The position numbers were made by a program, and so were the translations under genes. The notes beneath the pieces were generated by a model, which made no database searches, was not told where the DNA came from, and worked only from the letters and a program-made list of their open reading frames with translations. A stretch of DNA of 64,000 nt, taken from the NCBI GenBank assembly GCA_024644235.1, contig JAHELJ010000005.1, positions 110,234 to 174,233 of the forward strand. The letters are read 5' to 3'. Below, piece after piece: positions 1-64,000 of this stretch (its first letter is position 1; each line of letters starts with the position of its first letter). This stretch comes from Lewinellaceae bacterium. GTDB taxonomy: Bacteria > Bacteroidota > Bacteroidia > Chitinophagales > Saprospiraceae.

Positions 1-52
1 AATTTTTTAATCATAATTTCAGCACACTATTTAGAAAATATAATTTTCCTTA

Positions 53-120
53 TTAAACCATTAAACCATTAAACCATTAAACCATTAAACCATTAAACCA
101 TTAAACCATTAAACCATTAA
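53..120. repeat. Octamer tandem repeat (TTAAACCA)n
   Basis: Eight consecutive perfect copies of TTAAACCA run from 53 to 116, followed by a decayed ninth copy. The array lies just past the 3' end of the small broken gene at 141-523. Short intergenic tandem repeats of similar style occur elsewhere in the window, for example the heptamers at 57212. No protein reading is suggested, and the unit is too short and lacks the spacers needed for CRISPR. Confidence 0.95.
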
Positions 121-140
121 ATCCATAAACTCTTCAACCT

Positions 141-523
141 CTAGTCCTTATTTTCTGCTCTCCAAACTGAAACAAACCCTTTTCCAATGGAATGAGGGGT
201 ACCCCTTATCTTTCCATTTTCGACTACAACGTTTGTATTGTATAAGCCGGAGTTGTCTTCCATGACAAAGCTGATTACGATTTGGTCCCAGTCGGTATTA
301 ATTGCACTTTTCTTTATTTCGCTGAAATAGAAAGTCCCGGTTACTTTCCCGGCCTTCGTATCTATTTTTTTATGATGAAATCCTGATAATAAGCAGTGGA
401 TTCGGGAGTAGGTCTGAGGTCAACCTGCCAGGTGCCAACTAAATCTGATGGTTTCAGAGCTTGAGACATGGCTAAGGCGGGCAGACTAGCTAGAACCATA
501 AAGAATTCAATTTTATTTATCAT
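141..523 (-). pseudogene. Small secreted protein, frameshifted in an A7 run
   Basis: An ATG at 523 opens a classic signal peptide (hydrophobic core, ending LALAMSQ-like) followed by a domain starting LVGTWQVDL. That opening resembles lipocalin-like or other small secreted beta-barrel proteins, although I do not recognise the family firmly. The frame hits TAG inside a run of seven A (minus strand, positions 364-370). Adding one A restores an uninterrupted frame that reads through TGTFYFSE and ends VSVWRAENKD at a stop at 141-143. The restored product is about 127 residues. Either the homopolymer was miscounted in sequencing or the gene is recently inactivated. The preserved downstream frame argues for the former or a very young mutation. 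Confidence 0.6.
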
Positions 524-547
524 ATAGCTATGAATTAATCGTGTTTA

Positions 548-1690
548 TTAGATTTCAAATGCAATTAAATCACCGATGTTTGGATGGGCTTCTGCTGGCC
601 TCTTTCCCGATTCTTTTTTTCCTTCTCGAATATGTTTGTGAATTTCTTTGCGTTCTTCTTCATCCAATTGACTAGGTGACAACAAATTACCTTCCTGGAT
701 AAAGAACAGACAATAAATTGGAAGATGATCGGATCCAATTGAGGACTTGGCACATAGTTTCCTAACATTAATTTGTGAGGTGTGAAATATCAGATCGATT
801 GGACATCTTAATAATTTGTAACTCGCTGGATAGGTTGAGATAAAACCTCTTCCCATTCTTGGATCTAGCAGTTGAGAGGTTTTTCTAAATAATACGGATG
901 TCCTTGACCAAACTACTGTATTGAAGTCACCTACTACGATGGTCGGTTGCGTACTAATTCTTACAACTTTAGCTATTGACATGAGCTCACCGTCACGCTC
1001 CTTGGAATTTTTCTGTTCAGTTGGGCTGGGCGGCGGCGGATGTACACCCCACAGCACAAAGGAAAATCCATCAATAGTCTGCAAATGGGCTTCAATACTT
1101 GGAATGTCATCAGATACAAAATAATGTGTTTGTGAGTGCAGGATTTTAATTCTTGAGAAGAGATGCATTCCGTAAGTATTTTCCAGGGCAACCTTGTGGT
1201 TGAAAGGATGAGAGCTTTGTAGCACCGAGAGTGACTCCTCCCAGGCATTGTTAGTTTCTATGGTTAAGAGAATATCCGGCTTGACATTCGCGACTAAATT
1301 GATCAAACTATCAAAATTCTTGTTGAACTGATGCACATTTATCGAAAGGATAGAAATGTCAGCACTTCTTTTTCCGTCGGTGTCCTGTGATTTCTTGATC
1401 CTGTAGAATGGAGTGTATCTTATAAGGATGAATAGATTGTGTATGATTGTTGTCATAAGGATGAGCTGTCCAATCCATATCTCTGGATGACCAGAGATAA
1501 TATGATGAAAGCCGAAAAGGAAAGTTGCTATTTGCAAGAAACTGAGTTGGATTCTACCAAAATCCCAAATCCGAAAAACCCAATGCTTTTGAGTACTCAA
1601 AGGCACTAAGTGTGCGATCACAAGCAGCACGAGCAAAATTATGTAGATTGCTATAGCCAAGGTTCCAATTGATGCGAGAACTTGGTTCAA
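548..1690 (-). CDS. Membrane-anchored endonuclease/exonuclease/phosphatase family protein
   Basis: This is a 380-residue protein. Residues 1-95 carry about three hydrophobic segments, and residues 110-330 form an endonuclease/exonuclease/phosphatase (EEP) domain. The expected metal and catalytic residues are visible: Asn118 in SINVHQFN, Glu145, His217 in GVHPPP, Asp255 and Asn257 in GDFN, Asp299 and the closing SDHLP (Asp321-His322). The layout matches YafD-like EEP proteins, which are assumed to be phosphodiesterases acting at the membrane; the substrate cannot be told. The C-terminal 45 residues are charged and may be disordered. The start lies 32 bp from the divergent gene at 1723, so both promoters must share a very short region. 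Confidence 0.85.
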   Translation of the reverse strand: MNQVLASIGTLAIAIYIILLVLLVIAHLVPLSTQKHWVFRIWDFGRIQLSFLQIATFLFGFHHIISGHPEIWIGQLILMTTIIHNLFILIRYTPFYRIKKSQDTDGKRSADISILSINVHQFNKNFDSLINLVANVKPDILLTIETNNAWEESLSVLQSSHPFNHKVALENTYGMHLFSRIKILHSQTHYFVSDDIPSIEAHLQTIDGFSFVLWGVHPPPPSPTEQKNSKERDGELMSIAKVVRISTQPTIVVGDFNTVVWSRTSVLFRKTSQLLDPRMGRGFISTYPASYKLLRCPIDLIFHTSQINVRKLCAKSSIGSDHLPIYCLFFIQEGNLLSPSQLDEEERKEIHKHIREGKKESGKRPAEAHPNIGDLIAFEI

Positions 1691-1722
1691 GTTGTAATAA
1701 TCTTTGAAGAAAACATAACTGT

Positions 1723-3243
1723 ATGTATTTACTGGGTGCTATAGTGAAGAAAGGAATTGAATTGAACCAACTACTTGCTCCCGATCCCGGGTCTCCTCGA
1801 GCACAACAGGAAAATCAACTGCGTGAATTGTTATCCAGGGCGAAAGAGACAGCATTTGGTAAGTATTATGGCTTTAGCCAAATGTTGGCTTCTGATGATG
1901 TGGTCAAAGAATTTCAGGATAATGTTCCTATCTGGGATTACGCTTCTATGCATGAAAGGTGGTGGAAGCAGCAGTTCATCTATCCGGATATTACCTGGCC
2001 GGGCATGCCGCGTTATTTTGCCCTCAGTAGTGGCACTACGGGTAAGACAAGTAAAAGAATACCAGTCACCAGCGATTTTGTGCAGAGCATGCGGGATGTA
2101 GGGACATCTCTCATTCGTGCATTGCCAAATTATGATCTGCCTGAAAAAGTTTTTGAATCAGAAGTGTTATTGCTCAGTAGCAGTGCCGATTTGAAGGAAC
2201 ATGATCAAGGACATCTAGAGGGGGAGATTAGTGGTATTAATGTGAGCAATTTTCCTGATTGGTATGATCTATTTTATCGACCAGGAAAAGAAATAGCACA
2301 GATAGATGATTGGGACAAGAGGCTTGAACATATCGTTTCACAAGCTCCGGAGTGGAACATTGGAGCAATGGCTGGAATTCCCTCCTGGGTGCTCTTAATG
2401 TTGAAGGCGGTCATGCGTGAACATAAGCTCAAGTCCATCCATGACATATGGCCAAATCTGACGCTATATGCAAGCGGTGGGGTCAGTTTTGATACTTACC
2501 GAAAGGACTTTCAGAACCTATGTGGAAAAGAGATTATCGTGATGGACACCTACCTGGCATCTGAAGGGTTTTTTGCCTATAGTTCCAGACCGGAGTCGAT
2601 GGCTATGACCCTTGCACTAAGACATGGGTACTTCTACGAATTTATCCCTTTTGATGAGCGGGGAGTGGATGATTCAGGAAATCTGATAGATGATCCTCCT
2701 TGTTTTACAATTGATGAAGTAGAGTTGGACCAGGAGTACATATTGATAATTTGTACTTGTGCAGGAACCTGGCGATATATGATAGGAGACACGATACGCT
2801 TTGTAAATCTCGACCCTCACGAAATTCTGATCACAGGTAGAACTAAGTTTTTCTTGAATGTGGTGGGATCACAACTCTCCGAAGAAAAACTCGATACAGC
2901 TATACTAACGGTGTCCAAAAATAATTCAATCACAATTAATGAATATTCAGTTGCAGCAATGAAAGATGAAAATGGAGACTATTTTCATCAGTGGATGATT
3001 GTTTGTGATTCTGATTTTGATGAAAGTAAAATCAGAGACGAATTGGATGAAAAATTAAAACAAGCAAATAAGAATTATAAGGTCGCCCGAAATAAAGCTT
3101 TGAAAAAGGTTTCATTACAGAGAATTACAAAGCAAGTATATCATGATTTTCTTGCTGAAACAAAGAAGAAAGGTGGTCAAATTAAGGTTCCCAAGGTAAT
3201 TTCTTCATCAAAGATGAAGGAGTTTTTAGAATATATTGATTAA
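1723..3243 (+). CDS. GH3 auxin-responsive-promoter family acyl-adenylating protein
   Basis: This 506-residue protein belongs to the GH3 (auxin-responsive promoter) branch of the adenylate-forming ANL superfamily, not to glycoside hydrolase family 3. The ATP-binding A motif is visible at about residues 102-110 (SSGTTGKTS), and the later GDTIRF and ITGRTKFFLN motifs fit the family's acyl-adenylate and hinge regions. Plant members conjugate amino acids to carboxylates through an acyl-AMP. Bacterial members are common in Bacteroidota but their substrates are mostly unknown. The length is close to the family norm. Its 3' end overlaps the convergent peptidase gene by 4 bp. Confidence 0.9.
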   Translation: MYLLGAIVKKGIELNQLLAPDPGSPRAQQENQLRELLSRAKETAFGKYYGFSQMLASDDVVKEFQDNVPIWDYASMHERWWKQQFIYPDITWPGMPRYFALSSGTTGKTSKRIPVTSDFVQSMRDVGTSLIRALPNYDLPEKVFESEVLLLSSSADLKEHDQGHLEGEISGINVSNFPDWYDLFYRPGKEIAQIDDWDKRLEHIVSQAPEWNIGAMAGIPSWVLLMLKAVMREHKLKSIHDIWPNLTLYASGGVSFDTYRKDFQNLCGKEIIVMDTYLASEGFFAYSSRPESMAMTLALRHGYFYEFIPFDERGVDDSGNLIDDPPCFTIDEVELDQEYILIICTCAGTWRYMIGDTIRFVNLDPHEILITGRTKFFLNVVGSQLSEEKLDTAILTVSKNNSITINEYSVAAMKDENGDYFHQWMIVCDSDFDESKIRDELDEKLKQANKNYKVARNKALKKVSLQRITKQVYHDFLAETKKKGGQIKVPKVISSSKMKEFLEYID

Positions 3244-3815
3244 GATGAACTATTTTCTACCTCATCAATCACGATGTTGTGCATTATATATTTCTCAGCC
3301 TCATCAATTGACATATAGTATTTCTTGATTTTTTCCTTGTAACGTTGATCCAATAACTCATGCTCGAGAATAAAGCGCTTCGTTGCTAATATATCTTTTC
3401 TGAAACCATACTTGATAGCAATTCGATCAGCCTCCCACTCCGCATTTCGCCTGAAAGAGCTGAAAAGAAAATACCTTAATCCATAAAGCAACATAGCCAG
3501 GGGAGATCGGTCTAGATAATCCACGATGTGTCCCAATTCATGGGCAAACCAACCTCTAAGTACTTTCACGGGCAGATCACGAACTAATAATTCATTTTGA
3601 TTTCTCACCTGTTTGTTTATGTTGATTCGATAATGTGAAAATCCGAATAGGAATGATTTTAAGTTAAAAACCGGTCTGGCTTGCATCGTGGAAGCCTTGA
3701 TTTTGTGCTGCCGTAATTCAATCAGATAGGAATGTAAAATCGGGTACTTAGCCAAAGCTTCCCGGAATGTATCTGAAACTTTTGCATCAGTGATATTCTT
3801 AGATTCGACTAACAT
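3240..3815 (-). CDS. HELGH-motif zinc metallopeptidase-like protein
   Basis: This 191-residue protein has a clear HExxH zinc motif (AHELGHIVDY, His92-His96) and a downstream ExExD stretch (EWEAD, residues 126-130) that would supply the third zinc ligand, as in gluzincin/M48-like peptidases. A hydrophobic patch (about 105-120) lies between the two. No signal peptide is evident, and it is shorter than typical M48 enzymes. It may be a compact membrane-associated peptidase; the substrate is unknown. It is the last gene of a minus-strand pair with the GH3 glycosidase at 3840, 24 bp away. Confidence 0.75.
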   Translation of the reverse strand: MLVESKNITDAKVSDTFREALAKYPILHSYLIELRQHKIKASTMQARPVFNLKSFLFGFSHYRININKQVRNQNELLVRDLPVKVLRGWFAHELGHIVDYLDRSPLAMLLYGLRYFLFSSFRRNAEWEADRIAIKYGFRKDILATKRFILEHELLDQRYKEKIKKYYMSIDEAEKYIMHNIVIDEVENSSS

Positions 3816-3839
3816 ATGTTGTGAATGGATTGAGATCGG

Positions 3840-5819
3840 TCAATCCATTTCTAGTGAATCTCCCTGTTCATAGGTCAATCCAAATCCAAATGGATACAAC
3901 GGATCTTCAGAATCATACGGCACATCTTCGTGTTGCTCATCAACGGCTTTCATTGAAGAAGGTAGTTCGTAAGGCAATTTACCAGATGGGTTATATCTTC
4001 CGAAAATCACATCGAGCACTGCATCATCTTCGGCACCAAAGTCGGCAAGGATTCCAACTGCTTGTCCCGCAATTTCCGGTATTACGGCCGGGCGCTCGAG
4101 ATAGATGCAGATGATCGTTGGTTTCTGCTTGGTTACATTCAAGATTCGACTAAGTTCAGGTTCCTGAAAATCGAGGTGTCCGGAATGTAAAAACTGTTCA
4201 ATAAAACTGCTATTACGAGGTTCCCAGGGTGTATTGATTCTTAGGATGGCCAAATCTGCATTGGCGAGACTGTCAGTGACAATAGCATAATTTTCGGCCA
4301 ACTCTTTGTGAACACCTTCAAAATATATCTTCTGCTTGTCAGACAAAGGCAAAACCGGAAAGTCATTAGTTAATACATCGTTTTTTAGAATCACTATGGA
4401 TTTGCGTTGGGCGACCTTTCCCTTTTCAACAAAGAGAGATTTGCCCACAATGGCTTCTGCAGCATCCACGTCCACATAGGGATTTTCAAATAATCCCATT
4501 TCAAATTTAGCTTTGAGAATTCTCCGAACAGATTGATCGATTCGCCGTTCGGTGATATTACCCTCTTCAATGAGCTCAACCAGATCCTCGGTATTGCTGT
4601 TGCCCCCAAACTGATCGATACCGGCTTGGACCGCCCTGTGGATGCGCTCTTTGGGCGACAGATCATCCACTCCCCAGCCCGTACTCTCGAACAGTTCGAA
4701 ACCAAGCAAGCTGAAACCTTCCAGTACGCCCCAGTCACTACAGACGATTCCTTCATAACCATGCTCTTCGCGCAACAGACCATTGATGATATCGGCATTG
4801 AATGCCATACCTACTTCCTCATAATGCAATCCTGTAGGGACCCCATAATATGGCATGATCATGGCCGTATTTACTTCAAATGCTGCTTTGAATGGAAGCA
4901 GGTGATAATCAAAATTATTCCCCGGATAAGTCTGATTCATCCCATAGCGGAAGTGGGCATCGTTTCCATCTTCCTGAGGTCCACCTCCAGGCCAGTGCTT
5001 GGTCATGCAGGCAATCGATCGAGGACCAAGTTCTTTTCCTTGAAACCCCTTTATGTACGCCTTGGTCATCCTTGCCGAGAGTTCTGCATCTTCGCCGAAG
5101 GTGCCGTTGATCCGTGACCATCTTGGCTCGGTGGCCAGGTCTGCCATGGGATGAAGTGCGATCCGGATACCCACAGCCCTCAATTCCTCTGCAGCTATTC
5201 GTCCAAATTCTTCCACCAGGGTAGTATCATCAATGGAGGCAAGACCAATGGGTTCTGGCCACCGGGAAAATGACCCATTTAGCATGTCACCTATAAAGTT
5301 ATTGACTCCATGCCTGGGATCAGAAGCGATGGAAATGGGAATACCCAACCGGTCTTGTTCAGCGATCTTCTGAATTTCGTTGTGCCAACTCGCCAACGCC
5401 CGGGGCTGAGGGATCATGAAAAGATTGAATGTCCTCAGTTTCTTATTGATGATCAAATCGTAGCTACTAGCCATGTTGAACACAGCGGGGTTTGGTTTAC
5501 CCAGCACCTCACCCTCCTTTCCTACGCCTATGGGCGGATGAAACATGAGGCCCACCTTTTCTGCCACGGTCATTTGGCCTAAGAGATCATTCACCCTGGC
5601 GTCCACTGGTTGCCGGGCGTCTTCATAAACGTTTAGTACTCCATTGTTATTGAGATCACGGAAGCTGTATCCCCCCGAAGTCAGGGTGGGTTTTTCAACG
5701 AGCTGAGCTTTTGCCTTTCGATTTTTTAAAGCAAAGTTGATTTCAAAGCCAACGTAAAAGACGAGTACCAGGAGGATGAGGAAGCCTAGGATGTAGCCGG
5801 CAATTTTTAAGAAACGCAT
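3840..5819 (-). CDS. Glycoside hydrolase family 3 protein, N-terminally membrane anchored
   Basis: This is a 659-residue GH3 enzyme. Residues 7-30 form a single hydrophobic anchor. Residues 53-68 hold an EF-hand-like calcium loop (DLNNNGVLNVYED). The TIM-barrel domain shows KHWPGGG (274-280) and the catalytic nucleophile motif CSDWG with Asp362. A second alpha/beta domain follows and ends with the PFGFGLTY signature typical of beta-glucosidase-like GH3 proteins. It probably releases terminal beta-linked glucose or related sugars at the cell surface; the exact linkage cannot be predicted. It is paralogous to the GH3 enzyme at 27657-30002, with the same loop plus barrel plan but a transmembrane anchor instead of a lipobox. 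Confidence 0.9.
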   Translation of the reverse strand: MRFLKIAGYILGFLILLVLVFYVGFEINFALKNRKAKAQLVEKPTLTSGGYSFRDLNNNGVLNVYEDARQPVDARVNDLLGQMTVAEKVGLMFHPPIGVGKEGEVLGKPNPAVFNMASSYDLIINKKLRTFNLFMIPQPRALASWHNEIQKIAEQDRLGIPISIASDPRHGVNNFIGDMLNGSFSRWPEPIGLASIDDTTLVEEFGRIAAEELRAVGIRIALHPMADLATEPRWSRINGTFGEDAELSARMTKAYIKGFQGKELGPRSIACMTKHWPGGGPQEDGNDAHFRYGMNQTYPGNNFDYHLLPFKAAFEVNTAMIMPYYGVPTGLHYEEVGMAFNADIINGLLREEHGYEGIVCSDWGVLEGFSLLGFELFESTGWGVDDLSPKERIHRAVQAGIDQFGGNSNTEDLVELIEEGNITERRIDQSVRRILKAKFEMGLFENPYVDVDAAEAIVGKSLFVEKGKVAQRKSIVILKNDVLTNDFPVLPLSDKQKIYFEGVHKELAENYAIVTDSLANADLAILRINTPWEPRNSSFIEQFLHSGHLDFQEPELSRILNVTKQKPTIICIYLERPAVIPEIAGQAVGILADFGAEDDAVLDVIFGRYNPSGKLPYELPSSMKAVDEQHEDVPYDSEDPLYPFGFGLTYEQGDSLEMD

Positions 5820-5948
5820 TGAAATGATTTATTTGGCCCAGGCAAGGTACAAAACCCGAAAATCATCGATGTAAAATAGGATGGATGCAATGGTGAAGGG
5901 TGAAAGTCTAGGAACTAAATTGTCGCTAAATTTTGCAGATTCTTGTTG

Positions 5949-7451
5949 TTATTCGATTAGTCTTCGATAAGCCAAATATTCCGGAAGATTCCAGCTCAGT
6001 ACACTTTCTTTTTCCCAAGTTGCAAGGAAATGCTCTTTTCGTTTATTGATAATATCATGGTATTCCTGCACGGTCATGAATTTCTCCTCGAAAGGAAATT
6101 TTTCTTTTTGAATCTCATCAAGTGCCATAAGTTCTTGCAGACTATGGTCCAGATGGGGAAGGGTCTTATCCGACAGTGTACTCAGATAATCGAGATGAAG
6201 GAATGACCGGTCTGCGTGACTGAAATTATATCGAGCAATGACATTATCCCAATTTAGCAGAGAGGACAAAATCAGAACCAAGTAAATAGCAAATGCATTT
6301 GAGCGAAAAAGATAATAAGATGTCTTTACGTCTCTTACTTTGATCATCACGGTATATAGACCATATAGTGTGAGCAAAAGAAAAATAATTACACCAATTC
6401 TTTTGTATGCAAGTGAAAAGTGGTGGATATACCAAAAATTGCGAATAGCTACGGACAGTGTTAGCACGGCATTTTGCGCCAGCCACAAATAACTAAGATT
6501 TCGGAGAGCAGAATTATTATTTAGAAAATTAATATTGCCCCTGAAAAAGTACAGAACGAGAGCAATGGATATTAAAATCGATAGTATTAATAAATATGTT
6601 CCCTCATGAACAAATTGCTTCAGATATTGCCCTTCCCACTCAAAATTGAACCAGACCCAATAGACATCTATCGCATTTAGAACAAGTATGAGGATGTTGA
6701 GAGCAATTAATAAAAAGAGTCCCGCCTGGTATTCCCGCTTTAGAGCAAGAGTACCAAAACGGATCCGATGCTTTTTTCTCCTTCTTTTCAAGTCATCGGT
6801 AGCCATAAAGTCCTTCTTATTGATTTTTTCACTTCCCGATCTAATGATGATAAAATTGCAAACGATAACTCCAAGTAAGAAGGTAAATAGTAGGGGTAGA
6901 TCCAACCGATTAAATATCATGTCGAATCTGGTCTCTAAAAAGATTAGGATGTCATTTACCATTCCATCAAACACAGGATTCGACGCACGGTAAATGGCGA
7001 CAAATATGATCAGAATGATTACAGGAACAAAAAACATCCGGAGGCGCCAGATAATTCTGATCGGGTTTTCCTCCTTGAAAACCATATTAGAGACACCCTT
7101 TAATGATCTCCATTGAGAATCAAAAAGGGATATTATAGCTTGTACACCTGACGTAATGAGTGACTTGGCCTGGGGATAATTCAGTGAACCAATGAATAAG
7201 AGGAAGGCAAGGAAATGGACAACATATGAAAACACCGAATGAGTGAGGATCGTGTTGAGCAAGGTGGCCAGGACACCAATCAATGAAAGTCCAAGCATAG
7301 TATGCGAGAGTAGTTGGCGCTTCGAAATAAGATATACCAAGGCCACTGCTTCGAATATCAACAGGTTTAACCCCAGGCCTTGCTTGTAAAAAACCAGGGT
7401 AAATAGGGTTGCTCCTATTGCGATCAGGACCAATTGTGATTTGCTCTTCAT
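5949..7451 (-). CDS. Polytopic membrane protein, DUF4173/DUF4153-like
   Basis: The protein has about twelve hydrophobic segments and short basic loops (KRRRKKHR in the middle). It ends in a soluble tail of about 90 residues (HADRSFLHLDYLSTLSDKTLPHLD onward). This plan matches the DUF4173/DUF4153 family of uncharacterised membrane proteins. I chose the ATG at 7451 (501 residues) over the upstream ATG at 7532. The extra 27 residues look unlike a membrane-protein N terminus, and a Bacteroidota-type TATCTTTG -7 element lies inside them at 7470-7477. No function is known. Confidence 0.75.
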   Translation of the reverse strand: MKSKSQLVLIAIGATLFTLVFYKQGLGLNLLIFEAVALVYLISKRQLLSHTMLGLSLIGVLATLLNTILTHSVFSYVVHFLAFLLFIGSLNYPQAKSLITSGVQAIISLFDSQWRSLKGVSNMVFKEENPIRIIWRLRMFFVPVIILIIFVAIYRASNPVFDGMVNDILIFLETRFDMIFNRLDLPLLFTFLLGVIVCNFIIIRSGSEKINKKDFMATDDLKRRRKKHRIRFGTLALKREYQAGLFLLIALNILILVLNAIDVYWVWFNFEWEGQYLKQFVHEGTYLLILSILISIALVLYFFRGNINFLNNNSALRNLSYLWLAQNAVLTLSVAIRNFWYIHHFSLAYKRIGVIIFLLLTLYGLYTVMIKVRDVKTSYYLFRSNAFAIYLVLILSSLLNWDNVIARYNFSHADRSFLHLDYLSTLSDKTLPHLDHSLQELMALDEIQKEKFPFEEKFMTVQEYHDIINKRKEHFLATWEKESVLSWNLPEYLAYRRLIE

Positions 7452-7469
7452 GGACTGATTTAGAACGCA

Positions 7470-7477
7470 CAAAGATA
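7470..7477 (-). promoter_or_regulatory. Possible -7 promoter element (TAnnTTTG type)
   Basis: On the minus strand the sequence reads TATCTTTG, matching the Bacteroidota sigma-ABfr -7 consensus TAnnTTTG. It lies 18 bp upstream of the ATG at 7451. No convincing -33 TTG is seen at the usual distance, so this is only suggestive. It does support the shorter start of the downstream membrane protein. Confidence 0.3.
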
Positions 7478-7547
7478 CATCAGTGGTCTTCTTGAGATGG
7501 GTAAAAGTGCTAACAAAAATAGAAGTATCCATCGCCAGATGAATTGA

Positions 7548-7994
7548 TCATATGTCTTGAGACATATCGTACAGATCAAGCCCCTTACCCCAATAGTTGG
7601 CTTTAATCTGATCTAATTTGAAACCGGCCCGCTCATAAAACCCATGTGCAAGTTGCGATGTTCTAACCCGGATGGTTGCGAATTGTCCGGACTGCCTGAT
7701 CTTGTGCAGCCGGTATTGCAGGAGTTTCCTTCCAATGCCTTTTCCATGATGGTCCGGATGGATCATGTCCCAGGAGATAATGGCTTCTTTTTGCTCCGGG
7801 GCGTAATTGATTCCCCCACAGCCAATGATTCTACCAGCTTCTTCAACTACAAAATAATCTTCGATACCTCCATCTAGATAGGTCGCAAATTCCTTCTCCT
7901 CATTCACTGCAAAATACTCAGGAATATTGACCCGGATGAGTTCCAACACGGATTGGTGGTCATCTGAGCGATATGGCCGGATCGAAACATTCAT
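7548..7994 (-). CDS. GNAT family N-acetyltransferase
   Basis: This 148-residue single-domain protein has the GNAT fold signature. The acetyl-CoA pyrophosphate loop is HHGKGIGRKLL (about residues 82-92), after a beta-strand WDMIHP, and the C-terminal GFYERAGF motif (118-125) is typical of motif B. It probably transfers an acetyl group from acetyl-CoA to an amine; the acceptor is unknown. It is the gene immediately upstream of the DUF4173-like membrane protein, but the spacing of nearly 100 bp and the putative promoter between them make co-transcription uncertain. Confidence 0.85.
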   Translation of the reverse strand: MNVSIRPYRSDDHQSVLELIRVNIPEYFAVNEEKEFATYLDGGIEDYFVVEEAGRIIGCGGINYAPEQKEAIISWDMIHPDHHGKGIGRKLLQYRLHKIRQSGQFATIRVRTSQLAHGFYERAGFKLDQIKANYWGKGLDLYDMSQDI

Positions 7995-8091
7995 GGCATT
8001 TAAGATCGGAAGAACTTGATGGGAAACAAAGAGAGTGAGGTAAGGTATAATGCAATGCTCTCTTGAATCAATGGCTTTGTATTTTTAGCGG

Positions 8092-9723
8092 ATGAAAAAG
8101 GGAAGACAACCACAGGTAGCCTACTTCTGCATGGAGTATGGATTACAATCTGACTTCAACATATATGCTGGGGGACTGGGTATTCTGGCTGGTGATTATT
8201 TAAAGGGAGCCCATGATGGTGATTATCCTGTAGTAGGAATTGGGATCCTTTGGAAACAAGGATATACCACCCAGGTAATCCAGCCGGATGGAACCCCTGT
8301 TGATACCTACCCGATTCATCGTTATGATTTTCTGAAAGACACAGGGATTGAAGTAGAGGTAGAAATCAGGCGAAGAATGGTTGTTTGTAAGGTTTGGAAA
8401 TGCGACGCTTTCAGCAACGTTGAACTATATCTGCTAGACACGGATCTCCCGGAGAATGAGGACCCGTGGATCACCGGGCAACTCTATGGGTGGTTTGGAG
8501 AGGAACGGATCGCCCAGGAAATGGTGTTGGGGATCGGCGGGGTGAGAGCTTTACGGAAGTTGAAGAAAAAGATAGATGTCTATCATTTTAATGAGGGACA
8601 TGCTCTTTTTGCCGGCTTGGAGCTGATCCGCGAAAAGATGGATAAAGCGATGAATTTCCGGGAAGCCTGGAAGGCGTCAAAAAAAGAGATTGTTTTTACT
8701 ACCCACACTCCGGTACTGCAGGGGAATGAATCTCATCCGCTTGACCGGCTCTTGTATATGGGGGCCAATCTTGGACTTACCAAACGGCAGTTGCGATCAA
8801 TGGGTGGTGAGCCATTCAATATGACTGTTGGCGGACTGAGACTTTCCCGAAAATCAAATGCCGTGGCACAATTGCATGGCGAAACAGCCAATGAGATGTG
8901 GAGTGATGTGACGAATCGTTCCGAGATCATTGCCATCACAAATGGCATTCACCGGCCTACCTGGGTAGATCTGAAAATGAAAAACCTCGTGGCCGGATCA
9001 GATTCTTCACTTTGGAAAAGGCATCAGAAGAACAAATCCGATCTTATTGGATTTATCAGGAAAAAGACGGGTGTTCTCCTGGATAAAGACCGCCTGCTGA
9101 TCGGGTTTTCCCGGCGAGCCGTTCCCTACAAGCGTTCTGATCTGATTTTCTCCGACCCGGCCATCATCGATCCGCTGCTGAGAAAACGACGAATTCAATT
9201 GGTCTTTTCGGGTAAAGGTCATCCTTTGGATGATGAGGGAAAAGCGATTGTGCGCCGATTGACATCTATGCAGAAAAAATACCCCAGATCGGTGCTATTC
9301 CTTGAAAATTATGATATGGAAATTGGAGCCCACCTGACCAGGGGAGTGGATGTATGGTTGAATAATCCCCGAAGGCCCAAAGAGGCTAGTGGCACATCCG
9401 GCATGAAAGCGGCAATGAACGGTGTTCTCAACCTCAGTATCCTGGACGGGTGGTGGCCGGAAGCTTGCCAGCATGGGGTGAATGGCTGGCAGATCGGAGA
9501 AGCGAGAATTTTGAAATCAGAGAAAGCACAGGATAAGAAGGATAGTAAAGCGCTCTATAAGGTCTTGACGGAAGAAGTACTCCCAACCTACTATAAAGAT
9601 AAATCGAAGTGGATCGGCATGATGCGAGCAAGTATCGCATCCACTTGGGATGAATTTTCGGTGGATCGCATGCTCAGGGAATATTATGAGCTATTGTATG
9701 TAGAGAAACCAAGTGATCAGTAA
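8092..9723 (+). CDS. glgP: Alpha-glucan phosphorylase (GT35), short form
   Basis: This 543-residue glycogen/starch phosphorylase-like enzyme would release glucose-1-phosphate from alpha-1,4-glucans using PLP as cofactor. The N terminus YFCMEYGL and the glycine-rich AGGLGILAGDYLK (about residues 22-40) are typical of the short alpha-glucan phosphorylase subset. The PLP lysine is expected at Lys439 in EASGTSGMKAAMNG, and the RRPKEASG context is family-typical. It is much shorter than the ~800-residue classical enzymes, as normal for this subset. It stands alone on the plus strand, with no other glycogen genes nearby. Its stop codon lies inside the inverted-repeat element at 9720-9780. Confidence 0.9.
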   Translation: MKKGRQPQVAYFCMEYGLQSDFNIYAGGLGILAGDYLKGAHDGDYPVVGIGILWKQGYTTQVIQPDGTPVDTYPIHRYDFLKDTGIEVEVEIRRRMVVCKVWKCDAFSNVELYLLDTDLPENEDPWITGQLYGWFGEERIAQEMVLGIGGVRALRKLKKKIDVYHFNEGHALFAGLELIREKMDKAMNFREAWKASKKEIVFTTHTPVLQGNESHPLDRLLYMGANLGLTKRQLRSMGGEPFNMTVGGLRLSRKSNAVAQLHGETANEMWSDVTNRSEIIAITNGIHRPTWVDLKMKNLVAGSDSSLWKRHQKNKSDLIGFIRKKTGVLLDKDRLLIGFSRRAVPYKRSDLIFSDPAIIDPLLRKRRIQLVFSGKGHPLDDEGKAIVRRLTSMQKKYPRSVLFLENYDMEIGAHLTRGVDVWLNNPRRPKEASGTSGMKAAMNGVLNLSILDGWWPEACQHGVNGWQIGEARILKSEKAQDKKDSKALYKVLTEEVLPTYYKDKSKWIGMMRASIASTWDEFSVDRMLREYYELLYVEKPSDQ

Positions 9724-9780
9724 GCCCGGAGTGGAATTGAGGGACTGTTGAGCACCACTCAGTAATCTTTTCAGGCTTAC
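9720..9780. repeat. Intergenic inverted-repeat element, copy 1
   Basis: GTAAGCC at 9720-9726 pairs with GGCTTAC at 9774-9780, enclosing a second imperfect stem (around GTTGAG/CTCAG). The element sits between the convergent 3' ends of glgP and the zinc-ribbon gene and overlaps the glgP stop codon. A second copy with the same ends but a different inner stem is at 14791-14890. Bidirectional termination or RNA stabilisation is possible; there is no T-run. Confidence 0.6.
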
Positions 9781-9790
9781 CAATCTTACT

Positions 9791-10081
9791 CTAGATTCTA
9801 TCCCTTACTTCCTGTTCTGATTTCCATCTCCTCAGATTAGGGATAATCCGATTGGCTGTTGCTGTTGCTTCTTTTCGGTCCATGCCCATTTTCACCGCCA
9901 TGGCAATGTTTTTATCGATTTTTTCTTGCATTGAAATGCCAGCATCTATGAAGTCACCATACTGGTAGCAAAACTGACAATACTCACTATTGCCACTTCC
10001 ATCTTTATTACTTCCATAGCGTGAGCTGTCATACATTGGCATGCCACAACTTTGACAGATTAATTTTTCGAGAGATTGCAT
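9791..10081 (-). CDS. Zinc-ribbon domain protein (Zn_ribbon_2-like)
   Basis: This 96-residue protein has four cysteines in two CxxC pairs (Cys9/Cys12 in ICQSCGMPM and Cys35/Cys38 in EYCQFCYQ) that form a zinc ribbon. A helical segment follows that includes IAMAVKMGMDRKEA. It matches the widespread 'putative zinc ribbon domain' proteins annotated in Bacteroidota and Firmicutes, whose role is not established. It is followed downstream by the inverted-repeat element and lies 21 bp after the alpha/beta hydrolase gene on the same strand, so the two may form an operon. Confidence 0.8.
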   Translation of the reverse strand: MQSLEKLICQSCGMPMYDSSRYGSNKDGSGNSEYCQFCYQYGDFIDAGISMQEKIDKNIAMAVKMGMDRKEATATANRIIPNLRRWKSEQEVRDRI

Positions 10082-10102
10082 TTTTTTATGGATTAATGGT
10101 TT

Positions 10103-10990
10103 CTATTTAGCTAAAGAGATCAGCAGTTCATTGATCAGATCAGGATATTCCATATGAGGCATATGTACAGCGTTTTTGATCACATGTATTTCTACGCCAG
10201 GCAGCTTCTTTTTCGCATTTTTTATTGATTTCTTATGCCGGCAGATAATTTCCTTGTCTCCAATAATCAAGTGTACAGGTACGCTGATTGAAGACAATTC
10301 TTCATCCGAGTAAACATAGGGGAAAAGCATGTCAACGTTCGTGTAATCCCGAACTGCTTCCATCAGCTTGATAAAACCAGGATCCAGATCAAATCCTTTG
10401 TGAGTCACTGATTGAAGGATCTTTCTGGCAGAGGGTCCTGTGCCTGCTTTACCACCTAGCTGCAGGAGCAGTCTAATGTACCAGCGCATCTGAATGTGTG
10501 TGGCAGCCGGCCCCATGAGTATTAGTTTTTCTGTCCGCTCGGGATAGGAAATGGCAAAACCAGTTGCAAAGAATCCTCCGATGGAATGGCCGATAAGAAT
10601 CACTTTTTCCAGGCTGAGATTATCCAGAATTTGCAGGATTGATAGCTGATAATCTTCGATGCTTCTCGGAGGTTTTTTTAATAAACTCTTCCCGGCATCT
10701 CCAGGCATATCCAGGCCATATACATGGAGTGTCTTTCCAAGTGCATTATAGGTTGGAAACCACTCTGCAGCACTCAGCCCGGCTCCATGTAGCAGTATTG
10801 TCGGTGCTCCTTGTTTGTTACCAGTCTCAATCAGGTGCGACCTTCCCAGGTGGTTGTCGATCCAGATATCTTCAACAGCTACCTGGTATTTTGCCAGCAA
10901 GCGATCATATCGCTTACAATAGACCTCCTTGGCTTCTGGTGTGGTAAAGATGGAGTCTTGAGCGATTGCTTCTGAAGTTGCCATGATCAT
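10103..10990 (-). CDS. Alpha/beta hydrolase
   Basis: This is a 295-residue alpha/beta-hydrolase fold protein. The oxyanion-hole region LLHGAGLSA is at about 67-75, the nucleophile elbow GHSIGG has Ser136, an aspartate lies in IIGDKE (about 245), and the catalytic histidine lies in AVHMPHMEYP near the C terminus. Sequence details do not distinguish an esterase from other activities such as C-C hydrolase or haloperoxidase. No signal peptide is clear, so it is probably cytoplasmic. It lies upstream of, and probably with, the zinc-ribbon gene. Confidence 0.85.
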   Translation of the reverse strand: MIMATSEAIAQDSIFTTPEAKEVYCKRYDRLLAKYQVAVEDIWIDNHLGRSHLIETGNKQGAPTILLHGAGLSAAEWFPTYNALGKTLHVYGLDMPGDAGKSLLKKPPRSIEDYQLSILQILDNLSLEKVILIGHSIGGFFATGFAISYPERTEKLILMGPAATHIQMRWYIRLLLQLGGKAGTGPSARKILQSVTHKGFDLDPGFIKLMEAVRDYTNVDMLFPYVYSDEELSSISVPVHLIIGDKEIICRHKKSIKNAKKKLPGVEIHVIKNAVHMPHMEYPDLINELLISLAK

Positions 10991-11222
10991 GATCGATGAA
11001 ATGAAGACTTTATTAGATGGAGTAGGAAATTAATCTCAGCTTCGTTTTCTCAGGTGTTCATCTCGATCTATGCTTCTCAATGGACAAGTACCAGCACCTC
11101 GATCACCTGGTGTGGTGATCCTGGTCAACTGGCATTGAATTTTAGTTATGATCACACTCAACACCTTTAGTAACGAATATCAGGTTAATGTATCTTGCTT
11201 TTTATTACATCTAGGTGGCAAT

Positions 11223-12437
11223 ATGTACCACCGATTCAACCAGTGGGTAGATGATCACATTTATCATCCAGGGGATGATGATGAAGTCCTTTTGGTGAAG
11301 AAGATCTGGTGGGTCTGTCTCACCTTCGCCATTCCAATGACTCTTGTCCTTGCTTTAACCATGTTTTGGATGGGCTATCGAGAATTAGCCATGATTTTTG
11401 CTTTAAGTAGTTTGTATTGGTTGTTGTTGATGATATTATTCAACCGAACCAAGACTGGCATTGAGTGGTACGGCCTTAGTTCACAGTTATTTTTAGTGTT
11501 GTTTTCTTTTGCTTTGGCATGGATGATGGGTGGCGTACTTGATTCGGGGGGCATAATATTTCTGGGATTGATCGGCCCCGTCTACGCACTGGTATTCCCA
11601 CGCCGGGACAGGGCCGTGTATCTGTTTCTGCTTTATCTCGCAGCTATGTTTTTACTGGTACTTCTAGATCATATTATAAGACCTGTATTCCCCATTTCTC
11701 AACAAGACAATCTGATTTTATTCATAGTCAGTTTTGCCATCTGTGCCTTGTTTTGGTTTGCTGCTTTATACTTTTTTGCTTACCAAAGGACCAAAGCACT
11801 GACCGATCTGCAGGAGGAAGAAATTAAATCTACCAATTTGCTCTTGAACATCTTACCAGATAGTGTTGTAGAAAAATTGAAAATGCAACCGAAAGTTATT
11901 GCTGATGAGTTACAAAACGTGACGATATTATTTGCCGATTTGGTGAATTTTACTGAAATGGTCTCTCGAATGAAAGCTGAGGATGTGGTGACTTTCCTGA
12001 ATAGAATATTTTCTGATTTTGATCAGTTTACCGAAAAACATGGATTGGAGAAGATCAAGACGATTGGCGATTGCTATATGGCAGCTTGTGGTGCTCCGAT
12101 ATCCAGGCCGGAACACGCCCAGTCTGCGGTAAGAATGGCCCTGGATATTCAGGAATATGCCCGTATGCATGATCTACAATTTCATATTGGAATACACTCT
12201 GGCCCTGTGATGGCCGGAGTCATCGGCTTGAAGAAGTTCAGCTATGATTTATGGGGAGACACGGTTAATCTCGCCAGTCGTTTGGAAGGAGAAGCCCCTC
12301 CTGGATCTATTTTTATTTCCGAAGTCACTCGTGAAATACTCAAAGATGAATTTGAGTGCCGACCGGTTGGATCTAAGGAGCTAAAGGGACTAGGTGTAGT
12401 GAGAATTTTTGAAGTATTGAATCCTCCTACTATTTAA
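11223..12437 (+). CDS. Membrane-bound class III adenylate cyclase
   Basis: The N-terminal half has six hydrophobic segments. The C-terminal half is a class III nucleotide cyclase domain. With the ATG at 11223 (404 residues) the metal-binding aspartates lie in ILFADLVNFT and TIGDCY. The lysine of IKTIGD and the aspartate of SYDLWGD are the adenine-selecting pair, and the transition-state Asn and Arg lie in TVNLASR. So cAMP is the expected product. An ATG at 11148 in the same frame would add 25 residues; I prefer 11223 because AGGTGG lies about 8 bp upstream and the shorter N terminus starts naturally. It is monocistronic. Confidence 0.88.
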   Translation: MYHRFNQWVDDHIYHPGDDDEVLLVKKIWWVCLTFAIPMTLVLALTMFWMGYRELAMIFALSSLYWLLLMILFNRTKTGIEWYGLSSQLFLVLFSFALAWMMGGVLDSGGIIFLGLIGPVYALVFPRRDRAVYLFLLYLAAMFLLVLLDHIIRPVFPISQQDNLILFIVSFAICALFWFAALYFFAYQRTKALTDLQEEEIKSTNLLLNILPDSVVEKLKMQPKVIADELQNVTILFADLVNFTEMVSRMKAEDVVTFLNRIFSDFDQFTEKHGLEKIKTIGDCYMAACGAPISRPEHAQSAVRMALDIQEYARMHDLQFHIGIHSGPVMAGVIGLKKFSYDLWGDTVNLASRLEGEAPPGSIFISEVTREILKDEFECRPVGSKELKGLGVVRIFEVLNPPTI

Positions 12438-12699
12438 AAGGAGTTAATTAGATGTAGCTCACTTCTTAGACATGGAGTAGAATGTGAGAACGAAGCAGAA
12501 GAAGATACCAATGTGATTCGGAAGGTTATAGACCTAGGAGAAGGACTTTCCAAATGGCTTCGAAAATCTCTCTCTTCTTTTTATTGAATATATAGAGATT
12601 TAATAGAACGGTGACTGAAATAAAAAGGAATTTTCCGGAATTATTAGTTAATACCTGATATTTTAAATTGATATCATAGAAAAATTTACTAATAAATAG

Positions 12700-13806
12700 T
12701 TATTTCGAACAATACTCAGATAAATGCTCCAAAGCCTCTCCGAAATCTGCTCGGCCAAATCCGACCCGAATATATTTTCCCGGATAATCAAACATTTCTC
12801 CTGGAACGGACATGATGCCTGTTTGTTTCACTAATCGGTCACTCCATTCCGCAGCCGAACCGCTAATATTCAATTTTACAAAACCAATTGACCCTGCTCG
12901 AGGCGAAATAAATCTCTCGATGAGATGCTGTCTATCAACAAACGCTTGAAAAATTTGAATATTAAATTTAATTCTTTCCAAAATCGGGTTGATAATTTTT
13001 TCAGAATGATTCAATGCGATCATCGTTAGGATCTCACTGGGTGCACTATTGCAAATACTGAGGTAGTCTTTGAATGATTGGACCTTCTTAAGAAATTCAA
13101 TATCCCGGCAAACGAGCCATCCTAGTCGCAGACCGGCAAGCCCAAATGTCTTGGAAGTGCCCCATAGACTGATCCCCTTTTCATAAAGGTCGCAAGCAGG
13201 AATTAATTCTGGCATCTCGCTGATCGTCAGTTTTCGGTACATTTCATCGGAAAAGAGAAAAATATTCTCTTCTCTTGCTATTTTGATAATAGCATCCATC
13301 TGTGAACCTGTTAGATAGCTGCCTGTCGGATTATGGGGGAAATTGATAATTATTAATCTGGTATTTTTTCTAATTAATTCATTCAAATCATCCACATCAA
13401 AAATCCAGTTCTCCGGATCTGGTCTCCAAAATGAAATTTCGCAACCCAGCGAGTGAACCACTTCACGCAAAGATTGATAGCCGGGTGAGACAGTAATTAC
13501 ATGCTCACCTGGTTCCAGCAGTACATTCATTGCGATAAAATTTAGCTCGCCTGGTGAAGCAACGATAACCTGAGCAATGTCTTTTATTCGGTAGTGCTGC
13601 AAGATCGCTTCTCGTAGCAAATGTGAGCCTTCGCTTTCCGTGTAACCCAATGTGAGGTTATTCCAAAGGCTGAGCTCGGCATCAGTGGCCATCTCCAGGA
13701 TCTGCTGCATGGGCAGACCGTCACAGTCTGAACTGGATAGCAGGTATTTGGCAGTGAATTCGTGCTTGGCAAAGTACCGCTCCAGTTTGAATTCTTGGAT
13801 TTTCAC
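12700..13806 (-). CDS. PLP-dependent class I/II aminotransferase
   Basis: This 368-residue fold-type I aminotransferase shows NFPHNPTG (about 155-162), the aspartate of FSDEMY, and the PLP lysine Lys219 in TSKTFGLAGLRLGW. The C-terminal arginine for substrate carboxylate is in YIRVGFGR. It resembles aspartate/aromatic-type or capreomycidine-synthase-like aminotransferases; the amino donor and acceptor cannot be told. Its start overlaps the stop of the esterase at 13803 by 4 bp, which suggests translational coupling. Confidence 0.88.
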   Translation of the reverse strand: MKIQEFKLERYFAKHEFTAKYLLSSSDCDGLPMQQILEMATDAELSLWNNLTLGYTESEGSHLLREAILQHYRIKDIAQVIVASPGELNFIAMNVLLEPGEHVITVSPGYQSLREVVHSLGCEISFWRPDPENWIFDVDDLNELIRKNTRLIIINFPHNPTGSYLTGSQMDAIIKIAREENIFLFSDEMYRKLTISEMPELIPACDLYEKGISLWGTSKTFGLAGLRLGWLVCRDIEFLKKVQSFKDYLSICNSAPSEILTMIALNHSEKIINPILERIKFNIQIFQAFVDRQHLIERFISPRAGSIGFVKLNISGSAAEWSDRLVKQTGIMSVPGEMFDYPGKYIRVGFGRADFGEALEHLSEYCSK

Positions 13807-14714
13807 CTATGTTCCTTGGTATGCGACAGTAGCCAGTCATAAACATCCTGACCACCATACACTCTTCTCCACACATCATGGCTCATGTCTGCTTCGATCG
13901 TAAAACGTACCTGATTGTGTCCCAATTCCTCCAGCTTATTGATTCCTCCAAAGAAGTACTGAGGTTGTACGACGGGATCCCGACCACCGGCAAACACCCA
14001 CACGGGCAATTTCGCTTCAGCAATGGGTGGCATAAGGCTGGGATGTCCCCACCCCACCACTGGACAGATGGCAGCGAATAGGTTGGTATGCTTGCTGGCC
14101 ATGTACCACGTGCCAAATCCACCGTAGCTAAGTCCGCTCAAATAGATACGATTTTCATCGGTGCGGTAATTATCATTGACATGGTCCAGCATGGACATTA
14201 AGTCTTCCTCTATCCAGTCCCAACCGGCAGGGAGAGTCACCAACGGGAAGCTATCGGCAGGGACCATGGGGCCAATCGGATAATTTGGACGGCCTTCCGG
14301 GTCGCGGGGTGGCACTCCTTCTTCCAACCTCACCGGGATCTGACTCCTGGTGCGGTTGTCGATATATGGAAGACCCATCGTATCCCGACCAAACATCGGC
14401 AACTGAGGCACGATCATGATAAAGGGAAGGTCTCTTTTTTGCACCCAAGCTTCATATAGTGGACCGTGAATCATTACATAATCCAATTCATCTTTCCCAT
14501 TTCCCCTTTCTCCGTTTCCATGCAAAAACATCATCACCGGCCATTCTTGCTCCTCTGCCTCATGATAGCCTTTTGGCAAATAGAGAAAATAATCCCGTTC
14601 AAGGTTATCGACTGCGCTGGTGAAAGTGACCCGGTGCAGCTCCGGTTCAGCTGATTGTGCAAAGACCTGAATGCCGCAGAAAATCAACAGGGAAAGAAGT
14701 ATAAGATTCCTCAT
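13803..14714 (-). CDS. Secreted prolyl-oligopeptidase/dienelactone-hydrolase-like esterase
   Basis: The chosen ATG at 14714 gives a signal peptide (MRNLILLSLLIF...VFAQ); an ATG at 14753 would only add 13 residues ahead of it. The mature protein is an alpha/beta hydrolase with the nucleophile elbow GLSYGGFG and an aspartate/histidine region (GGRDPVV, SHDVW) near the C terminus. This pattern is typical of periplasmic feruloyl-esterase, polyhydroxybutyrate-depolymerase or carbohydrate-esterase-like enzymes in Bacteroidota. It probably cleaves an ester outside the cytoplasm. The gene runs directly into the aminotransferase gene. Confidence 0.82.
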   Translation of the reverse strand: MRNLILLSLLIFCGIQVFAQSAEPELHRVTFTSAVDNLERDYFLYLPKGYHEAEEQEWPVMMFLHGNGERGNGKDELDYVMIHGPLYEAWVQKRDLPFIMIVPQLPMFGRDTMGLPYIDNRTRSQIPVRLEEGVPPRDPEGRPNYPIGPMVPADSFPLVTLPAGWDWIEEDLMSMLDHVNDNYRTDENRIYLSGLSYGGFGTWYMASKHTNLFAAICPVVGWGHPSLMPPIAEAKLPVWVFAGGRDPVVQPQYFFGGINKLEELGHNQVRFTIEADMSHDVWRRVYGGQDVYDWLLSHTKEHR

Positions 14715-14790
14715 ATCAATATGCATTTGACAACTAAGAAAGAGAGAAGTCAAGTTCCTTCCAAATTTATCTGGTACCTACCAAGGGATC

Positions 14791-14890
14791 GGTAAGCCCG
14801 AAGAGAAACGGAGGGATTGCTGATCCCGCTCCATGGAACGAACTGCAAGCAAATCTTGCCCTCTAGCTTAGCAATCCTTTCAGGCTTACC
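14791..14890. repeat. Intergenic inverted-repeat element, copy 2
   Basis: GGTAAGCC at 14791-14798 pairs with GGCTTACC at 14883-14890. Inside, GGATTGCTGA pairs with a TTAGCAATCC segment (14872-14881 region). The ends match copy 1 at 9720-9780, while the inner stem differs in sequence but keeps pairing. A 20-bp near-repeat of its right edge (TCAGGCTTACC..CTTCGCC) recurs at 14911-14930, overlapping the last codons of the P1 peptidase gene. Confidence 0.6.
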
Positions 14891-14915
14891 AATCTTCGCC
14901 GCCCGCCAGCTCAGC

Positions 14916-16055
14916 CTACCGATCTTCGCCTTGCGCCCAGTATTTTTTCATGATTTCCAGAACCCGGTCAATTGGCAGAGCTTCGATGGTGTTTCCATCC
15001 CTTCCCTGCATCGTTTCTGCAGCGAAAAGTGAATTCAAGATAGCCTCTTCAGTCGATTCGATGGTGGCAAGAAACAAAGGAGACATGGCATCATTATGCA
15101 GCACCGTAATTCGATGTGTGTTTGAACCACTTTGATAAGAAACAAGGTTTTCTGGCGCTACAGAGAGGGCAATGACGTAGTCGCCGCTGCCATTAGACAT
15201 GATACCGCCAGTTCTTCCCAGACCTAGCATGGCTCTTTTTGCCATTCGTTCCAAGTTTCTAGTGGTAAGAGGTGCATCTGTGATCACTACAATCATGCAG
15301 GAACCATCTCCAGTACTTTGCAAATCATCTTTAAAAACATACTTATTCAACTCTTTACCTACCGGTACTCCGTTGATTTGCAGTACCCCTCCAAAATTAG
15401 TTTGAACCAACACACCGACAGTATATCCTCCTAACGAGGACGGCAGTACCCGGGAAGAGGAACCAATACCCCCTTTAAACCCAAAGCAGACCGTTCCCGT
15501 ACCCGCTCCGACATTCCCTTGCTCCACTGGGCCATCGCTGGCATTTTGAATGGCTTCTACTACAGAAGTTTCGGTTACGTGCCGGCCTCTGATGTCATTC
15601 AGATAGCCATCGTTGGTTTCACCGACGACCGCATTAACTGAACGCACATCTTCATTACCGGAAAGACCTAGGGTGTAAGTGATGAGTGCATTGGATGCAG
15701 TGGGAACACTGAGGGTATTTGTCAAGATGATCGGCGTCTCGACATTTCCCAACTCCTTCACCTGGGAATATCCGGCTAGCTTTCCGAAGCCGTTGCCAAT
15801 ATGGATGGCTGCCGGCACCTTTTGCTGGAAGAGATTTCCTGAATGGGGCAAGATCGCGGTCACTCCCGTGCGAATGCTTTCGCCCTTGATCAAAGTCACA
15901 TGCCCAACAGAAACTCCCGATACATCGGTGATGCTATTATTGATTCCGGTTTTAAGTATCCCGATTTCAATACCGTAGTCTCTCAATAGCTTGGTTTGAG
16001 AAAAAGCATTGGCTGCAAGGGCAAATAAAAGCCCGAATATGAGATATTTAGTCAT
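14916..16055 (-). CDS. P1 (S58, DmpA/BapA-like) family peptidase, secreted
   Basis: This is a 379-residue protein with a signal peptide (MTKYLIFGLLFALAANAFSQ). The family motif GTGTVCFGFKGGIG is at about 185-198. A Gly-Ser pair at 251-252 (GDGSCMIVVITDAPL) aligns with the autoproteolytic site that makes the nucleophile serine in DmpA. A conserved NGSGD follows at 288-292. P1 peptidases are N-terminal-nucleophile aminopeptidases acting on D- or beta-amino acid peptides; the substrate here is unknown. Its first ~75 codons are duplicated at 21435-21683, flanking the island to its right. It is intact, unlike its paralogue at 24567. Confidence 0.88.
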   Translation of the reverse strand: MTKYLIFGLLFALAANAFSQTKLLRDYGIEIGILKTGINNSITDVSGVSVGHVTLIKGESIRTGVTAILPHSGNLFQQKVPAAIHIGNGFGKLAGYSQVKELGNVETPIILTNTLSVPTASNALITYTLGLSGNEDVRSVNAVVGETNDGYLNDIRGRHVTETSVVEAIQNASDGPVEQGNVGAGTGTVCFGFKGGIGSSSRVLPSSLGGYTVGVLVQTNFGGVLQINGVPVGKELNKYVFKDDLQSTGDGSCMIVVITDAPLTTRNLERMAKRAMLGLGRTGGIMSNGSGDYVIALSVAPENLVSYQSGSNTHRITVLHNDAMSPLFLATIESTEEAILNSLFAAETMQGRDGNTIEALPIDRVLEIMKKYWAQGEDR

Positions 16056-16080
16056 CAGGAGTGCTTAAGTTACGGAAGAT
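15832..16080. repeat. Direct repeat A bounding the island (P1 peptidase 5' end)
   Basis: About 249 bp are nearly identical (roughly five mismatches) to 21435-21683 at a constant offset of 5603. The repeat covers codons 1 to ~75 of the P1 peptidase plus 25 bp upstream of its ATG. Homology stops abruptly on both sides. Confidence 0.93.
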
Positions 16081-16174
16081 GATTAACGTATGGAGCAGAT
16101 TCTCCAAATGCCTGTTAATCATATCACCTCTCAACTATGAAGCTAAGGCGACGACAACTGCAATAGGGTGGGAG

Positions 16175-17002
16175 TTATTTAGATTCATTGTTTTCAAAAA
16201 GGCCAGGTTTACGCCACCACTTCTCAATATTTGTGGATTTTTGATAATCATCGCTTTTTACCCATTCAAATATGTTTTCGACAGAGGTATCAACGAATTG
16301 ATCCCAGTCTAATCTTAATTGTTTTTCTGTAAAACTATATTTATGTCCAAAATTATTCTCCTTGTCGACTCTACCGAGTTTCTTGCTTAGTTCTTGGTGG
16401 CGTCTAAAAGTTCTTTCGAATGCAAGATATTTATAATGTAGATTTAGGATTTCATCCCGTTCAGTATATCTAATATTTCCAGTTGGATCTGCAGTGTGCC
16501 TTCCAACTGAGAAATTAGTTTCCATAATCTGGTTTGGATCCAATATACTCAATTTGTTCATTTGTCTCCAGGAACTTCCACTAGTCATGGTTTTAACTAA
16601 ATTGCTTCCTTGAGGTGGAAAGAACTTTGATATCATTTGAAAACCGAGTGCAGGCAGTAATGTCACACCTGCCTTTGTGCATTCTGCTAGATAATTACTG
16701 ATTTTTTCATGATAAAGAAATTCATCAATGGCTGTAATAATTACCCAATCAGCTATTTGCCTACTTTTTTTCCAAACAGAATCATGAAATGTCTTGGCAC
16801 TAAGTACGTAGGAGTTGTTCTTTACTTGGAAAGGATAGCACCTCACTTTTGGATGGTTATTGAGTATTTTTAATGTATCATCATTAGAATTATTATCATA
16901 GATATGATATTCTGTAATCCATGGGTCATAATGTCTGAAGAAAAACTCAAGCATCTCTGCTTCGTTCCAACATATGCTATAAAGATGGATTACTTGCTTC
17001 AA
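16175..17002 (-). CDS. Glycosyltransferase family 2-like protein
   Basis: This is a 275-residue protein. It opens with a short beta strand and CWNEAEMLEFFFRHYDPW, then YHIYDNNSNDDT and later a DEF motif (AIDEFL, about 92-97) that serves as the DxD-like metal site. This matches the compact GT2-like 'glycosyl transferase family 2_4' group found in surface-glycan loci. It is the last gene of the seven-gene island operon, starting 1 bp after the preceding stop. Sugar donor and acceptor are unknown. It lacks a membrane segment, so it is probably cytoplasmic. Confidence 0.75.
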   Translation of the reverse strand: MKQVIHLYSICWNEAEMLEFFFRHYDPWITEYHIYDNNSNDDTLKILNNHPKVRCYPFQVKNNSYVLSAKTFHDSVWKKSRQIADWVIITAIDEFLYHEKISNYLAECTKAGVTLLPALGFQMISKFFPPQGSNLVKTMTSGSSWRQMNKLSILDPNQIMETNFSVGRHTADPTGNIRYTERDEILNLHYKYLAFERTFRRHQELSKKLGRVDKENNFGHKYSFTEKQLRLDWDQFVDTSVENIFEWVKSDDYQKSTNIEKWWRKPGLFENNESK

Positions 17003-17003
17003 C

Positions 17004-17648
17004 TTAGAAGTTTAAGTGATTGACCTTTAAGGTTTTTGCAGGATTTCCAACAACGACCGTATTATTATCGACATTTTTTGTTACCACACTTCCAGCACCT
17101 ATAACGGCATGACGACCAATTTGAATACTGGGTAGAATGACAGCCCCAGCTCCAATAAGAGTACCTCTTCCAACTTGTACATTACCACCGATCGTGACAC
17201 CAGGTCCAATTGAGACATAATCATCGAGGAATAGATGATGGCCAAGACAGGCTCCACGGTTGATCAAAATATGATTTCCAATCTTACTACACGCACCAAG
17301 CACTACTCCGGAATTTATAAAGCAAGCATTTCCGCAACTAAAATGTTTAGGTAGAATTGACTGCTTAGAGCAAAGAAGTCCATATGGCTTTAGACTGTAG
17401 GATAAAGCCTCCTGTGTTGCTTGAAATCTATTTATTGGCGTGAATAAGGGACAAATAAAATCTGTTGATTGACTATAATTAATTTCTGAAATGTCAATGA
17501 TCTTTTGTCGATTTTGGGCAAAACATTCTATTCCCACTAGATTTATGACAATAGCTTGGATCTCAATATGATTGTGAAAGCAGATCTCTTCGTAATCAAC
17601 TATTAAGGGACTTCCGGCTCCAAATAAAATTATTGATTTTGAAGACAT
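17004..17648 (-). CDS. NeuD/PglD-like sugar O/N-acyltransferase (hexapeptide repeat)
   Basis: This is a 214-residue protein. A short N-terminal Rossmann-like segment (SIILFGAGSP) is followed by left-handed beta-helix hexapeptide repeats over about residues 100-205 (for example VSIGPGVTIGG, TLIGAGAVILPS, AVIGAGSVVTKNV). It closes with GNPAKTLK, the usual end of NeuD-type acetyltransferases. With the DegT aminotransferase just upstream (19-bp overlap), the natural reading is acylation of the amino group of a nucleotide-linked amino sugar. The acyl donor may not be acetyl-CoA, given the BKACE enzyme in the operon. Confidence 0.82.
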   Translation of the reverse strand: MSSKSIILFGAGSPLIVDYEEICFHNHIEIQAIVINLVGIECFAQNRQKIIDISEINYSQSTDFICPLFTPINRFQATQEALSYSLKPYGLLCSKQSILPKHFSCGNACFINSGVVLGACSKIGNHILINRGACLGHHLFLDDYVSIGPGVTIGGNVQVGRGTLIGAGAVILPSIQIGRHAVIGAGSVVTKNVDNNTVVVGNPAKTLKVNHLNF

Positions 17649-18721
17649 TTGTAAATAATATCTGAGATCGATTCAAAATTGCATGCAAGAATTTCAGGCT
17701 GTATTGGTATGGAGACTAGTTCCTTGACAGCCTTTCTAGCTATTGGAATTTCACGACAATAGGATCTAAAAAAGGGATGATCAACCATTGATTTGGAATA
17801 GTGAATGCCAAGGTGGACACCATATTTTGCTGCATCCCTAATAAATTTTTGACGATTTGGCACTCTTAGAGGGTATTGGTGATATGTCGCTCCCTCAATC
17901 AGGGGAGGTAGAAATTCAACAAAATTTGATAGATGATCCGAATACTTCTGTGCAAAAGTTTGGCGCGATCGGTTTCTTTTTTCAAGCAACGGCATAATTA
18001 AATTCAAGATAGAGGCTTGTAGTTCATCTAGTCTCGAATTAATACCAAACTGATAAATTGTACCATTCTCACTGAATCCATAATGGCGAGCACTACTCAG
18101 ATATTCCTTTGTTTGATGATCATTAGTGATGACCGCACCACCGTCTCCCATGCATCCGATATTCTTTGTCGGATAGAAGCTGAAAGCTGATGCTTTCCCA
18201 AAGGTGCCCACTTTCTGGGAAGAGAAGTGTGAACCTAGTGCTTGGGCACAGTCCTCAAGTAGAATAATCCCAGACTCTGAGCAAATCTTCGTGATTTTGT
18301 CCATCTCGCAAGGAAAGCCATGAAGATGAACTACAATCACTGCTTTTGAATCTCGATCGATAGCTTGAAGGATCCTTTCTGGAGATATGCAATAGGTCGG
18401 GGCTTTTACATCAACAATCACTGGAGTGGCTCCAGCCATCAAAATTGATTGAATTGTTGCTGGGGCTGTAATTGAAGTAGTGATTACTTTATCTCCAGAT
18501 CCGATAGCGCATGCCTTCAGAGCTAAGAACAGCGCATCTGTACAGGAATTCACCCCTATGCAGTACTTTGCATCGTGATATTGAGCAAAATTTTTCTCGA
18601 ATAACCGCACTTGATCTCCAAGAATATATGACTCGCTCTGAATGAACTTCTGAAAAGTTGCTATTAGATCAGATTCTATTTGCTTGTATAAGAGCCCCGG
18701 TGATGAGTATGTCAGATCCAA
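17630..18721 (-). CDS. DegT/DnrJ/EryC1-family sugar aminotransferase
   Basis: This 363-residue PLP enzyme belongs to the nucleotide-sugar aminotransferase family. GVNSCTDALFLALKA (56-70) is the family's PLP-phosphate region, HLHGFPCEMD is at 132-141, EDCAQALG is at 156-163, and the Schiff-base lysine Lys186 is in SFYPTKNIG. The closest type by eye is the 3-amino sugar aminotransferase group (FdtB/QdtB), and an FdtA-like cupin is encoded two genes upstream, which fits a 3-amino-3,6-dideoxyhexose route. It overlaps the sulfotransferase start/stop by 10 bp. No dTDP-glucose synthase or dehydratase is in the window, so those steps must be encoded elsewhere. Confidence 0.87.
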   Translation of the reverse strand: MDLTYSSPGLLYKQIESDLIATFQKFIQSESYILGDQVRLFEKNFAQYHDAKYCIGVNSCTDALFLALKACAIGSGDKVITTSITAPATIQSILMAGATPVIVDVKAPTYCISPERILQAIDRDSKAVIVVHLHGFPCEMDKITKICSESGIILLEDCAQALGSHFSSQKVGTFGKASAFSFYPTKNIGCMGDGGAVITNDHQTKEYLSSARHYGFSENGTIYQFGINSRLDELQASILNLIMPLLEKRNRSRQTFAQKYSDHLSNFVEFLPPLIEGATYHQYPLRVPNRQKFIRDAAKYGVHLGIHYSKSMVDHPFFRSYCREIPIARKAVKELVSIPIQPEILACNFESISDIIYKCLQNQ

Positions 18722-19458
18722 GTCTTTTCCTTCAATTCTTTATAAAGTTCAAAATTTGATTTTAGACATAATTGTTCTTTCTGAATGCTATTAAGTTTTA
18801 TAAGTCTATTTTTTTCTAGTTCTTTCCTCCGCATTTCTTGTTTTGCCCAGTAGTCTTGAACCTGAATAGTTATTTTAAGATTTAGAAATCTGAAAATAGA
18901 TTCCAGAATTTTTTTCTCTTTAAACAAATACTCGTGATGAATAACAAGCACGTTGTTTGGAAATTGATCTAAAGCGGATATGGTGAAAGTTAGTGAATTA
19001 TTCCATTCATCAATAGCCTCACGGTATCCCCTATCGTACTCCCACTTACCTGAGTTTCTAATTGAGTGCATTTTTCTGTTTTCCCATGACTGACAGACAT
19101 CAATAATATTTCTTAGTAAGAATATAATTTTAGCATTAGGGAAGAGCTTAAATATGTAATCATATCTCTTGTACAAACTTGGGATTTTATCTCCAATATA
19201 TTTAAACTTTTCCCAATTTGAAAAGGCATAATCGTAGTATCCATCTAAGATCTCGTGATGAGTATCTCCAGACAAAAGTTCCTTGCTAAATCGAACAGGG
19301 GTGAAGAGTGTAGGTGTGAAAAGATTGTAATTGTTTCGAAATAGGTAATTATATCGTTCTCTACCAAGACAAACACTAGTATGAGCTCTCAGCAGTTCGG
19401 TCATTATGCTTGTACCAGATCTAGCACAACCACATACAAACAAGTATTGAAAGCTCAT
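18712..19458 (-). CDS. Sulfotransferase (Sulfotransfer_3-like)
   Basis: This is a 248-residue PAPS-dependent sulfotransferase-like protein. The 5'-phosphosulfate loop CGCARSGTSIMTELL occupies residues 9-23, and the 3'-phosphate-binding strand IIFLLRN is at 111-117 with Arg116. No signal peptide or membrane segment is seen, so sulfation would occur in the cytoplasm on a precursor. It is one of two sulfotransferase-like genes in the same operon, which implies a sulfated glycan or lipid product. The acceptor is unknown. Confidence 0.8.
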   Translation of the reverse strand: MSFQYLFVCGCARSGTSIMTELLRAHTSVCLGRERYNYLFRNNYNLFTPTLFTPVRFSKELLSGDTHHEILDGYYDYAFSNWEKFKYIGDKIPSLYKRYDYIFKLFPNAKIIFLLRNIIDVCQSWENRKMHSIRNSGKWEYDRGYREAIDEWNNSLTFTISALDQFPNNVLVIHHEYLFKEKKILESIFRFLNLKITIQVQDYWAKQEMRRKELEKNRLIKLNSIQKEQLCLKSNFELYKELKEKTWI

Positions 19459-19820
19459 GAAGAATTGTTATTCTGTTGATAGGGTTCTTCTGCGAAAACT
19501 AGTAGAATTGTCTCTGGATCAAAATTCTTTAACCGGAGAAAGTTGTCTTTTTTAACATAAAGTATGGTATCAGGGTTTGATAGTATAATAGTTTCTTGAT
19601 GATTTATAATCGCAGAAACAGAGCCAATCAATGCAATTAGAGCAAGTCCACACGAAGCAACATGATTTGCCCTCTCTTGGTCCGCAGGCACATTAAAGAT
19701 AGTAAATGTACGTTTTGGTTTAAAAGGTAGATCTGAAAACTCCCAGACAATGAGGGACCCTCTGTAATCGGTGTATTTGGGCATTCTAATTAGAGTGAAA
19801 TTTGAATCAAAGGTATTCAT
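19455..19820 (-). CDS. FdtA/WxcM-type cupin with altered active site
   Basis: This 121-residue single cupin resembles dTDP-6-deoxy-hex-4-ulose 3,4-ketoisomerases (FdtA, QdtA) and WxcM C-terminal domains. TDYRGSLIVWE and FNVPADQERANHV match the family's start and active-site strand. The family normally has RGxHAH with two catalytic histidines. Here the stretch is RANHVAS, with His53 kept and the second histidine replaced by Ala55. It may be a non-isomerising relative or use another base. It overlaps its neighbours by 4 and 14 bp. Confidence 0.72.
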   Translation of the reverse strand: MNTFDSNFTLIRMPKYTDYRGSLIVWEFSDLPFKPKRTFTIFNVPADQERANHVASCGLALIALIGSVSAIINHQETIILSNPDTILYVKKDNFLRLKNFDPETILLVFAEEPYQQNNNSS

Positions 19821-20580
19821 ACTGGAAGTTCATGAAGTCTTGCATGTAGTGTTTGTGAAAAAGGTTGCCCAGTTCTGAATTAACCAGTACTGTTTTGAGG
19901 AGAGGAGATTGGAGAGAAGTGTCCTGCTCGGAATAATTCTCCCACCCAGGGATCATTTGAAATATTTGTCTCGAAGCCCCTAGCTGAATGAACAATCTCT
20001 TCAGATCAGCCGAAAAGTCTTCGATCTTCCCAATAAAATTGTATTCGATTTGATCGAAAAGTGCGACTGCTGACTGGCTACGGAAGTGAATATCCAATTT
20101 ACTATCATCAAATGAACAGACGTAATAGATAAATTGCTCAAAGGTGGGCAAGTCCGAAGAATTTTCTTGTCCGCAGAATCTTGCAATTTGCTCAGATATA
20201 TTACTATACTTCTTAGGACCAACAATCTTATTATAGTAGGATGATAATATTCTTGTGTATGGGTTTCGCACAAAAATAAATCGCGTAACTAAATCAGAAT
20301 TAAGAAGAAAGGACTGTTCTTCTAAGTTAAATTCAGTGATAGACGCGACAAAGTCTCCCTTTTCTCTATCTCTTCTATGTATTGCATTGACACCTGAAGG
20401 AACATTGAAACCACAATGTGCCTGCAGCATTTTTTTAACTTTGGTGCAACCAGCTTTGGGTATGTTTATGTAGAGAAATCTTTTTTCAATACTTGCCCAA
20501 GAATCATACTCTAATCTACGATAGTTCTCTTCGATCAAATCGCTGGTTGGAATCTTTGATTTTGGAATTTTATTATTCAA
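19807..20580 (-). CDS. Sulfotransferase family 2-like protein
   Basis: A PAPS-binding loop YINIPKAGCTKVKKML occupies residues 37-52, and the 3'-phosphate motif FIFVRNPYTRILSSYYNK is at about 101-118. Both are characteristic of the Sulfotransfer_2 (chondroitin/dermatan-type) family, which is rare but known in bacterial polysaccharide loci. I chose the TTG at 20580, which overlaps the BKACE stop codon and suggests coupling. An ATG at 20649 would overlap BKACE by 77 bp, giving 280 residues. It carries no membrane anchor, unlike eukaryotic members. Confidence 0.75.
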   Translation of the reverse strand: MNNKIPKSKIPTSDLIEENYRRLEYDSWASIEKRFLYINIPKAGCTKVKKMLQAHCGFNVPSGVNAIHRRDREKGDFVASITEFNLEEQSFLLNSDLVTRFIFVRNPYTRILSSYYNKIVGPKKYSNISEQIARFCGQENSSDLPTFEQFIYYVCSFDDSKLDIHFRSQSAVALFDQIEYNFIGKIEDFSADLKRLFIQLGASRQIFQMIPGWENYSEQDTSLQSPLLKTVLVNSELGNLFHKHYMQDFMNFQYEYL

Positions 20581-21403
20581 TACCAATAATATTTCTAGCC
20601 TCTGTTGGGGTAGCAATTTCACGTCCAAGTTCCTTTGCAATCCTGGCAACTCTTTCTACTAACCTTATATTTGTTGCATGTTCCTTAGTTGACCAAGAAA
20701 AGAACGGATTATCTTCAAGACCAATACGTACATGACCACCCAAGGCAATACCAATTGATGTAGCAGCTAATTGAAATCTACCTATTCCTCCAATCGCCCA
20801 AGTAGATCCATTCGGTAGACTATTAATCATGGCTGCAATATTTGTTGCATTAAGTGAAGCCGATCCCAAAGAACCAAAAATCAAATTAAAATAGTATGGA
20901 GGCTTGAGTAAATTTTTCCTAGAAAGGTAGCTAGCATAGTTGATCATACCTGCATCGAAGATTTCAAGTTCAGGCACAATAGATAACTCACTCATTCTCA
21001 TTGCAAGACTCCTAATAGATTCGGGACTATTAATACTTGATTGTGTTGGGAAATTAAGTGATCCCAGTGTCAGAGAAGCCATGTCAGGTTTTGGGATTGA
21101 CATAAGGCAGTCACTCCTTTTAGTAATATCGGACCAATTTCTTCCAGAAGTACTAACGACAATAATGATGTCTTGATCAATGGATCTGATCTCTGAAATG
21201 ATCTCTGAATAAACTTCCTTCTTCCATGTTGGTTCATTGTCGGAACCTCTAGCGTGAAGATGTACCATTGAAACTCCCAATTCATGGCAACTTTTCACAT
21301 CTGATACGATTTCTTTGATCTTAATGGGAACGAATGGATTGGACTCCCTAGTGGGAACCATTCCGGTTGGGCATAGGTTGATGATAAGTTTAGAATAGTC
21401 CAT
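20573..21403 (-). CDS. BKACE-family (beta-keto acid cleavage) enzyme
   Basis: This 276-residue TIM-barrel protein belongs to the DUF849/3-keto-5-aminohexanoate cleavage family. It opens INLCPTGMVPT, has the zinc histidines in VHLHARG (His48, His50) and the late zinc/catalytic stretch HVRIGLEDN. Family members condense a beta-keto acid with acetyl-CoA to give acetoacetate and a new CoA ester. It is the first gene of the island operon, starting 4 bp downstream of the truncated P1 fragment. Its presence in a sugar-modification operon is unusual. It may supply or consume the acyl group used by the NeuD-like transferase; that is inference. Confidence 0.85.
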   Translation of the reverse strand: MDYSKLIINLCPTGMVPTRESNPFVPIKIKEIVSDVKSCHELGVSMVHLHARGSDNEPTWKKEVYSEIISEIRSIDQDIIIVVSTSGRNWSDITKRSDCLMSIPKPDMASLTLGSLNFPTQSSINSPESIRSLAMRMSELSIVPELEIFDAGMINYASYLSRKNLLKPPYYFNLIFGSLGSASLNATNIAAMINSLPNGSTWAIGGIGRFQLAATSIGIALGGHVRIGLEDNPFFSWSTKEHATNIRLVERVARIAKELGREIATPTEARNIIGIE

Positions 21404-21406
21404 ATT

Positions 21407-21658
21407 TCAGTCGGAGCTAACAGTATTAGTAGACAGATTCCCTGAATAAGGTAAGATCGCGGTCACTCCCGTGCGAATGCTTTCGCCCTTGATCAAAGTC
21501 ACATGCCCAACAGAAACTCCCGATACATCGGTGATGCTATTATTGATTCCGGTTTTAAGTATCCCGATTTCAATACCGTAGTCTCTCAATAGCTTGGTTT
21601 GAGAAAAAGCATTGGCTGCAAGGGCAAATAAAAGCCCGAATATGGGATATTTAGTCAT
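21407..21658 (-). pseudogene. Truncated duplicate of the P1 peptidase 5' end
   Basis: The 83-codon frame begins MTKYPIFGLLFALAANAFSQ and follows the peptidase at 14916-16055 almost residue for residue up to ILPYSGNL. It then runs into unrelated sequence and stops (NTVSSD). Only the signal peptide and the start of the domain remain; no catalytic region is present. Its stop lies 3 bp before the BKACE start codon, so if transcribed it would act as a translated leader of the island operon. Confidence 0.9.
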
Positions 21659-21683
21659 CAGGAGTGCTTAAGTTACGGAAGAT
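21435..21683. repeat. Direct repeat B bounding the island
   Basis: This is the counterpart of 15832-16080, with the same length and orientation and only about five differences, including T/C, GG/AA and A/G changes. Sequence beyond 21683 (toward the epimerase gene) differs from that beyond 16080, so the two repeats mark the limits of the inserted segment. Confidence 0.93.
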
Positions 21684-21740
21684 TATAAAGCAATATTGAG
21701 AATATTATACAACTCCAAACCCAACTAAATTGATGTCTCA

Positions 21741-22940
21741 ATGCTGAGTCGAAGTACCAAAGTTGCCAATTATGTCGAGATGTATACAAATGCATTATTG
21801 ACAGATGTAATTCCTTTCTGGGAAAAGCATTCTATCGATCAGGATCATGGAGGGTACTTTACTTGCCTGGCACGAGATGGATCTGTTTACGATACCGATA
21901 AATTCGTTTGGTTGCAGGCCCGGCAGATTTGGATGTTCTCAAAGCTTTATAATGAGGTTGATGCCCGCAAAGAATGGTTGAATGTGGCACGTCATGGAAT
22001 CGATTTTCTGGACCGACATGGACAAGATGGAAACGGTCATTATTATTTCTCCCTCGCTCGCACCGGAAGTGCTTTAACCCACCCATTTAATATTTATTCC
22101 GATTGCTTTGCAGCCTTAGCCTGGAACGAATATGGTAAAAGCACACATAGTGTCAAGTGTGAGAGTAAGGCAAAGGAGGCATTTAATAATTTCCTATCAC
22201 GTAGAACAAATCCCAAAGGGTCATTTGAAAAGACCACCGGAATTCGTCCGCTCAGTAATTTTGGTCTTTCTATGATGACAGCCTATCTGGCTTTCGAACT
22301 AGAAGAACTGATTGGTAAGGAACAAGCAATTACAATATATCAAGAATGTTTTCATGATATTCTGGAGAGGCACTATGACAAAAACCTTGGATTTATCAGA
22401 GAATATATTCAACCGGATGGAAAAATATCAGACTGCTTTGAAGGACGGTTGATCAATCCGGGTCATAATCTCGAGGCCCTTTGGTTTCTGATGGTCATAT
22501 GTGAACGTATAGGCGAAGTAGAAATAACGGGCCAATTGACAGATATGGCAATCAGGATACTGGATCAAAGTTGGGATGAAATACATGGAGGAATTTATTA
22601 TTTTCTGGATAGCAAGAAAGCTCCCTTGCAACAGCTTGAGCACGATCAAAAACTTTGGTGGGTACACCTGGAAGCACTGATCGCTCTTGCGATGGCCTGG
22701 CGGCTGACCAGGAGAGAAGATGTGATGACCTGGTTTGATCGTATTCATGATTACACCTGGGGGCATTTTCCCGATCCGGAGTACGGAGAATGGTTTGGCT
22801 ATCTGGACCGGCAAGGTCAACCACATGTGACCCTCAAGGGAGGAAAATGGAAGGGGTGCTACCATTTGCCACGGGCGCTGTTTTTAATTTCAAAAAATTT
22901 GAAATTAATTGAAAAAAATATTGAATTAATAGATTATTGA
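21741..22940 (+). CDS. N-acylglucosamine 2-epimerase family protein
   Basis: This is a 399-residue (alpha/alpha)6-barrel protein of the AGE/renin-binding family. Family residues visible are WLQARQ (58-62), the histidine of NPGHN (His242), and a late GCYHLPRAL histidine. AGE enzymes epimerise N-acetylglucosamine/N-acetylmannosamine; close relatives act on cellobiose or mannose, so substrate specificity is uncertain. The sialidase gene follows 13 bp downstream, which favours an amino-sugar role in sialic acid use (ManNAc to GlcNAc). It lies just outside the right edge of the island. Confidence 0.87.
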   Translation: MLSRSTKVANYVEMYTNALLTDVIPFWEKHSIDQDHGGYFTCLARDGSVYDTDKFVWLQARQIWMFSKLYNEVDARKEWLNVARHGIDFLDRHGQDGNGHYYFSLARTGSALTHPFNIYSDCFAALAWNEYGKSTHSVKCESKAKEAFNNFLSRRTNPKGSFEKTTGIRPLSNFGLSMMTAYLAFELEELIGKEQAITIYQECFHDILERHYDKNLGFIREYIQPDGKISDCFEGRLINPGHNLEALWFLMVICERIGEVEITGQLTDMAIRILDQSWDEIHGGIYYFLDSKKAPLQQLEHDQKLWWVHLEALIALAMAWRLTRREDVMTWFDRIHDYTWGHFPDPEYGEWFGYLDRQGQPHVTLKGGKWKGCYHLPRALFLISKNLKLIEKNIELIDY

Positions 22941-22953
22941 CATTGGTAAGAAA

Positions 22954-24543
22954 ATGATAGAAATTAATTATTATTTATTCGTATTGGCATTAATTTTTGG
23001 ATTTAATGGAACAGCTTCCATCGAAATTAATATTTCAAAAATAACAATTAGCTGGGGCGATCAAGTTTACCCCGTTTTAAAAGGAAAGGATAAAAATCAG
23101 TTTGCACAACTGAAAATTGTCAACGAGGGACGAGAGGCAGTACCATTAAATCAGATTACTCTCACTTTGGTCAACGCTGAGAATATTAATGACATCGATT
23201 CATTCAACATTTATTCGGCTCTCCAGCCGGGAGAAGTTTTACCGCAAAAAATATTTGGTGAATCCAATAATGCCGGCAAATCAATCGTCTTTCATGGCAA
23301 TGAAAGTATCTTACCAGGTGAGAATTATTTTTGGATCACATGTAGCCTCACCGATAAGGCCAGCCTGAGTCGCAACATTAGCATCAAGTGCTCGGAACTC
23401 ATCATTAATAAGAAGAAAGTAGATCCTCAATTGCCACCAATAACACGGCAGATAGGATGGGCCTTTCGACAGCATCAGGATGATGATGTAGATACTTATC
23501 GTATTCCGGGCCTTGTCACCACCAACCGGGGCACCCTGATTGCTGTATATGATATCCGCCGAAATAGCAGTGTTGATCTGCAGGAGGATATTGATGTGGG
23601 GATGCAACGAAGTACCAATGCCGGTGAGACCTGGAGCCCGATACAGTTGATCATGGACATGGGCGAATGGGGTGGAAAACCGCAAGGCGAGAATGGCATT
23701 GGTGACCCATCCATTCTGGTTGATAAAGTAACCAATACCATATGGGTCGCTGGGGTATGGGCACACGGCCACCCAGATGAGCGAAATTGGTGGGCATCAA
23801 GACCAGGACTAGATCCAGAAGAGACCAGTCAATTTATGCTAGTGAAGAGTGAAGACGATGGATTTAATTGGTCTGAACCCATTAACATTACCCAACAGAT
23901 CAAGGATCCCAATTGGCATTTACTGTTGCAAGGACCTGGTAAAGGCATAACAATGAGTGACGGAACCTTGGTTTTTCCTGCACAGTTTAAAGACGCGGAT
24001 CAGATGCCGCACGCCACCATAATTTACAGCAAAGACCGGGGAGAGACCTGGAACATTGGCACCGGAGCGAAATCCAATACCACGGAAGCCCAGGTAGTAG
24101 AACTGAGCGACGGATCGCTTATGCTGAATATGAGGGATAATCGTGGATCCGGTCCCCAGGGTCCGAATGGTGAAGGAGCAAGATCAGTGATGGTGACGAG
24201 AAATCTGGGCAAGACCTGGGAGAAACATCCTTCTTCTGGAAGCGCCTTGCCCGAACCCGTCTGTATGGCCAGCCTGATTCAGCATAATATTGATGATAAA
24301 ACGATATTGATATTTTCCAATCCGGCAAACACCTTCAGCCGGCAGGATATGACCATCAAAATTAGCTTCGATGAAGGTTTAACCTGGCCATCAAAGTATC
24401 ACACCCTGATTGACAACGGCCGCGGTCGAGGATATTCCTGCCTTACCAGTATTGATGAAGAGACCATTGGCATATTGTACGAAGGAAGTCAGGCAGACCT
24501 GATCTTTCAGAAATTCAAATTAGAGGAGTTGCTGAATAACTGA
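22954..24543 (+). CDS. Exo-alpha-sialidase (GH33), secreted
   Basis: This is a 529-residue protein with an N-terminal hydrophobic signal (LFVLALIFGFNGTAS) and a beta-sandwich N-domain (about 25-165). It is followed by a six-bladed sialidase propeller. The YRIPGL motif (182-187) gives the first arginine of the triad, and Asp-box repeats recur: STNAGETW, SEDDGFNW, SKDRGETW, TRNLGKTW and SFDEGLTW. The YEG near the C terminus fits the catalytic tyrosine region. It should release terminal sialic acids from glycans outside the cytoplasm. It is in an operon with the epimerase upstream, the classic pairing for sialic acid scavenging. Confidence 0.9.
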   Translation: MIEINYYLFVLALIFGFNGTASIEINISKITISWGDQVYPVLKGKDKNQFAQLKIVNEGREAVPLNQITLTLVNAENINDIDSFNIYSALQPGEVLPQKIFGESNNAGKSIVFHGNESILPGENYFWITCSLTDKASLSRNISIKCSELIINKKKVDPQLPPITRQIGWAFRQHQDDDVDTYRIPGLVTTNRGTLIAVYDIRRNSSVDLQEDIDVGMQRSTNAGETWSPIQLIMDMGEWGGKPQGENGIGDPSILVDKVTNTIWVAGVWAHGHPDERNWWASRPGLDPEETSQFMLVKSEDDGFNWSEPINITQQIKDPNWHLLLQGPGKGITMSDGTLVFPAQFKDADQMPHATIIYSKDRGETWNIGTGAKSNTTEAQVVELSDGSLMLNMRDNRGSGPQGPNGEGARSVMVTRNLGKTWEKHPSSGSALPEPVCMASLIQHNIDDKTILIFSNPANTFSRQDMTIKISFDEGLTWPSKYHTLIDNGRGRGYSCLTSIDEETIGILYEGSQADLIFQKFKLEELLNN

Positions 24544-24566
24544 TCTTTTATGCTCGGGCTCGATTT

Positions 24567-25723
24567 TTACCGGTTATACTTTTTCAGGACCTCCATCAGT
24601 CGATCTTCCGGCAGCTCATACACTTTAGTACCGTTTATTCCTGTCATGGTCTCAGCGGCCAACAGGGCATTGATGATAGCCTCTTCGGTGGCCTCTGCGG
24701 TGGCTTCGAAGAAAGGTGACATTTGATCATTAGGGAGCATTTCGATGGTCTGATTGGCTTCCCGGTGTGCAGCTCCTGAGTTTGCGGTGGAGAAAGCGAT
24801 AAAAATATCCCCGATCCATTGCCACCATATCCACCAAGCCTGCTGATGCCGAGGGGTACTCGGCGGGCGAGCCGCTTAAGTTGATGTGGCAGAAGCGGAG
24901 CATCCGTTGCTACCACGACGATGATTGAGCCGCGGTCTTCTTCCACTTTCAGCGGATCCCAGTTTGGCATCAGATCGGTGATCTCTTTGCCTACAGGTAC
25001 CCCGGCAATGGTCAGAGCGCGACGGATCCCATAGTTGGCTTGCACCAGCACTCCCAATGTATAGCTCCCAGAATCATGTTCGAGTAGACGCGAGGCTGTC
25101 CCTATCCCACCTTTAAACTGGTGGCAGACCATTCCGGTTCCTCCACCGACATTCCCTTCTTTTACCTCACCGGCACTTGCCTGGTCGAGGGCAGCAAAGG
25201 CATCTTCTTTTTTGACGTGAAAGCCATTGATGTCATTGAGCCCTCCATCCCAGGTTTCGGCCACAACCGGTAGTGACCAGAAGATCTCCTCTCCTTCCGG
25301 CAAGGGATTAAAGATTTTATTCTTGTATTGCCATTCGATCACCGCATCATGCACGATTCCCACGCTATGCGTGTTGGTGATCATCACCGGACCTTCCAGA
25401 AAGCCGGATTCCTCCACCCAGGTCGTGCCGGTCATCTCTCCATTTCCATTTAGGCTGTGCCACCCCGCAAAAACAGGATCGTAAGTTTTACCCCGGGGCA
25501 ATATGGCAGTGACACCGGTGCGGACAGGCCCCTCTCCCACCACCAACCGACCTTCCCCGGATATCAAAGTAGTGTGACCCACTTCCACTCCGGCTACATC
25601 AGTGATCGCATTGAGCTTTCCGGGTGTTCCGTCCAGCGGGATACCCAGATCACGGGCTCGCTCCTGGGAATGGAGAGGAGTCGTTAATATGATTAAACCA
25701 ATAGTGAAAATGAACGACTTCAT
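24567..25723 (-). pseudogene. Second P1 (DmpA-like) family peptidase, frameshifted at a short G run
   Basis: The first ~300 codons encode a signal peptide and a P1 peptidase with GTGMVCHQFKGGIG and the autoprocessing Gly-Ser pair (Ser266 in RGSIIVVVATDAPL). At 24809-24812 (CCCC on the plus strand) the frame breaks just where the family reads NGSGD. Inserting one G restores GSGDIFIAFSTANSG and a frame running to a stop at 24567, giving about 385 residues, the normal family length. As given, the frame instead ends at 24644 in unrelated residues. Sequencing error or recent inactivation are both possible. It shares motifs and secretion with the intact peptidase at 14916. Confidence 0.85.
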
Positions 25724-25760
25724 AATTGTGGCATTGAAGAGAACCTGCTAAAGAGTATTG

Positions 25761-26108
25761 TCAAAATTGCGGTTGTACCAGGTAGAGAATATTTTCATCC
25801 GGATCTGAAAATGTGGCTAACCGTACCTGATCATCCGAATTCGCGGCCACTGGCACACCTAGATTTTTCAAGGTCGAAACAGATTGTTCCAGGTTATCCA
25901 CCCGGAGACCGATCTGCAGATTATTGGCCCTGGCCTGGTCAGCTGAAGTGGGATGCAGTCCGATAGAAATACCCGGTCCCTGTACATCAGCCCAATGATC
26001 TCCAAATCGATTTACCAATTGAAATCCCAGTACCTCGGTGTAGAACTTGATAGATGCATCCATATCACTGATCATGACAGTAACATTTGCGCTTTTAATG
26101 TCCAGCAT
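25761..26108 (-). CDS. VOC-superfamily (glyoxalase/bleomycin-resistance fold) protein
   Basis: This 115-residue single-domain protein has the paired beta-alpha-beta-beta-beta modules of the vicinal oxygen chelate fold. ANVTVMISDMDASIKFYTEVLGFQL opens the first module, and FSDPDENILYLVQ closes the second. This last stretch is the standard glyoxalase-type ending with a metal-binding glutamate. No specific substrate can be deduced. It is in a minus-strand run with DoxX and a sugar isomerase, though gaps of about 100 bp make co-transcription uncertain. Confidence 0.82.
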   Translation of the reverse strand: MLDIKSANVTVMISDMDASIKFYTEVLGFQLVNRFGDHWADVQGPGISIGLHPTSADQARANNLQIGLRVDNLEQSVSTLKNLGVPVAANSDDQVRLATFSDPDENILYLVQPQF

Positions 26109-26206
26109 TGTATTAAGTTGAAGTTACCTGTAAAAACCAGGTTGAAGATCACATAAAAATCACAAAGCATCAATACCCAGGATTCAGACTCTGGGTGCTG
26201 GTAATG

Positions 26207-26629
26207 TCAGGACTTTTTTCCAAATAGCAAATAATCCAGAGATATCTTGCCCGGTCCTGAGATAAAAAGTGTTACATAGGCTAAGCCAAACAAAATGGCC
26301 TTCTCCTGCCGGCTAAATTCGTCCGCGATGTGTACTACAAAAAACGCGGTAGCCATGGTAATAATTAGTGGGATTAGTGCCCACCGGGTGAATAAACCAA
26401 GTGCAACCAGGATCGAGCATATTCCCTCAGCGAAAGCCGCCAGTGCAAGCGAAGTTACCGGACCCAATCCGAAAGGATCGCCGAATTTGATCTCCTCACT
26501 GCCAAATAACCGGCCTATTTTACCGGCACCATGCCCGTAAAACATACTGAGACCAAAAGTGATTCTTAAAATTAATAATGCCAGATCCTTTGATTTTTCG
26601 GATGAAGTGTAATGAAGTAAACGGTTCAT
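26207..26629 (-). CDS. DoxX family membrane protein
   Basis: This is a 140-residue protein with four predicted membrane helices. The first helix reads LALLILRITFGLSMFYGHGAGK, and the glycine/phenylalanine-rich pattern is that of DoxX/DoxD-like quinone-associated proteins. Members are small inner-membrane proteins with poorly defined redox or stress roles. It lies 44 bp downstream of the sugar isomerase gene. Confidence 0.82.
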   Translation of the reverse strand: MNRLLHYTSSEKSKDLALLILRITFGLSMFYGHGAGKIGRLFGSEEIKFGDPFGLGPVTSLALAAFAEGICSILVALGLFTRWALIPLIITMATAFFVVHIADEFSRQEKAILFGLAYVTLFISGPGKISLDYLLFGKKS

Positions 26630-26673
26630 AATCGTCGTCTTTTTGTTCGAAAAAAAATGGGAATAATATTTCT

Positions 26674-27621
26674 TTAAATAGATTTTAGGTAAGCACTGCT
26701 TTTTGCCAGAGCAATTTCAGGATCCGCTACTAGATCTTGCTCGATAAAGAAGTGCTCGATACCAGTGGTGAGTGCCACTTCCATGATCTCTTTGACCCCC
26801 AGTTCGCCCTCTCCAGCCGATGTCATCAGCGGAAATAGTTCCATCCACTGTGAGGCATCTCCTCCATCTCCGGAAAATTGTGTTTTCGTTTTCATATCCT
26901 TGATATGCATCAAGCGATATCGGTTGTGATACTTTTTCAGCAGATCAACAGGCTCCAATCCACCTGCTGCCGTCCAGAAAATATCCATCTCGAAAAACAC
27001 CAGCTCAGGATCGGTTTCATCGAAAATAATTTCCAATGGCATCTTCCCATCGACCGGCTTCAATCCATAGCCATGATTGTGATAAGCGAAACGAATACCT
27101 GCATTCTTCGCGGATGAACCAATCTCATTAAAGCTGGCTGCTATTTTCTTATAATCATCCAGGCTTTTTCTTTTTTCTTCCGGGATTGCCGGCAGGGTCA
27201 CATACTTGTGACCAAATACATTTGCTGCTTCACCAAGACGATCCATATGATGAACCAACGTATCCAGATCGGTGTGGGCCGAAGGTGAGGTCATTCCATG
27301 ATCGTCCAGAATCATTTTGATCTCACCAATCTCGCGGCCAAAATATCCGCTGCCGCTGAAGCCCAACATGGGTGCCAGAGTCTTCCACCGTTCCTGGGCA
27401 GTTGCATGACTGAAGGGATACGGGCCAAAGAGTTCCAGCTCATTATACCCCATTTTCACCAGCATTTTCACCGTAGCCACAAAATCTGTTTCCAAAGATT
27501 TGGGTAGGGAGAAAAGCTGAACACCGAGATTCTTCAATTTTCCTTTTGAGGTAGTGATAGGAAGTGCACTCATAGCAGTTAGCATGGAGAGTTCTTTGAT
27601 AAAGGTTCGTCGGTCAGGCAT
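26674..27621 (-). CDS. Sugar phosphate isomerase/epimerase (AP-endonuclease 2 fold), exported
   Basis: This is a 315-residue TIM-barrel protein of the xylose-isomerase-like family. It begins MPDRRTFIKELSMLTAMSALP, a twin-arginine-like export signal common in secreted sugar isomerase-like proteins of Bacteroidota. Metal-ligand candidates are in FAYHNHGYGL, FFEMDIFW and LMHIKDMK; the conserved E, D, H and E pattern of the fold seems complete. Substrate unknown. It lies 35 bp downstream of the GH3 glycosidase, which suggests joint action on released sugars. Confidence 0.82.
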   Translation of the reverse strand: MPDRRTFIKELSMLTAMSALPITTSKGKLKNLGVQLFSLPKSLETDFVATVKMLVKMGYNELELFGPYPFSHATAQERWKTLAPMLGFSGSGYFGREIGEIKMILDDHGMTSPSAHTDLDTLVHHMDRLGEAANVFGHKYVTLPAIPEEKRKSLDDYKKIAASFNEIGSSAKNAGIRFAYHNHGYGLKPVDGKMPLEIIFDETDPELVFFEMDIFWTAAGGLEPVDLLKKYHNRYRLMHIKDMKTKTQFSGDGGDASQWMELFPLMTSAGEGELGVKEIMEVALTTGIEHFFIEQDLVADPEIALAKSSAYLKSI

Positions 27622-27656
27622 CGGTTTGTCTGTGAACTGTTTAAGGCGCTGGTATT

Positions 27657-30002
27657 CTATTGCAACACTGGCTCTGTACGGTATCTGTCTGCACGACCGT
27701 CGGCAATCATTCCCTGCCAGTTTAGGCCATATCCAAAATCGTAAACATTAGCATCCTCATCTTGATGTGGATTCATATCGAAGGGCACGTCCTCCATCTG
27801 AGTCTCCACCGTTTCCATGTCTGCAGGCATCTGAAGAGGAAGCAGACCACTTGGCTCGACGGTACCGGATAATATATCCAGGACGGCTTGACTTTGAACG
27901 CCAAAATCAATCACCAGGCCATCGATCAGGTTTTCGAATTCCGAAACCACCGTTGGATTGGATAATCTCAATATGACCACCACCGGTTTCCCCTCCATTT
28001 CTGATACCGTCTTAGTGATCATTTCCAGATCGCTGCTATTTCGAGCGGTCACAGTCTTGTCTTTGTAGCTGCGATTTAATACATCCTTTTCCCGGCTGTC
28101 TCCTGCCTGGGATTCGCTTCGCGCAGAGCTGGCCTTGTAAGGGCTATACTGCAAACTGATAGGTAAGAATCCATTGTCACCCTTTTCCGCAAGCTCCGTG
28201 CTATAGCCGGCAGTACGGCCATTTTCCGGACTGTTTATCACCACTACCGCCACGTCAGCTTCACTGGGTTTATCCGTCACTGCAAAATATTTTTCCAGCT
28301 GTGCGGTCGCAATGGGATCTTCCCAACGGGCTGGATTCGGAGCTCCAAAAAAGTTTTGAGAGGCAGGCACATAGCGTTTAGGCACATACACTTTCTGCTC
28401 TTTGTCAATTGGCAAAACACTATTGCTGTTCTTAAGCAATACCACTGACTTCAACTGGGCCTCATAGCCAGCTTGCATGTACTCCGGATTCCCGACAACG
28501 GATTTGGTCTTCTCCACATCGAGGTAGGGGTTCTCAAACAGACCAACCCTAAAGATGTTTTTCAGCAGCCTTACTGCAGATTGCTCCATGCGCTGACGCA
28601 TGAATTCTTCACCATGTTCCTCCACGCCCATCTGGTAGGCTTCCAGCACCGGCTCTTTGTCGTTGTTGCCACCAAACTGGTCACATCCCGCCATGATGAT
28701 TTTGTAATGCCTTTCCGATTCGGTGAGATCTTCCACGCCCCAAGGGGCTCTCCCAAAATCTGCCATACCTTCCTCCTGACGGGTAACCCCCCAATCCGTG
28801 CACACTACTCCCTCAAAGCCGTACTGATTCCTGAGCATGTCGGTAATAAAGTATTTGCTAAAGGCATTGCCTACATTTTCACCATTGGGATCGAGACCGG
28901 TTGAAATCGTGTAGTATGGCATCACTGCCGAGGCCATGCCCGTGCCTCCTTCCAGGTCAAAGGCTCCCTGAGCGAAGGGTTTAATATGGGCATCGAGATT
29001 ATTCCCGGGGAATACGGCAAATTTGCCAAAACCATAATGTGCATCGCGACCACCCTCACCGGTACCACCTCCCGGCCAGTGTTTCACCATTGCGTTTACG
29101 CTTTCGTATCCCCATCCTCCTTCGATTTCCTGGTCTGAAGCGGAGGTCTGAAAACCATCGACATAGGCCCGGCCCATGTCGGTAGACAGCTCGGGACTGG
29201 GCCCAAAAGTGCCGCTAAAACGGTACCACCGGGGATCGGTGGCCAGATCCACCTGCGGTGACAACGCAGTGGCAATGCCGAGTGCACGATATTCCCTTGA
29301 AGCGATCTCACCAAACTGCTTAACAAGGCCAGGATCAAAACTGGCAGCTAGACCAAGAGCATTGGGCCAATGGGAAATTTCACCTCCTGCCCCAAGGGTA
29401 TATTCTTCATCATTATCGGCCTGATGCCGGGGATCGGAACTGTTGTTGGCCGGAATACCCAGACCAAGGCCTTCCACCAGGGCCTGCGCGCTGTTGTTCC
29501 ATCGGGCGGCTACTTCCGGGCTCTCCACCCGGGTGAGTAACACGTGCCTCAGGTTGTCATCGGTAAGGAACTCAATCTGCTGGTCGGACAACTCAAAAGG
29601 TTTCTTGCCACTTTCGTCGAAAGGTTTCCCGTCGTAGGTAGTGCCCCCGCGAAATCCTCCGCCAGGGATTCGCTGGTGAGCGCTATATAGCATTAAGCCG
29701 GCAATTTGTTCTATACTCATCTGACCTGCCAGGTCTTCTGACCGCTCCTGCGCCGACAACCGCCAATCTTCGTATTTGTCGAGTTGACCATTGCGGTTAA
29801 GATCCTTGAAGGCATAGCGATTGGCAGTGAGAATGCCTACTCCAGAGGAAGGGGAGTATCCCAGGGTCTGTCCTCCCTCATTGAGGATCACATTAAAATC
29901 TTCACCGGGGGTTTCGGTCCACTTTGGCCCGCAGGCACCCAGAAGCAATGAAGCCGTCAGCACGAGCAGCAAGCTCGCACGTATCGATATGCTGATTTTC
30001 AT
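27657..30002 (-). CDS. Glycoside hydrolase family 3 beta-glucosidase-like lipoprotein
   Basis: This is a 781-residue protein. Residues 8-24 form a lipoprotein signal ending LLLGAC with Cys24 as the lipidation site. An EF-hand-like loop DLNRNGQLDKYED (67-79) precedes the barrel domain. KHWPGGG is at 307-313, the nucleophile Asp403 is in CTDWG, and the C-terminal FGYGLNW marks the second domain's end. It is larger than the GH3 protein at 3840 because of an insertion with low-complexity residues (around 620-650). It likely acts on beta-glucosides or xylosides at the outer surface. It heads the operon with the exported isomerase. Confidence 0.9.
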   Translation of the reverse strand: MKISISIRASLLLVLTASLLLGACGPKWTETPGEDFNVILNEGGQTLGYSPSSGVGILTANRYAFKDLNRNGQLDKYEDWRLSAQERSEDLAGQMSIEQIAGLMLYSAHQRIPGGGFRGGTTYDGKPFDESGKKPFELSDQQIEFLTDDNLRHVLLTRVESPEVAARWNNSAQALVEGLGLGIPANNSSDPRHQADNDEEYTLGAGGEISHWPNALGLAASFDPGLVKQFGEIASREYRALGIATALSPQVDLATDPRWYRFSGTFGPSPELSTDMGRAYVDGFQTSASDQEIEGGWGYESVNAMVKHWPGGGTGEGGRDAHYGFGKFAVFPGNNLDAHIKPFAQGAFDLEGGTGMASAVMPYYTISTGLDPNGENVGNAFSKYFITDMLRNQYGFEGVVCTDWGVTRQEEGMADFGRAPWGVEDLTESERHYKIIMAGCDQFGGNNDKEPVLEAYQMGVEEHGEEFMRQRMEQSAVRLLKNIFRVGLFENPYLDVEKTKSVVGNPEYMQAGYEAQLKSVVLLKNSNSVLPIDKEQKVYVPKRYVPASQNFFGAPNPARWEDPIATAQLEKYFAVTDKPSEADVAVVVINSPENGRTAGYSTELAEKGDNGFLPISLQYSPYKASSARSESQAGDSREKDVLNRSYKDKTVTARNSSDLEMITKTVSEMEGKPVVVILRLSNPTVVSEFENLIDGLVIDFGVQSQAVLDILSGTVEPSGLLPLQMPADMETVETQMEDVPFDMNPHQDEDANVYDFGYGLNWQGMIADGRADRYRTEPVLQ

Positions 30003-30757
30003 GGTTAAGCTTTTTTAGAAATTCTGATCGCTGAAGCTCGCTCAATAACATTTTCAGAAAGTCCTAAAAAGCCAGTGGAGGAAAGATTCCTTAAGGCTCA
30101 GCAATGCAATAGTACTTTCTTTTGCCGACATTATAAATAAAAGATGGAGTTCTGAATCCGCACTGGTATACTGTAAGTTTGAATTTATGCCACTAGTTTT
30201 GAGTGGCATCGTGGAGAAAAAAGTAGATTCCGGCCTAGGTGTGTGTAGGTCATGACGACTCCGATAGTCGTGTCAGACTCGTCGGAGTGGGCACCCAAAC
30301 CAAAGTCATAGCGTAGGATTTTATCAAGCGGATTTCAAGAAACGACATAATGGTGTCAACCTTCTTTTTAGATATTCAACTGGTATATGTTACTAGGGAA
30401 TGAAGCCTTATAAAATCCAGCGGAGACTTTGGCATTTGGGTCACCGAGCCCTGTAGTATATTACTACAGGGCGAGCATACCAGCCGGCGGTTTCCGCCTG
30501 AACACTGTTCACGGCGGACAGGTTGCAGTTTTTGGCGGCCCTGTCTGCCGTAGCTGCAGCGCAGGCAGGAAAAAGTTGAAGTCAAATTGAGAATCCGGAA
30601 ACGTTCCCACGAAAGACCAAATTGACCAAAGCGAAGCGAGCCTGAAGTTGAGAACATACATTTATGTCTAAGAAATCTATGTAGTTTGATAATGGTCATT
30701 TCCATTGAATAAGAAAGTGAACCGTAATTATATCGAAGGAAGAATTTACCATCCATT
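30003..30757. other. 755-bp intergenic region with palindromic repeats
   Basis: No convincing gene is present. The stretch contains a 34-bp palindrome-rich repeat (30254-30287), a GC-rich hairpin-prone segment (30480-30575) and otherwise nothing I recognise. It separates the divergent GH3 and thiolase genes and probably holds promoters for both. Confidence 0.6.
30254..30287. repeat. 34-bp dispersed repeat, copy 1
   Basis: This is found again in inverted orientation at 53866-53899 with one mismatch. It starts GACGACTCCGATAGTCG, and self-pairing arms ACTCCGA/TCGGAGT suggest a hairpin. Its neighbourhood contains a second shared GC-rich palindrome (CTGTCTGCCG and GCAGGCAGG near 30540-30571), also seen near 53745. 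Confidence 0.8.
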
Positions 30758-31966
30758 ATGAAAGAAGCATTTATCATCGACGGTGTTCGCACCCCCTTTG
30801 GCAAATTCCGGGGAGCGCTTTCAACTATTCGCACGGACGACTTGGCGGCTATCCCAATGCGTACTTTGGTCGAACGGCATCCGGAGATTCCGCAGGAGGC
30901 CTATGACGACGTCATCCTGGGTTGCGCCAACCAGGCGGGTGAAGACAATCGCAACGTGGCTCGGATGAGCCTGTTGTTGGCAGGACTGCCATTTACGGTG
31001 CCGGGTGAAACGGTCAACCGGTTGTGCGCCTCGGGGATGTCGGCAATCGTGCATGCCAATCGTGCCATCAGAGCAGGTGAAGGTGATCTTTTTCTCTCTG
31101 GCGGAGTGGAGCATATGACCCGGGGGCCCTGGGTAATTTCCAAAGCAAGCAAGCCATTTGGAAGTGATGCCGAGATGCATGACAGCAGTTTCGGTTGGCG
31201 ATTTGTCAATCCCCGCATGCATGAATTATACGGGACTGACGAAATGGGCCACACGGCGGAGAACCTGGCGGAGATGTTTCAGATTAGTCGCGAAGATCAG
31301 GACCGTTTTGCCAGCTGGTCGCAGCAGAAAGCCGGCGCCGCCCAAGAAGGAGGCCGGCTAGCGAAAGAGATTGTCCCAGTGCAGATCCCCCGGCGTAAGG
31401 CGGATCCGTTGATTTTCGATCAGGATGAATTTATCAAGCCCGACACTACCGCCGAGGTGCTGGCTACCCTGCGCACTGCTTTCAAGAAAGAGGGAGGGAC
31501 GGTCACCGCAGGTAATGCCTCCGGTCTGAATGACGGAGCGGCCACCGTGATCGTCGCGTCTGAAGAGGCTGTCAAAAGATACCAGCTGACCCCACTGGCA
31601 CGTATCGTCAGCTCGAGCGTGGTGGGGGTGGAGCCCCGCATCATGGGCATCGGTCCGGTGGGTGCTTCCCGTAAGGCACTGCAACGCGCCGGATTGACTC
31701 TCGATGATATGGGCATCCTCGAGTTCAACGAAGCCTTTGCCGTACAGGTGCTGGCCTGCACTCGGGAGCTGGATATTGCCGACGATGACCCCCGCCTCAA
31801 TCCCAATGGAGGTGCTATCGCTATCGGCCATCCGTTAGGTGCTTCCGGCACTCGAATCATGCTCACCGCTGCCCTGGAGTTACACGAACGTCAGGAGCGA
31901 TATGCCTTGGTGGCTATGTGTGTGGGGGTAGGGCAGGGGTATGCGGTGGTGTTGGAGAGGGTTTGA
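30758..31966 (+). CDS. Acetyl-CoA acyltransferase (thiolase)
   Basis: This 402-residue degradative-type thiolase has the acyl-accepting Cys90 in NRLCASG, His358 in GHPLGASG and the second catalytic Cys388 in MCVGVGQG. The best fit is the 3-oxoadipyl-CoA thiolase/PcaF-like or FadA-type branch. It stands alone, with no beta-oxidation or aromatic-catabolism partners next to it, so the pathway is open. The coding region looks richer in G+C than its surroundings. It converges on the copper-oxidase fusion gene across a strong terminator. Confidence 0.92.
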   Translation: MKEAFIIDGVRTPFGKFRGALSTIRTDDLAAIPMRTLVERHPEIPQEAYDDVILGCANQAGEDNRNVARMSLLLAGLPFTVPGETVNRLCASGMSAIVHANRAIRAGEGDLFLSGGVEHMTRGPWVISKASKPFGSDAEMHDSSFGWRFVNPRMHELYGTDEMGHTAENLAEMFQISREDQDRFASWSQQKAGAAQEGGRLAKEIVPVQIPRRKADPLIFDQDEFIKPDTTAEVLATLRTAFKKEGGTVTAGNASGLNDGAATVIVASEEAVKRYQLTPLARIVSSSVVGVEPRIMGIGPVGASRKALQRAGLTLDDMGILEFNEAFAVQVLACTRELDIADDDPRLNPNGGAIAIGHPLGASGTRIMLTAALELHERQERYALVAMCVGVGQGYAVVLERV

Positions 31967-32006
31967 GGAGGGGGGTAGGTTTGTTGTTTTTCATCCCCGG
32001 TTAAAG

Positions 32007-32042
32007 AAAATGAGGCCCCAGGAAATCCTGAAGCCTCATTTT
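32007..32042. terminator. Bidirectional terminator between convergent genes
   Basis: AAAATGAGGC (32007-32016) pairs with GCCTCATTTT (32033-32042), a 10-bp stem with A- and T-rich flanks. It lies 40 bp after the thiolase stop and 40 bp before the copper-oxidase stop on the other strand, so it would serve both. An inner CAGGA..TCCTG stem extends it. Confidence 0.85.
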
Positions 32043-32080
32043 AATGGTAAGCTATTACTAATAGCGAATCAATGCACCAA

Positions 32081-35000
32081 TCAATTGATACGGATCCAAT
32101 GTCCAAAGGAAGGTACCCGATTGTTGTCCACTACGATCAATTGGTACCATCCGGAGGGAGCTATGAAACCATCCGGGGGAGCTACCACATCGATCTGTCC
32201 GGGTGTGATATTTGAGATCACCAGTTCAACCCGTCGCTGGGTCATGTTCCAGCTGTGCGTGGTAGAGCCCGGCATCATCACCACTACCTCTGAAATGGTG
32301 TTGGCCTCGGGGCAATCAATTTGGAAGGTGTTGCCGTAATTCACCGCGGCAGGAGCATTGGTGATCACAGGACGAGGTTGACTATAGTAGCCGGGGAAGT
32401 ACCGTTCACTGTCATTTGAATTGGGATCGCCACCAGCCAAGATGCTTCCATCTCCCAGCAGGATCATAGAACTGTGATAGGCACGCTGAAAACTCATCAC
32501 CGGACCCAACTGCCAGGTAGCACCCGGCACCTCCGCATCGAGAATTTCACTGGGACCGCCATCGCCGGCAGGAGCGCTGATGCCGCCGGCAGCAAAAATC
32601 CGTCCGTCCGGCAGCAGGATCGCATACATATTTCCTCGGGCTTGATGCATGGAATCCAGGTTGGTCCAGGCGGGGGCAGGATCGGCCAAATTGATCATCT
32701 CCACGGAATCAAAATATGTAGCACCCATCTGACCACCCAGGATGACTATTCTCGGTTCATAATCCGGTGGTCGTAAGGTCAGCATGACCGCCGATCCTTT
32801 CTCTGCTCCGGAGGAGCGGTCACCCTGGTTGGTGTTGAAAGCAGTTGTTGCTGCCAGATTGTTGGGATCAAATTTCCGGGTGGGCACGTGAGGTCCGGCA
32901 ATAAATAAATGTCCATCCGGCAGGAGCCACGTCCAGGGGTAATAGATATGCTCATTCCAAGGCACGGCAACAGGAGGTGACCACTTAGAACCGGCCGCGG
33001 CCGAAGGTGTATAGATCTCATATCCTTTGGTGCCCGATCCATACAAGGTCATCAGTCGCTCATCATTGAGTTTGATGGTGGTAGCGTAGAATCGCGCCAT
33101 GGCCGAATCATCGGTCCTGCTCCACAACTCAGACTGAGGATTAAACAAGTAGGAACGTACCGAACCCTGGGTTAAACCACCGTGCGCCAATACCGTTCCG
33201 TCGGCATCATCAAACAATGCATGCTCGGCCGACCAAAGGTCGGAATCGCCCGCAGGTTCGGCCGGTGCCAGATGCTGCGGTTGATTGGCAGGTGAGGTGA
33301 CGGTTCCATTGAGCGTCGAATAATCATAGAGACGAGATTGATCGTTGCGGGTATATCCCCAGTAAAGGACCTTTTCGGTTTTCGGCAGTAAGACGGCATG
33401 CATCTGGGTAACCTCCGGATTGTCAGGCAAAGTAGTCCATTCCCCTTCACCATGATTTCTACACCGGTTTTTATCAACCACCGGGCAGGAGTTTTTGAAA
33501 TCATTGATGATGAGGCCACGGGTATCTTCCAGTTCCTTTTTCATCTCCGGCGTCAGCCACAGACTTTGTTTGGCCCGAATCAGACCGATCATCCCATTCA
33601 TCATATGATGATGCACATGACAGTGGAAGACAAATTCTCCCTTCAGATGGTAGAGCTTGGCTTCTTTGGGTTTCTTCTTAACGGTCTGGAGCTGGCTGAT
33701 ATGCGCCGGTAAGTTATCAACCACTTTGGGGATTTTGGTTTCGACGGTGAAACTTTCCGAGGGGCCAAAGCTTCTCACATCGATCTGCTCTCCGGCAAAG
33801 GTCCAGCGAGAAGCATGGGGATGAAAGTTGTGCCAATTGTGGCTTACATCGAGGTTGAACAGGTACCACTTGATGATCTGTCCTGGATACCCCTCTATCG
33901 TAGGAGAATTTCCTACAAAGGAGCGACCATTCAGACAATGCGATTGCATGCCTCCTCCCTCAGCGGAAGTAACTGTGTGATGCTGGTTGCCGGAGTTGGT
34001 CCAGGTGACGGTACCACCGGGTGCAACGCTCACATCGTCCGAGTCAAAAGCAAAGGCAGGTGCTTCCACGATATTCACATTAATATTCATCGGTGCTGCG
34101 GCCACCACCCGGACGATACCTTTCATGTTGGGGTGGTGGGTACAGAAGTACTCGTAGTTGCCCGGATCGTCGAAGGTGTAAGACCAGGTGCCGCCTAACT
34201 CCTCGATATCTCCACTGTCGAAGGTGGGTAGGGGATTGGGATTCTCCATGACATGGAAGAATACCGGTGCTTCGATGAACTTCCTTATCGGAGGAATAGG
34301 CTTAATTAGTTCCCGCTGCAGCCACTCGTCTAGAAACTCTCTCTGATCCCGGAGATCTACGGCAAAAGGAATTTCCCGCTTTTTGATCTTGGCCAAAGTG
34401 AGGTTGAAGTTCCTCTGGATGATCTCGTCTTTCAATCGCTTGAATTCCTTAGGATACAACCAGGGCCAGGGGATCGGAAACCGGAAGTTCTTCACGATGA
34501 CCCCTCCGATAAGTCCTGAGTTGATGGCCGGACCAGGTTTCTGGGCGTGATCGTGAAAAGGCCAGGTACCGATATGCTCTTTGGTCACTTTGTAGATATA
34601 CGTCCAGGTCTGCCCGGGGCAGATCTCGTCGGATCTGCGGCCATCCGTAGTCTGGGTACCGAAGGGCCAGGCGCCATCCGAAGAAATGTCATATTCCAGG
34701 CCATGCAGGTGAAAGGAATAGGCCTGTGATGCGCAGTTCTTGATGTGGATGCAAAGTTTGGTATAAGGCCGGGTGTAGATCACGGTGCCAGGCACGCGCC
34801 GGTGATATGGCGGCTCGTTGATATCCGCCGCGATTAGCTTGCTTGTTTTCGGCACGAGATAATCTGGGTCCAGGTACTCGCGATAGACCACTGCTTTGAG
34901 TGATCTGGCGGTCACCTCATTATCCGGAATGATCCCATTCGGATGTCCCATGTTTTGCATGCAATCCCGCTTGTAGACAATCGGTGGCGGCAATTTTTCC

Positions 35001-35365
35001 TCTACGGGGGCTACGGGACTGTAGTTTTCGATTTCCTCGATCTTGAGGTAGATGTTCCGTTTCAGCCAAAACTTGAAGGTGGTGAAAAACTTCACCAGTT
35101 TTGACAATTGTGTCTTTGTGATTACTGATGAAAGCGAGTCCATATCCTGAAATCGATACTCGTCGAGCTTGTCACGGTAGGCCAGAATCTTCTTGGCCGT
35201 TTTTTCATCGAACTGAAAAAGGCTTTTACGGGAAAACTCGGCCTCATCTTCAAACGGTTCAAAGGGTGGTTCGCAGAGGTCGCTGGTACATTCCGCTAAG
35301 TTGACGAAGTCAAGGATCCTGCCTTCGACCTCCAACCTCAATTCGGGGTTACTTTGTTTTGCCAT
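32081..35365 (-). CDS. Multicopper oxidase-cupredoxin-galactose oxidase-like fusion protein
   Basis: This is a 1094-residue protein of four parts. Residues ~50-110 are helical and charged. The multicopper oxidase core contains all four HxH motifs: HLH (219-221), HDH (271-273), HPH (516-518) and HCH (581-583) with Cys582, His587 and Met592. A plastocyanin-like module sits between them (~365-470; CTHHPNM, Cys408/His411/Met414). Residues ~640-1094 form a kelch propeller plus DUF1929 domain as in galactose/glyoxal oxidases, with Tyr760, Tyr963-His964 and His1037 in the copper-ligand positions. The cysteine normally cross-linked to the first tyrosine appears to be Ser712. No signal peptide is visible. 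Substrate unknown. Confidence 0.85.
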   Translation of the reverse strand: MAKQSNPELRLEVEGRILDFVNLAECTSDLCEPPFEPFEDEAEFSRKSLFQFDEKTAKKILAYRDKLDEYRFQDMDSLSSVITKTQLSKLVKFFTTFKFWLKRNIYLKIEEIENYSPVAPVEEKLPPPIVYKRDCMQNMGHPNGIIPDNEVTARSLKAVVYREYLDPDYLVPKTSKLIAADINEPPYHRRVPGTVIYTRPYTKLCIHIKNCASQAYSFHLHGLEYDISSDGAWPFGTQTTDGRRSDEICPGQTWTYIYKVTKEHIGTWPFHDHAQKPGPAINSGLIGGVIVKNFRFPIPWPWLYPKEFKRLKDEIIQRNFNLTLAKIKKREIPFAVDLRDQREFLDEWLQRELIKPIPPIRKFIEAPVFFHVMENPNPLPTFDSGDIEELGGTWSYTFDDPGNYEYFCTHHPNMKGIVRVVAAAPMNINVNIVEAPAFAFDSDDVSVAPGGTVTWTNSGNQHHTVTSAEGGGMQSHCLNGRSFVGNSPTIEGYPGQIIKWYLFNLDVSHNWHNFHPHASRWTFAGEQIDVRSFGPSESFTVETKIPKVVDNLPAHISQLQTVKKKPKEAKLYHLKGEFVFHCHVHHHMMNGMIGLIRAKQSLWLTPEMKKELEDTRGLIINDFKNSCPVVDKNRCRNHGEGEWTTLPDNPEVTQMHAVLLPKTEKVLYWGYTRNDQSRLYDYSTLNGTVTSPANQPQHLAPAEPAGDSDLWSAEHALFDDADGTVLAHGGLTQGSVRSYLFNPQSELWSRTDDSAMARFYATTIKLNDERLMTLYGSGTKGYEIYTPSAAAGSKWSPPVAVPWNEHIYYPWTWLLPDGHLFIAGPHVPTRKFDPNNLAATTAFNTNQGDRSSGAEKGSAVMLTLRPPDYEPRIVILGGQMGATYFDSVEMINLADPAPAWTNLDSMHQARGNMYAILLPDGRIFAAGGISAPAGDGGPSEILDAEVPGATWQLGPVMSFQRAYHSSMILLGDGSILAGGDPNSNDSERYFPGYYSQPRPVITNAPAAVNYGNTFQIDCPEANTISEVVVMMPGSTTHSWNMTQRRVELVISNITPGQIDVVAPPDGFIAPSGWYQLIVVDNNRVPSFGHWIRIN

Positions 35366-35689
35366 GATTTAGAGATTTAGATGTAATAAAATGGTTATAG
35401 TCCACTAGTCCAATACGGAATAGGTGGTTGACATTGAGCAATCAATCCAGGGTGACCCGACTCAGCCGTAGCTGACAGGGGGGCTTCATTTGTTCTAGAA
35501 ATCAATTGGGAAGATTGGCCAGATCTCAGGTTTCGTAGCCGTAGAAATCGTGTTAGTACTATCTAGTGTGCCTGTGTGAGGTAATTGTTACAATTTATGA
35601 CAAATAATTTTGGCAGGCTGGAGAAAATCGAAGTAACGACCAGCGATCAACCACTTGGAGTGAAGGGCTGATGGTCTAAGGGGAAGGAT

Positions 35690-36110
35690 CTAGCCAGTTT
35701 AAAGTTTATAAGTTGAATGGTGACCTTGCCTGATATGATTGACACTATGGGGCAACGCCACATATGGGCGCTGCTGATTGTATTTACGTACACTCGTCCT
35801 AACTGCGTCTTGAGTTCTTGATAATTCTGAGGGTGTGTGGGTATGATGTACTCGTTCTTTATAATCCCACTGATCTTTCTGCATATGCGTTCTCCCACGT
35901 CTTGTTGTCCATACTACTTGCGATGTCATGCTTCCTTAGCAGCTTTCGATACCGACGATCGATGCACTGACTTCCCCGGTCTGAATGGTGAATCAAATCC
36001 TTTTAACTCCACTCCCGCACAATCTTTCAAGGCCATCGATTAAATAGGGTATATCCAGCGCTCTGCATTGCTGGAATAGCCGCATCAGAGATTGATGGAT
36101 TGTTGCAAAG
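35690..36110 (-). pseudogene. IS3-family transposase remnant
   Basis: Scattered frames on the minus strand together spell the end of an IS3-type integrase domain. MALKDCAGVELKG is followed, after an extra T, by LIHHSDRGSQCIDRRYRKLL, then NKTWENAYAERSVGL and a stop. Further pieces read KNEYIIPTHPQNYQELKTQL and KYNQQRPYVAL, the family's typical C-terminal end. At least three frameshifts or stops separate the pieces, and the N-terminal part and element ends are not recognisable. The element is dead and old. It lies between the copper-oxidase gene and the sensor kinase. Confidence 0.8.
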
Positions 36111-36271
36111 AAAATGTTACAGTATTTTATGAAGGCTATTCGAACCCACCTGGTTGATTACAGCTGTTTCCTGGATAAGCAGGGTTACGAAACATTCTTC
36201 ACATACTGGGGAGAAGAGCACACAATGCATTTTTTCATAGATTGGGTAGATTACTATTTAGTCGCTAGTGA

Positions 36272-39200
36272 ATGTGCAGTTTTGTCCATTGGAAAATTCA
36301 TGTCATCATCTTTCTTGCAGGCTGCTTTTTTCCTCCCTTGGAATTAACAGCCCAGACGAAGGTCGGAAGATTTATCTTTTTTGGACAAGAGGATATTCCC
36401 AGTAACACCAACCGGAAGATATATGAAGATAGTCGGGGATATCTTTGGTTATGTTCACAAAACGGATTATTCAAGTACGACGGCTATACCTTTGCGCCCT
36501 ACTATTCTTTTTTTGATGATCCTAATTCCCTTTCCAGTAATAACACCACTGACGTGGAAGAGGATGATGTGGGTAATCTATGGATAGCGACTATTGACCA
36601 TGGAGTGTCAAAAATGAACCCTTTTACGGGGGCTATCTGGCAGTATCCAAAACTGACTCAGGACAATAATGATTCATATACGGTAAACGATATTTTCAGG
36701 GATCACTCCGGAATAATTTGGTTCGCAACAGGGGGAAGAGGCCTGGCAAGATACCTGCCTGATCAGGATAGCTTTATAAACTATATTCCAGATCCGGATA
36801 GGATTCAAGACGGTTCGGTACGATTTCAAAACGAACTTTGGGAGATAGCTCAAGATCCGATCGATCTGGAAATATTATGGGTTGTGGGGCTAGAAGGACT
36901 TTACCGGTTCGACCAGCAATCTGAGACTTTTGAAAAATTTGAATACATCACTGCAGGGACAAAAGAATGGAGCCATAATGCCTTCCATTGTATTTTTATT
37001 AGGGATCTGGAAAACATTTGGTTAGGCACCTGGGGTGCCGGCCTGGTCAAGTTTAATTATCTCACTGGGAAGTTTGATCATTTTTTGTTTGACACAGATG
37101 AATACGAGAGAAAAGATGGTACCAGTAATATCATTTTAGACATCCTGCCGGTTGCAGATACGGCACTTTATATCTGTTCCTTTGATAGGGGCCTTTTCAC
37201 TTTTTCTGAAAAAAAATTAGTTTTTAGACCTGAGTTTAGCGACAACATCTATCCTCTGCTTTCTGATCATACCGTGTCGTGCCGGGCAATCAGCAAAACC
37301 AGGAATGGCAGTATTTGGGTCAGTGGTGAAAATTATCTATTGCACTCGAATCCCCTTTACGAAAGATTTAAGCTTTTTTTGGATTTGCAGATGTTTCAGC
37401 AACCCGGCAGTGCTGTTCCTTTATTTGCAGATGTGATATATGATGAGCAATCGCATAAATATTACGCAGCTATCTATCGTATTAATTCCGTTCTTGAATT
37501 AAATGAAGATTTCAGCGTGTCACGGGAGATCCCCATTCTCTATGCTGGGAAAAATGCTGAAAACTGGAATATAATAAAACAAAATGACCGTTTTTTTCTA
37601 AGCCAATCCACCTATCCATATTTATCATATTGGCAATCAGATCTTTGTTGTTTTCGACCAGTGGAAGGGAATCTTCTTCCACGCGGAACCTTGTCGGAGA
37701 AATTACAGCTGTCCCACATGCTCCAAACCAGCGACCAAACTCTATGGTCATTAGGACAAAACAAAAACCTGATTAGATGGAATCCTCAGTCTGGAAGTTT
37801 CAAAACCTATGATATTCAGATTGATTCCTTTGCCGACTTTACCCGACCTCTGCTTGTGGATGAGATGAAAATGGATTCAAGAGAAAATCTCTGGTTTTCC
37901 AGTTCATTGGGGCTGATTCATTTCGACACGGGAACAGAAGAATTCAAGCTTTACTCGAAAACTAGCCACGGAAAAAATCCGTTTGCCACTCTGAGCCTCG
38001 GTGCCTTGACGATTGATCAGGAAGATAAGATTTGGGTCACGTCCCGGTTTCATGGTATTCAGGTTTTTGATCCACAAAATGCGCAGATCACAAATCATTA
38101 TACCCTGGGCCGAGGGAATTACTCCAATCATTTCGATTGTCTCACGGTTGATCAAGACAATAATATCTGGGGCACCTCTAATAATGGATTGGTGTACTTC
38201 GATCGTCAGCGCGAAGAATGGAAAATCTATACGGTGACGGAGGGTCTGGCAAAAAACTATTTAACCGGTGTAGTCAAAAGCACTTCCAACAACAAAATTT
38301 TCCTGGGAGCTGGTACTACATTATATATGTTTGACGCAGCTCACCTTCCGGACAATCCTAACCCCCCCAGCATGCATATCACTGGTTTTAATGTCTTAGG
38401 TAAACCATATCAGATGGATACCTTGCCAAATTTCAAAAAGGATATCGAATTAAAACCACAAGAAAATCAAATAACTATCTCTTTTGCTGGGGTAGAAACA
38501 CTGTATCCTGACAAAGTGAAGCACAGCTACCGGATGCTAGGAATAGACACAGTTTGGCGACCGATAGCTACGCGCGAAGTGACATTTGCCGATCTGAAAG
38601 CAGGTTACTATACGTTTGAAGTACATGCTGAAAATAGTGATGGAGTAAAAAGTGTAAAACCAGCACGGATTTCTTTTGAAATCAAGAAGAAAATAATTCA
38701 AACGGTGTGGTTCAAATTAGGATCAGGATTGGCATTGTTCGGTTTATTATATCTTCTATACCTTTACCGGCTTGGTCAGATTACAAAATTACAGAACCTA
38801 AAAAACCGGATATCTGCCGACCTGCATGACGACATCGGGTCCAGGCTCACCAGTATCCAGCTACTAACCGCTATCCTGGGTCAGAAGCGGCATATTGAGG
38901 CTGAATCTCCCGGTTATCTGGGTCAAATTGAAAAAGAAATTAACCATTCCAGCCGAGCCTTGGATGAGATCGTTTGGAATATGAAGTCTGGTTTTTTGGA
39001 TACGGAGCAGGTGGTAGCCCGCATGCGTCATTTCGCTGCCGAGTTATTTGAATCTTCCCAGGTAAATTATCGGTTTGAGGCAGGCGAGGGATTTGAAAAA
39101 CTGAAAATTAATCCAGAAAAGCTTAAGGACTTGTATTTGATCTATCGCGAAATCCTGAACAACATCAGCAAACATGCCCATGCTGGGGGAGTAGAGATCC

Positions 39201-39439
39201 AACTTTCTCATAGCTCGGGAATAATCCGATTAAAAGTGGAAGATGATGGTGTCGGCTTTGAATCCAGTGAGCCGACGCGAGGAAATGGTATCCGAAACAT
39301 GCAGATGCGATTGCAGCGTTGGAAAGGTTTGTTGGATATCGACTCATCGATTGGTGAAGGAACACAAATAATGGTGACTTTGCCATCAACATCAAGATCC
39401 CCCTTAAAGGGGATGTTATCATTTCGAAAACTAGAGTAA
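36272..39439 (+). CDS. Two-component propeller sensor histidine kinase
   Basis: This is a 1055-residue sensor. A signal/anchor segment (residues 8-28) precedes about a dozen two-component-regulator propeller repeats (DSRGYLWLCSQNGLFKYDG and many D..GNLWIAT-like copies). A Y_Y_Y domain follows (ending FEVHAENSDGVKS), then one membrane helix (~813-833) and a cytoplasmic kinase. The phospho-acceptor is His852 in DLHDDIGSRL, a NarX/DesK-type HisKA_3 dimerisation helix, and the ATPase has DGVGFE and GNGIRNM motifs. It should sense an external ligand and phosphorylate the regulator encoded 9 bp downstream. Such sensors in this phylum commonly control polysaccharide or surface-protein genes. Confidence 0.9.
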   Translation: MCSFVHWKIHVIIFLAGCFFPPLELTAQTKVGRFIFFGQEDIPSNTNRKIYEDSRGYLWLCSQNGLFKYDGYTFAPYYSFFDDPNSLSSNNTTDVEEDDVGNLWIATIDHGVSKMNPFTGAIWQYPKLTQDNNDSYTVNDIFRDHSGIIWFATGGRGLARYLPDQDSFINYIPDPDRIQDGSVRFQNELWEIAQDPIDLEILWVVGLEGLYRFDQQSETFEKFEYITAGTKEWSHNAFHCIFIRDLENIWLGTWGAGLVKFNYLTGKFDHFLFDTDEYERKDGTSNIILDILPVADTALYICSFDRGLFTFSEKKLVFRPEFSDNIYPLLSDHTVSCRAISKTRNGSIWVSGENYLLHSNPLYERFKLFLDLQMFQQPGSAVPLFADVIYDEQSHKYYAAIYRINSVLELNEDFSVSREIPILYAGKNAENWNIIKQNDRFFLSQSTYPYLSYWQSDLCCFRPVEGNLLPRGTLSEKLQLSHMLQTSDQTLWSLGQNKNLIRWNPQSGSFKTYDIQIDSFADFTRPLLVDEMKMDSRENLWFSSSLGLIHFDTGTEEFKLYSKTSHGKNPFATLSLGALTIDQEDKIWVTSRFHGIQVFDPQNAQITNHYTLGRGNYSNHFDCLTVDQDNNIWGTSNNGLVYFDRQREEWKIYTVTEGLAKNYLTGVVKSTSNNKIFLGAGTTLYMFDAAHLPDNPNPPSMHITGFNVLGKPYQMDTLPNFKKDIELKPQENQITISFAGVETLYPDKVKHSYRMLGIDTVWRPIATREVTFADLKAGYYTFEVHAENSDGVKSVKPARISFEIKKKIIQTVWFKLGSGLALFGLLYLLYLYRLGQITKLQNLKNRISADLHDDIGSRLTSIQLLTAILGQKRHIEAESPGYLGQIEKEINHSSRALDEIVWNMKSGFLDTEQVVARMRHFAAELFESSQVNYRFEAGEGFEKLKINPEKLKDLYLIYREILNNISKHAHAGGVEIQLSHSSGIIRLKVEDDGVGFESSEPTRGNGIRNMQMRLQRWKGLLDIDSSIGEGTQIMVTLPSTSRSPLKGMLSFRKLE

Positions 39440-39448
39440 TTTGTCATC

Positions 39449-40090
39449 ATGCAAACAGGTGTCGTCATCTTTGAAGACAATGTGGTATTACGTAAATCTC
39501 TTTGCACCCTGCTGGAAAGCTCAGAAAGATATCGGGTTTTAGGTGATTATGGTGATGCATTAAAAGCTGCGGAAGTCGTCCAGGAGAAAAGACCGGATGT
39601 AGTGATCATGGATATTGGTTTGCCCCAGCGAGATGGAATTGCCGCAGTGCAGGACATCAAGGAGACCAGTCCGGAAATATCCATTATCATGTATACCCAG
39701 TTTGAAGATGATGATAAATTATTTAGAAGCATTTGTGCCGGGGCAGATGGATATATCCTGAAAAAGACTAATCCAGCTTTATTATTCGACGCCATTGAGC
39801 AAGTATGTCTAGGGGGCGCACCTTTGTCCCCCTCCATTGCCCGGAAAGTACTGATGAGCTTCCGGGACGAACGAAGGTCCGCTTCTAAAAAATTTGATTT
39901 AACTCCCCGTGAGCTGGAAATCCTCAACCTTTTGGTAAAAGGATTCAGCATAAAACAAATTGCTGCCGACACCTTTATTTCTTATGAAACCGTGCGCACC
40001 CACCTCAGGAACATCTATCGCAAATTGCATGTGAATTGCGGCAAAGAAGCGATCGCCAAAGTGCTGGCGGAAAAGATTATCATCTCCTGA
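39449..40090 (+). CDS. NarL/FixJ-type response regulator
   Basis: This 213-residue protein has a receiver domain (1-120) with the phosphorylatable Asp55 in VVIMDIGLPQRDG, acidic pocket residues E9/D10, and Lys about 105 in YILKKTN. It ends in a LuxR-type helix-turn-helix (~148-207) containing LTPRELEILNLLVKG and ETVRTHLRNIYRKL. It is the cognate partner of the propeller kinase 9 bp upstream. Likely targets are the three secreted-protein genes that follow, though no operator was identified. Confidence 0.92.
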   Translation: MQTGVVIFEDNVVLRKSLCTLLESSERYRVLGDYGDALKAAEVVQEKRPDVVIMDIGLPQRDGIAAVQDIKETSPEISIIMYTQFEDDDKLFRSICAGADGYILKKTNPALLFDAIEQVCLGGAPLSPSIARKVLMSFRDERRSASKKFDLTPRELEILNLLVKGFSIKQIAADTFISYETVRTHLRNIYRKLHVNCGKEAIAKVLAEKIIIS

Positions 40091-40325
40091 TATCGGATAT
40101 CTAGTCAAATAAGTTTCTAAGCGTCCAACTGAATATCATCCCTAAAGGGGATGGTAACAGGAGTCGATTTTTCTGAATTTTAATTAGAAAAATAATTAGA
40201 AATATTTGCAAGAAAGGAATTGACTTGGAAATAGGGTCCATAGGCTCTATTTCGACCAAAAGACCAATATATGAAATGATCGGAGTGAAAAAAGATGCTT
40301 CATATAAAATGTTATTAATATTAAT

Positions 40326-41921
40326 ATGAAATACAAACCAATGTACCTTCATTTGGCAAACGTCAAAATTTTAACATGGCTAATGCTCCTGCTGATCACC
40401 TATTTGCTTCACATACCACTTCATGCTCAGCCCGAGCCCAGTGCGGCATTACATGTAGAGGGTACCGACAAAGGGGTACTCATCCCTCGGATGACCCAGG
40501 TGCAAAGACAAGCGATTAGCAATCCCGCCACTGGCTTGCTGGTTTATCAGACAGATATACTGGCCGGGTTTTATTACAACACCGGAACTCCAGCAGCGCC
40601 GGACTGGATTGCATTAACCAGCGAAAAATCCAGCTGGAACCTGAAGGGCAATAGTGGCACCAATCCTGCTGTGGATTTTATCGGCACTGATGATAATCAG
40701 GATGTGGTATTTAGAAGAGATTTTGCCTTGTCTGGATTATTGAGTATCGATAATACTTTCTGGGGCGTTTCAAGTGGAAATAGTATCACAACCGGAATTG
40801 CTAATGTAGGAATAGGTGGGGGAGCTTTGAATAAAACGACTGAAGGAAGTTATAATGTAGCTCTGGGTGTTCTAAGTTTATCCAGAAATACAGTTGGGGA
40901 TAATAATACGGCTATTGGAATTAATGCATTAATTGATGTAGACTCAGGAAGAAATAATACAGCCATTGGGGCAGGCACCCTATTTAGCATGAACAACGGC
41001 GATGATAACACGGCGGTAGGAAGTAGGTCGTTACATAATGACACAGTAGGAAATGGGAATACGGCAATCGGGGCTTTCACAAGGGTAGGTGCCGATAGCT
41101 TAAGTAAACTAAATAATGCCACTGCCATCGGATATAAGGCTCAAGTCCATTGTAGTAACTGCATGGTCCTAGGGAGCATCAATGGTGTAAACTTTGGTAC
41201 AGATACTAAAGTCGGAATTGGGACAACTTTTCCAACCTCCCGAATGCATATAAAAGCCAATAGTGTATTAGGAGTGGGTGCACTTGCCCATTTATTATTG
41301 GAGGAGTCAGAAGCAGATTTTTCCCGGCTGCGAATGCAGAATACAACTGCCAACCGTTTTTGGGATATTGCCGGTCAACCCCATACCACCAACGCATCCG
41401 CTTTCCTAAACTTCTATTACGAGTCCGGCGGCAATATTCTGTCTCTGAAAGGGGATGGTAATGCCACCCTCTTGGGAACACTCACCGAAAACTCGGATGC
41501 CCGCCTGAAAACAAAGATCCTTCCGCTCACCACCATGAGCTCGCAGCTAATGAAGTTGCAAGGCTATACCTACCGTTGGAAAAATCCGGCCCTGGATCCA
41601 TCCGAGAAGATCGGACTGTTAGCCCAGGAAGTGGAGCAATATTTTCCCCAACTGGTACGGGAAGATGAAAACGGGATGAAATCGGTACACTATAGTGGAT
41701 TTGTACCGCTTTTGATTGAGCAATTGAAGAAACAGTCTAGAGAGCTGAAAGAAAAAGAGGCAACTATTGCTTCCTTGCTCTCGGAAGTGAACCAGTTGAA
41801 GGAAAAAGCTGAAAGGAATGCTACACATGTCAATCGGTTGAGGGAAAAAGAAATTAAAATGGAAGCCAAAATGAAAACATTCGAAACCAGGTTGGATGGG
41901 CTGGCGAAACAAAAAGAATAA
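40326..41921 (+). CDS. Secreted tail-fibre-type protein with S74 chaperone domain
   Basis: This is a 531-residue protein. A signal peptide (LMLLLITYLLHIPLHAQ) is followed by a short conserved Bacteroidota start (LHVEGTDKGVLIPRM). A run of NNTAIG/NTAVGSR-type pentad repeats (~155-265) builds a beta-helix. A C-terminal peptidase S74 intramolecular chaperone follows (SDARLKTKI ~387 to HYSGFVPLLIEQLK ~460). It ends in a coiled coil of about 70 residues. S74 domains trimerise and often self-cleave; the product is probably an elongated surface or secreted fibre. The coiled-coil after the S74 domain is usual in this phylum. Confidence 0.85.
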   Translation: MKYKPMYLHLANVKILTWLMLLLITYLLHIPLHAQPEPSAALHVEGTDKGVLIPRMTQVQRQAISNPATGLLVYQTDILAGFYYNTGTPAAPDWIALTSEKSSWNLKGNSGTNPAVDFIGTDDNQDVVFRRDFALSGLLSIDNTFWGVSSGNSITTGIANVGIGGGALNKTTEGSYNVALGVLSLSRNTVGDNNTAIGINALIDVDSGRNNTAIGAGTLFSMNNGDDNTAVGSRSLHNDTVGNGNTAIGAFTRVGADSLSKLNNATAIGYKAQVHCSNCMVLGSINGVNFGTDTKVGIGTTFPTSRMHIKANSVLGVGALAHLLLEESEADFSRLRMQNTTANRFWDIAGQPHTTNASAFLNFYYESGGNILSLKGDGNATLLGTLTENSDARLKTKILPLTTMSSQLMKLQGYTYRWKNPALDPSEKIGLLAQEVEQYFPQLVREDENGMKSVHYSGFVPLLIEQLKKQSRELKEKEATIASLLSEVNQLKEKAERNATHVNRLREKEIKMEAKMKTFETRLDGLAKQKE

Positions 41922-42030
41922 ACCTCTGTCATTTCGCCTGAAAATCTTCCTATGAAGAACCTAGCTTGAAAAGCTGACTGGAAAAATTTGATGCTTGCAA
42001 TGCTCTTTATTAAAATTTGACTCTTACGGA

Positions 42031-43371
42031 ATGAATACAACCAATTATAACTTGAGGAAGAATTCTGCCACCTTAAAAAGACTAGAAAGTATTTGGAGTG
42101 TGAATCGGTCCATTCTGATGGTTGTTTTCTTTGGTCTTTTTTCGAACTTGAATCTACGGGCCCAATACATGCCGAATTTAGATGTAAGTGGATTGGATGA
42201 GATCAATGGAGCAAAAGTGCAATTAGCCACTCCATCGCTAAGTCATTTTCTCCGCCTGTTTAGTGGTGACGAAGGCGATCCCAAGCCCTATCTCCTTTTC
42301 AGCAATGCCGATGATTTTCGAATCTCATCATCCAAAGAGAATTTAACCGGTTTCCAAGACCTCTTAACCGTGAAAGGGGACGGTAGGGTTGGTATCGGTA
42401 CAGACAGCCCGGTAGGGATGTTGCACGTGCAGGGTCTTACCTGGACGAATATTGCAGCAGAAGCGATAGCAGATGATCCCTCTTTCCAACTAACCAGCGA
42501 TGGCAGCTCCATCAACAACGATTGGACCATACGGATGGATGTGTACAATAATGATCCGATGCAGTGGCGCTATGATGGGATCCGGAAATTGAACTTGACA
42601 ACCACTGGCGATCTGGAAGTAGAGAAAAATATGATAGTTAAAGGTGATGTCCAATTGGGAAGTGCAGGCGTACTCAATCCAGTGCCCGGATCGATGCGCT
42701 GGGATGGTCAGGACTTTTTGGGATGGAATGGATTTGCCTGGGTCTCTTTGACCTCCTTTAAATTGGGGCCGGAAATTACCGATATCGACGGGAACAAATA
42801 TCAGACAGTTTGGATTGGCAATCAGTTATGGATGGCGCAAAATCTGCGGACTACAACCTATCGCAATGGGACGCCTATTCCACATGTGACCGACAATACG
42901 GAATGGAGTGGCCTGACCAGTGGTGCCTGGTGCTGGTATGATAATTCCACCAGTTATGAGCAGCCCTACGGGAAGCTGTACAATTGGTATGCAGTAAATG
43001 ACATCAGTGGTCTTTGTCCTTCAGAGTGGCGAGTGCCAACAGAGTCGGATTGGACGACCTTAGCCGATTTTTTGGGTGGGGTAGGATTGGCCGGTGGCAA
43101 AATGAAAGAAGCAGGTACCAGTCATTGGGACAGCCCCAACACGGGCGCCACCAATGAGACAGGCTTCTCCGGCCTACCTGGTGGGGGCCGTGATGAGGCT
43201 GGGTTATTTCACAATACTGGTAGTGCTGGGTACTGGTGGAGCAGTATTGAGCAAAGTGGGACTTTTGCGTGGTTGCGTAATCTAAGCTCGAACGATGATA
43301 ATTTAGACAACACACTTTTTTTTCTGAAAAAATCTGGGCTGTCTGTTCGCTGCCTCAAAGGTGGATTATAA
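42031..43371 (+). CDS. Secreted FISUMP-domain protein
   Basis: The ATG at 42031 gives 446 residues; an in-frame ATG at 41995 would add twelve. A hydrophobic segment (SILMVVFFGLFSNLNLRAQ) is a late signal peptide. The middle resembles secreted Bacteroidota proteins that precede a beta-helix (DGRVGIGTDSPVGMLHVQG). The C-terminal ~190 residues are the Fibrobacter succinogenes major paralogous domain: DIDGNKYQTVWIGNQLWMAQNL, GKLYNWYAV, PSEWRVPTESDW, and the closing SVRCLKGG. The function of this domain is unknown; it is extracellular. Confidence 0.85.
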   Translation: MNTTNYNLRKNSATLKRLESIWSVNRSILMVVFFGLFSNLNLRAQYMPNLDVSGLDEINGAKVQLATPSLSHFLRLFSGDEGDPKPYLLFSNADDFRISSSKENLTGFQDLLTVKGDGRVGIGTDSPVGMLHVQGLTWTNIAAEAIADDPSFQLTSDGSSINNDWTIRMDVYNNDPMQWRYDGIRKLNLTTTGDLEVEKNMIVKGDVQLGSAGVLNPVPGSMRWDGQDFLGWNGFAWVSLTSFKLGPEITDIDGNKYQTVWIGNQLWMAQNLRTTTYRNGTPIPHVTDNTEWSGLTSGAWCWYDNSTSYEQPYGKLYNWYAVNDISGLCPSEWRVPTESDWTTLADFLGGVGLAGGKMKEAGTSHWDSPNTGATNETGFSGLPGGGRDEAGLFHNTGSAGYWWSSIEQSGTFAWLRNLSSNDDNLDNTLFFLKKSGLSVRCLKGGL

Positions 43372-43398
43372 ACATTCAGAAGCTATAATTAAAGTAAG

Positions 43399-44826
43399 AT
43401 GAACCGAGGAAAAAATCACCTCCACATGATCTTAGCTGTGCTGGTCGGATTATGTACTGCGAATCTCTTCGGCCAGGTCCAATTTTCAAAAGTAGTACTT
43501 GAGGTAGAAAATTTGCCGGAAGTTTTCCGCCCTTTTGACGTCAAGGCCGCTGATCTGAATGGAGATGCACTGCTCGACCTTGTGGTAACGTCCCCCCATC
43601 CACAAGGAGACGAAGATCGCTTACTCTGGTTGCGCAATGATGGGAATGATCTGTTTTCATCTTTTGAAATAGATGCGACAATTGATGGACCTGAAGGTAT
43701 CGCCGTAGGAGACTTAAATGATGATCGACATCCTGATATTGCCTTGTCGTCGCGATTAAATGGCCTCCACTTATTCATAAATGATGGCGCGGCAAATTTT
43801 TCCAGGATAGACGTGGCCCTGAATTCAAAATTCCCTTGGATCCTGGATTTTGATCAAGACAATGATCAAGACCTATTGGTAATAGGTGTTTTTGGTATCT
43901 ATTGGCTGTCCAATATGGGTGAGCTTAATTTTACTTTAGATACAATTGATTTCATCGATGTGAGTCACAATCGCTGCCTGATACCCATAGACCTGGATAA
44001 TGACCTGGATTGGGATATCGTAACTGCCGTATATAGCGTCAGCGAGGGAAACAATAGATTGGTGTGGTACGAGAACGACGGGAACGAAAATTTCACGAAA
44101 GATACCATCGATACCCAGCCTGTTCCATTTTGGGATGCGGATGTCTCTGACCTGGATGGGGATGCAGATCAGGATATTATCGTGATCCACTGGGAGACCA
44201 ACGAAACAGTTTGGTATGAGAATATGGGAGACAATAACTTTGCACGGCACGTGTTGGATTCTGACTTTAATCAGAATCCAGAGAGCCTGTCACTAGGCGA
44301 TCTTGATCAGGATGGGGATCAGGATGTGATCGCAGTGGGTGGAAATGCTGCCATTGGAGAGGTAATATTTTTTGAAAATGATGGAAATGGCCAGTTTGCA
44401 AAAAGAATCATCGACGACAGTCAAGGGAACCGAAGACATTTTTCGCTGGCTGACTTTGATGCCGACGAAGATCTGGATGTTATCGTGCCCAATAACTTTC
44501 CTTTTGAAATTGACCTTTACCTCAATGAGGGTAGAACAACTTTGACTTCCGAAACTGAAAATGCATTCGTTTTTAACCTTCGATGTTTTCCCAATCCCTC
44601 TCAGAAAGAAACAAACTTATCATTTGTCTTGAGAAAATCCACGTATGTTTCCCTTCAGATCTATGATCTTTCCGGTTCAATAGTCGCCACCTTGGTACAA
44701 GAAGAGCTGCTGCCAGGGTCATACGATTTTTCATGGGATCGAGGTGAAAAGAAAGGTGGTGTATATTTATACAAATTTCAGGTTGGATCATTTGTGAGTG
44801 CTCAAAAGCTGATCTTGCTCGAATAA
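43399..44826 (+). CDS. FG-GAP/VCBS repeat protein with type IX sorting domain
   Basis: This 475-residue protein has a signal peptide (MILAVLVGLCTANLFGQ). FG-GAP/VCBS-like repeats follow, with repeated D.DGD.D.... calcium-loop motifs (DLNGDALLDLVV, DLDGDADQDIIV, DLDQDGDQDVIAV) over ~45-375. The ~75-residue C terminus starts CFPNPSQKETNLSF and ends GGVYLYKFQVGSFVSAQKLILLE, a Por/T9SS type A sorting domain. It should be exported by the type IX system and attached to or released from the surface. The propeller probably binds carbohydrate or protein. It closes the three-gene secreted cluster. Confidence 0.9.
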   Translation: MNRGKNHLHMILAVLVGLCTANLFGQVQFSKVVLEVENLPEVFRPFDVKAADLNGDALLDLVVTSPHPQGDEDRLLWLRNDGNDLFSSFEIDATIDGPEGIAVGDLNDDRHPDIALSSRLNGLHLFINDGAANFSRIDVALNSKFPWILDFDQDNDQDLLVIGVFGIYWLSNMGELNFTLDTIDFIDVSHNRCLIPIDLDNDLDWDIVTAVYSVSEGNNRLVWYENDGNENFTKDTIDTQPVPFWDADVSDLDGDADQDIIVIHWETNETVWYENMGDNNFARHVLDSDFNQNPESLSLGDLDQDGDQDVIAVGGNAAIGEVIFFENDGNGQFAKRIIDDSQGNRRHFSLADFDADEDLDVIVPNNFPFEIDLYLNEGRTTLTSETENAFVFNLRCFPNPSQKETNLSFVLRKSTYVSLQIYDLSGSIVATLVQEELLPGSYDFSWDRGEKKGGVYLYKFQVGSFVSAQKLILLE

Positions 44827-45204
44827 TAATCCACTCATATTTCTATTGAAAAAGCTGGAAACGTTGGAATTAATCGTATTAATCATCAACTTATAGCAAC
44901 AAGTCTTAGAGCAGTTCATTCTTTCCTTTCGGATTCTTATGGCATCTCTGGATGGAAGCACTCAAGATCGGATGCAACTTGTGATTCATCTTTTATTCCA
45001 ATCTTCAGAAAAGGCACGTGCAAAAGGCCATCTTTTTCCTAGATGATATGGTCATTTGGGAAACAAGTCAATATTTGTAAGGCCCATAAACACGCCAACG
45101 GCTTGGACTTACTTAGACAAAGTCTAAATAAGGAATTTGTCAATTGATCTTGAAATGTATGGCGCAATTTTTGCAATGGTCTGGGTAACTAAAGATTTAA
45201 GATC
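44827..45204. other. Intergenic region with one palindrome
   Basis: About 380 bp without a convincing gene. It holds the palindrome at 45111-45129 and presumably the promoter of the small gene at 45205. Nothing else stands out. Confidence 0.5.
45111..45129. promoter_or_regulatory. Candidate operator palindrome (TTAGAC AAA GTCTAA)
   Basis: A perfect 6-bp dyad, TTAGAC/GTCTAA, flanks AAA at 45113-45127, and one more flanking pair matches at the ends. The shape resembles metal-regulator (DtxR/MntR-like) operators. It lies about 75 bp upstream of the small gene at 45205. The assignment is a guess from shape alone. Confidence 0.3.
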
Positions 45205-45351
45205 ATGAATGATAATCAACGGCAAACCGGTGCTGAAGTGAAACACGTAACCAAAGAGCAGTTGACCGCCATGGCAACAGAGTACCTCGAACTCTGTCAG
45301 CGACAGGATTCACTAATGAAAGAGATATTTGATTCACTTTCAGAAAATTAA
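45205..45351 (+). CDS. 48-residue hypothetical protein
   Basis: The open frame starts MNDNQRQTGAEVKH and ends DSLMKEIFDSLSEN. It has no signal peptide or membrane segment, and the second half (EYLELCQRQDSLMKEIFDSL) would form an amphipathic helix. A classic terminator begins 20 bp after its stop and a palindrome lies upstream. This supports a real small transcription unit rather than a chance frame. I do not recognise the family. Confidence 0.55.
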   Translation: MNDNQRQTGAEVKHVTKEQLTAMATEYLELCQRQDSLMKEIFDSLSEN

Positions 45352-45370
45352 AAACTGCTATCTCATTTAT

Positions 45371-45401
45371 AGTCCCTTTGCAATCCAGAGGGACTTTTTT
45401 T
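45371..45401 (+). terminator. Rho-independent terminator
   Basis: AGTCCCT (45371-45377) pairs with AGGGACT (45389-45395) around an 11-nt loop, followed by six T. It directly follows the 48-codon gene and is one of the clearest terminators in the window. Confidence 0.9.
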
Positions 45402-45404
45402 GTT

Positions 45405-45550
45405 TTTGACTTTTCGAGAATCACCATCAAATCGTCAAGGGTATTGGCTTCCTTTGGATGCTTATCCTTGCACCAGCGATGCATCCGGGGGTGCTACCAC
45501 ATGATCTGTTCGGGTGTGATATTTGAAATCACCAGTTCAACACTTTGCTA
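45405..45550 (-). pseudogene. Chimeric scrap: DNA ligase 3' end fused to copper-oxidase 3' end
   Basis: Positions ~45410-45482 (minus strand) resemble the last codons of the ATP-dependent ligase at 49324 (MHRWCKDKHPKEANTL versus its MHRWRKDKHPKEANTL) at about 80 percent. Positions 45483-45543 match 32171-32231, inside the C-terminal domain of the copper-oxidase fusion, at about 92 percent. The junction falls on ATCCGG shared by both. There is no start or domain; it is a mosaic gene relic. Confidence 0.8.
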
Positions 45551-45901
45551 CGGATTAAGATCAAAAGGGCAAAAGGGGTGAAAGCGGTAAAAGGATAATA
45601 TCTTCTCTGACTACCACCTACAGACCGTCCGTAAAGACACTAATCACTTAATTTTTCATTCCTCCTAACAAATATGTTACGATCTGCTTAACTTATGGAT
45701 GGATTTAGCTTGTCACCAGGTGACCTTGCCTTCAGAAGCGACATTAAGTAATAACTATATGAAAAAAGGGTCCAAAGGAAACTCAGAGAACTATCTACGT
45801 CGACCCATTATACAGATTGGACCATAGTGCTGAACGAAAAACTAGGGAGTGATTCAGAATTTCCAAATTCAAAAAGAAATTACTAATAAAATATCCTCGC
45901 A
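45551..45901. other. Intergenic region, nothing recognised
   Basis: About 350 bp upstream of the protease gene with no supported gene, repeat or terminator. It should contain that gene's promoter. Confidence 0.5.
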
Positions 45902-47084
45902 ATGAAAAAACCAAATCAAAGAGAAAAAGCTCCTGTTCCTCTAAAGGAAAAGGAGCTATCCCGGAAGTTAAAGGCTCGAACTGCTAAGAAGGGTACGGAG
46001 AAACTGTCCATTGGGTTTGATCTTATGCTGGCGGGTAAGACTGCCCCCAGGATTCAGCGGAAAGCCATTAAGGAAGACAAAGGAGCTTCCTTTCAGGATG
46101 GCTACCGGCTAATAAAAAAAGTCGGACAGGTTTGACGGTCACCGGATCCGGTTTGAAGTCAAAGGACTAAAACTAGGGACCCATACTTTCCCTCCAAGCA
46201 TACCAGGTAAAAAAATACCCATCCCAAGAGTAACCAAGAGATCCAGAGAGCTTGCTCGCTTGGGCTTACCCGATTTGGAAGGTCTTTATCCTGATCATCT
46301 CTCGCTTGATGTTGTTCCCAGGAAGTTGCACAAGAGTCTGGTCACTCCCAACTTTATGACTGTAAAGGCAGTGAGACCAGGTGGTGAGCGAGTGGAAGCG
46401 ACCACGATATTTTCACCAGATGATCGATATACCTTCTCGGATACCAATTTTCCCTGGTGTACCGTAGGAAGGGTAGACACAGCGGGAGGATTTGCTTCCG
46501 GAGTATTGATCGGTCCTAGACATCTACTGACCGTCAGTCATACCATGGTATGGAATGCAGATGGATCTGCAGGTTGGGTGAGATTTCGACCTTCGTTTTT
46601 CGATGGTAGCGCCCCATTTGGCGAAGCCTGGGGAATCAGATATTACGTCTACCGCAAAGTAGTAGGACCGGGACTGAGTAGGGCAGAAAGCCGGGAGGAT
46701 TACGTCGTAATTGTACTAGATAGAAATATAGGAGATATCTGTGGCTGGATGGGCTCTCGAACTTATGCAGACTCATGGGATGGAGGCAACTACTGGAGGC
46801 ATATCGGATATCCCGGAGATTTAGCGGGAGGTCAGAGACCTTCATATGAGCGAGATATCTCATTGGACGGTGATTCCTCGGACAGCAATAGCCACAAGAG
46901 AGCATATCACCTGGGAGATGTTTGGCCAGGTCAATCCGGAGGACCCTTCTTTGCCTGGTGGAGTGGAGAAGACTGGCCCCGAGTGGTGGCGGTACAGAGT
47001 GGTCAGAATCCTTCCACGAATCTAGCTGCAGCTGGATCGAGGCTGGTGCAATTGATTATCTCGGCAAGGAACGATTTTCCATGA
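45902..47084 (+). pseudogene. Trypsin-like serine protease with pro-region, frameshifted in A7
   Basis: Two frames belong together. The first (MKKPNQREKAPVPLKEKE...) runs to a stop at 46133-46135. The second carries a chymotrypsin-fold protease with the catalytic histidine in LTVSHTM, an aspartate in SREDYVVIVLD and the serine in GQSGGPFF. Removing one A from the AATAAAAAAAG run at 46114-46120 joins them into a ~393-residue product through SDRFDGHRIRFEVKGLKLG. The first ~150 residues are basic and would be a propeptide. No signal peptide is seen, which is odd for this family. Without correction the protease would have to start at a TTG at 46260. Sequencing error is likely. Confidence 0.7.
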
Positions 47085-47183
47085 TTGGAAGCGTCTTGTT
47101 TTGAAGACAGGGAAAAACGAGCAAAAGAACTGGTGATTTCTAGATTGCCAGTTACCGATAATTATTGCCGAATCAAGCTGCTA

Positions 47184-49160
47184 TTATTTATTAGCTCCTC
47201 CTCCTTGAAATTCTGAGGATTTCGCATAGACTTTGTTGTAGATCTCTTTGTATTGAGGCGTGGTTCTGATTGGTTTAAGCACGGGATCTCGCATGAGATA
47301 GAGCATCATCGGAAAATGGCGAGTTAGACCGGTTTGCAAATATTCCAATGCTTTTCCATGGTTACCCATAATCATATGGGCATAGATCAGCAGGAACCAG
47401 ACTCTTTCAGCAGTTTCTGTGTGCATTAAAAGTTCCAACTTTTTCATGCCTTCTCGTGCTTCATCCGTTTTTCCGAGAGCTGCATTTGCAATGGTCAATC
47501 CTCCGATAATAAGGGGATCATCAGGTGGATAGTCCAGATCACTAAATAAAGCGAGTGCTTTTTCGGCATTTCCAGACAAAATATATGATTGACCTAATTC
47601 TAAAAGCGACACCTGAGAGTCTGGCTTTAGTTCAATACTTTTCTCGTAGTAATGAATAGCCTCCTCATATTTTTCTTCCATGTGATACAGAAGTGCTTTC
47701 AAATGGTAATTGATTTCAGAGAAAGGATCCATTTGAATAGCAATATCAATATAGTGCATTGCTGCCTTAAGCTTTCCTTCTGCTGAGAGGAAGGTGCTTG
47801 TGCATTGATAATAATCTACTATGGGTCTGGTCTTCCGTAAATTATTGAGATGTTTATAGGCAGCATCGAAATCCCAATCCTCTAAAAATGCGATCCAGGA
47901 AAGCTGCAGCTGGCATTCCGGAATCGTCTCGTCCAACTCAATAGCTTTGTCCAGATAGGACTTACCTTTTGCATATGCTTCTTCTGAAGGAATAAATCCC
48001 AAAGTCCCCAGTAGGGTAAAAGCCAAATGTAAACCCAGGTAGGCCCAAGGGTAATCGGGTTGTTCACTTATGACTTCCTGCAAAATGGAAATACCCTTTT
48101 CGATCTCTGACTTACTCATTTTCAGAATATGGTACCTGCTTTTGAGATATTTCTTGTAAACATCTACGGAAATGTCAGGTGACTCTACCAGATGATCTTC
48201 AATTTCAAAATGGCCTACATGCTCTCGTAATTTATCGGCAATGAGCAGGCTCACCTCATCCTGTACTGCAAAGATGTCTTCCAGGGATCTATCGAAAGTT
48301 TCAGACCAGAAATGCACGTCCTCATCCACATTTATAAGCTGAGTGGTAATCCTCATTTTATTACCGGAAAGGCGTACGCTACCTTCGAGGATGGTGGAAA
48401 CATTGAGTTCCTTCCCGATTTGCTTTACCGGCACGTCTTTATTTTTAAAGTAGAATGATGAAGTCCGAGATGTAACATTAAGACCCTGGATTTTAGAAAG
48501 GGCATTAATAATCTCTTCGGTCATGCCATCACTGAAATATTCGTTTTCCTGGCTGGCACTCATATTAACCAGGGGTAGGACAGCGATGGATTTTAAATGC
48601 TGTTTTGTTTTACCTTTTAATTCTGAACGGTCAGGTACGACAATTCCCTTGTTGGAAACGGCAAACACCTCCATTGGATGCTGGACATTTTTCAATTCAA
48701 ACTTACCCAAGGAAACAGTCTCAATCGACTGATGATTTTTTAACTCGTCATTTAATTTACTGGAAATGAGGATTGATCCGGGTGTTCCCATGCTTTGAAC
48801 GCGAGCGGAAATATTTACACTATCGCCAATTACCTCAGTGCCGGAATACACAATATCTCCTAAGTGAATTCCGATTCGAAGGGGAACCATTGGCTCGACC
48901 GATGTGAGCGCTATCTGGATTTCAATCGCACATTTTACCGCTTCGATAGCACTGTTAAATACACTGAGAGTCCCATCTCCGTAATATTGAATGATCTCCC
49001 CGGTGAAGCGCTTATGATTGTTTTCAAATACTTCACGATGCCTCGTCCTCAAACGGATGGCCACTTCTTCATCTTTCTGCATGATCGCAGTATATCCAGC
49101 TATGTCTGTGAACATGATGGCAGCAAGCTTTCTGATCTGTGATTCGCTGGGATTTTTCAT
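47184..49160 (-). CDS. Class III cyclase-TPR protein
   Basis: This is a 658-residue cytoplasmic protein. The N-terminal class III cyclase domain (10-165) keeps both metal aspartates (Asp19 in FTDIAGYT, Asp62 in YYGDGTL) and the Asn116/Arg120 pair (GDSVNISAR). The base-selecting lysine is Gln58, and the usual aspartate before the WG is missing, so nucleotide choice is uncertain. A linker domain like those seen before TPRs in adenylate cyclases follows (190-330; IAVLPLVNMS, FSDGMTEEI, VSTILEGSVR). About eight TPR-type repeats run to the C terminus. It is a widespread architecture in Bacteroidota, function unknown. Confidence 0.88.
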   Translation of the reverse strand: MKNPSESQIRKLAAIMFTDIAGYTAIMQKDEEVAIRLRTRHREVFENNHKRFTGEIIQYYGDGTLSVFNSAIEAVKCAIEIQIALTSVEPMVPLRIGIHLGDIVYSGTEVIGDSVNISARVQSMGTPGSILISSKLNDELKNHQSIETVSLGKFELKNVQHPMEVFAVSNKGIVVPDRSELKGKTKQHLKSIAVLPLVNMSASQENEYFSDGMTEEIINALSKIQGLNVTSRTSSFYFKNKDVPVKQIGKELNVSTILEGSVRLSGNKMRITTQLINVDEDVHFWSETFDRSLEDIFAVQDEVSLLIADKLREHVGHFEIEDHLVESPDISVDVYKKYLKSRYHILKMSKSEIEKGISILQEVISEQPDYPWAYLGLHLAFTLLGTLGFIPSEEAYAKGKSYLDKAIELDETIPECQLQLSWIAFLEDWDFDAAYKHLNNLRKTRPIVDYYQCTSTFLSAEGKLKAAMHYIDIAIQMDPFSEINYHLKALLYHMEEKYEEAIHYYEKSIELKPDSQVSLLELGQSYILSGNAEKALALFSDLDYPPDDPLIIGGLTIANAALGKTDEAREGMKKLELLMHTETAERVWFLLIYAHMIMGNHGKALEYLQTGLTRHFPMMLYLMRDPVLKPIRTTPQYKEIYNKVYAKSSEFQGGGANK

Positions 49161-49323
49161 TCACCTTTAATGACGATACCAAGGGTTCAAACCTAAGACA
49201 ATCCAATTTATGTTCGTAGGTAGAAGACTTCTCTCTAAATCAGCACCAATTTCCTGGCAGTGAGACAACGAGTCGAAAACTTCAAAACCCTTAGCCATTT
49301 GTTTTTTGCCTTTGACCTCTTGA

Positions 49324-50913
49324 TTATCCATACATTTTCAGCATCTCCATTAAATCGTGAAGCGTATTTGCTTCTTTAGGGTGCTTATCCTTGCGCCAAC
49401 GATGCATGCGAGGAAAGCGCAATGCGACCCCACTCTTATGCCTTTTGCTCGCTTGAATCCCTTCGAAGGCAATCTCAAAGACGAGGTTTGGCTGCACGGA
49501 ACGGACCGGTCCGAAGCGTTCGAGGGTATTGCGCCGGACAAAAGTGGTAATCTCACGAAACTCGGCATCGGTGAGACCGGAGTACGCTTTGGCAAAAGGC
49601 ACCAACGAATCGCCGTCCCACACTGCAAAGGTGTAATCCGTGAAAAGGTTGGCGCGGCGGCCATGGCCTTGTTGAGCGTAGATCATTACTGCATCGATCG
49701 TGAGCGGATCGATCTTCCATTTCCACCAGTCGCCTTTCTTACGACCGCTTTGGTAGGTCGAGTCAAGGCGTTTGAGCATAATGCCCTCACTAAATAATTC
49801 TCGGGAGCGGTCTCGCTCTTGCTCCAGTACGGGCCAGTTGTCGAAAGGTATGATCTCGGACAGGCGAAGCACTTCCTGATTTACCGACTGCACTACCTCC
49901 TCCAGGATCCTTCGCCGGTGTCGGATGGGATGATCACGCAGGTCTTCGCCTTCATGTTCCAGCAGGTCATAAGCCATCAGGATAAGAGGAGCTTCCTGCA
50001 AGATTCGTTTAGTCACTTTCTTCCTACCAATGCGAGTCTGCAGTTTTTGGAAGGTGAGGGGCACACCATCTTTGAAGGGGAGGATCTCTCCATCGAGTAC
50101 GATACCATCCGACATGAACGCAGTAAGCACCTCAAACTCGGGAAACCGGTCTGTTACCAATTCCTCCCCACGTGACCACAGAAATAGATGGCCATCACGC
50201 TTGATCAGTTGCCCGCGGATACCGTCCCATTTGCGCTCAGCCTGCCAGTCAGCAGGAGGGCCGAGTTGTTCGTAGCTGACGTCCAGTGCGTAGGCCAGGT
50301 AAAATGGGTATGGTTTGGAGAGGTCGTCAGCCGCTCTTTCCTGCAGAACCAACTCTTCAAAAGTAGTTGTCTGGGGCGACCAATCACCCATGAGCCGGTG
50401 GGCCAGGATGTTTTCGTCGATACCGGTAGCCCGGCCCAGTGCCCGGGTCATCAGTTTCTGAGAGACTCCAATGCGAAATCCGCCGGTCATCAATTTGTTG
50501 AATACAAAACGTTCCCGATGGTTGAGGCTACGCCATGCTTCCAGCATGCCTTCCCTTTTTTGCTCATCTTCCAGATCTTTCAAGGCGATCACGTGCTCTA
50601 TCCAATCTGTAAGGGAGCGTTCGCTTGTCTTTACCGGTTTGGGCAACACCAATGCAATTGTTTCAGCAAGATCACCGACGATGTGATAACTCTCATCGAA
50701 GAGCCAAACCGGTAAACCTGCCATTTCAGCGGCCCATTCCCGTACCAGGGAAATCGTCACGCTGCGGCGAGGCCTTCGGTGGGAGAGCAAAGCAATCGTC
50801 CACAATTTGTCGTCATCCGGAGCTTCGGAAAAATACTGTTGGAGTGCTGCTACTTTTTGATTTGTTTTAGTAGTCTGATCGAGCGATTGAAACAGTTGAG
50901 CAAATCGCTTCAT
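49324..50913 (-). CDS. ATP-dependent DNA ligase
   Basis: This 529-residue ligase has an N-terminal DNA-binding domain (1-200), the adenylation motif AERKWDGIRG with the AMP-accepting Lys228, later nucleotidyltransferase motifs (DGEILPF, AYDLLE, EGIMLKR, WWKWK), and an OB-fold ending MHRWRKDKHPKEANTL. It matches the ligase of the four-part 'ligase-associated' DNA repair set (ligase, exonuclease, helicase, nuclease). The exonuclease partner is directly upstream, overlapping by 4 bp. The helicase and second nuclease are not here. A relic of its 3' end is present at 45410. Confidence 0.9.
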   Translation of the reverse strand: MKRFAQLFQSLDQTTKTNQKVAALQQYFSEAPDDDKLWTIALLSHRRPRRSVTISLVREWAAEMAGLPVWLFDESYHIVGDLAETIALVLPKPVKTSERSLTDWIEHVIALKDLEDEQKREGMLEAWRSLNHRERFVFNKLMTGGFRIGVSQKLMTRALGRATGIDENILAHRLMGDWSPQTTTFEELVLQERAADDLSKPYPFYLAYALDVSYEQLGPPADWQAERKWDGIRGQLIKRDGHLFLWSRGEELVTDRFPEFEVLTAFMSDGIVLDGEILPFKDGVPLTFQKLQTRIGRKKVTKRILQEAPLILMAYDLLEHEGEDLRDHPIRHRRRILEEVVQSVNQEVLRLSEIIPFDNWPVLEQERDRSRELFSEGIMLKRLDSTYQSGRKKGDWWKWKIDPLTIDAVMIYAQQGHGRRANLFTDYTFAVWDGDSLVPFAKAYSGLTDAEFREITTFVRRNTLERFGPVRSVQPNLVFEIAFEGIQASKRHKSGVALRFPRMHRWRKDKHPKEANTLHDLMEMLKMYG

Positions 50914-51938
50914 GGCTGCTCCTCTTCTTCAGGTTCGCTGCCTTCATTGATCTCGGCGAGTTCGCCTTCAAAACGGGTCTTTACTACTCCGGCTTCCAAT
51001 CCTTTAGATTCCAGCCAGCGGCGGAAAACATCGGTATAACCATGCGTGGCGTAAATCTTGGAAGCACCAGTGGCTTCAATCGTTTGGTTTAGCCCATGCC
51101 AGTCGGCATGATCACTCAATACGAATCCACGATCCACGCTGCGCCGCCTGCGAGCACCCCGCAGCTGCATCCAACCGGAAGCAGTGGCGATGGATACGGT
51201 CTTAAACCGCTTCATCCAGGGTGAGCCGGTTGCTGAAGGTGGTGCAACCACCATGGCACCGACCAGATCCTTTTTTGGCGTTTCCGGAGTGATTCGGATC
51301 GTATCTGGTAAGGGTACTCCTGAAGAACGAATGACCTTCGTCATGTTTTCAATGGCACCATGGGTGTAGATTGGCCCTATCGAAGTGTCCAACCCACTTA
51401 GCAATCGCTGGGCTTTTCCCAGAGTATATCCGGTAAGAATACTGGTTACACCGGCATCCCGGTTTGTTGCCCACCATTGATTGATCTCATCGAAGATTAT
51501 ACTTTGATCAAGCCAGGTATAGATAGGCAAACCAAAAGTGGACTCCGTGATGAACACATCACACGGTACCGGCTCGAAAGCCCCACTGATGCCATCATCC
51601 TCTGTCTTGTAGTCTCCCGATACTACCCAGATTTCGTCCTGATACTCAACCTTGATCTGGGCGGAACCCACGATGTGACCGGCGGGGTAAAAGGTGAATT
51701 GAACGCCGTTTACTAAAAAGGATTCTCCAAAGGGAACACCGCGTATATTGATATCGCCCAGCCTATGCTGAAGAATGGCTTTGCTTGAGTCGGCACAGAC
51801 ATATCGATGATGGCCCCATCGAGCATGATCAGAGTGACCATGAGTGATTAATGCTTTCTTTACCCTTCGCCAGGGATCAATATAGACATCAGCCTCAGGA
51901 ACATACAGTCCACCTTTCTGAAACTCGATCAAAGCCAT
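50910..51938 (-). CDS. Ligase-associated DNA exonuclease (metallo-beta-lactamase fold)
   Basis: This is a 342-residue protein. The metallo-beta-lactamase signature is HGHSDH (His33-His38). It resembles SNM1/beta-CASP-type nucleases, with SGDYKTEDDG and later LSDHADW supplying further metal ligands. It corresponds to the exonuclease of the bacterial ligase-associated repair set. Translation is coupled to the ligase by an ATGA-type 4-bp overlap. Probable role is 5'-end processing of DNA before ligation; not shown for this protein. Confidence 0.9.
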   Translation of the reverse strand: MALIEFQKGGLYVPEADVYIDPWRRVKKALITHGHSDHARWGHHRYVCADSSKAILQHRLGDINIRGVPFGESFLVNGVQFTFYPAGHIVGSAQIKVEYQDEIWVVSGDYKTEDDGISGAFEPVPCDVFITESTFGLPIYTWLDQSIIFDEINQWWATNRDAGVTSILTGYTLGKAQRLLSGLDTSIGPIYTHGAIENMTKVIRSSGVPLPDTIRITPETPKKDLVGAMVVAPPSATGSPWMKRFKTVSIATASGWMQLRGARRRRSVDRGFVLSDHADWHGLNQTIEATGASKIYATHGYTDVFRRWLESKGLEAGVVKTRFEGELAEINEGSEPEEEEQP

Positions 51939-51965
51939 GTTTTTCTGTTGCTATCCCAAAGCTCT

Positions 51966-52826
51966 TCAATTTTCTGTATAGGCTGCTGTGCGTTGCTTTG
52001 AGACACCCAGTCCATCAATGCCCAGCTCCATCACGTCGCCCGGCTTCAGGTACCACGGTGGATTCTGCCCTAGCCCCACGCCTTGCGGAGTGCCGGTAGA
52101 GATTACGTCACCGGGCAAGAGCGACATATAATTGCTGATGTATGATACGAGGTGATCTACCTGAAAAATGAAATCGGATGTGGAACTATCCTGCATCGTC
52201 ACACCATTGACTTTCAGCCATAATCGCAGGTTATTAGGATCGGCAATCTCGTCGGTAGTGGCCAGCCACGGCCCCAGAGGGGCAAAAGTATCAGCACTTT
52301 TCCCTTTCACCCACTGGCCACCCTGCTCCAGTTGGAATGCACGTTCGCTCACATCGTTGTGCAATACGTAGCCGGCAATATGGTGCATGGCTTGCTCTTT
52401 CGAAACATAGTTGGCCTTTTTACCGATTACGATGGCCAGTTCTACTTCCCAGTCTGTTTTCTGGCTTCCTTTTGGAATCGTGACCACGTCGTATGGGCCA
52501 CAAACAGAGGAAGTTGCCTTGCTGAACAGGACGGGTTCTTTGGGAGGCTCCAATCCACTTTCGGCAGCATGAGCAGCATAGTTCAGACCCACGCAAATTA
52601 ATTTGCTTGGCCTTCCTACTGGAGAGCCCCACCGAATCTGCTCCTCTACCAAAGGGCAGTTGTCTTCGTGGTCCTGCAGCCAGCTTCGAAGCCGGCGAAT
52701 TCCATCGGAAGCAAAGAAGTCCTCATCGAAATCAGAACAGAAAGCAGATACATCACGACGCTCCTGATCGGCATCTATGATACCGGGTTTTTCTTTCCCC
52801 GGCTGTCCGAAGCGAATCAATTTCAT
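51966..52826 (-). CDS. Fumarylacetoacetate hydrolase family protein
   Basis: This is a 286-residue enzyme of the FAH family. The N-terminal ~70-residue domain is followed by the catalytic domain beginning LICVGLNYAAHAAESG. The metal ligands lie in DWEVELAIVIGK (two glutamates) and the DTFAPLGPW region, and the ending DVISTGTPQGVG is characteristic. Together with the SDR 6 bp upstream it fits the non-phosphorylating L-fucose/L-rhamnose route: 2-keto-3-deoxy-fuconate dehydrogenase then 2,4-diketo-3-deoxy-fuconate hydrolase. Other diketo substrates are possible. It is in a four-gene run with the repair ligase pair. Confidence 0.85.
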   Translation of the reverse strand: MKLIRFGQPGKEKPGIIDADQERRDVSAFCSDFDEDFFASDGIRRLRSWLQDHEDNCPLVEEQIRWGSPVGRPSKLICVGLNYAAHAAESGLEPPKEPVLFSKATSSVCGPYDVVTIPKGSQKTDWEVELAIVIGKKANYVSKEQAMHHIAGYVLHNDVSERAFQLEQGGQWVKGKSADTFAPLGPWLATTDEIADPNNLRLWLKVNGVTMQDSSTSDFIFQVDHLVSYISNYMSLLPGDVISTGTPQGVGLGQNPPWYLKPGDVMELGIDGLGVSKQRTAAYTEN

Positions 52827-52832
52827 TTTCAG

Positions 52833-53618
52833 TTAGTTTTTCAGTTTAGTAAATCCACCGTCAATACTATAGTTAGAACCAGTGATGAAGGAGGCTTCAT
52901 CGCTGCATAAAAATAGAGTCAGATCGGCAATTTCCTGAGGGGTGCCCATCCTTCCAATTGGGTGGTCAGTCGATAATTTGTCAAACATCTCCTTTTCACG
53001 ACCTGGATAATTTTTCTTGATAAAGCCATCGACAAATGGCGTATGAATCCTGCCGGGTGAAATGGCGTTACAACGTATCGGCACATCAATGTAATCTATC
53101 GCGACGGCATAGGTCATAGTGAGAACAGCCCCTTTCGTCATCGTGTATCCGAAGCGCTCTTTAATAGCCACTGATGCAATTGTGGAAGCGATATTGATGA
53201 TGGCTCCTCCTCCGTTTTGTTTCATGCTCGATAATACCGCGTACATACAGTTATAGGTCCCTTTCACATTGATACTGAATAAACGATCGAGATCCTCTTC
53301 GCTAGTTTGCTCCAAAGATCCTACATGGGCAACGCCTGCATTGTTTACCAGGATATCGACAGAGCCAGTCTTCAAGATTTCCGTGGCGATCGACATCACG
53401 TCCGGTTGATGTGATATATCCACAGACCAGAAATGCGCCCGGTCCTTGCCCCATAATTTGCGAATGGTATCACAAGTTTGCCGTCCTGTTTCTTCATTGA
53501 GTTCGAGAATATGAACCACCGCTCCAGCTTCAGCCAGAGTAAGGCAGATGGCTTCACCGATGCCGCTTCCACCTCCGGTCACCCAAGCAGTTTTGTTATG
53601 TAATGAGAAAAGAGACAT
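52833..53618 (-). CDS. Short-chain dehydrogenase/reductase
   Basis: This 261-residue classical SDR has the TGGGSGIG nucleotide loop (14-21), NNAG (92-95), the catalytic Ser145, Tyr158 and Lys162 (YTMTK), and the usual C-terminal SNYSIDGGFT. The acidic residue after beta-strand 2 (ILELNEE) suggests NAD preference. With the FAH-family gene just downstream it may oxidise a 2-keto-3-deoxy sugar acid at C4. It starts the apparent operon running left to the ligase. Confidence 0.85.
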   Translation of the reverse strand: MSLFSLHNKTAWVTGGGSGIGEAICLTLAEAGAVVHILELNEETGRQTCDTIRKLWGKDRAHFWSVDISHQPDVMSIATEILKTGSVDILVNNAGVAHVGSLEQTSEEDLDRLFSINVKGTYNCMYAVLSSMKQNGGGAIINIASTIASVAIKERFGYTMTKGAVLTMTYAVAIDYIDVPIRCNAISPGRIHTPFVDGFIKKNYPGREKEMFDKLSTDHPIGRMGTPQEIADLTLFLCSDEASFITGSNYSIDGGFTKLKN

Positions 53619-53737
53619 CTATAAATGAAAGTATGACTTTTAGCAAGGATGCGAAAGGGGCTCAATAGCACAGCTCAATTTCAAACGACCTAATTTGTAG
53701 AAAGACCATCAAGTATTTCGGGCTTCTTCATTTTTTT

Positions 53738-53940
53738 TTGCCTGCCTGTCGGCAGACTGGCTCGGCCACCTGTCCGCCGTACAAGACTTTGGCAGGCGGG
53801 AAAGAAATCGAAGCGCTCCGTCGCCAAAGCGGCTATGGCGCGTCGGCGAAAAAAGAAAAGGCCGGCTCCGACGAGTCTAACACGACTATCGGAGTCGTCA
53901 GACCTGCATCTAAAAGGCTGAAAAATCTACGGCAAGCCTC
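53738..53940. repeat. Palindrome-rich intergenic block with 34-bp repeat, copy 2
   Basis: The block begins with a GC-rich inverted repeat (CTGCCTGTCGGCAG at 53744-53757) and contains, at 53866-53899, the reverse complement of the 34-bp repeat at 30254-30287 with one mismatch. An open frame crosses it (53738-54085), but its composition is repeat-derived and I do not count it as a gene. The surrounding intergenic 53619-54068 otherwise holds no gene. Confidence 0.75.
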
Positions 53941-54068
53941 CCCAGCGCAATCCGAGCCGCTCCAGTTTTTAGTTCAGAACTTTAGGTCAGCTACCACTAA
54001 CAAATTAAGCCATTTTGCATCCCTCATGAAAGGTGCTAATTTACTTGATGATACCGGAATGTTGAACT

Positions 54069-55922
54069 ATGAGTTTCTCTGCTGATTGGGTTCGCGTTGT
54101 TGCCATTGCTAGTTTCTGCCTTCTACAAGTATCGGCGATAGCACAACTTCCATTGAACCTAAGTTTTGAAGAACTAAGCGTGGAAGGGCTTGCTAGGCCC
54201 TGGGGTTGGCAGGTCAACGCTTACGCTAGTGATGCGAACTTTGCTTGTGACACCTCAACTGTCTTTAGTGGCCGCCATAGTTTGCGAATTGCTAAAACGG
54301 AAGCCAGCTCCGAAACGCCTTTTGAACTGGCATTTTTCGTGGAGCCTAGCCAGCTTCTCGGCAACAAAGTAGAGTTGAGTGGTTTCGTTTTAGCGAAAAG
54401 AGCATCAGGTGAGTATGGCATAAAAATTCAAACGATTGGATCTACTGAATCTGGCTATGATATTTTGGACGAACAAATTGCTTTTGCTAGCGACAAGGGT
54501 AAGGAGAAATGGGAGAATCTATCACTAAGCATAGAGATTGAAACAAGGGCACATTCGCTATTGATTATTCTCCTGCACGCTGGAACTGGAACCGTTTGGT
54601 TTGATAGCCTTGCTCTTCAGATAGAGGGCGAGACTTTGAATGAAGTACCAGTGGCACCATCATTTTCAAAAGGGCAACAACAGCAAATCAAGAAACAGAT
54701 CACTGAATTACAAACTGTAGATCCTTCCCGAGACGTGAAGCCTACACACGATCATTTTTCAGACCTGGATTTTCTGCGAAGAGAGATAGGTCATGCCAGA
54801 CTTATTGCATTGGGTGAGTCGACCCATGGCACCAGTGAATTCTTTCGCATGAAGCATCGACTCATCCAGTGTGGTATTCATCAACTCGGTGTTCGTACTT
54901 TGATTCTGGAAGACAATCAGTTGGTGGTGGAACGACTAAATCAGTACTTGGTGAATGGCAAGAGCGATGCAAGGACAGCGATGAAGGGCCTGTTCGCGGT
55001 GTGGGGCACAATAGAAATGCTTGAGCTTATCGAATGGATGCGAAGCTACAACTTGCTCCACCCAAATGACCCGGTTGAAATTAAGGGCATGGATGTTCAG
55101 AATCCGTCATTAGCCTTCGATAGTTTATCTCAATTCCTATCTGAAGTTGATCCCGAATTGAGCGTAGTGGCTGATTCTCTTTTAAACGATTATCGGTCTA
55201 ACTGGACATCTGGTTTCTTTGTAGGGGATTCCGTCTTGACATCCTGGCTGGATAAGGTGGAGCGGTTTTGCAGGATCATAGAGGAACGGCAAAGTCGCTG
55301 GAGAACCACAAGCAACTCTAATCGAAGGGAATGGGCCATCCAGAACAGCAGGGTACTTGCCCAGCATCTAAGGTCAGTCCTTTCGGGTGGCTTTGCCGGT
55401 CGCGACAGTGCTATGGCCGAAAACGTGAATTGGATTCTTAGCAGGATGCCACCTGATACCAAAGCAATGATCTGGGCGCATGATTCGCACATTGCCCGGG
55501 GAGATGCGGAAGATCCGGAGGCAAATTATTTTTTGGGGACTAGTATGGGGTCACTGTTATCCAAAAAATATGGAAACGATTATCTGGCCTTATGTCTTTT
55601 TACTCATCGGGGGAAATGCCGTGGTACCGTTAGCTATGCTGATCACAGCTATGTTGAATTCGATCTGTTCCCTGCACCGATGGGTAGTGTCGAACAGGGA
55701 CTTCACTTGTCAAGTCAGTTATTGAAATCACCAATTTTGTATTTAGATCTAAGGAAATTTCGAAAAGAACAGAAGAAAACGACTTGGATAAGGGAAAGAC
55801 GCCCCGTCAGATATGTGGGATACGTGGCAGAGGATTATGGCTTTGGCGGGAGGTATTCGATACCTCATCAATTCGATGGAATCTTTTTTATTGATCAAAC
55901 ATCAGCGGCCAAGGGAATGTGA
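54069..55922 (+). CDS. Erythromycin esterase-like secreted protein
   Basis: This is a 617-residue protein. A signal peptide (VVAIASFCLLQVSAIAQ) leads into a ~170-residue beta-rich carbohydrate-binding-like domain (about 30-195). The erythromycin-esterase/EreA-like domain follows, with ALGESTHGTSEFFRMKH containing its conserved Glu and His, then LILEDNQLVVERL, and a late WAHDSHIARGD histidine. Many bacterial members are not antibiotic enzymes, and a secreted form with an added domain suggests another hydrolytic role. It is monocistronic. Confidence 0.85.
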   Translation: MSFSADWVRVVAIASFCLLQVSAIAQLPLNLSFEELSVEGLARPWGWQVNAYASDANFACDTSTVFSGRHSLRIAKTEASSETPFELAFFVEPSQLLGNKVELSGFVLAKRASGEYGIKIQTIGSTESGYDILDEQIAFASDKGKEKWENLSLSIEIETRAHSLLIILLHAGTGTVWFDSLALQIEGETLNEVPVAPSFSKGQQQQIKKQITELQTVDPSRDVKPTHDHFSDLDFLRREIGHARLIALGESTHGTSEFFRMKHRLIQCGIHQLGVRTLILEDNQLVVERLNQYLVNGKSDARTAMKGLFAVWGTIEMLELIEWMRSYNLLHPNDPVEIKGMDVQNPSLAFDSLSQFLSEVDPELSVVADSLLNDYRSNWTSGFFVGDSVLTSWLDKVERFCRIIEERQSRWRTTSNSNRREWAIQNSRVLAQHLRSVLSGGFAGRDSAMAENVNWILSRMPPDTKAMIWAHDSHIARGDAEDPEANYFLGTSMGSLLSKKYGNDYLALCLFTHRGKCRGTVSYADHSYVEFDLFPAPMGSVEQGLHLSSQLLKSPILYLDLRKFRKEQKKTTWIRERRPVRYVGYVAEDYGFGGRYSIPHQFDGIFFIDQTSAAKGM

Positions 55923-55959
55923 TAGTCAATGTTTCAATATTTGCATCGTCACTTACAAA

Positions 55960-56052
55960 CTTTTGGCAGGGCTGCCAAAAGCAACGTTGCAGGGTAAAGG
56001 TGCTAGTGACCAAAAGGGTGAATTGGTTGTTCTTGGCTTCCCAGCCAAGAAC
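55960..56052. repeat. Two strong intergenic hairpins
   Basis: CTTTTGGCAG/CTGCCAAAAG at 55960-55969 and 55972-55981 (10-bp arms, 2-nt centre) is followed by GTTCTTGGCT/AGCCAAGAAC at 56029-56038 and 56043-56052 (10-bp arms, TCCC loop). There is no poly-T tail. They lie between the esterase and thiL and could be REP-like or part of a small RNA. Confidence 0.7.
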
Positions 56053-56176
56053 CTACTAGACCAACACATCTTCGACATCAATCAAATTTCTTGGTCGATC
56101 CGTTGATCTAAACACTCAACCCTCAACTCTAAACTTTCAAAACGTACTTTTGTTTTCTGCAAACGGATCATTAGAG

Positions 56177-57217
56177 ATGAGTAAACAGTCACCTTCGCGA
56201 ACAGAGATATCATCTCTTGGAGAATTTGGTTTGATTGAACACCTAACGGATAATTTGGCGATGCGTCAGAAATCCACGATCAAAGGCGTGGGAGACGATG
56301 CGGCAGTGCTCAAGTATGGCGAGGAAGTGGTCATCGTGACTACTGATTTGCTGTTGGAGGGTATCCACTTCGATCTGATGTACACACCATTGAAGCATCT
56401 CGGCTATAAAAGTGTAGTAGTGAATGTATCTGACGTGTATGCGATGAATGCCACCCCGCGCCAGATCACCGTGTCGATTGGTGTGTCCAACCGGTTTTCC
56501 GTGGAAGGGCTGGAGGAACTCTACGCGGGAATCAAAGCAGCCTGTGACTTCTACCAGGTCGATCTGGTGGGAGGCGATACCAGTTCTTCGCAGCAGGGTT
56601 TGGTGATAACAGTCACCGCAATTGGCAGCGCACCCCCACAGCAAATCACTTATAGGTCAGGCGCGAAGCAGGGTGATACTATCTGTGTGACCGGTGATCT
56701 CGGTGCGGCGTATCTGGGCCTACAATTGCTGGAGCGGGAGAAACAACTCTACCTTTCTCAACCGGACATGCAGCCCGACCTGGAGAAGCAAAAGTATATC
56801 GTCGGTCGTCAGTTGAAGCCGGAAGCGCGTAAAGACATCGTGGAAAAACTGGCAAAAGCTAAAGTGATACCGACCTCGATGATAGACATATCCGATGGCC
56901 TCTCATCTGACCTGTTGCATATCTGTAAGCAATCAACTGTAGGAGCTTTTATTGAAGAGGAGAATGTACCAATCCACGAGGAAGCCCAGCTTATGGCGCT
57001 CAAGTTCAAACTGGACCCGATCACATGTGCTCTGAGTGGGGGAGAGGATTATGAACTCTTGTTTACCGTTTCACCGAATGATCTTCCTGCAGTTCGTTTG
57101 CTTCCTGATATTTCCTTAGTCGGTGAGATTGTCGACAAAGAAGATGGAGTTAAGCTGCATACCAAAGGAGGGAACATCCATGATTTGAAAGCACAAGGAT
57201 GGAAACATTTTGAATGA
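56177..57217 (+). CDS. thiL: Thiamine-monophosphate kinase
   Basis: This 346-residue enzyme of thiamine biosynthesis converts thiamine phosphate to thiamine pyrophosphate with ATP. The GVGDDAAVL motif near residue 45 is the PurM-like metal/nucleotide site, and VNVSDVYAMNATPR, LVGGDTSSS and ISDGLSSDL, with LSGGEDYELLF near the C terminus, are family landmarks. I start at the ATG at 56177; an ATG at 56150 in the same frame would add nine residues. The stop codon falls at the left edge of the heptamer repeat array. Confidence 0.93.
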   Translation: MSKQSPSRTEISSLGEFGLIEHLTDNLAMRQKSTIKGVGDDAAVLKYGEEVVIVTTDLLLEGIHFDLMYTPLKHLGYKSVVVNVSDVYAMNATPRQITVSIGVSNRFSVEGLEELYAGIKAACDFYQVDLVGGDTSSSQQGLVITVTAIGSAPPQQITYRSGAKQGDTICVTGDLGAAYLGLQLLEREKQLYLSQPDMQPDLEKQKYIVGRQLKPEARKDIVEKLAKAKVIPTSMIDISDGLSSDLLHICKQSTVGAFIEEENVPIHEEAQLMALKFKLDPITCALSGGEDYELLFTVSPNDLPAVRLLPDISLVGEIVDKEDGVKLHTKGGNIHDLKAQGWKHFE

Positions 57218-57267
57218 CGAATGACGAATGACGAGGTACGAATGATGAATGACGAATGACGAATGCT
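57212..57267. repeat. Heptamer tandem repeat (GAATGAC)n
   Basis: Eight consecutive 7-bp units run from 57212 to 57267, mostly GAATGAC with variants GAGGTAC, GAATGAT and GAATGCT. The array includes the thiL stop codon, so slippage of one unit would change only the tail of ThiL. Its style matches the octamer array at 53. Confidence 0.9.
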
Positions 57268-57291
57268 TCCCTGGCGGAGCTCGATACGTCT

Positions 57292-57597
57292 TTACTTTCT
57301 TATACAGCTGACTTCAATTTCATCACCAAGGCAAGGATTTTCCACCTGAATCCAGTCCAGGGTAACAGGTAAGGGTAGGTCTTCCAAATCAAAGGACTCC
57401 ACGAATTCTTTCGTCAGATTAGCTCGTAGCGTATCTCCGGCAATTTCAACAAACCAACCTCCACAACACACACAAGCACGAATATCGGCACCAATGATGA
57501 TGCCCGGTTCAGAGCATTGCATTACGTTCCCGTCTTTGTCGCAAGCAACTGAATATAATATCGCCAAAAGGAGCGTGAAGTTCTTCAGGGAATTCAA
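57292..57597 (-). CDS. Small lipoprotein, cysteine-rich
   Basis: This is a 101-residue protein with an N-terminal hydrophobic signal ending LYSVAC at Cys19, a plausible lipobox. The mature part has further cysteines at ACVCCGG, PCLGDE and VSCIRK, so disulfides are likely. Family not recognised. It stands alone between thiL and the saccharopine-dehydrogenase-like gene. Confidence 0.7.
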   Translation of the reverse strand: MNSLKNFTLLLAILYSVACDKDGNVMQCSEPGIIIGADIRACVCCGGWFVEIAGDTLRANLTKEFVESFDLEDLPLPVTLDWIQVENPCLGDEIEVSCIRK

Positions 57598-57727
57598 TGA
57601 TTAATTTATTTCATTACTAGTATAGACGCTAAAAATTCGGGATTTAGGTGGTAGTAGTGATCTTTATTTTAGTGGCAATTCAGTCAGTCTTCCCGCCATT
57701 CATTCCAAGAGATGAGTACATTCGCTA

Positions 57728-58873
57728 ATGGTGAATAAGCAATCAATAAAAGCCATTGTCATAATCGGTGCCGGTGGAATTGGAGAGGCAACGGCAATTT
57801 TACTTGCAAGGCATTTCCAAGATCAGGTGAAGCTTTTTATCGGTAATCGAACTGTGTCAAAGGCTGAGCGTGTCGTTGATCAGATTAACGAGCATTTTCC
57901 CACAGCCAATGCTCAGTCCTTTTCCCTTGCTGAGGATCTCAACGAAGAAATGCAATCGGCCTTCACCAGTTCCTCAGTCTTGCTGGATTGCTTACCGGGA
58001 AGTGAAGCGCCTCGCATGGCGCAATTGGCGCTCATTTATGGTATGCACTATGCGAATCTCACGGAGTACGTGGCCGAAACCAGCAGCATCATCGAATTGG
58101 CTGCAAAGGCCGAAACAGGTTTCATTTTGCAAACCGGCCTGGCTCCGGGTTTCATCAATGTGCTGGCTCATGGCGTATTTAAACAATTTTGCCAAAAATT
58201 CGAGGTAGAGCAGGTAGACTTGATTTCGATGAAGGTAGGAGCTCTGACACGTCATGCCACACCACCTCATTACTACGGCTTTACCTGGAGCCCTGTCGGG
58301 GTTGCCACCGAATATCTAATGGATACTATCTGCCTCAGGGAAAATAAGAAAGTGATTCTTTCTTCATTGAGTGAACCAAAGCAAGTGATCATAGATGGAA
58401 TAACCTACGAGGAGGACCTCACTTCCGGTGGCACTGCGGATTTGCCAGATTTTTTCGCGGGCCGGGTAGAAAGTCTTGAATATAAAACCCTAAGGTATCC
58501 TGGTCACTACAACTGGGTGAAGGAAAGACTGGCTGCGATTCCCAAAGATGAGGATCACATTGCTCACCTTCAGAAGCAAATGGAAACTTGCATACCCCAC
58601 ATCGAAGACGATCAGGTCATCATATACTGCGCCGTGGAAGGACCAGATAAATATGGTAACCGGCAACGTCTCGAGACCAACTATCAGATCCCACCAATGT
58701 CGATTGGGGATATCACGCTACGGGCTATTCAGGTAACCACCGCCGCCCCCCTGGCCGAATGCGCACGAATACTCATGGAAAAAGATCCCAAAGGGGTGAT
58801 TACCCAAAGCCAACTTGACCCAGAGACTTTCCTGAATGGCGAGATTGTAAAATCAGTGTTTAATTCTGTTTAG
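57728..58873 (+). CDS. Saccharopine dehydrogenase-like oxidoreductase
   Basis: This 381-residue protein opens with a Rossmann nucleotide-binding site VIIGAGGIGEATAILLARHF (11-30). The second domain is typical of saccharopine dehydrogenase C-terminal domains (LQTGLAPGFINVLAHG at ~137-152). Substrates of such stand-alone members are often unknown, and true lysine biosynthesis is only one option. It lies immediately upstream of the IS110 region, which has not interrupted it. Confidence 0.83.
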   Translation: MVNKQSIKAIVIIGAGGIGEATAILLARHFQDQVKLFIGNRTVSKAERVVDQINEHFPTANAQSFSLAEDLNEEMQSAFTSSSVLLDCLPGSEAPRMAQLALIYGMHYANLTEYVAETSSIIELAAKAETGFILQTGLAPGFINVLAHGVFKQFCQKFEVEQVDLISMKVGALTRHATPPHYYGFTWSPVGVATEYLMDTICLRENKKVILSSLSEPKQVIIDGITYEEDLTSGGTADLPDFFAGRVESLEYKTLRYPGHYNWVKERLAAIPKDEDHIAHLQKQMETCIPHIEDDQVIIYCAVEGPDKYGNRQRLETNYQIPPMSIGDITLRAIQVTTAAPLAECARILMEKDPKGVITQSQLDPETFLNGEIVKSVFNSV

Positions 58874-58952
58874 GGTTTAAGGCCTGACCTTGCCTGTGTA
58901 ATTGTTGTTGAGTTGGCCGTTGATCGTTTACCGTTATTTTTTTGTCGTTAAA

Positions 58953-59026
58953 CGTTAATCGCCTCGCTCACCCCCCTAATTCACTACTCACCACTGCACT
59001 AAAAAAAATCCCTTGACCTTTGGCCC
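58953..59026. repeat. 74-bp direct repeat left of the IS110 element
   Basis: It starts CGTTAATCGCCTCGC and is about 92 percent identical to 60517-60589 (five substitutions, one indel). Short GTTGATCGTT-type motifs upstream of both copies extend the similarity loosely. Confidence 0.88.
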
Positions 59027-59052
59027 TTCGCCTCGTATGTTTAGGATACATA

Positions 59053-59269
59053 AATATTTCTAGTAATATCTTGGGATCTACTGAAGGCGAGACGAGACCT
59101 TGGCCTAAGCAACTTAGATAGTATGCAGAGTCAAAGAGAGCCCTCGCCTTTGGGGTTCTTTGAGACAGAATAGCATTTAAGACAGTTGTTGAAAATCACA
59201 TCTAGTCAGTATAAGTGAACGAGGTAAGTCGTAGGAGAACCGCTTTTTCTTAACTCAAAAATTTAGGCT
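59053..59269 (+). ncRNA. Candidate bridge-RNA region of the IS110 element
   Basis: Noncoding DNA between the inferred left end and the transposase start includes an inverted pair AAGGCGAG (about 59084-59091) and CTCGCCTT (about 59143-59150), able to form a long hairpin. In IS110 elements this location encodes a structured RNA that guides target and donor choice. Presence is inferred from position and the hairpin only. Confidence 0.4.
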
Positions 59270-60352
59270 ATGCAGCTAGTCAAACAAAACGTTGGATTGG
59301 AGATAGAAGCGAAGAAGGTTAAGGTTCGCTTTGAGTGTTTATGGGATGATTGGACCAGGAAGGTTCTAGGAACGCGAAGCTTTAGTAATGGATCACGTGG
59401 TTTTCGAGAACTGGAGGAATGGATAAAGAAGAAATGCAAATCTGAGAAGGAGGTTCACTTAACTATGGAAGCTACCGGTGTGTATTATGAGCGGCTCGCT
59501 TACCATTTCCATGCATTGGGTTCGGCCTATGTCGTGCATGTGTTATTACCCAATATAAGTAAGGGGTATCGCAATAGCTTGAACCTGAAAAGTAAGACGG
59601 ATGAGCTTGATGCAGCCATGCTTTCTCAATTAGGCTTGGAGCGGCAATTGCCCAGGTGGGAGCCGATGAGTGCACCGATGCGAGAATTGAAAAAACTAAA
59701 TCGAGAGCGACTCCGATTAGTAAGAGAGAAGACGATGGTTATCAATCAGTTGCATGCAGAGCAAGCTTCCCATCAACCCAGTTCAGGAGCGATCAACAGA
59801 TATGAAGATCACATTCGATTTATCGAAAAACAGATCAAGCAGATCAATGGGGAACTGAAGCAAAAGATCGGCCAAGATCCTGAACTGAAGCAAAGGATAG
59901 AACATGTATGTACCGCTAAAGGCTTAGGGTTTACCACGGTGTGTGGAGTGGTAGCCGAATTGAATGGATTTGCCTTGTTTAAAAACCGGAATCAATTGGT
60001 AAGTTATGCGGGATATGATGTGGTGAGAAATGAAAGTGGATCGAGTGTCAGAGGTCGTACCCACATTTCCAAGAAAGGCAATACTTACGTTAGGCAGATG
60101 CTATTTATGGCGGCTATGACAGCAGCGGTTTTTGATGAACATCATAAAGCCTACTATCAAAGGATTGTGGATAGAACCGGGATCAAGATGAAAGCCAATA
60201 CGGCCATTCAACGAAAATTGCTGCTACTGATCTATGCGCTGTTCACGAAGAATGAACCCTATGATCCCTCTTATCATTTGAAGCTAAGAGAAAGGTTGGC
60301 ACCGAAAAAAGAGATAAAGAGAGCACGGACTAAAGCAACTTTGATTCACTAA
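59270..60352 (+). CDS. IS110-family transposase
   Basis: This is a 360-residue transposase. The N-terminal RuvC-like DEDD domain shows Glu67 in LTMEATG and Asp111/Asp114 in KTDELDA. The first acidic residue, usually Asp in GIDVSK, is Glu11 here (VGLEIEAK). The C-terminal Tnp_20 domain contains SGSSVRGRTHISKKGN, including the serine used for strand exchange. The frame is intact, so it may be active unless the Asp-to-Glu change matters. It encodes no other cargo. Confidence 0.92.
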   Translation: MQLVKQNVGLEIEAKKVKVRFECLWDDWTRKVLGTRSFSNGSRGFRELEEWIKKKCKSEKEVHLTMEATGVYYERLAYHFHALGSAYVVHVLLPNISKGYRNSLNLKSKTDELDAAMLSQLGLERQLPRWEPMSAPMRELKKLNRERLRLVREKTMVINQLHAEQASHQPSSGAINRYEDHIRFIEKQIKQINGELKQKIGQDPELKQRIEHVCTAKGLGFTTVCGVVAELNGFALFKNRNQLVSYAGYDVVRNESGSSVRGRTHISKKGNTYVRQMLFMAAMTAAVFDEHHKAYYQRIVDRTGIKMKANTAIQRKLLLLIYALFTKNEPYDPSYHLKLRERLAPKKEIKRARTKATLIH

Positions 60353-60357
60353 AAAAT

Positions 60358-60383
60358 GTAGGCAGGATACATACCCTGCCTAC
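60358..60383 (+). terminator. Hairpin after the IS110 transposase
   Basis: GTAGGCAGG (60358-60366) pairs with CCTGCCTAC (60375-60383) around an 8-nt loop, 6 bp after the transposase stop. There is no T-run, so it may be a weak terminator or an end structure of the element. It spans the inferred right end. Confidence 0.55.
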
Positions 60384-60516
60384 TCTGGATAGCTCCCTTT
60401 AGGGAAACTTCCTTCTTTATTCACAAATTTAGATTTATGCCGATAAAGCTTGGAATTTAACATAGCATCTTTGACCGATAAACCTTAACCCATCCCGTTG
60501 ATCGTTCGACGTTGAT

Positions 60517-60589
60517 CGTTAATCGCCTCGCTCACCCCCCTAAATCACTACTCACCACTACACTATTAAGAATCCCTTGACCTTGGCCC
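60517..60589. repeat. 73-bp direct repeat right of the IS110 element
   Basis: This is the counterpart of 58953-59026 in the same orientation. It lies in the intergenic space between the IS element and the xylose isomerase 3' end. Confidence 0.88.
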
Positions 60590-60628
60590 GTAACCTTTGA
60601 CCCCTTTCACCCTTTAGCCTTTTTGACG

Positions 60629-61957
60629 CTAGATATATTGATTGATGATGTTTTCAAACAATTCCTGCTTGCCGCTTTTCATGGCAGGTTCCCCATTTTC
60701 GATGGCATATTCTCTCAGCTCTTCCAGGGTAAGTTTGCCTTCTTCAAACATTTTACCGTATCCATGGTCAAACGAACTATAACGCTCTTGCCGCAGCATG
60801 TGGTAATCTGATTTTTTGCGAATTCGGTCGGCGATGAGTAAGGAACGAGCGAAGGCGTCCATGCCACCGATATGAGCCAGGAAGAGATCTTCTTTATCGG
60901 TCGAGTTGCGGCGCAATTTGGCGTCGAAGTTCACACCTCCATTGGAAAATCCTCCCGCATCGAGAATCACAAGCATAGCCTGAGTGAGCTCGTACAGGTT
61001 GACAGGAAACTGGTCGGTATCCCAGCCGTTTTGATAGTCCCCTCGGTTGGCATCGATACTTCCTAGTAAACCGGCGTCCGCCGCGACCTGCAACTCATGC
61101 TGAAAAGTATGACTGGCCAGAGTGGCGTGATTGACTTCCACATTTAGTTTGAAATCCTCATCCAATCCATGTTGCTGGAGAAAGCCCACGACCGTCGCGC
61201 TGTCGAAGTCATACTGATGTTTCATCGGCTCCATCGGTTTGGGCTCGATGAGGAATGTGCCTTCAAAGCCATTGCGTCGTGCATAATCTTTCGCCATATG
61301 CAGAAACTGAGCCATGTGATCAAGTTCTCTACGCATGTCGGTGTTGAGTAGTGACATATAGCCTTCTCTCCCACCCCAGAACACGTAATTGGCACCTCCT
61401 AAAGCGATGGTGGCGTCGAGAGCGTTTTTTACCTGGGTGCCAGCATAGCTCAGCACCTGAAAATCAGGATTTGTGGCTGCTCCGTTCATATAGCGTGGAT
61501 TGGAGAAGAGATTGGCTGTACCCCAAAGCAACTTAACCCCGGAAGCTTCTTGTTTTTCCTTGGCATAGTCCACTATTGCTTGCAGCCGGGCTTCACTTTC
61601 CCGGATCGAACCACCCTCTGCTACTAAATCGAAATCATGAAAACAATAAAAGGGGATTCCCAGCTTAGTGATAAATTCAAATGCAGCGTCCATTTTTTCT
61701 CTGGCCAAATCCACCGGATCACCGGCAGTGGCCCAGGGCATTTTTCGGGTGCCAGGGCCAAACGGATCGCTCAACTCATTACAGAAGCTATGCCAATAGG
61801 CCACGGCAAAACGAAAATGGTCCTGCATGCTTTTGCCATCTACCACTTGATGGGCATCATAATATTTAAACGCCAGGGGATTGTCCGATTCAGGTCCTTC
61901 GTATTCGACAGTGCCGATACTGGGAAAATACTCCACATCACCAATCACAGTTTTCAT
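60629..61957 (-). CDS. xylA: Xylose isomerase
   Basis: This 442-residue family II xylose isomerase interconverts D-xylose and D-xylulose (also glucose/fructose). Family landmarks are the N-terminal [22 protein letters not shown]-type histidine region ([11 protein letters not shown]), [25 protein letters not shown] with the metal glutamate, and the C-terminal LRQERYSSF. All expected histidine, glutamate and aspartate metal ligands appear present. It is divergent from the Gfo/Idh oxidoreductase gene across a 231-bp spacer; no xylulokinase is in the window. Confidence 0.95.
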
Positions 61958-62188
61958 AAGGTCAGAGATTTGCTAGTTATGAAATACCAAATTATTAAGG
62001 GAGTCTCCAAAATACTGGAAATCATCATTTATGAAGACCAATCTTATTAAGGTTTTAAAATAATCCTTATCATTATTGATTCAGGTCATAAGTCCAGAAT
62101 TAGTGTGATGGTGTGCGATCTGTTCGATCGAGAATTAGAAATGTTGGGCAGTGATTTGAACAATTATTAACCAAAACATAAGACTGAA

Positions 62189-63340
62189 ATGAGTAGAAAA
62201 ATCCGCATGGGTATGGTGGGCGGTGGCCGCGGTGCCTTCATCGGTGCTGTGCATAGGATGGCTTCTGCACTGGATGGAGAAATCGAGCTTGTCTGCGGAG
62301 CTTTTAGTAGCGACCCAGAAAAATCAAAGGCTTCCGGAGCTGATTTTTATTTATCTCCGGACCGGGTGTACGGCAGCTATGCCGAAATGATCGAAAAGGA
62401 AAAGGCTCTGCCGGAAGATGTTCGAATGGACTTCGTCTCGATCGTCACTCCAAATCATGTACATTATGGCCCTGCCAAGATGGCACTGGAAAATGGCTTT
62501 CATGTAGTCTGCGACAAACCCCTTTGTTTCGATATGGAGGAAGCTCGGGACCTGGAGAGACTGGTTGAGGAAACGGGATTGATCTTTGCGCTCACCCATA
62601 ATTACACAGGCTACCCCATGGTCAAACAAGCACGTAATATGGTAGCAAATGGTACCATTGGTGAAGTGCGTAAAGTCGTAGTCGAGTATCCCCAGGGATG
62701 GCTATCTACAAAATTGGAAGACAGTGAACAAAAACAGGCATCCTGGAGAACCGATCCAAAGAGATCAGGAATTGCAGGAAGTATGGGAGATATCGGCACT
62801 CATGCTGAGAATCTGGCCGAGTACATTACTGGTCTTCAAATCAAGGAGATGTGTGCTGACCTGACCATTTTTGTCCCCGGCCGGCTGCTGGATGACGATG
62901 GCAATGTCTTACTCAGGTTTGAGAACGGAGCCAAAGGCATCCTTTTCGCCAGCCAGATTTCGGCCGGAGAAGAAAACAATCTCCGGATCCGGATATATGG
63001 TACGAAAGCCGGATTGGAATGGCATCAACAAGAGCCAAACAGCCTTCAGGTAAAGTGGCTCGACAGACCCATGGAGATCTTGCGAACGGGAGTAGGTGAC
63101 CTGGCAGCGGCAGCTCAGGCTCATACCAGATTGCCTGCTGGGCATCCGGAAGGGTACCTTGAAGCCTTTGCCAATATCTATCGCAATTTTGCAAAACACG
63201 TTCAGGCCAGGTTGGCCGGTAAGGATCCAGATCCGGTGTATGATTTTCCTACAGTGAGCGATGGCGTAAGGGGCATGCAGTTTATCATCAAAGTGGTGGA
63301 GTCTTCCGGAACAGAACAAAAATGGCTGAGCTTCGAATAG
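62189..63340 (+). CDS. Gfo/Idh/MocA family oxidoreductase
   Basis: This 383-residue protein has an N-terminal Rossmann domain (MGMVGGGRGAFIGAVH), the conserved CDKPLC motif (Asp109-Lys110-Pro111) and a C-terminal alpha/beta domain with DIGTHAENL supplying the catalytic histidine. Family members oxidise or reduce sugars and polyols with NAD(P). Its neighbours (xylA, a sugar isomerase 46 bp downstream) place it in carbohydrate catabolism, possibly inositol- or xyloside-type; the substrate is unknown. Confidence 0.9.
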   Translation: MSRKIRMGMVGGGRGAFIGAVHRMASALDGEIELVCGAFSSDPEKSKASGADFYLSPDRVYGSYAEMIEKEKALPEDVRMDFVSIVTPNHVHYGPAKMALENGFHVVCDKPLCFDMEEARDLERLVEETGLIFALTHNYTGYPMVKQARNMVANGTIGEVRKVVVEYPQGWLSTKLEDSEQKQASWRTDPKRSGIAGSMGDIGTHAENLAEYITGLQIKEMCADLTIFVPGRLLDDDGNVLLRFENGAKGILFASQISAGEENNLRIRIYGTKAGLEWHQQEPNSLQVKWLDRPMEILRTGVGDLAAAAQAHTRLPAGHPEGYLEAFANIYRNFAKHVQARLAGKDPDPVYDFPTVSDGVRGMQFIIKVVESSGTEQKWLSFE

Positions 63341-63386
63341 CCAGGGAAGTCAATCAAATTTCATTAAATCTAAAGCATAACAAATC

Positions 63387-64000
63387 ATGAAAAGCATAAA
63401 AGGACCTGCCATTTTCCTTGCCCAGTTTGCCGGAGATGACCCTCCCTACAACAGTCTGGAAGGATTATGTAAGTGGGCTGCCGACTTTGGATATATCGGG
63501 GTGCAGATTCCAACCTGGGATGGCCGGATCATTGATCTCAAGCAAGCCGCTGAGAGTAAAGACTACTGCGATGATTTCAAAGGGCGCGCGAAAGAATGTG
63601 GCGTGGAAATTACGGAGTTGTCAACTCATTTGCAGGGCCAATTGGTGGCAGTACATCCGGCTTATGATGTAATGTTCGACGGCTTTGCTCCTCCTGAAGT
63701 GAGAAATAATTCATCTGCTCGCACCGATTGGGCTGTGCAACAATTGAAGTATGGTGCGATGGCCAGTCGCAACATGGGGATCGATGTTCATGTGACTTTT
63801 TCTGGAGCTTTCATCTGGCACACCGTATACCCATGGCCACAGCGACCGGAAGGATTGGTTCAGACAGCCTTCAAAGCACTGGCGGACCGTTGGCTACCTA
63901 TCCTCAATTTCTTTGACGAGCATGGTGTTGACGTTTGCTACGAGATCCATCCGGGAGAGGATATTCACGATGGCATCACTTTTGAAATGTTTCGTGAAGC
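63387..64000 (+). CDS. Sugar phosphate isomerase/epimerase, cut by window end
   Basis: The frame begins MKSIKGPAIFLAQFAGDDPP and is open to the end of the window (204 complete codons). TIM-barrel features of the xylose-isomerase-like family are visible: GYIGVQIPTWDG, ITELSTHLQGQLV, and CYEIHPGEDIHDG with metal-binding glutamate and histidine. The C terminus lies beyond the window. It follows the Gfo/Idh gene after 46 bp and is probably co-transcribed. Confidence 0.85.
   Translation, partial: MKSIKGPAIFLAQFAGDDPPYNSLEGLCKWAADFGYIGVQIPTWDGRIIDLKQAAESKDYCDDFKGRAKECGVEITELSTHLQGQLVAVHPAYDVMFDGFAPPEVRNNSSARTDWAVQQLKYGAMASRNMGIDVHVTFSGAFIWHTVYPWPQRPEGLVQTAFKALADRWLPILNFFDEHGVDVCYEIHPGEDIHDGITFEMFRE

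Follow-up and report, generated by a model that had tools for sequence, protein, structure and literature searches.

We report a seven-gene block in the window, the 64,000-nucleotide stretch of Lewinellaceae DNA analysed here, whose likely product is an unusual amino sugar, both acylated and sulfated. Two of its genes encode a BKACE enzyme and an acyltransferase, and the adjacency of such genes in many bacteria and in viral sequences suggests an undescribed sugar decoration. BKACE enzymes convert a beta-keto acid and acetyl-CoA to a new acyl-CoA and acetoacetate, and are known mainly from catabolism.

Table 1. Genes of the block and flanking repeats (positions in the window).
Feature	Coordinates	Strand	Basis or remark
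BKACE-family enzyme, 276 aa, first operon gene	20573..21403	-	PF05853, residues, predicted fold
Sulfotransferase 1, Sulfotransfer_2 family, true start uncertain	19807..20649	-	PF03567 94.6 bits
FdtA/WxcM-type cupin, putative 3,4-ketoisomerase	19455..19820	-	PF05523, structure alignments
Sulfotransferase 2, Sulfotransfer_3 family	18712..19458	-	PF13469 69.8 bits
DegT aminotransferase, QdtB/FdtB-like	17630..18721	-	PF01041, structure matches
NeuD-like left-handed beta-helix acyltransferase	17004..17648	-	TIGR03570, VioB, GHH
GT2-like protein, Glyco_tranf_2_4	16175..17002	-	PF13704 39.9 bits
Direct repeat copy 1	15832..16086	.	5' end of intact S58 peptidase gene
Direct repeat copy 2	21435..21689	.	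truncated remnant upstream of BKACE

An ORF check of the sequence confirmed all seven genes on the minus strand (16175-21403), and each matches a Pfam family. Neighbouring genes overlap, the last pair being 1 bp apart, and given this spacing the plain reading is a single predicted operon of the families that had been named from the sequence alone. The GC content of the block is 37.1% (vs 45.6%), among the lowest 0.06% of equal-size windows in the 64 kb, and the block is flanked by copies, 97% identical, of a 255-nt direct repeat that represents the 5' end of the next gene, coding for an S58 peptidase, and has two copies in the genome assembly. Based on the low GC content and these flanking repeats, the seven genes probably arrived together.

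Among the best 80 of 505 BKACE relatives, 67 loci have an acyltransferase within 400 bp of the BKACE gene and on the same strand (31 NeuD-type and 36 GNAT), and nine have a NeuD gene 0.9-3.4 kb away, one of them on the opposite strand; the Fisher tests of this analysis leave relatedness uncorrected. No acyltransferase was found in the remaining four (L037, L042, L092 and L101), of which L042 and L092 have a short contig or flank and L101 is partly masked, with no Pfam match. Two unrelated acyltransferase folds have BKACE as their common partner. The region up to about 5 kb from the pair may hold either FdtA+FdtB-type or other DegT types, which indicates that BKACE tracks the acyl step and not the amino position. 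In one family (f38) GNAT and BKACE domains are fused in a single ORF, and another genome of this family (L160) carries FdtA, DegT, NeuD, BKACE and GT2 genes consecutively. Among the loci compared, L160 provides the top match for the window cupin (34%), DegT enzyme (38%) and NeuD-like protein (39%), and the two BKACEs are 45% identical. Fifteen f38 rows had been taken as catabolic controls, as supposed lysine-fermentation fusions; the GNAT-BKACE fusions and the L160 operon make them members of the group, and they were rejected in this role.

In a tree from a quick search, run without bootstrap and returned with a long-branch warning, 95 acyltransferase-associated or related BKACEs split from 15 others (SH-aLRT 99), with at least four changes of acyltransferase partner. 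This tree leaves out the fragments L106 and L023, L092, the divergent L177, in which a number of catalytic residues are missing, and duplicates that do not differ over the stretch compared; its label 'NeuD' also covers the nine loci with a farther NeuD gene and L016, a short contig that shows none. A literature search, which did not cover the main BKACE paper (Bastard et al. 2014), found no published link for the pairing.

On viral contigs the acyltransferase adjoins BKACE in 27 of 30 loci, near-duplicates included (the other three are L194, L206 and L213), and the modules contain DegT in 12 and WbqC in two of the 30. The 17 weaker viral relatives (L215-L231) have no seed-matched acyltransferase, and the window BKACE has no match in the GenBank phage collection. 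Adjacency, fusion, the five-gene counterpart in L160 and recurrence in viral sequences together support the sequence-only reading in part, namely an operon that would N-acylate an amino sugar, includes sulfotransferases and has BKACE linked to the acyltransferase. The 14 plasmid controls that replaced the f38 rows, hand-picked from 40 listed matches of 680 records, have a NeuD or GNAT neighbour in 0 of 14 cases, both by annotation and by seed scan. One plasmid match (H21) was kept out of the controls since it is the best match of the window BKACE: the Streptomyces camelliae protein (55.5%), which is more similar to it than are any of the Bacteroidota BKACEs found. For the L018 BKACE, the best plasmid matches are from Salmonella (49%). 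Both the Streptomyces and the Salmonella genes lie in riboflavin-type clusters beside a methyltransferase, with no acyltransferase shown; nor is one shown in two Caballeronia relatives (42% and 40%).

The window BKACE, whose gene opens the operon at its 5' end, matches PF05853 over its full length (275.1 bits vs a cut-off of 24.8), and its predicted fold matches 3no5, 3chv and 3fa5 (Z 39-40) as well as Kce (Z 38). It scores below the cut-offs of all four NCBIfam models that it matches, among them NF052387 (3-keto-5-aminohexanoate cleavage enzyme; 265.8 bits, cut-off 382), against which ten other BKACEs of the acyltransferase-associated group reach 188-233 bits, and NF053568 (3-oxoadipate:acetyl-CoA acetyltransferase; 192.5 bits, cut-off 350). 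H46, H48 and E230, which we take to be the Zn ligands, and E143, R226 and D231, presumably the catalytic residues (Kce numbering), are conserved in 99 of 99 aligned BKACE rows, duplicates included, and the window row has them all. Arg88 is found in all 114 BKACE rows of the group and also in L165, L166, L168, L170 and 3no5, and is not in Kce; being common to some BKACEs of aromatic catabolism, it hints at a negatively charged substrate. The window BKACE is like Kce and the BKACEs of pca operons in fold, Zn site and catalytic residues, and like the pca-type enzymes in Arg88 and in a Phe at the position of Kce Tyr145, whereas its group lies on the other side of the tree, under the equivalog cut-offs, and is linked to acyltransferases rather than to catabolic operons.

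The FdtA/FdtB/FdtC and QdtA/QdtB/QdtC systems are pathways to dTDP-3-acylamino-3,6-dideoxyhexoses, and like them the window operon joins a cupin, a QdtB-like DegT enzyme and a beta-helix acyltransferase. Unlike them, it adds BKACE and two sulfotransferases, its acyltransferase is VioB/NeuD-like with a GHH motif, and its cupin departs from the type. The latter (PF05523, 75.5 bits vs a cut-off of 23) has, in alignments to FdtA and WxcM structures, the first His of the FdtA HxH motif and is missing the second, which the L160 cupin lacks too; both His are expected in FdtA/QdtA 3,4-ketoisomerases. The DegT enzyme (PF01041, 315 bits) matches 7b0d (246 bits) and QdtB 3frk (220 bits), with its SFYPTKN segment aligning with QdtB. 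The acyltransferase (Hexapep PF00132, 57.5 bits) scores 132.3 bits against TIGR03570 (NeuD/PglB/VioB), under the curated cut-off of 160.8, and is for this reason called NeuD-like only. The FdtA-like and NeuD-like labels of the sequence-only reading hold as family assignments, qualified by the missing His and the sub-threshold score. The nearest solved structure of the acyltransferase is VioB 7txp, and GHH lies at the predicted catalytic His of the beta-helix, the His that aligns to the VioB SH segment and that we take to be catalytic. Of the NeuDs adjacent to BKACE, 36 of 40 have GHH, as do 8 of 12 that lie nearby, versus 4 of 23 others; two of these four come from BKACE operons that run off the end of the locus. 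Another contig of the genome encodes RmlB, the dTDP-glucose 4,6-dehydratase (454.7 bits vs a cut-off of 365.1).

The longest ORF of sulfotransferase 1 shares 77 bp with the BKACE gene; the protein has no solved-structure relative at E 0.1 and contains, as recognised by eye, PKAGCT and RNPYTRILSSY segments that are presumably PAPS-type motifs. The nearest solved relatives of sulfotransferase 2 are protein-tyrosine sulfotransferases (37 bits), and the genome encodes an APS kinase (231 bits), a source of PAPS. The conserved core does not include the sulfotransferases: the first was found in one of 60 relatives searched, its own genome, and none of the 74 related loci counted had a match to either nearby. 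The seven-gene order was not found elsewhere in searches with the BKACE and the first sulfotransferase as queries, and the idea of a fixed seven-gene system is not supported. Two loci, a viral contig (L196) and a MAG (L072), have a Sulfotransfer_4 gene near the BKACE-acyltransferase pair; a protein of L199, without a Pfam match, was rejected as a sulfotransferase and left uncounted.

That BKACE is an unrelated catabolic passenger, the refutation proposed along with the sequence-only reading, is suggested by the catabolic roles for which the family is best known and by its position at the operon edge. The recurrent adjacency and the fusion already contradict it, as do the common side of the tree and the 0 of 14 controls with the pattern, and we consider it extremely improbable. 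A second alternative is a product other than a surface glycan: the pair would transfer the acyl group to a small amine or to the head group of a lipid, and the sugar genes of the window would be a local combination. None of 36 GNAT-type loci has seed-matched DegT, GT2, WbqC, FdtA or PMT-like genes within 5 kb (setting aside ATP-grasp_ST-like genes, which lie near six of the 36), so that the acceptor of these pairs may be other than a sugar, and no sugar pathway was recognised around the fusion ORFs inspected. Against this, 26 of 38 NeuD-type loci have at least one of these gene types within 5 kb, the viral modules carry DegT and WbqC genes as counted above, and the other six window genes are all of glycan or sulfation type; a non-glycan product thus appears improbable to us.

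Finally, the BKACE homologue might perform chemistry like that of BsfD, acylating or remodelling a small carbon skeleton by Claisen-type acyl transfer without cleavage, the acyltransferase using or competing for the product. According to the available part of the flavophos preprint (PMC12871164), Tyr at Kce position 145 is common to all BKACEs, Phe there is linked to a different reaction, and BsfD, which has this Phe, transfers acetyl to a phosphonate substrate without cleavage. Like BsfD, the window BKACE is a DUF849 protein in a biosynthetic setting with Phe at this position, as in 99 of 99 aligned rows, and a CoA-ester donor would have no evident role in the riboflavin-type clusters that contain its best plasmid matches. 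However, BKACEs of three pca operons (L166, L168, L170) and of a benzoate-type cluster (L165) carry Phe too, their contexts suggesting beta-ketoadipate-like cleavage despite it, and we dropped the residue as proof of non-canonical chemistry. Moreover, the group profile scores BsfD (136 bits) below 3no5 (209) and Kce (193). Unlike the window enzyme, BsfD has no acyltransferase partner described in the available text of PMC12871164. BsfD-type acyl transfer is associated with an insert of about 20 residues after strand beta3 that bears Arg91; the window protein has Arg88 in an SGR stretch. We regard BsfD-like chemistry as rather unlikely.

We propose instead, at about even confidence, that BKACE makes a non-acetyl acyl-CoA and that the NeuD-like enzyme moves the acyl group to a 3-amino-3,6-dideoxy sugar, which is later sulfated. 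Several observations given above speak against this proposal: the Phe at Kce position 145, the riboflavin-type settings of the best plasmid matches with no acyltransferase shown, the GNAT-type loci free of seed-matched glycan genes, the lack of a match in the GenBank phage collection and the missing His of the cupin. Going by the families, the pathway would start from dTDP-4-keto-6-deoxyglucose supplied by RmlB, which the cupin would isomerise and the DegT enzyme aminate at C3. BKACE would supply the acyl donor by the reaction of its family; no gene for making a beta-keto acid was recognised among the seven. The NeuD-like enzyme would N-acylate the 3-amino sugar, with an acyl group that, judged from Arg88, perhaps has a negatively charged end; the GT2-like protein would transfer the acylated sugar, and the two sulfotransferases would add sulfate from PAPS. 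The direction of the BKACE reaction, the acyl group, the sugar and its destination, presumably a surface glycan or lipid, are what we infer from these assignments. A dedicated non-acetyl acyl group on an amino sugar is likewise predicted, in the available part of PMC6519341, for the O-polysaccharide R-group locus of Flavobacterium psychrophilum, through a PglD homologue and with ACP, ketosynthase and reductase genes as the proposed acyl source; unlike that locus as described there, the seven window genes include none of these and have BKACE instead.

More tentatively, and with somewhat less than even confidence, we see in BKACE and its NeuD-type or GNAT partner a general, horizontally moving N-acylation module, shared by phages and several bacterial phyla and, in one family, encoded as a fusion, which would place an undescribed, perhaps acidic, acyl group made by a retro-Claisen reaction on amino sugars, the window operon adding two sulfations. 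With the gene fusion and the two-gene pairs that stand alone, this reading can be tested directly. If it is correct, a mainly catabolic enzyme family would have a large biosynthetic branch that sets bacterial and phage-encoded glycan chemistry, and part of the unassigned BKACE family would be explained. New N-acyl groups would be predicted for surface glycans, with a BKACE gene adjoining that of a GHH acyltransferase as their two-gene marker.

The seven genes run on one strand (-) from 21403 to 16175 and encode, in order, a BKACE, a Sulfotransfer_2 protein, an FdtA-type cupin, a Sulfotransfer_3 protein, a DegT aminotransferase, a NeuD-like hexapeptide acyltransferase and a Glyco_tranf_2_4 protein; the gene families named in the sequence-only reading were confirmed by same-strand ORFs and family matches. 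Neighboring ORFs overlap by 4-19 bp or are separated by 1 bp; the first sulfotransferase, with an uncertain start, overlaps its neighbor by 77 bp if its longest ORF is taken. The operon has a GC content of 37.1% versus 45.6% in the remaining window and is bracketed by a direct repeat, of which a genome search matched the two tabulated copies and found no third. Because of the low GC and the bracketing repeat we read the seven genes as a single block that arrived jointly, with the repeat being a likely insertion footprint. Divergent from the operon (+ strand, 21741-24543) are genes for an N-acylglucosamine 2-epimerase and a sialidase-like (BNR) protein.

Coordinates of the repeat copies flanking the operon and of a fused ORF from a related locus
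Feature	Location	Remarks
Direct repeat copy, 255 nt	15832-16086	5' end of intact S58 peptidase gene
Direct repeat copy, 255 nt	21435-21689	truncated; 97% identical to 15832-16086
GNAT-BKACE fusion ORF	L117:1492-2847	f38 family

At a cut-off of 1e-60, BKACE matches occur in 14 of 298 genomes of the order, including the genome under study, and a NeuD-type gene abuts the BKACE in 11 of 13 neighborhoods of the order; of the remaining two, one has a NeuD about 3 kb away (L017) and one, on a short contig, has none (L016). An alignment-based scan of named genomes recovered 505 relatives, and among the best 80 of these, several of which coincide with the order's 13 neighborhoods, 67 show a same-strand acyltransferase frame within 400 bp of the BKACE (NeuD-type in 31, GNAT in 36), 9 have a NeuD at 0.9-3.4 kb and in 4 none was found. 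Pfam confirmed the GNAT family for all four partners tested, and a modeled GNAT partner (mean pLDDT 86.7) matches GNAT structures, with VipF at the top and a glucosamine N-acetyltransferase included. As controls we picked 14 BKACEs from 40 plasmid matches listed, whose contexts include protocatechuate, carnitine and CoA-ester genes; none has a NeuD or GNAT neighbor, either by annotation (from an incomplete gene table) or by a DNA seed scan. The recurrent adjacent acyltransferase, set against these controls, strengthens the proposal that the BKACE is a member of the operon. In Algibacter marinivivus (L098:8839-10253) two similar GNAT-like genes, the second recognized by eye, stand in tandem behind the BKACE. 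In Winogradskyella (L054:9562-11790) the BKACE-GNAT pair is followed by two similar ATP-grasp genes, one assigned to the sugar-transfer type by Pfam and the other recognized by eye; such ATP-grasp genes are near 6 of 36 GNAT-type loci.

In the bacterial family f38, 7 of 61 genomes have a BKACE at 1e-60. Here GNAT and BKACE domains occur in a single 451-aa ORF, and the ORFs at the BKACE in further loci of the family measure 451-510 aa. Another f38 locus, L160, has consecutive cupin, DegT, NeuD-like, BKACE and GT2 genes, with no sulfotransferase seen among these five. Its products share 34% (cupin), 38% (DegT), 39% (NeuD) and 45% (BKACE) identity with those of the window, and are the top match to the window cupin, DegT and NeuD among the loci compared. 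A tree of 110 BKACE rows, from a quick search that carries a long-branch warning, sets 15 catabolic-type BKACEs apart from the remaining 95 (SH-aLRT 99) and implies at least 4 changes of partner type. A second His directly after the catalytic one (GHH) is present in 36 of the 40 NeuDs that adjoin a BKACE and in 8 of the 12 that lie nearby, versus 4 of 23 others, two of these 4 coming from BKACE operons cut at the locus end (Fisher p = 5e-10 without these two and 9e-9 with them, kinship being ignored).

A scan of viral contigs for BKACEs yielded 47 loci. In the 30 closer ones (near-duplicates L187-L189 and L211-L212 included) the BKACE adjoins a NeuD in 19 and a GNAT in 8, with WbqC, PhoH, a terminase and a short DegT among the neighbors. 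Host DNA can occur in viral contigs; for 7 of the 30, a phage origin is favored by a terminase-like or PhoH-like frame no more than 5 kb away. The window BKACE had no match in the GenBank phage collection. BKACE-NeuD modules of viral contigs L195-L212, some of which have a short DegT, a WbqC or genes resembling glycosyltransferases close to PhoH, possibly represent phage-encoded glycan acylation. DegTs of about 200 aa, compared with about 360 aa for the full-length form here, lie near the pair at L027:11652-12293, L195:5425-6021 and L203:5434-6072.

With the 3-keto-5-aminohexanoate cleavage enzyme (Kce) as reference, the zinc ligands, E143, R226 and D231 are kept in all 99 aligned rows of acyltransferase-associated BKACEs and relatives (duplicates included), E14 is replaced by V or I apart from two gaps, and F takes the place of Y145. 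According to a preprint (PMC12871164), BsfD, a DUF849 protein of the flavophos cluster with Phe at this place, performs acetyl transfer in place of cleavage, and all BKACEs are said to have Tyr there. Four control BKACEs share this Phe, one from a benzoate-type cluster (L165) and three from pca operons (L166, L168, L170); beta-ketoadipate is the proposed substrate of pca-operon BKACEs (PMC8963497). L164, beside pcaF, has Tyr. Arg88 of the window BKACE is shared by 114 of 114 group rows, the same four controls and the structure 3no5, and was missing from Kce, the carnitine-like type, L164 and L171-L176 in the residue comparison; this distribution weakly suggests a substrate with a negatively charged end. 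The BKACE model (pLDDT 91.8) is closest to the structures 3no5, 3chv and 3fa5 (Z 39-40), followed by Kce (Z 38).

The DegT protein is near QdtB (220 bits) and 7b0d (246 bits), and VioB is the closest solved relative of the acyltransferase. The cupin is alignable to FdtA/WxcM structures, but of the two His residues in the HxH motif, both of which matter in FdtA-type cupins, the second is absent here and in the L160 cupin. The same genome encodes dTDP-glucose 4,6-dehydratase and APS kinase on other contigs, so it can probably supply the nucleotide sugar and PAPS. The first sulfotransferase was found in one of 60 relatives searched, the genome itself, and matches to the window's two sulfotransferases lie near none of 74 loci counted; therefore sulfation is an add-on to a core formed by the BKACE-acyltransferase pair. 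L196 and L072 each have a gene of a different family, Sulfotransfer_4, near the pair. The sulfated, N-acylated amino-sugar operon initially proposed is partly supported: the place of the BKACE is strengthened, and sulfation falls outside the conserved core.

In our best reading, the BKACE would produce a non-acetyl acyl-CoA, whose acyl group the adjoining acyltransferase would move onto an amine. Several observations count against this mechanism. No source of a beta-keto acid was seen among the operon genes. Seed-matched glycan genes were found within 5 kb of 26 of 38 NeuD-type loci and of none of the 36 GNAT-type pairs. The top plasmid matches of the BKACEs of the window and of the related locus L018 are found in clusters of the riboflavin type that have no acyltransferase. 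No Bacteroidota BKACE found is as close to the window BKACE as one from Streptomyces (55.5% identical), and therefore the window protein is atypical of the NeuD-paired core. Group-related BKACEs occur on plasmids of Streptomyces camelliae (L155:8735-16688) and Salmonella enterica (L232:9483-15850), together with genes for gamma-glutamyltransferase, RibA, a SAM methyltransferase and riboflavin synthase in both, RosB in the former and RibD and an MFS protein in the latter; this looks like a riboflavin-type antimetabolite cluster.

No published link between BKACE/DUF849 and glycan acylation was apparent in the literature searched, with subscription journals mostly outside its coverage. A published parallel is the F. 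psychrophilum O-polysaccharide locus, in which a dedicated dihydroxyhexanoyl group is proposed to derive from ACP and ketosynthase genes and a PglD homologue is the predicted transferase (PMC6519341). In the window, the BKACE-derived acyl group would go to the amino group at C3 of a dideoxy sugar.
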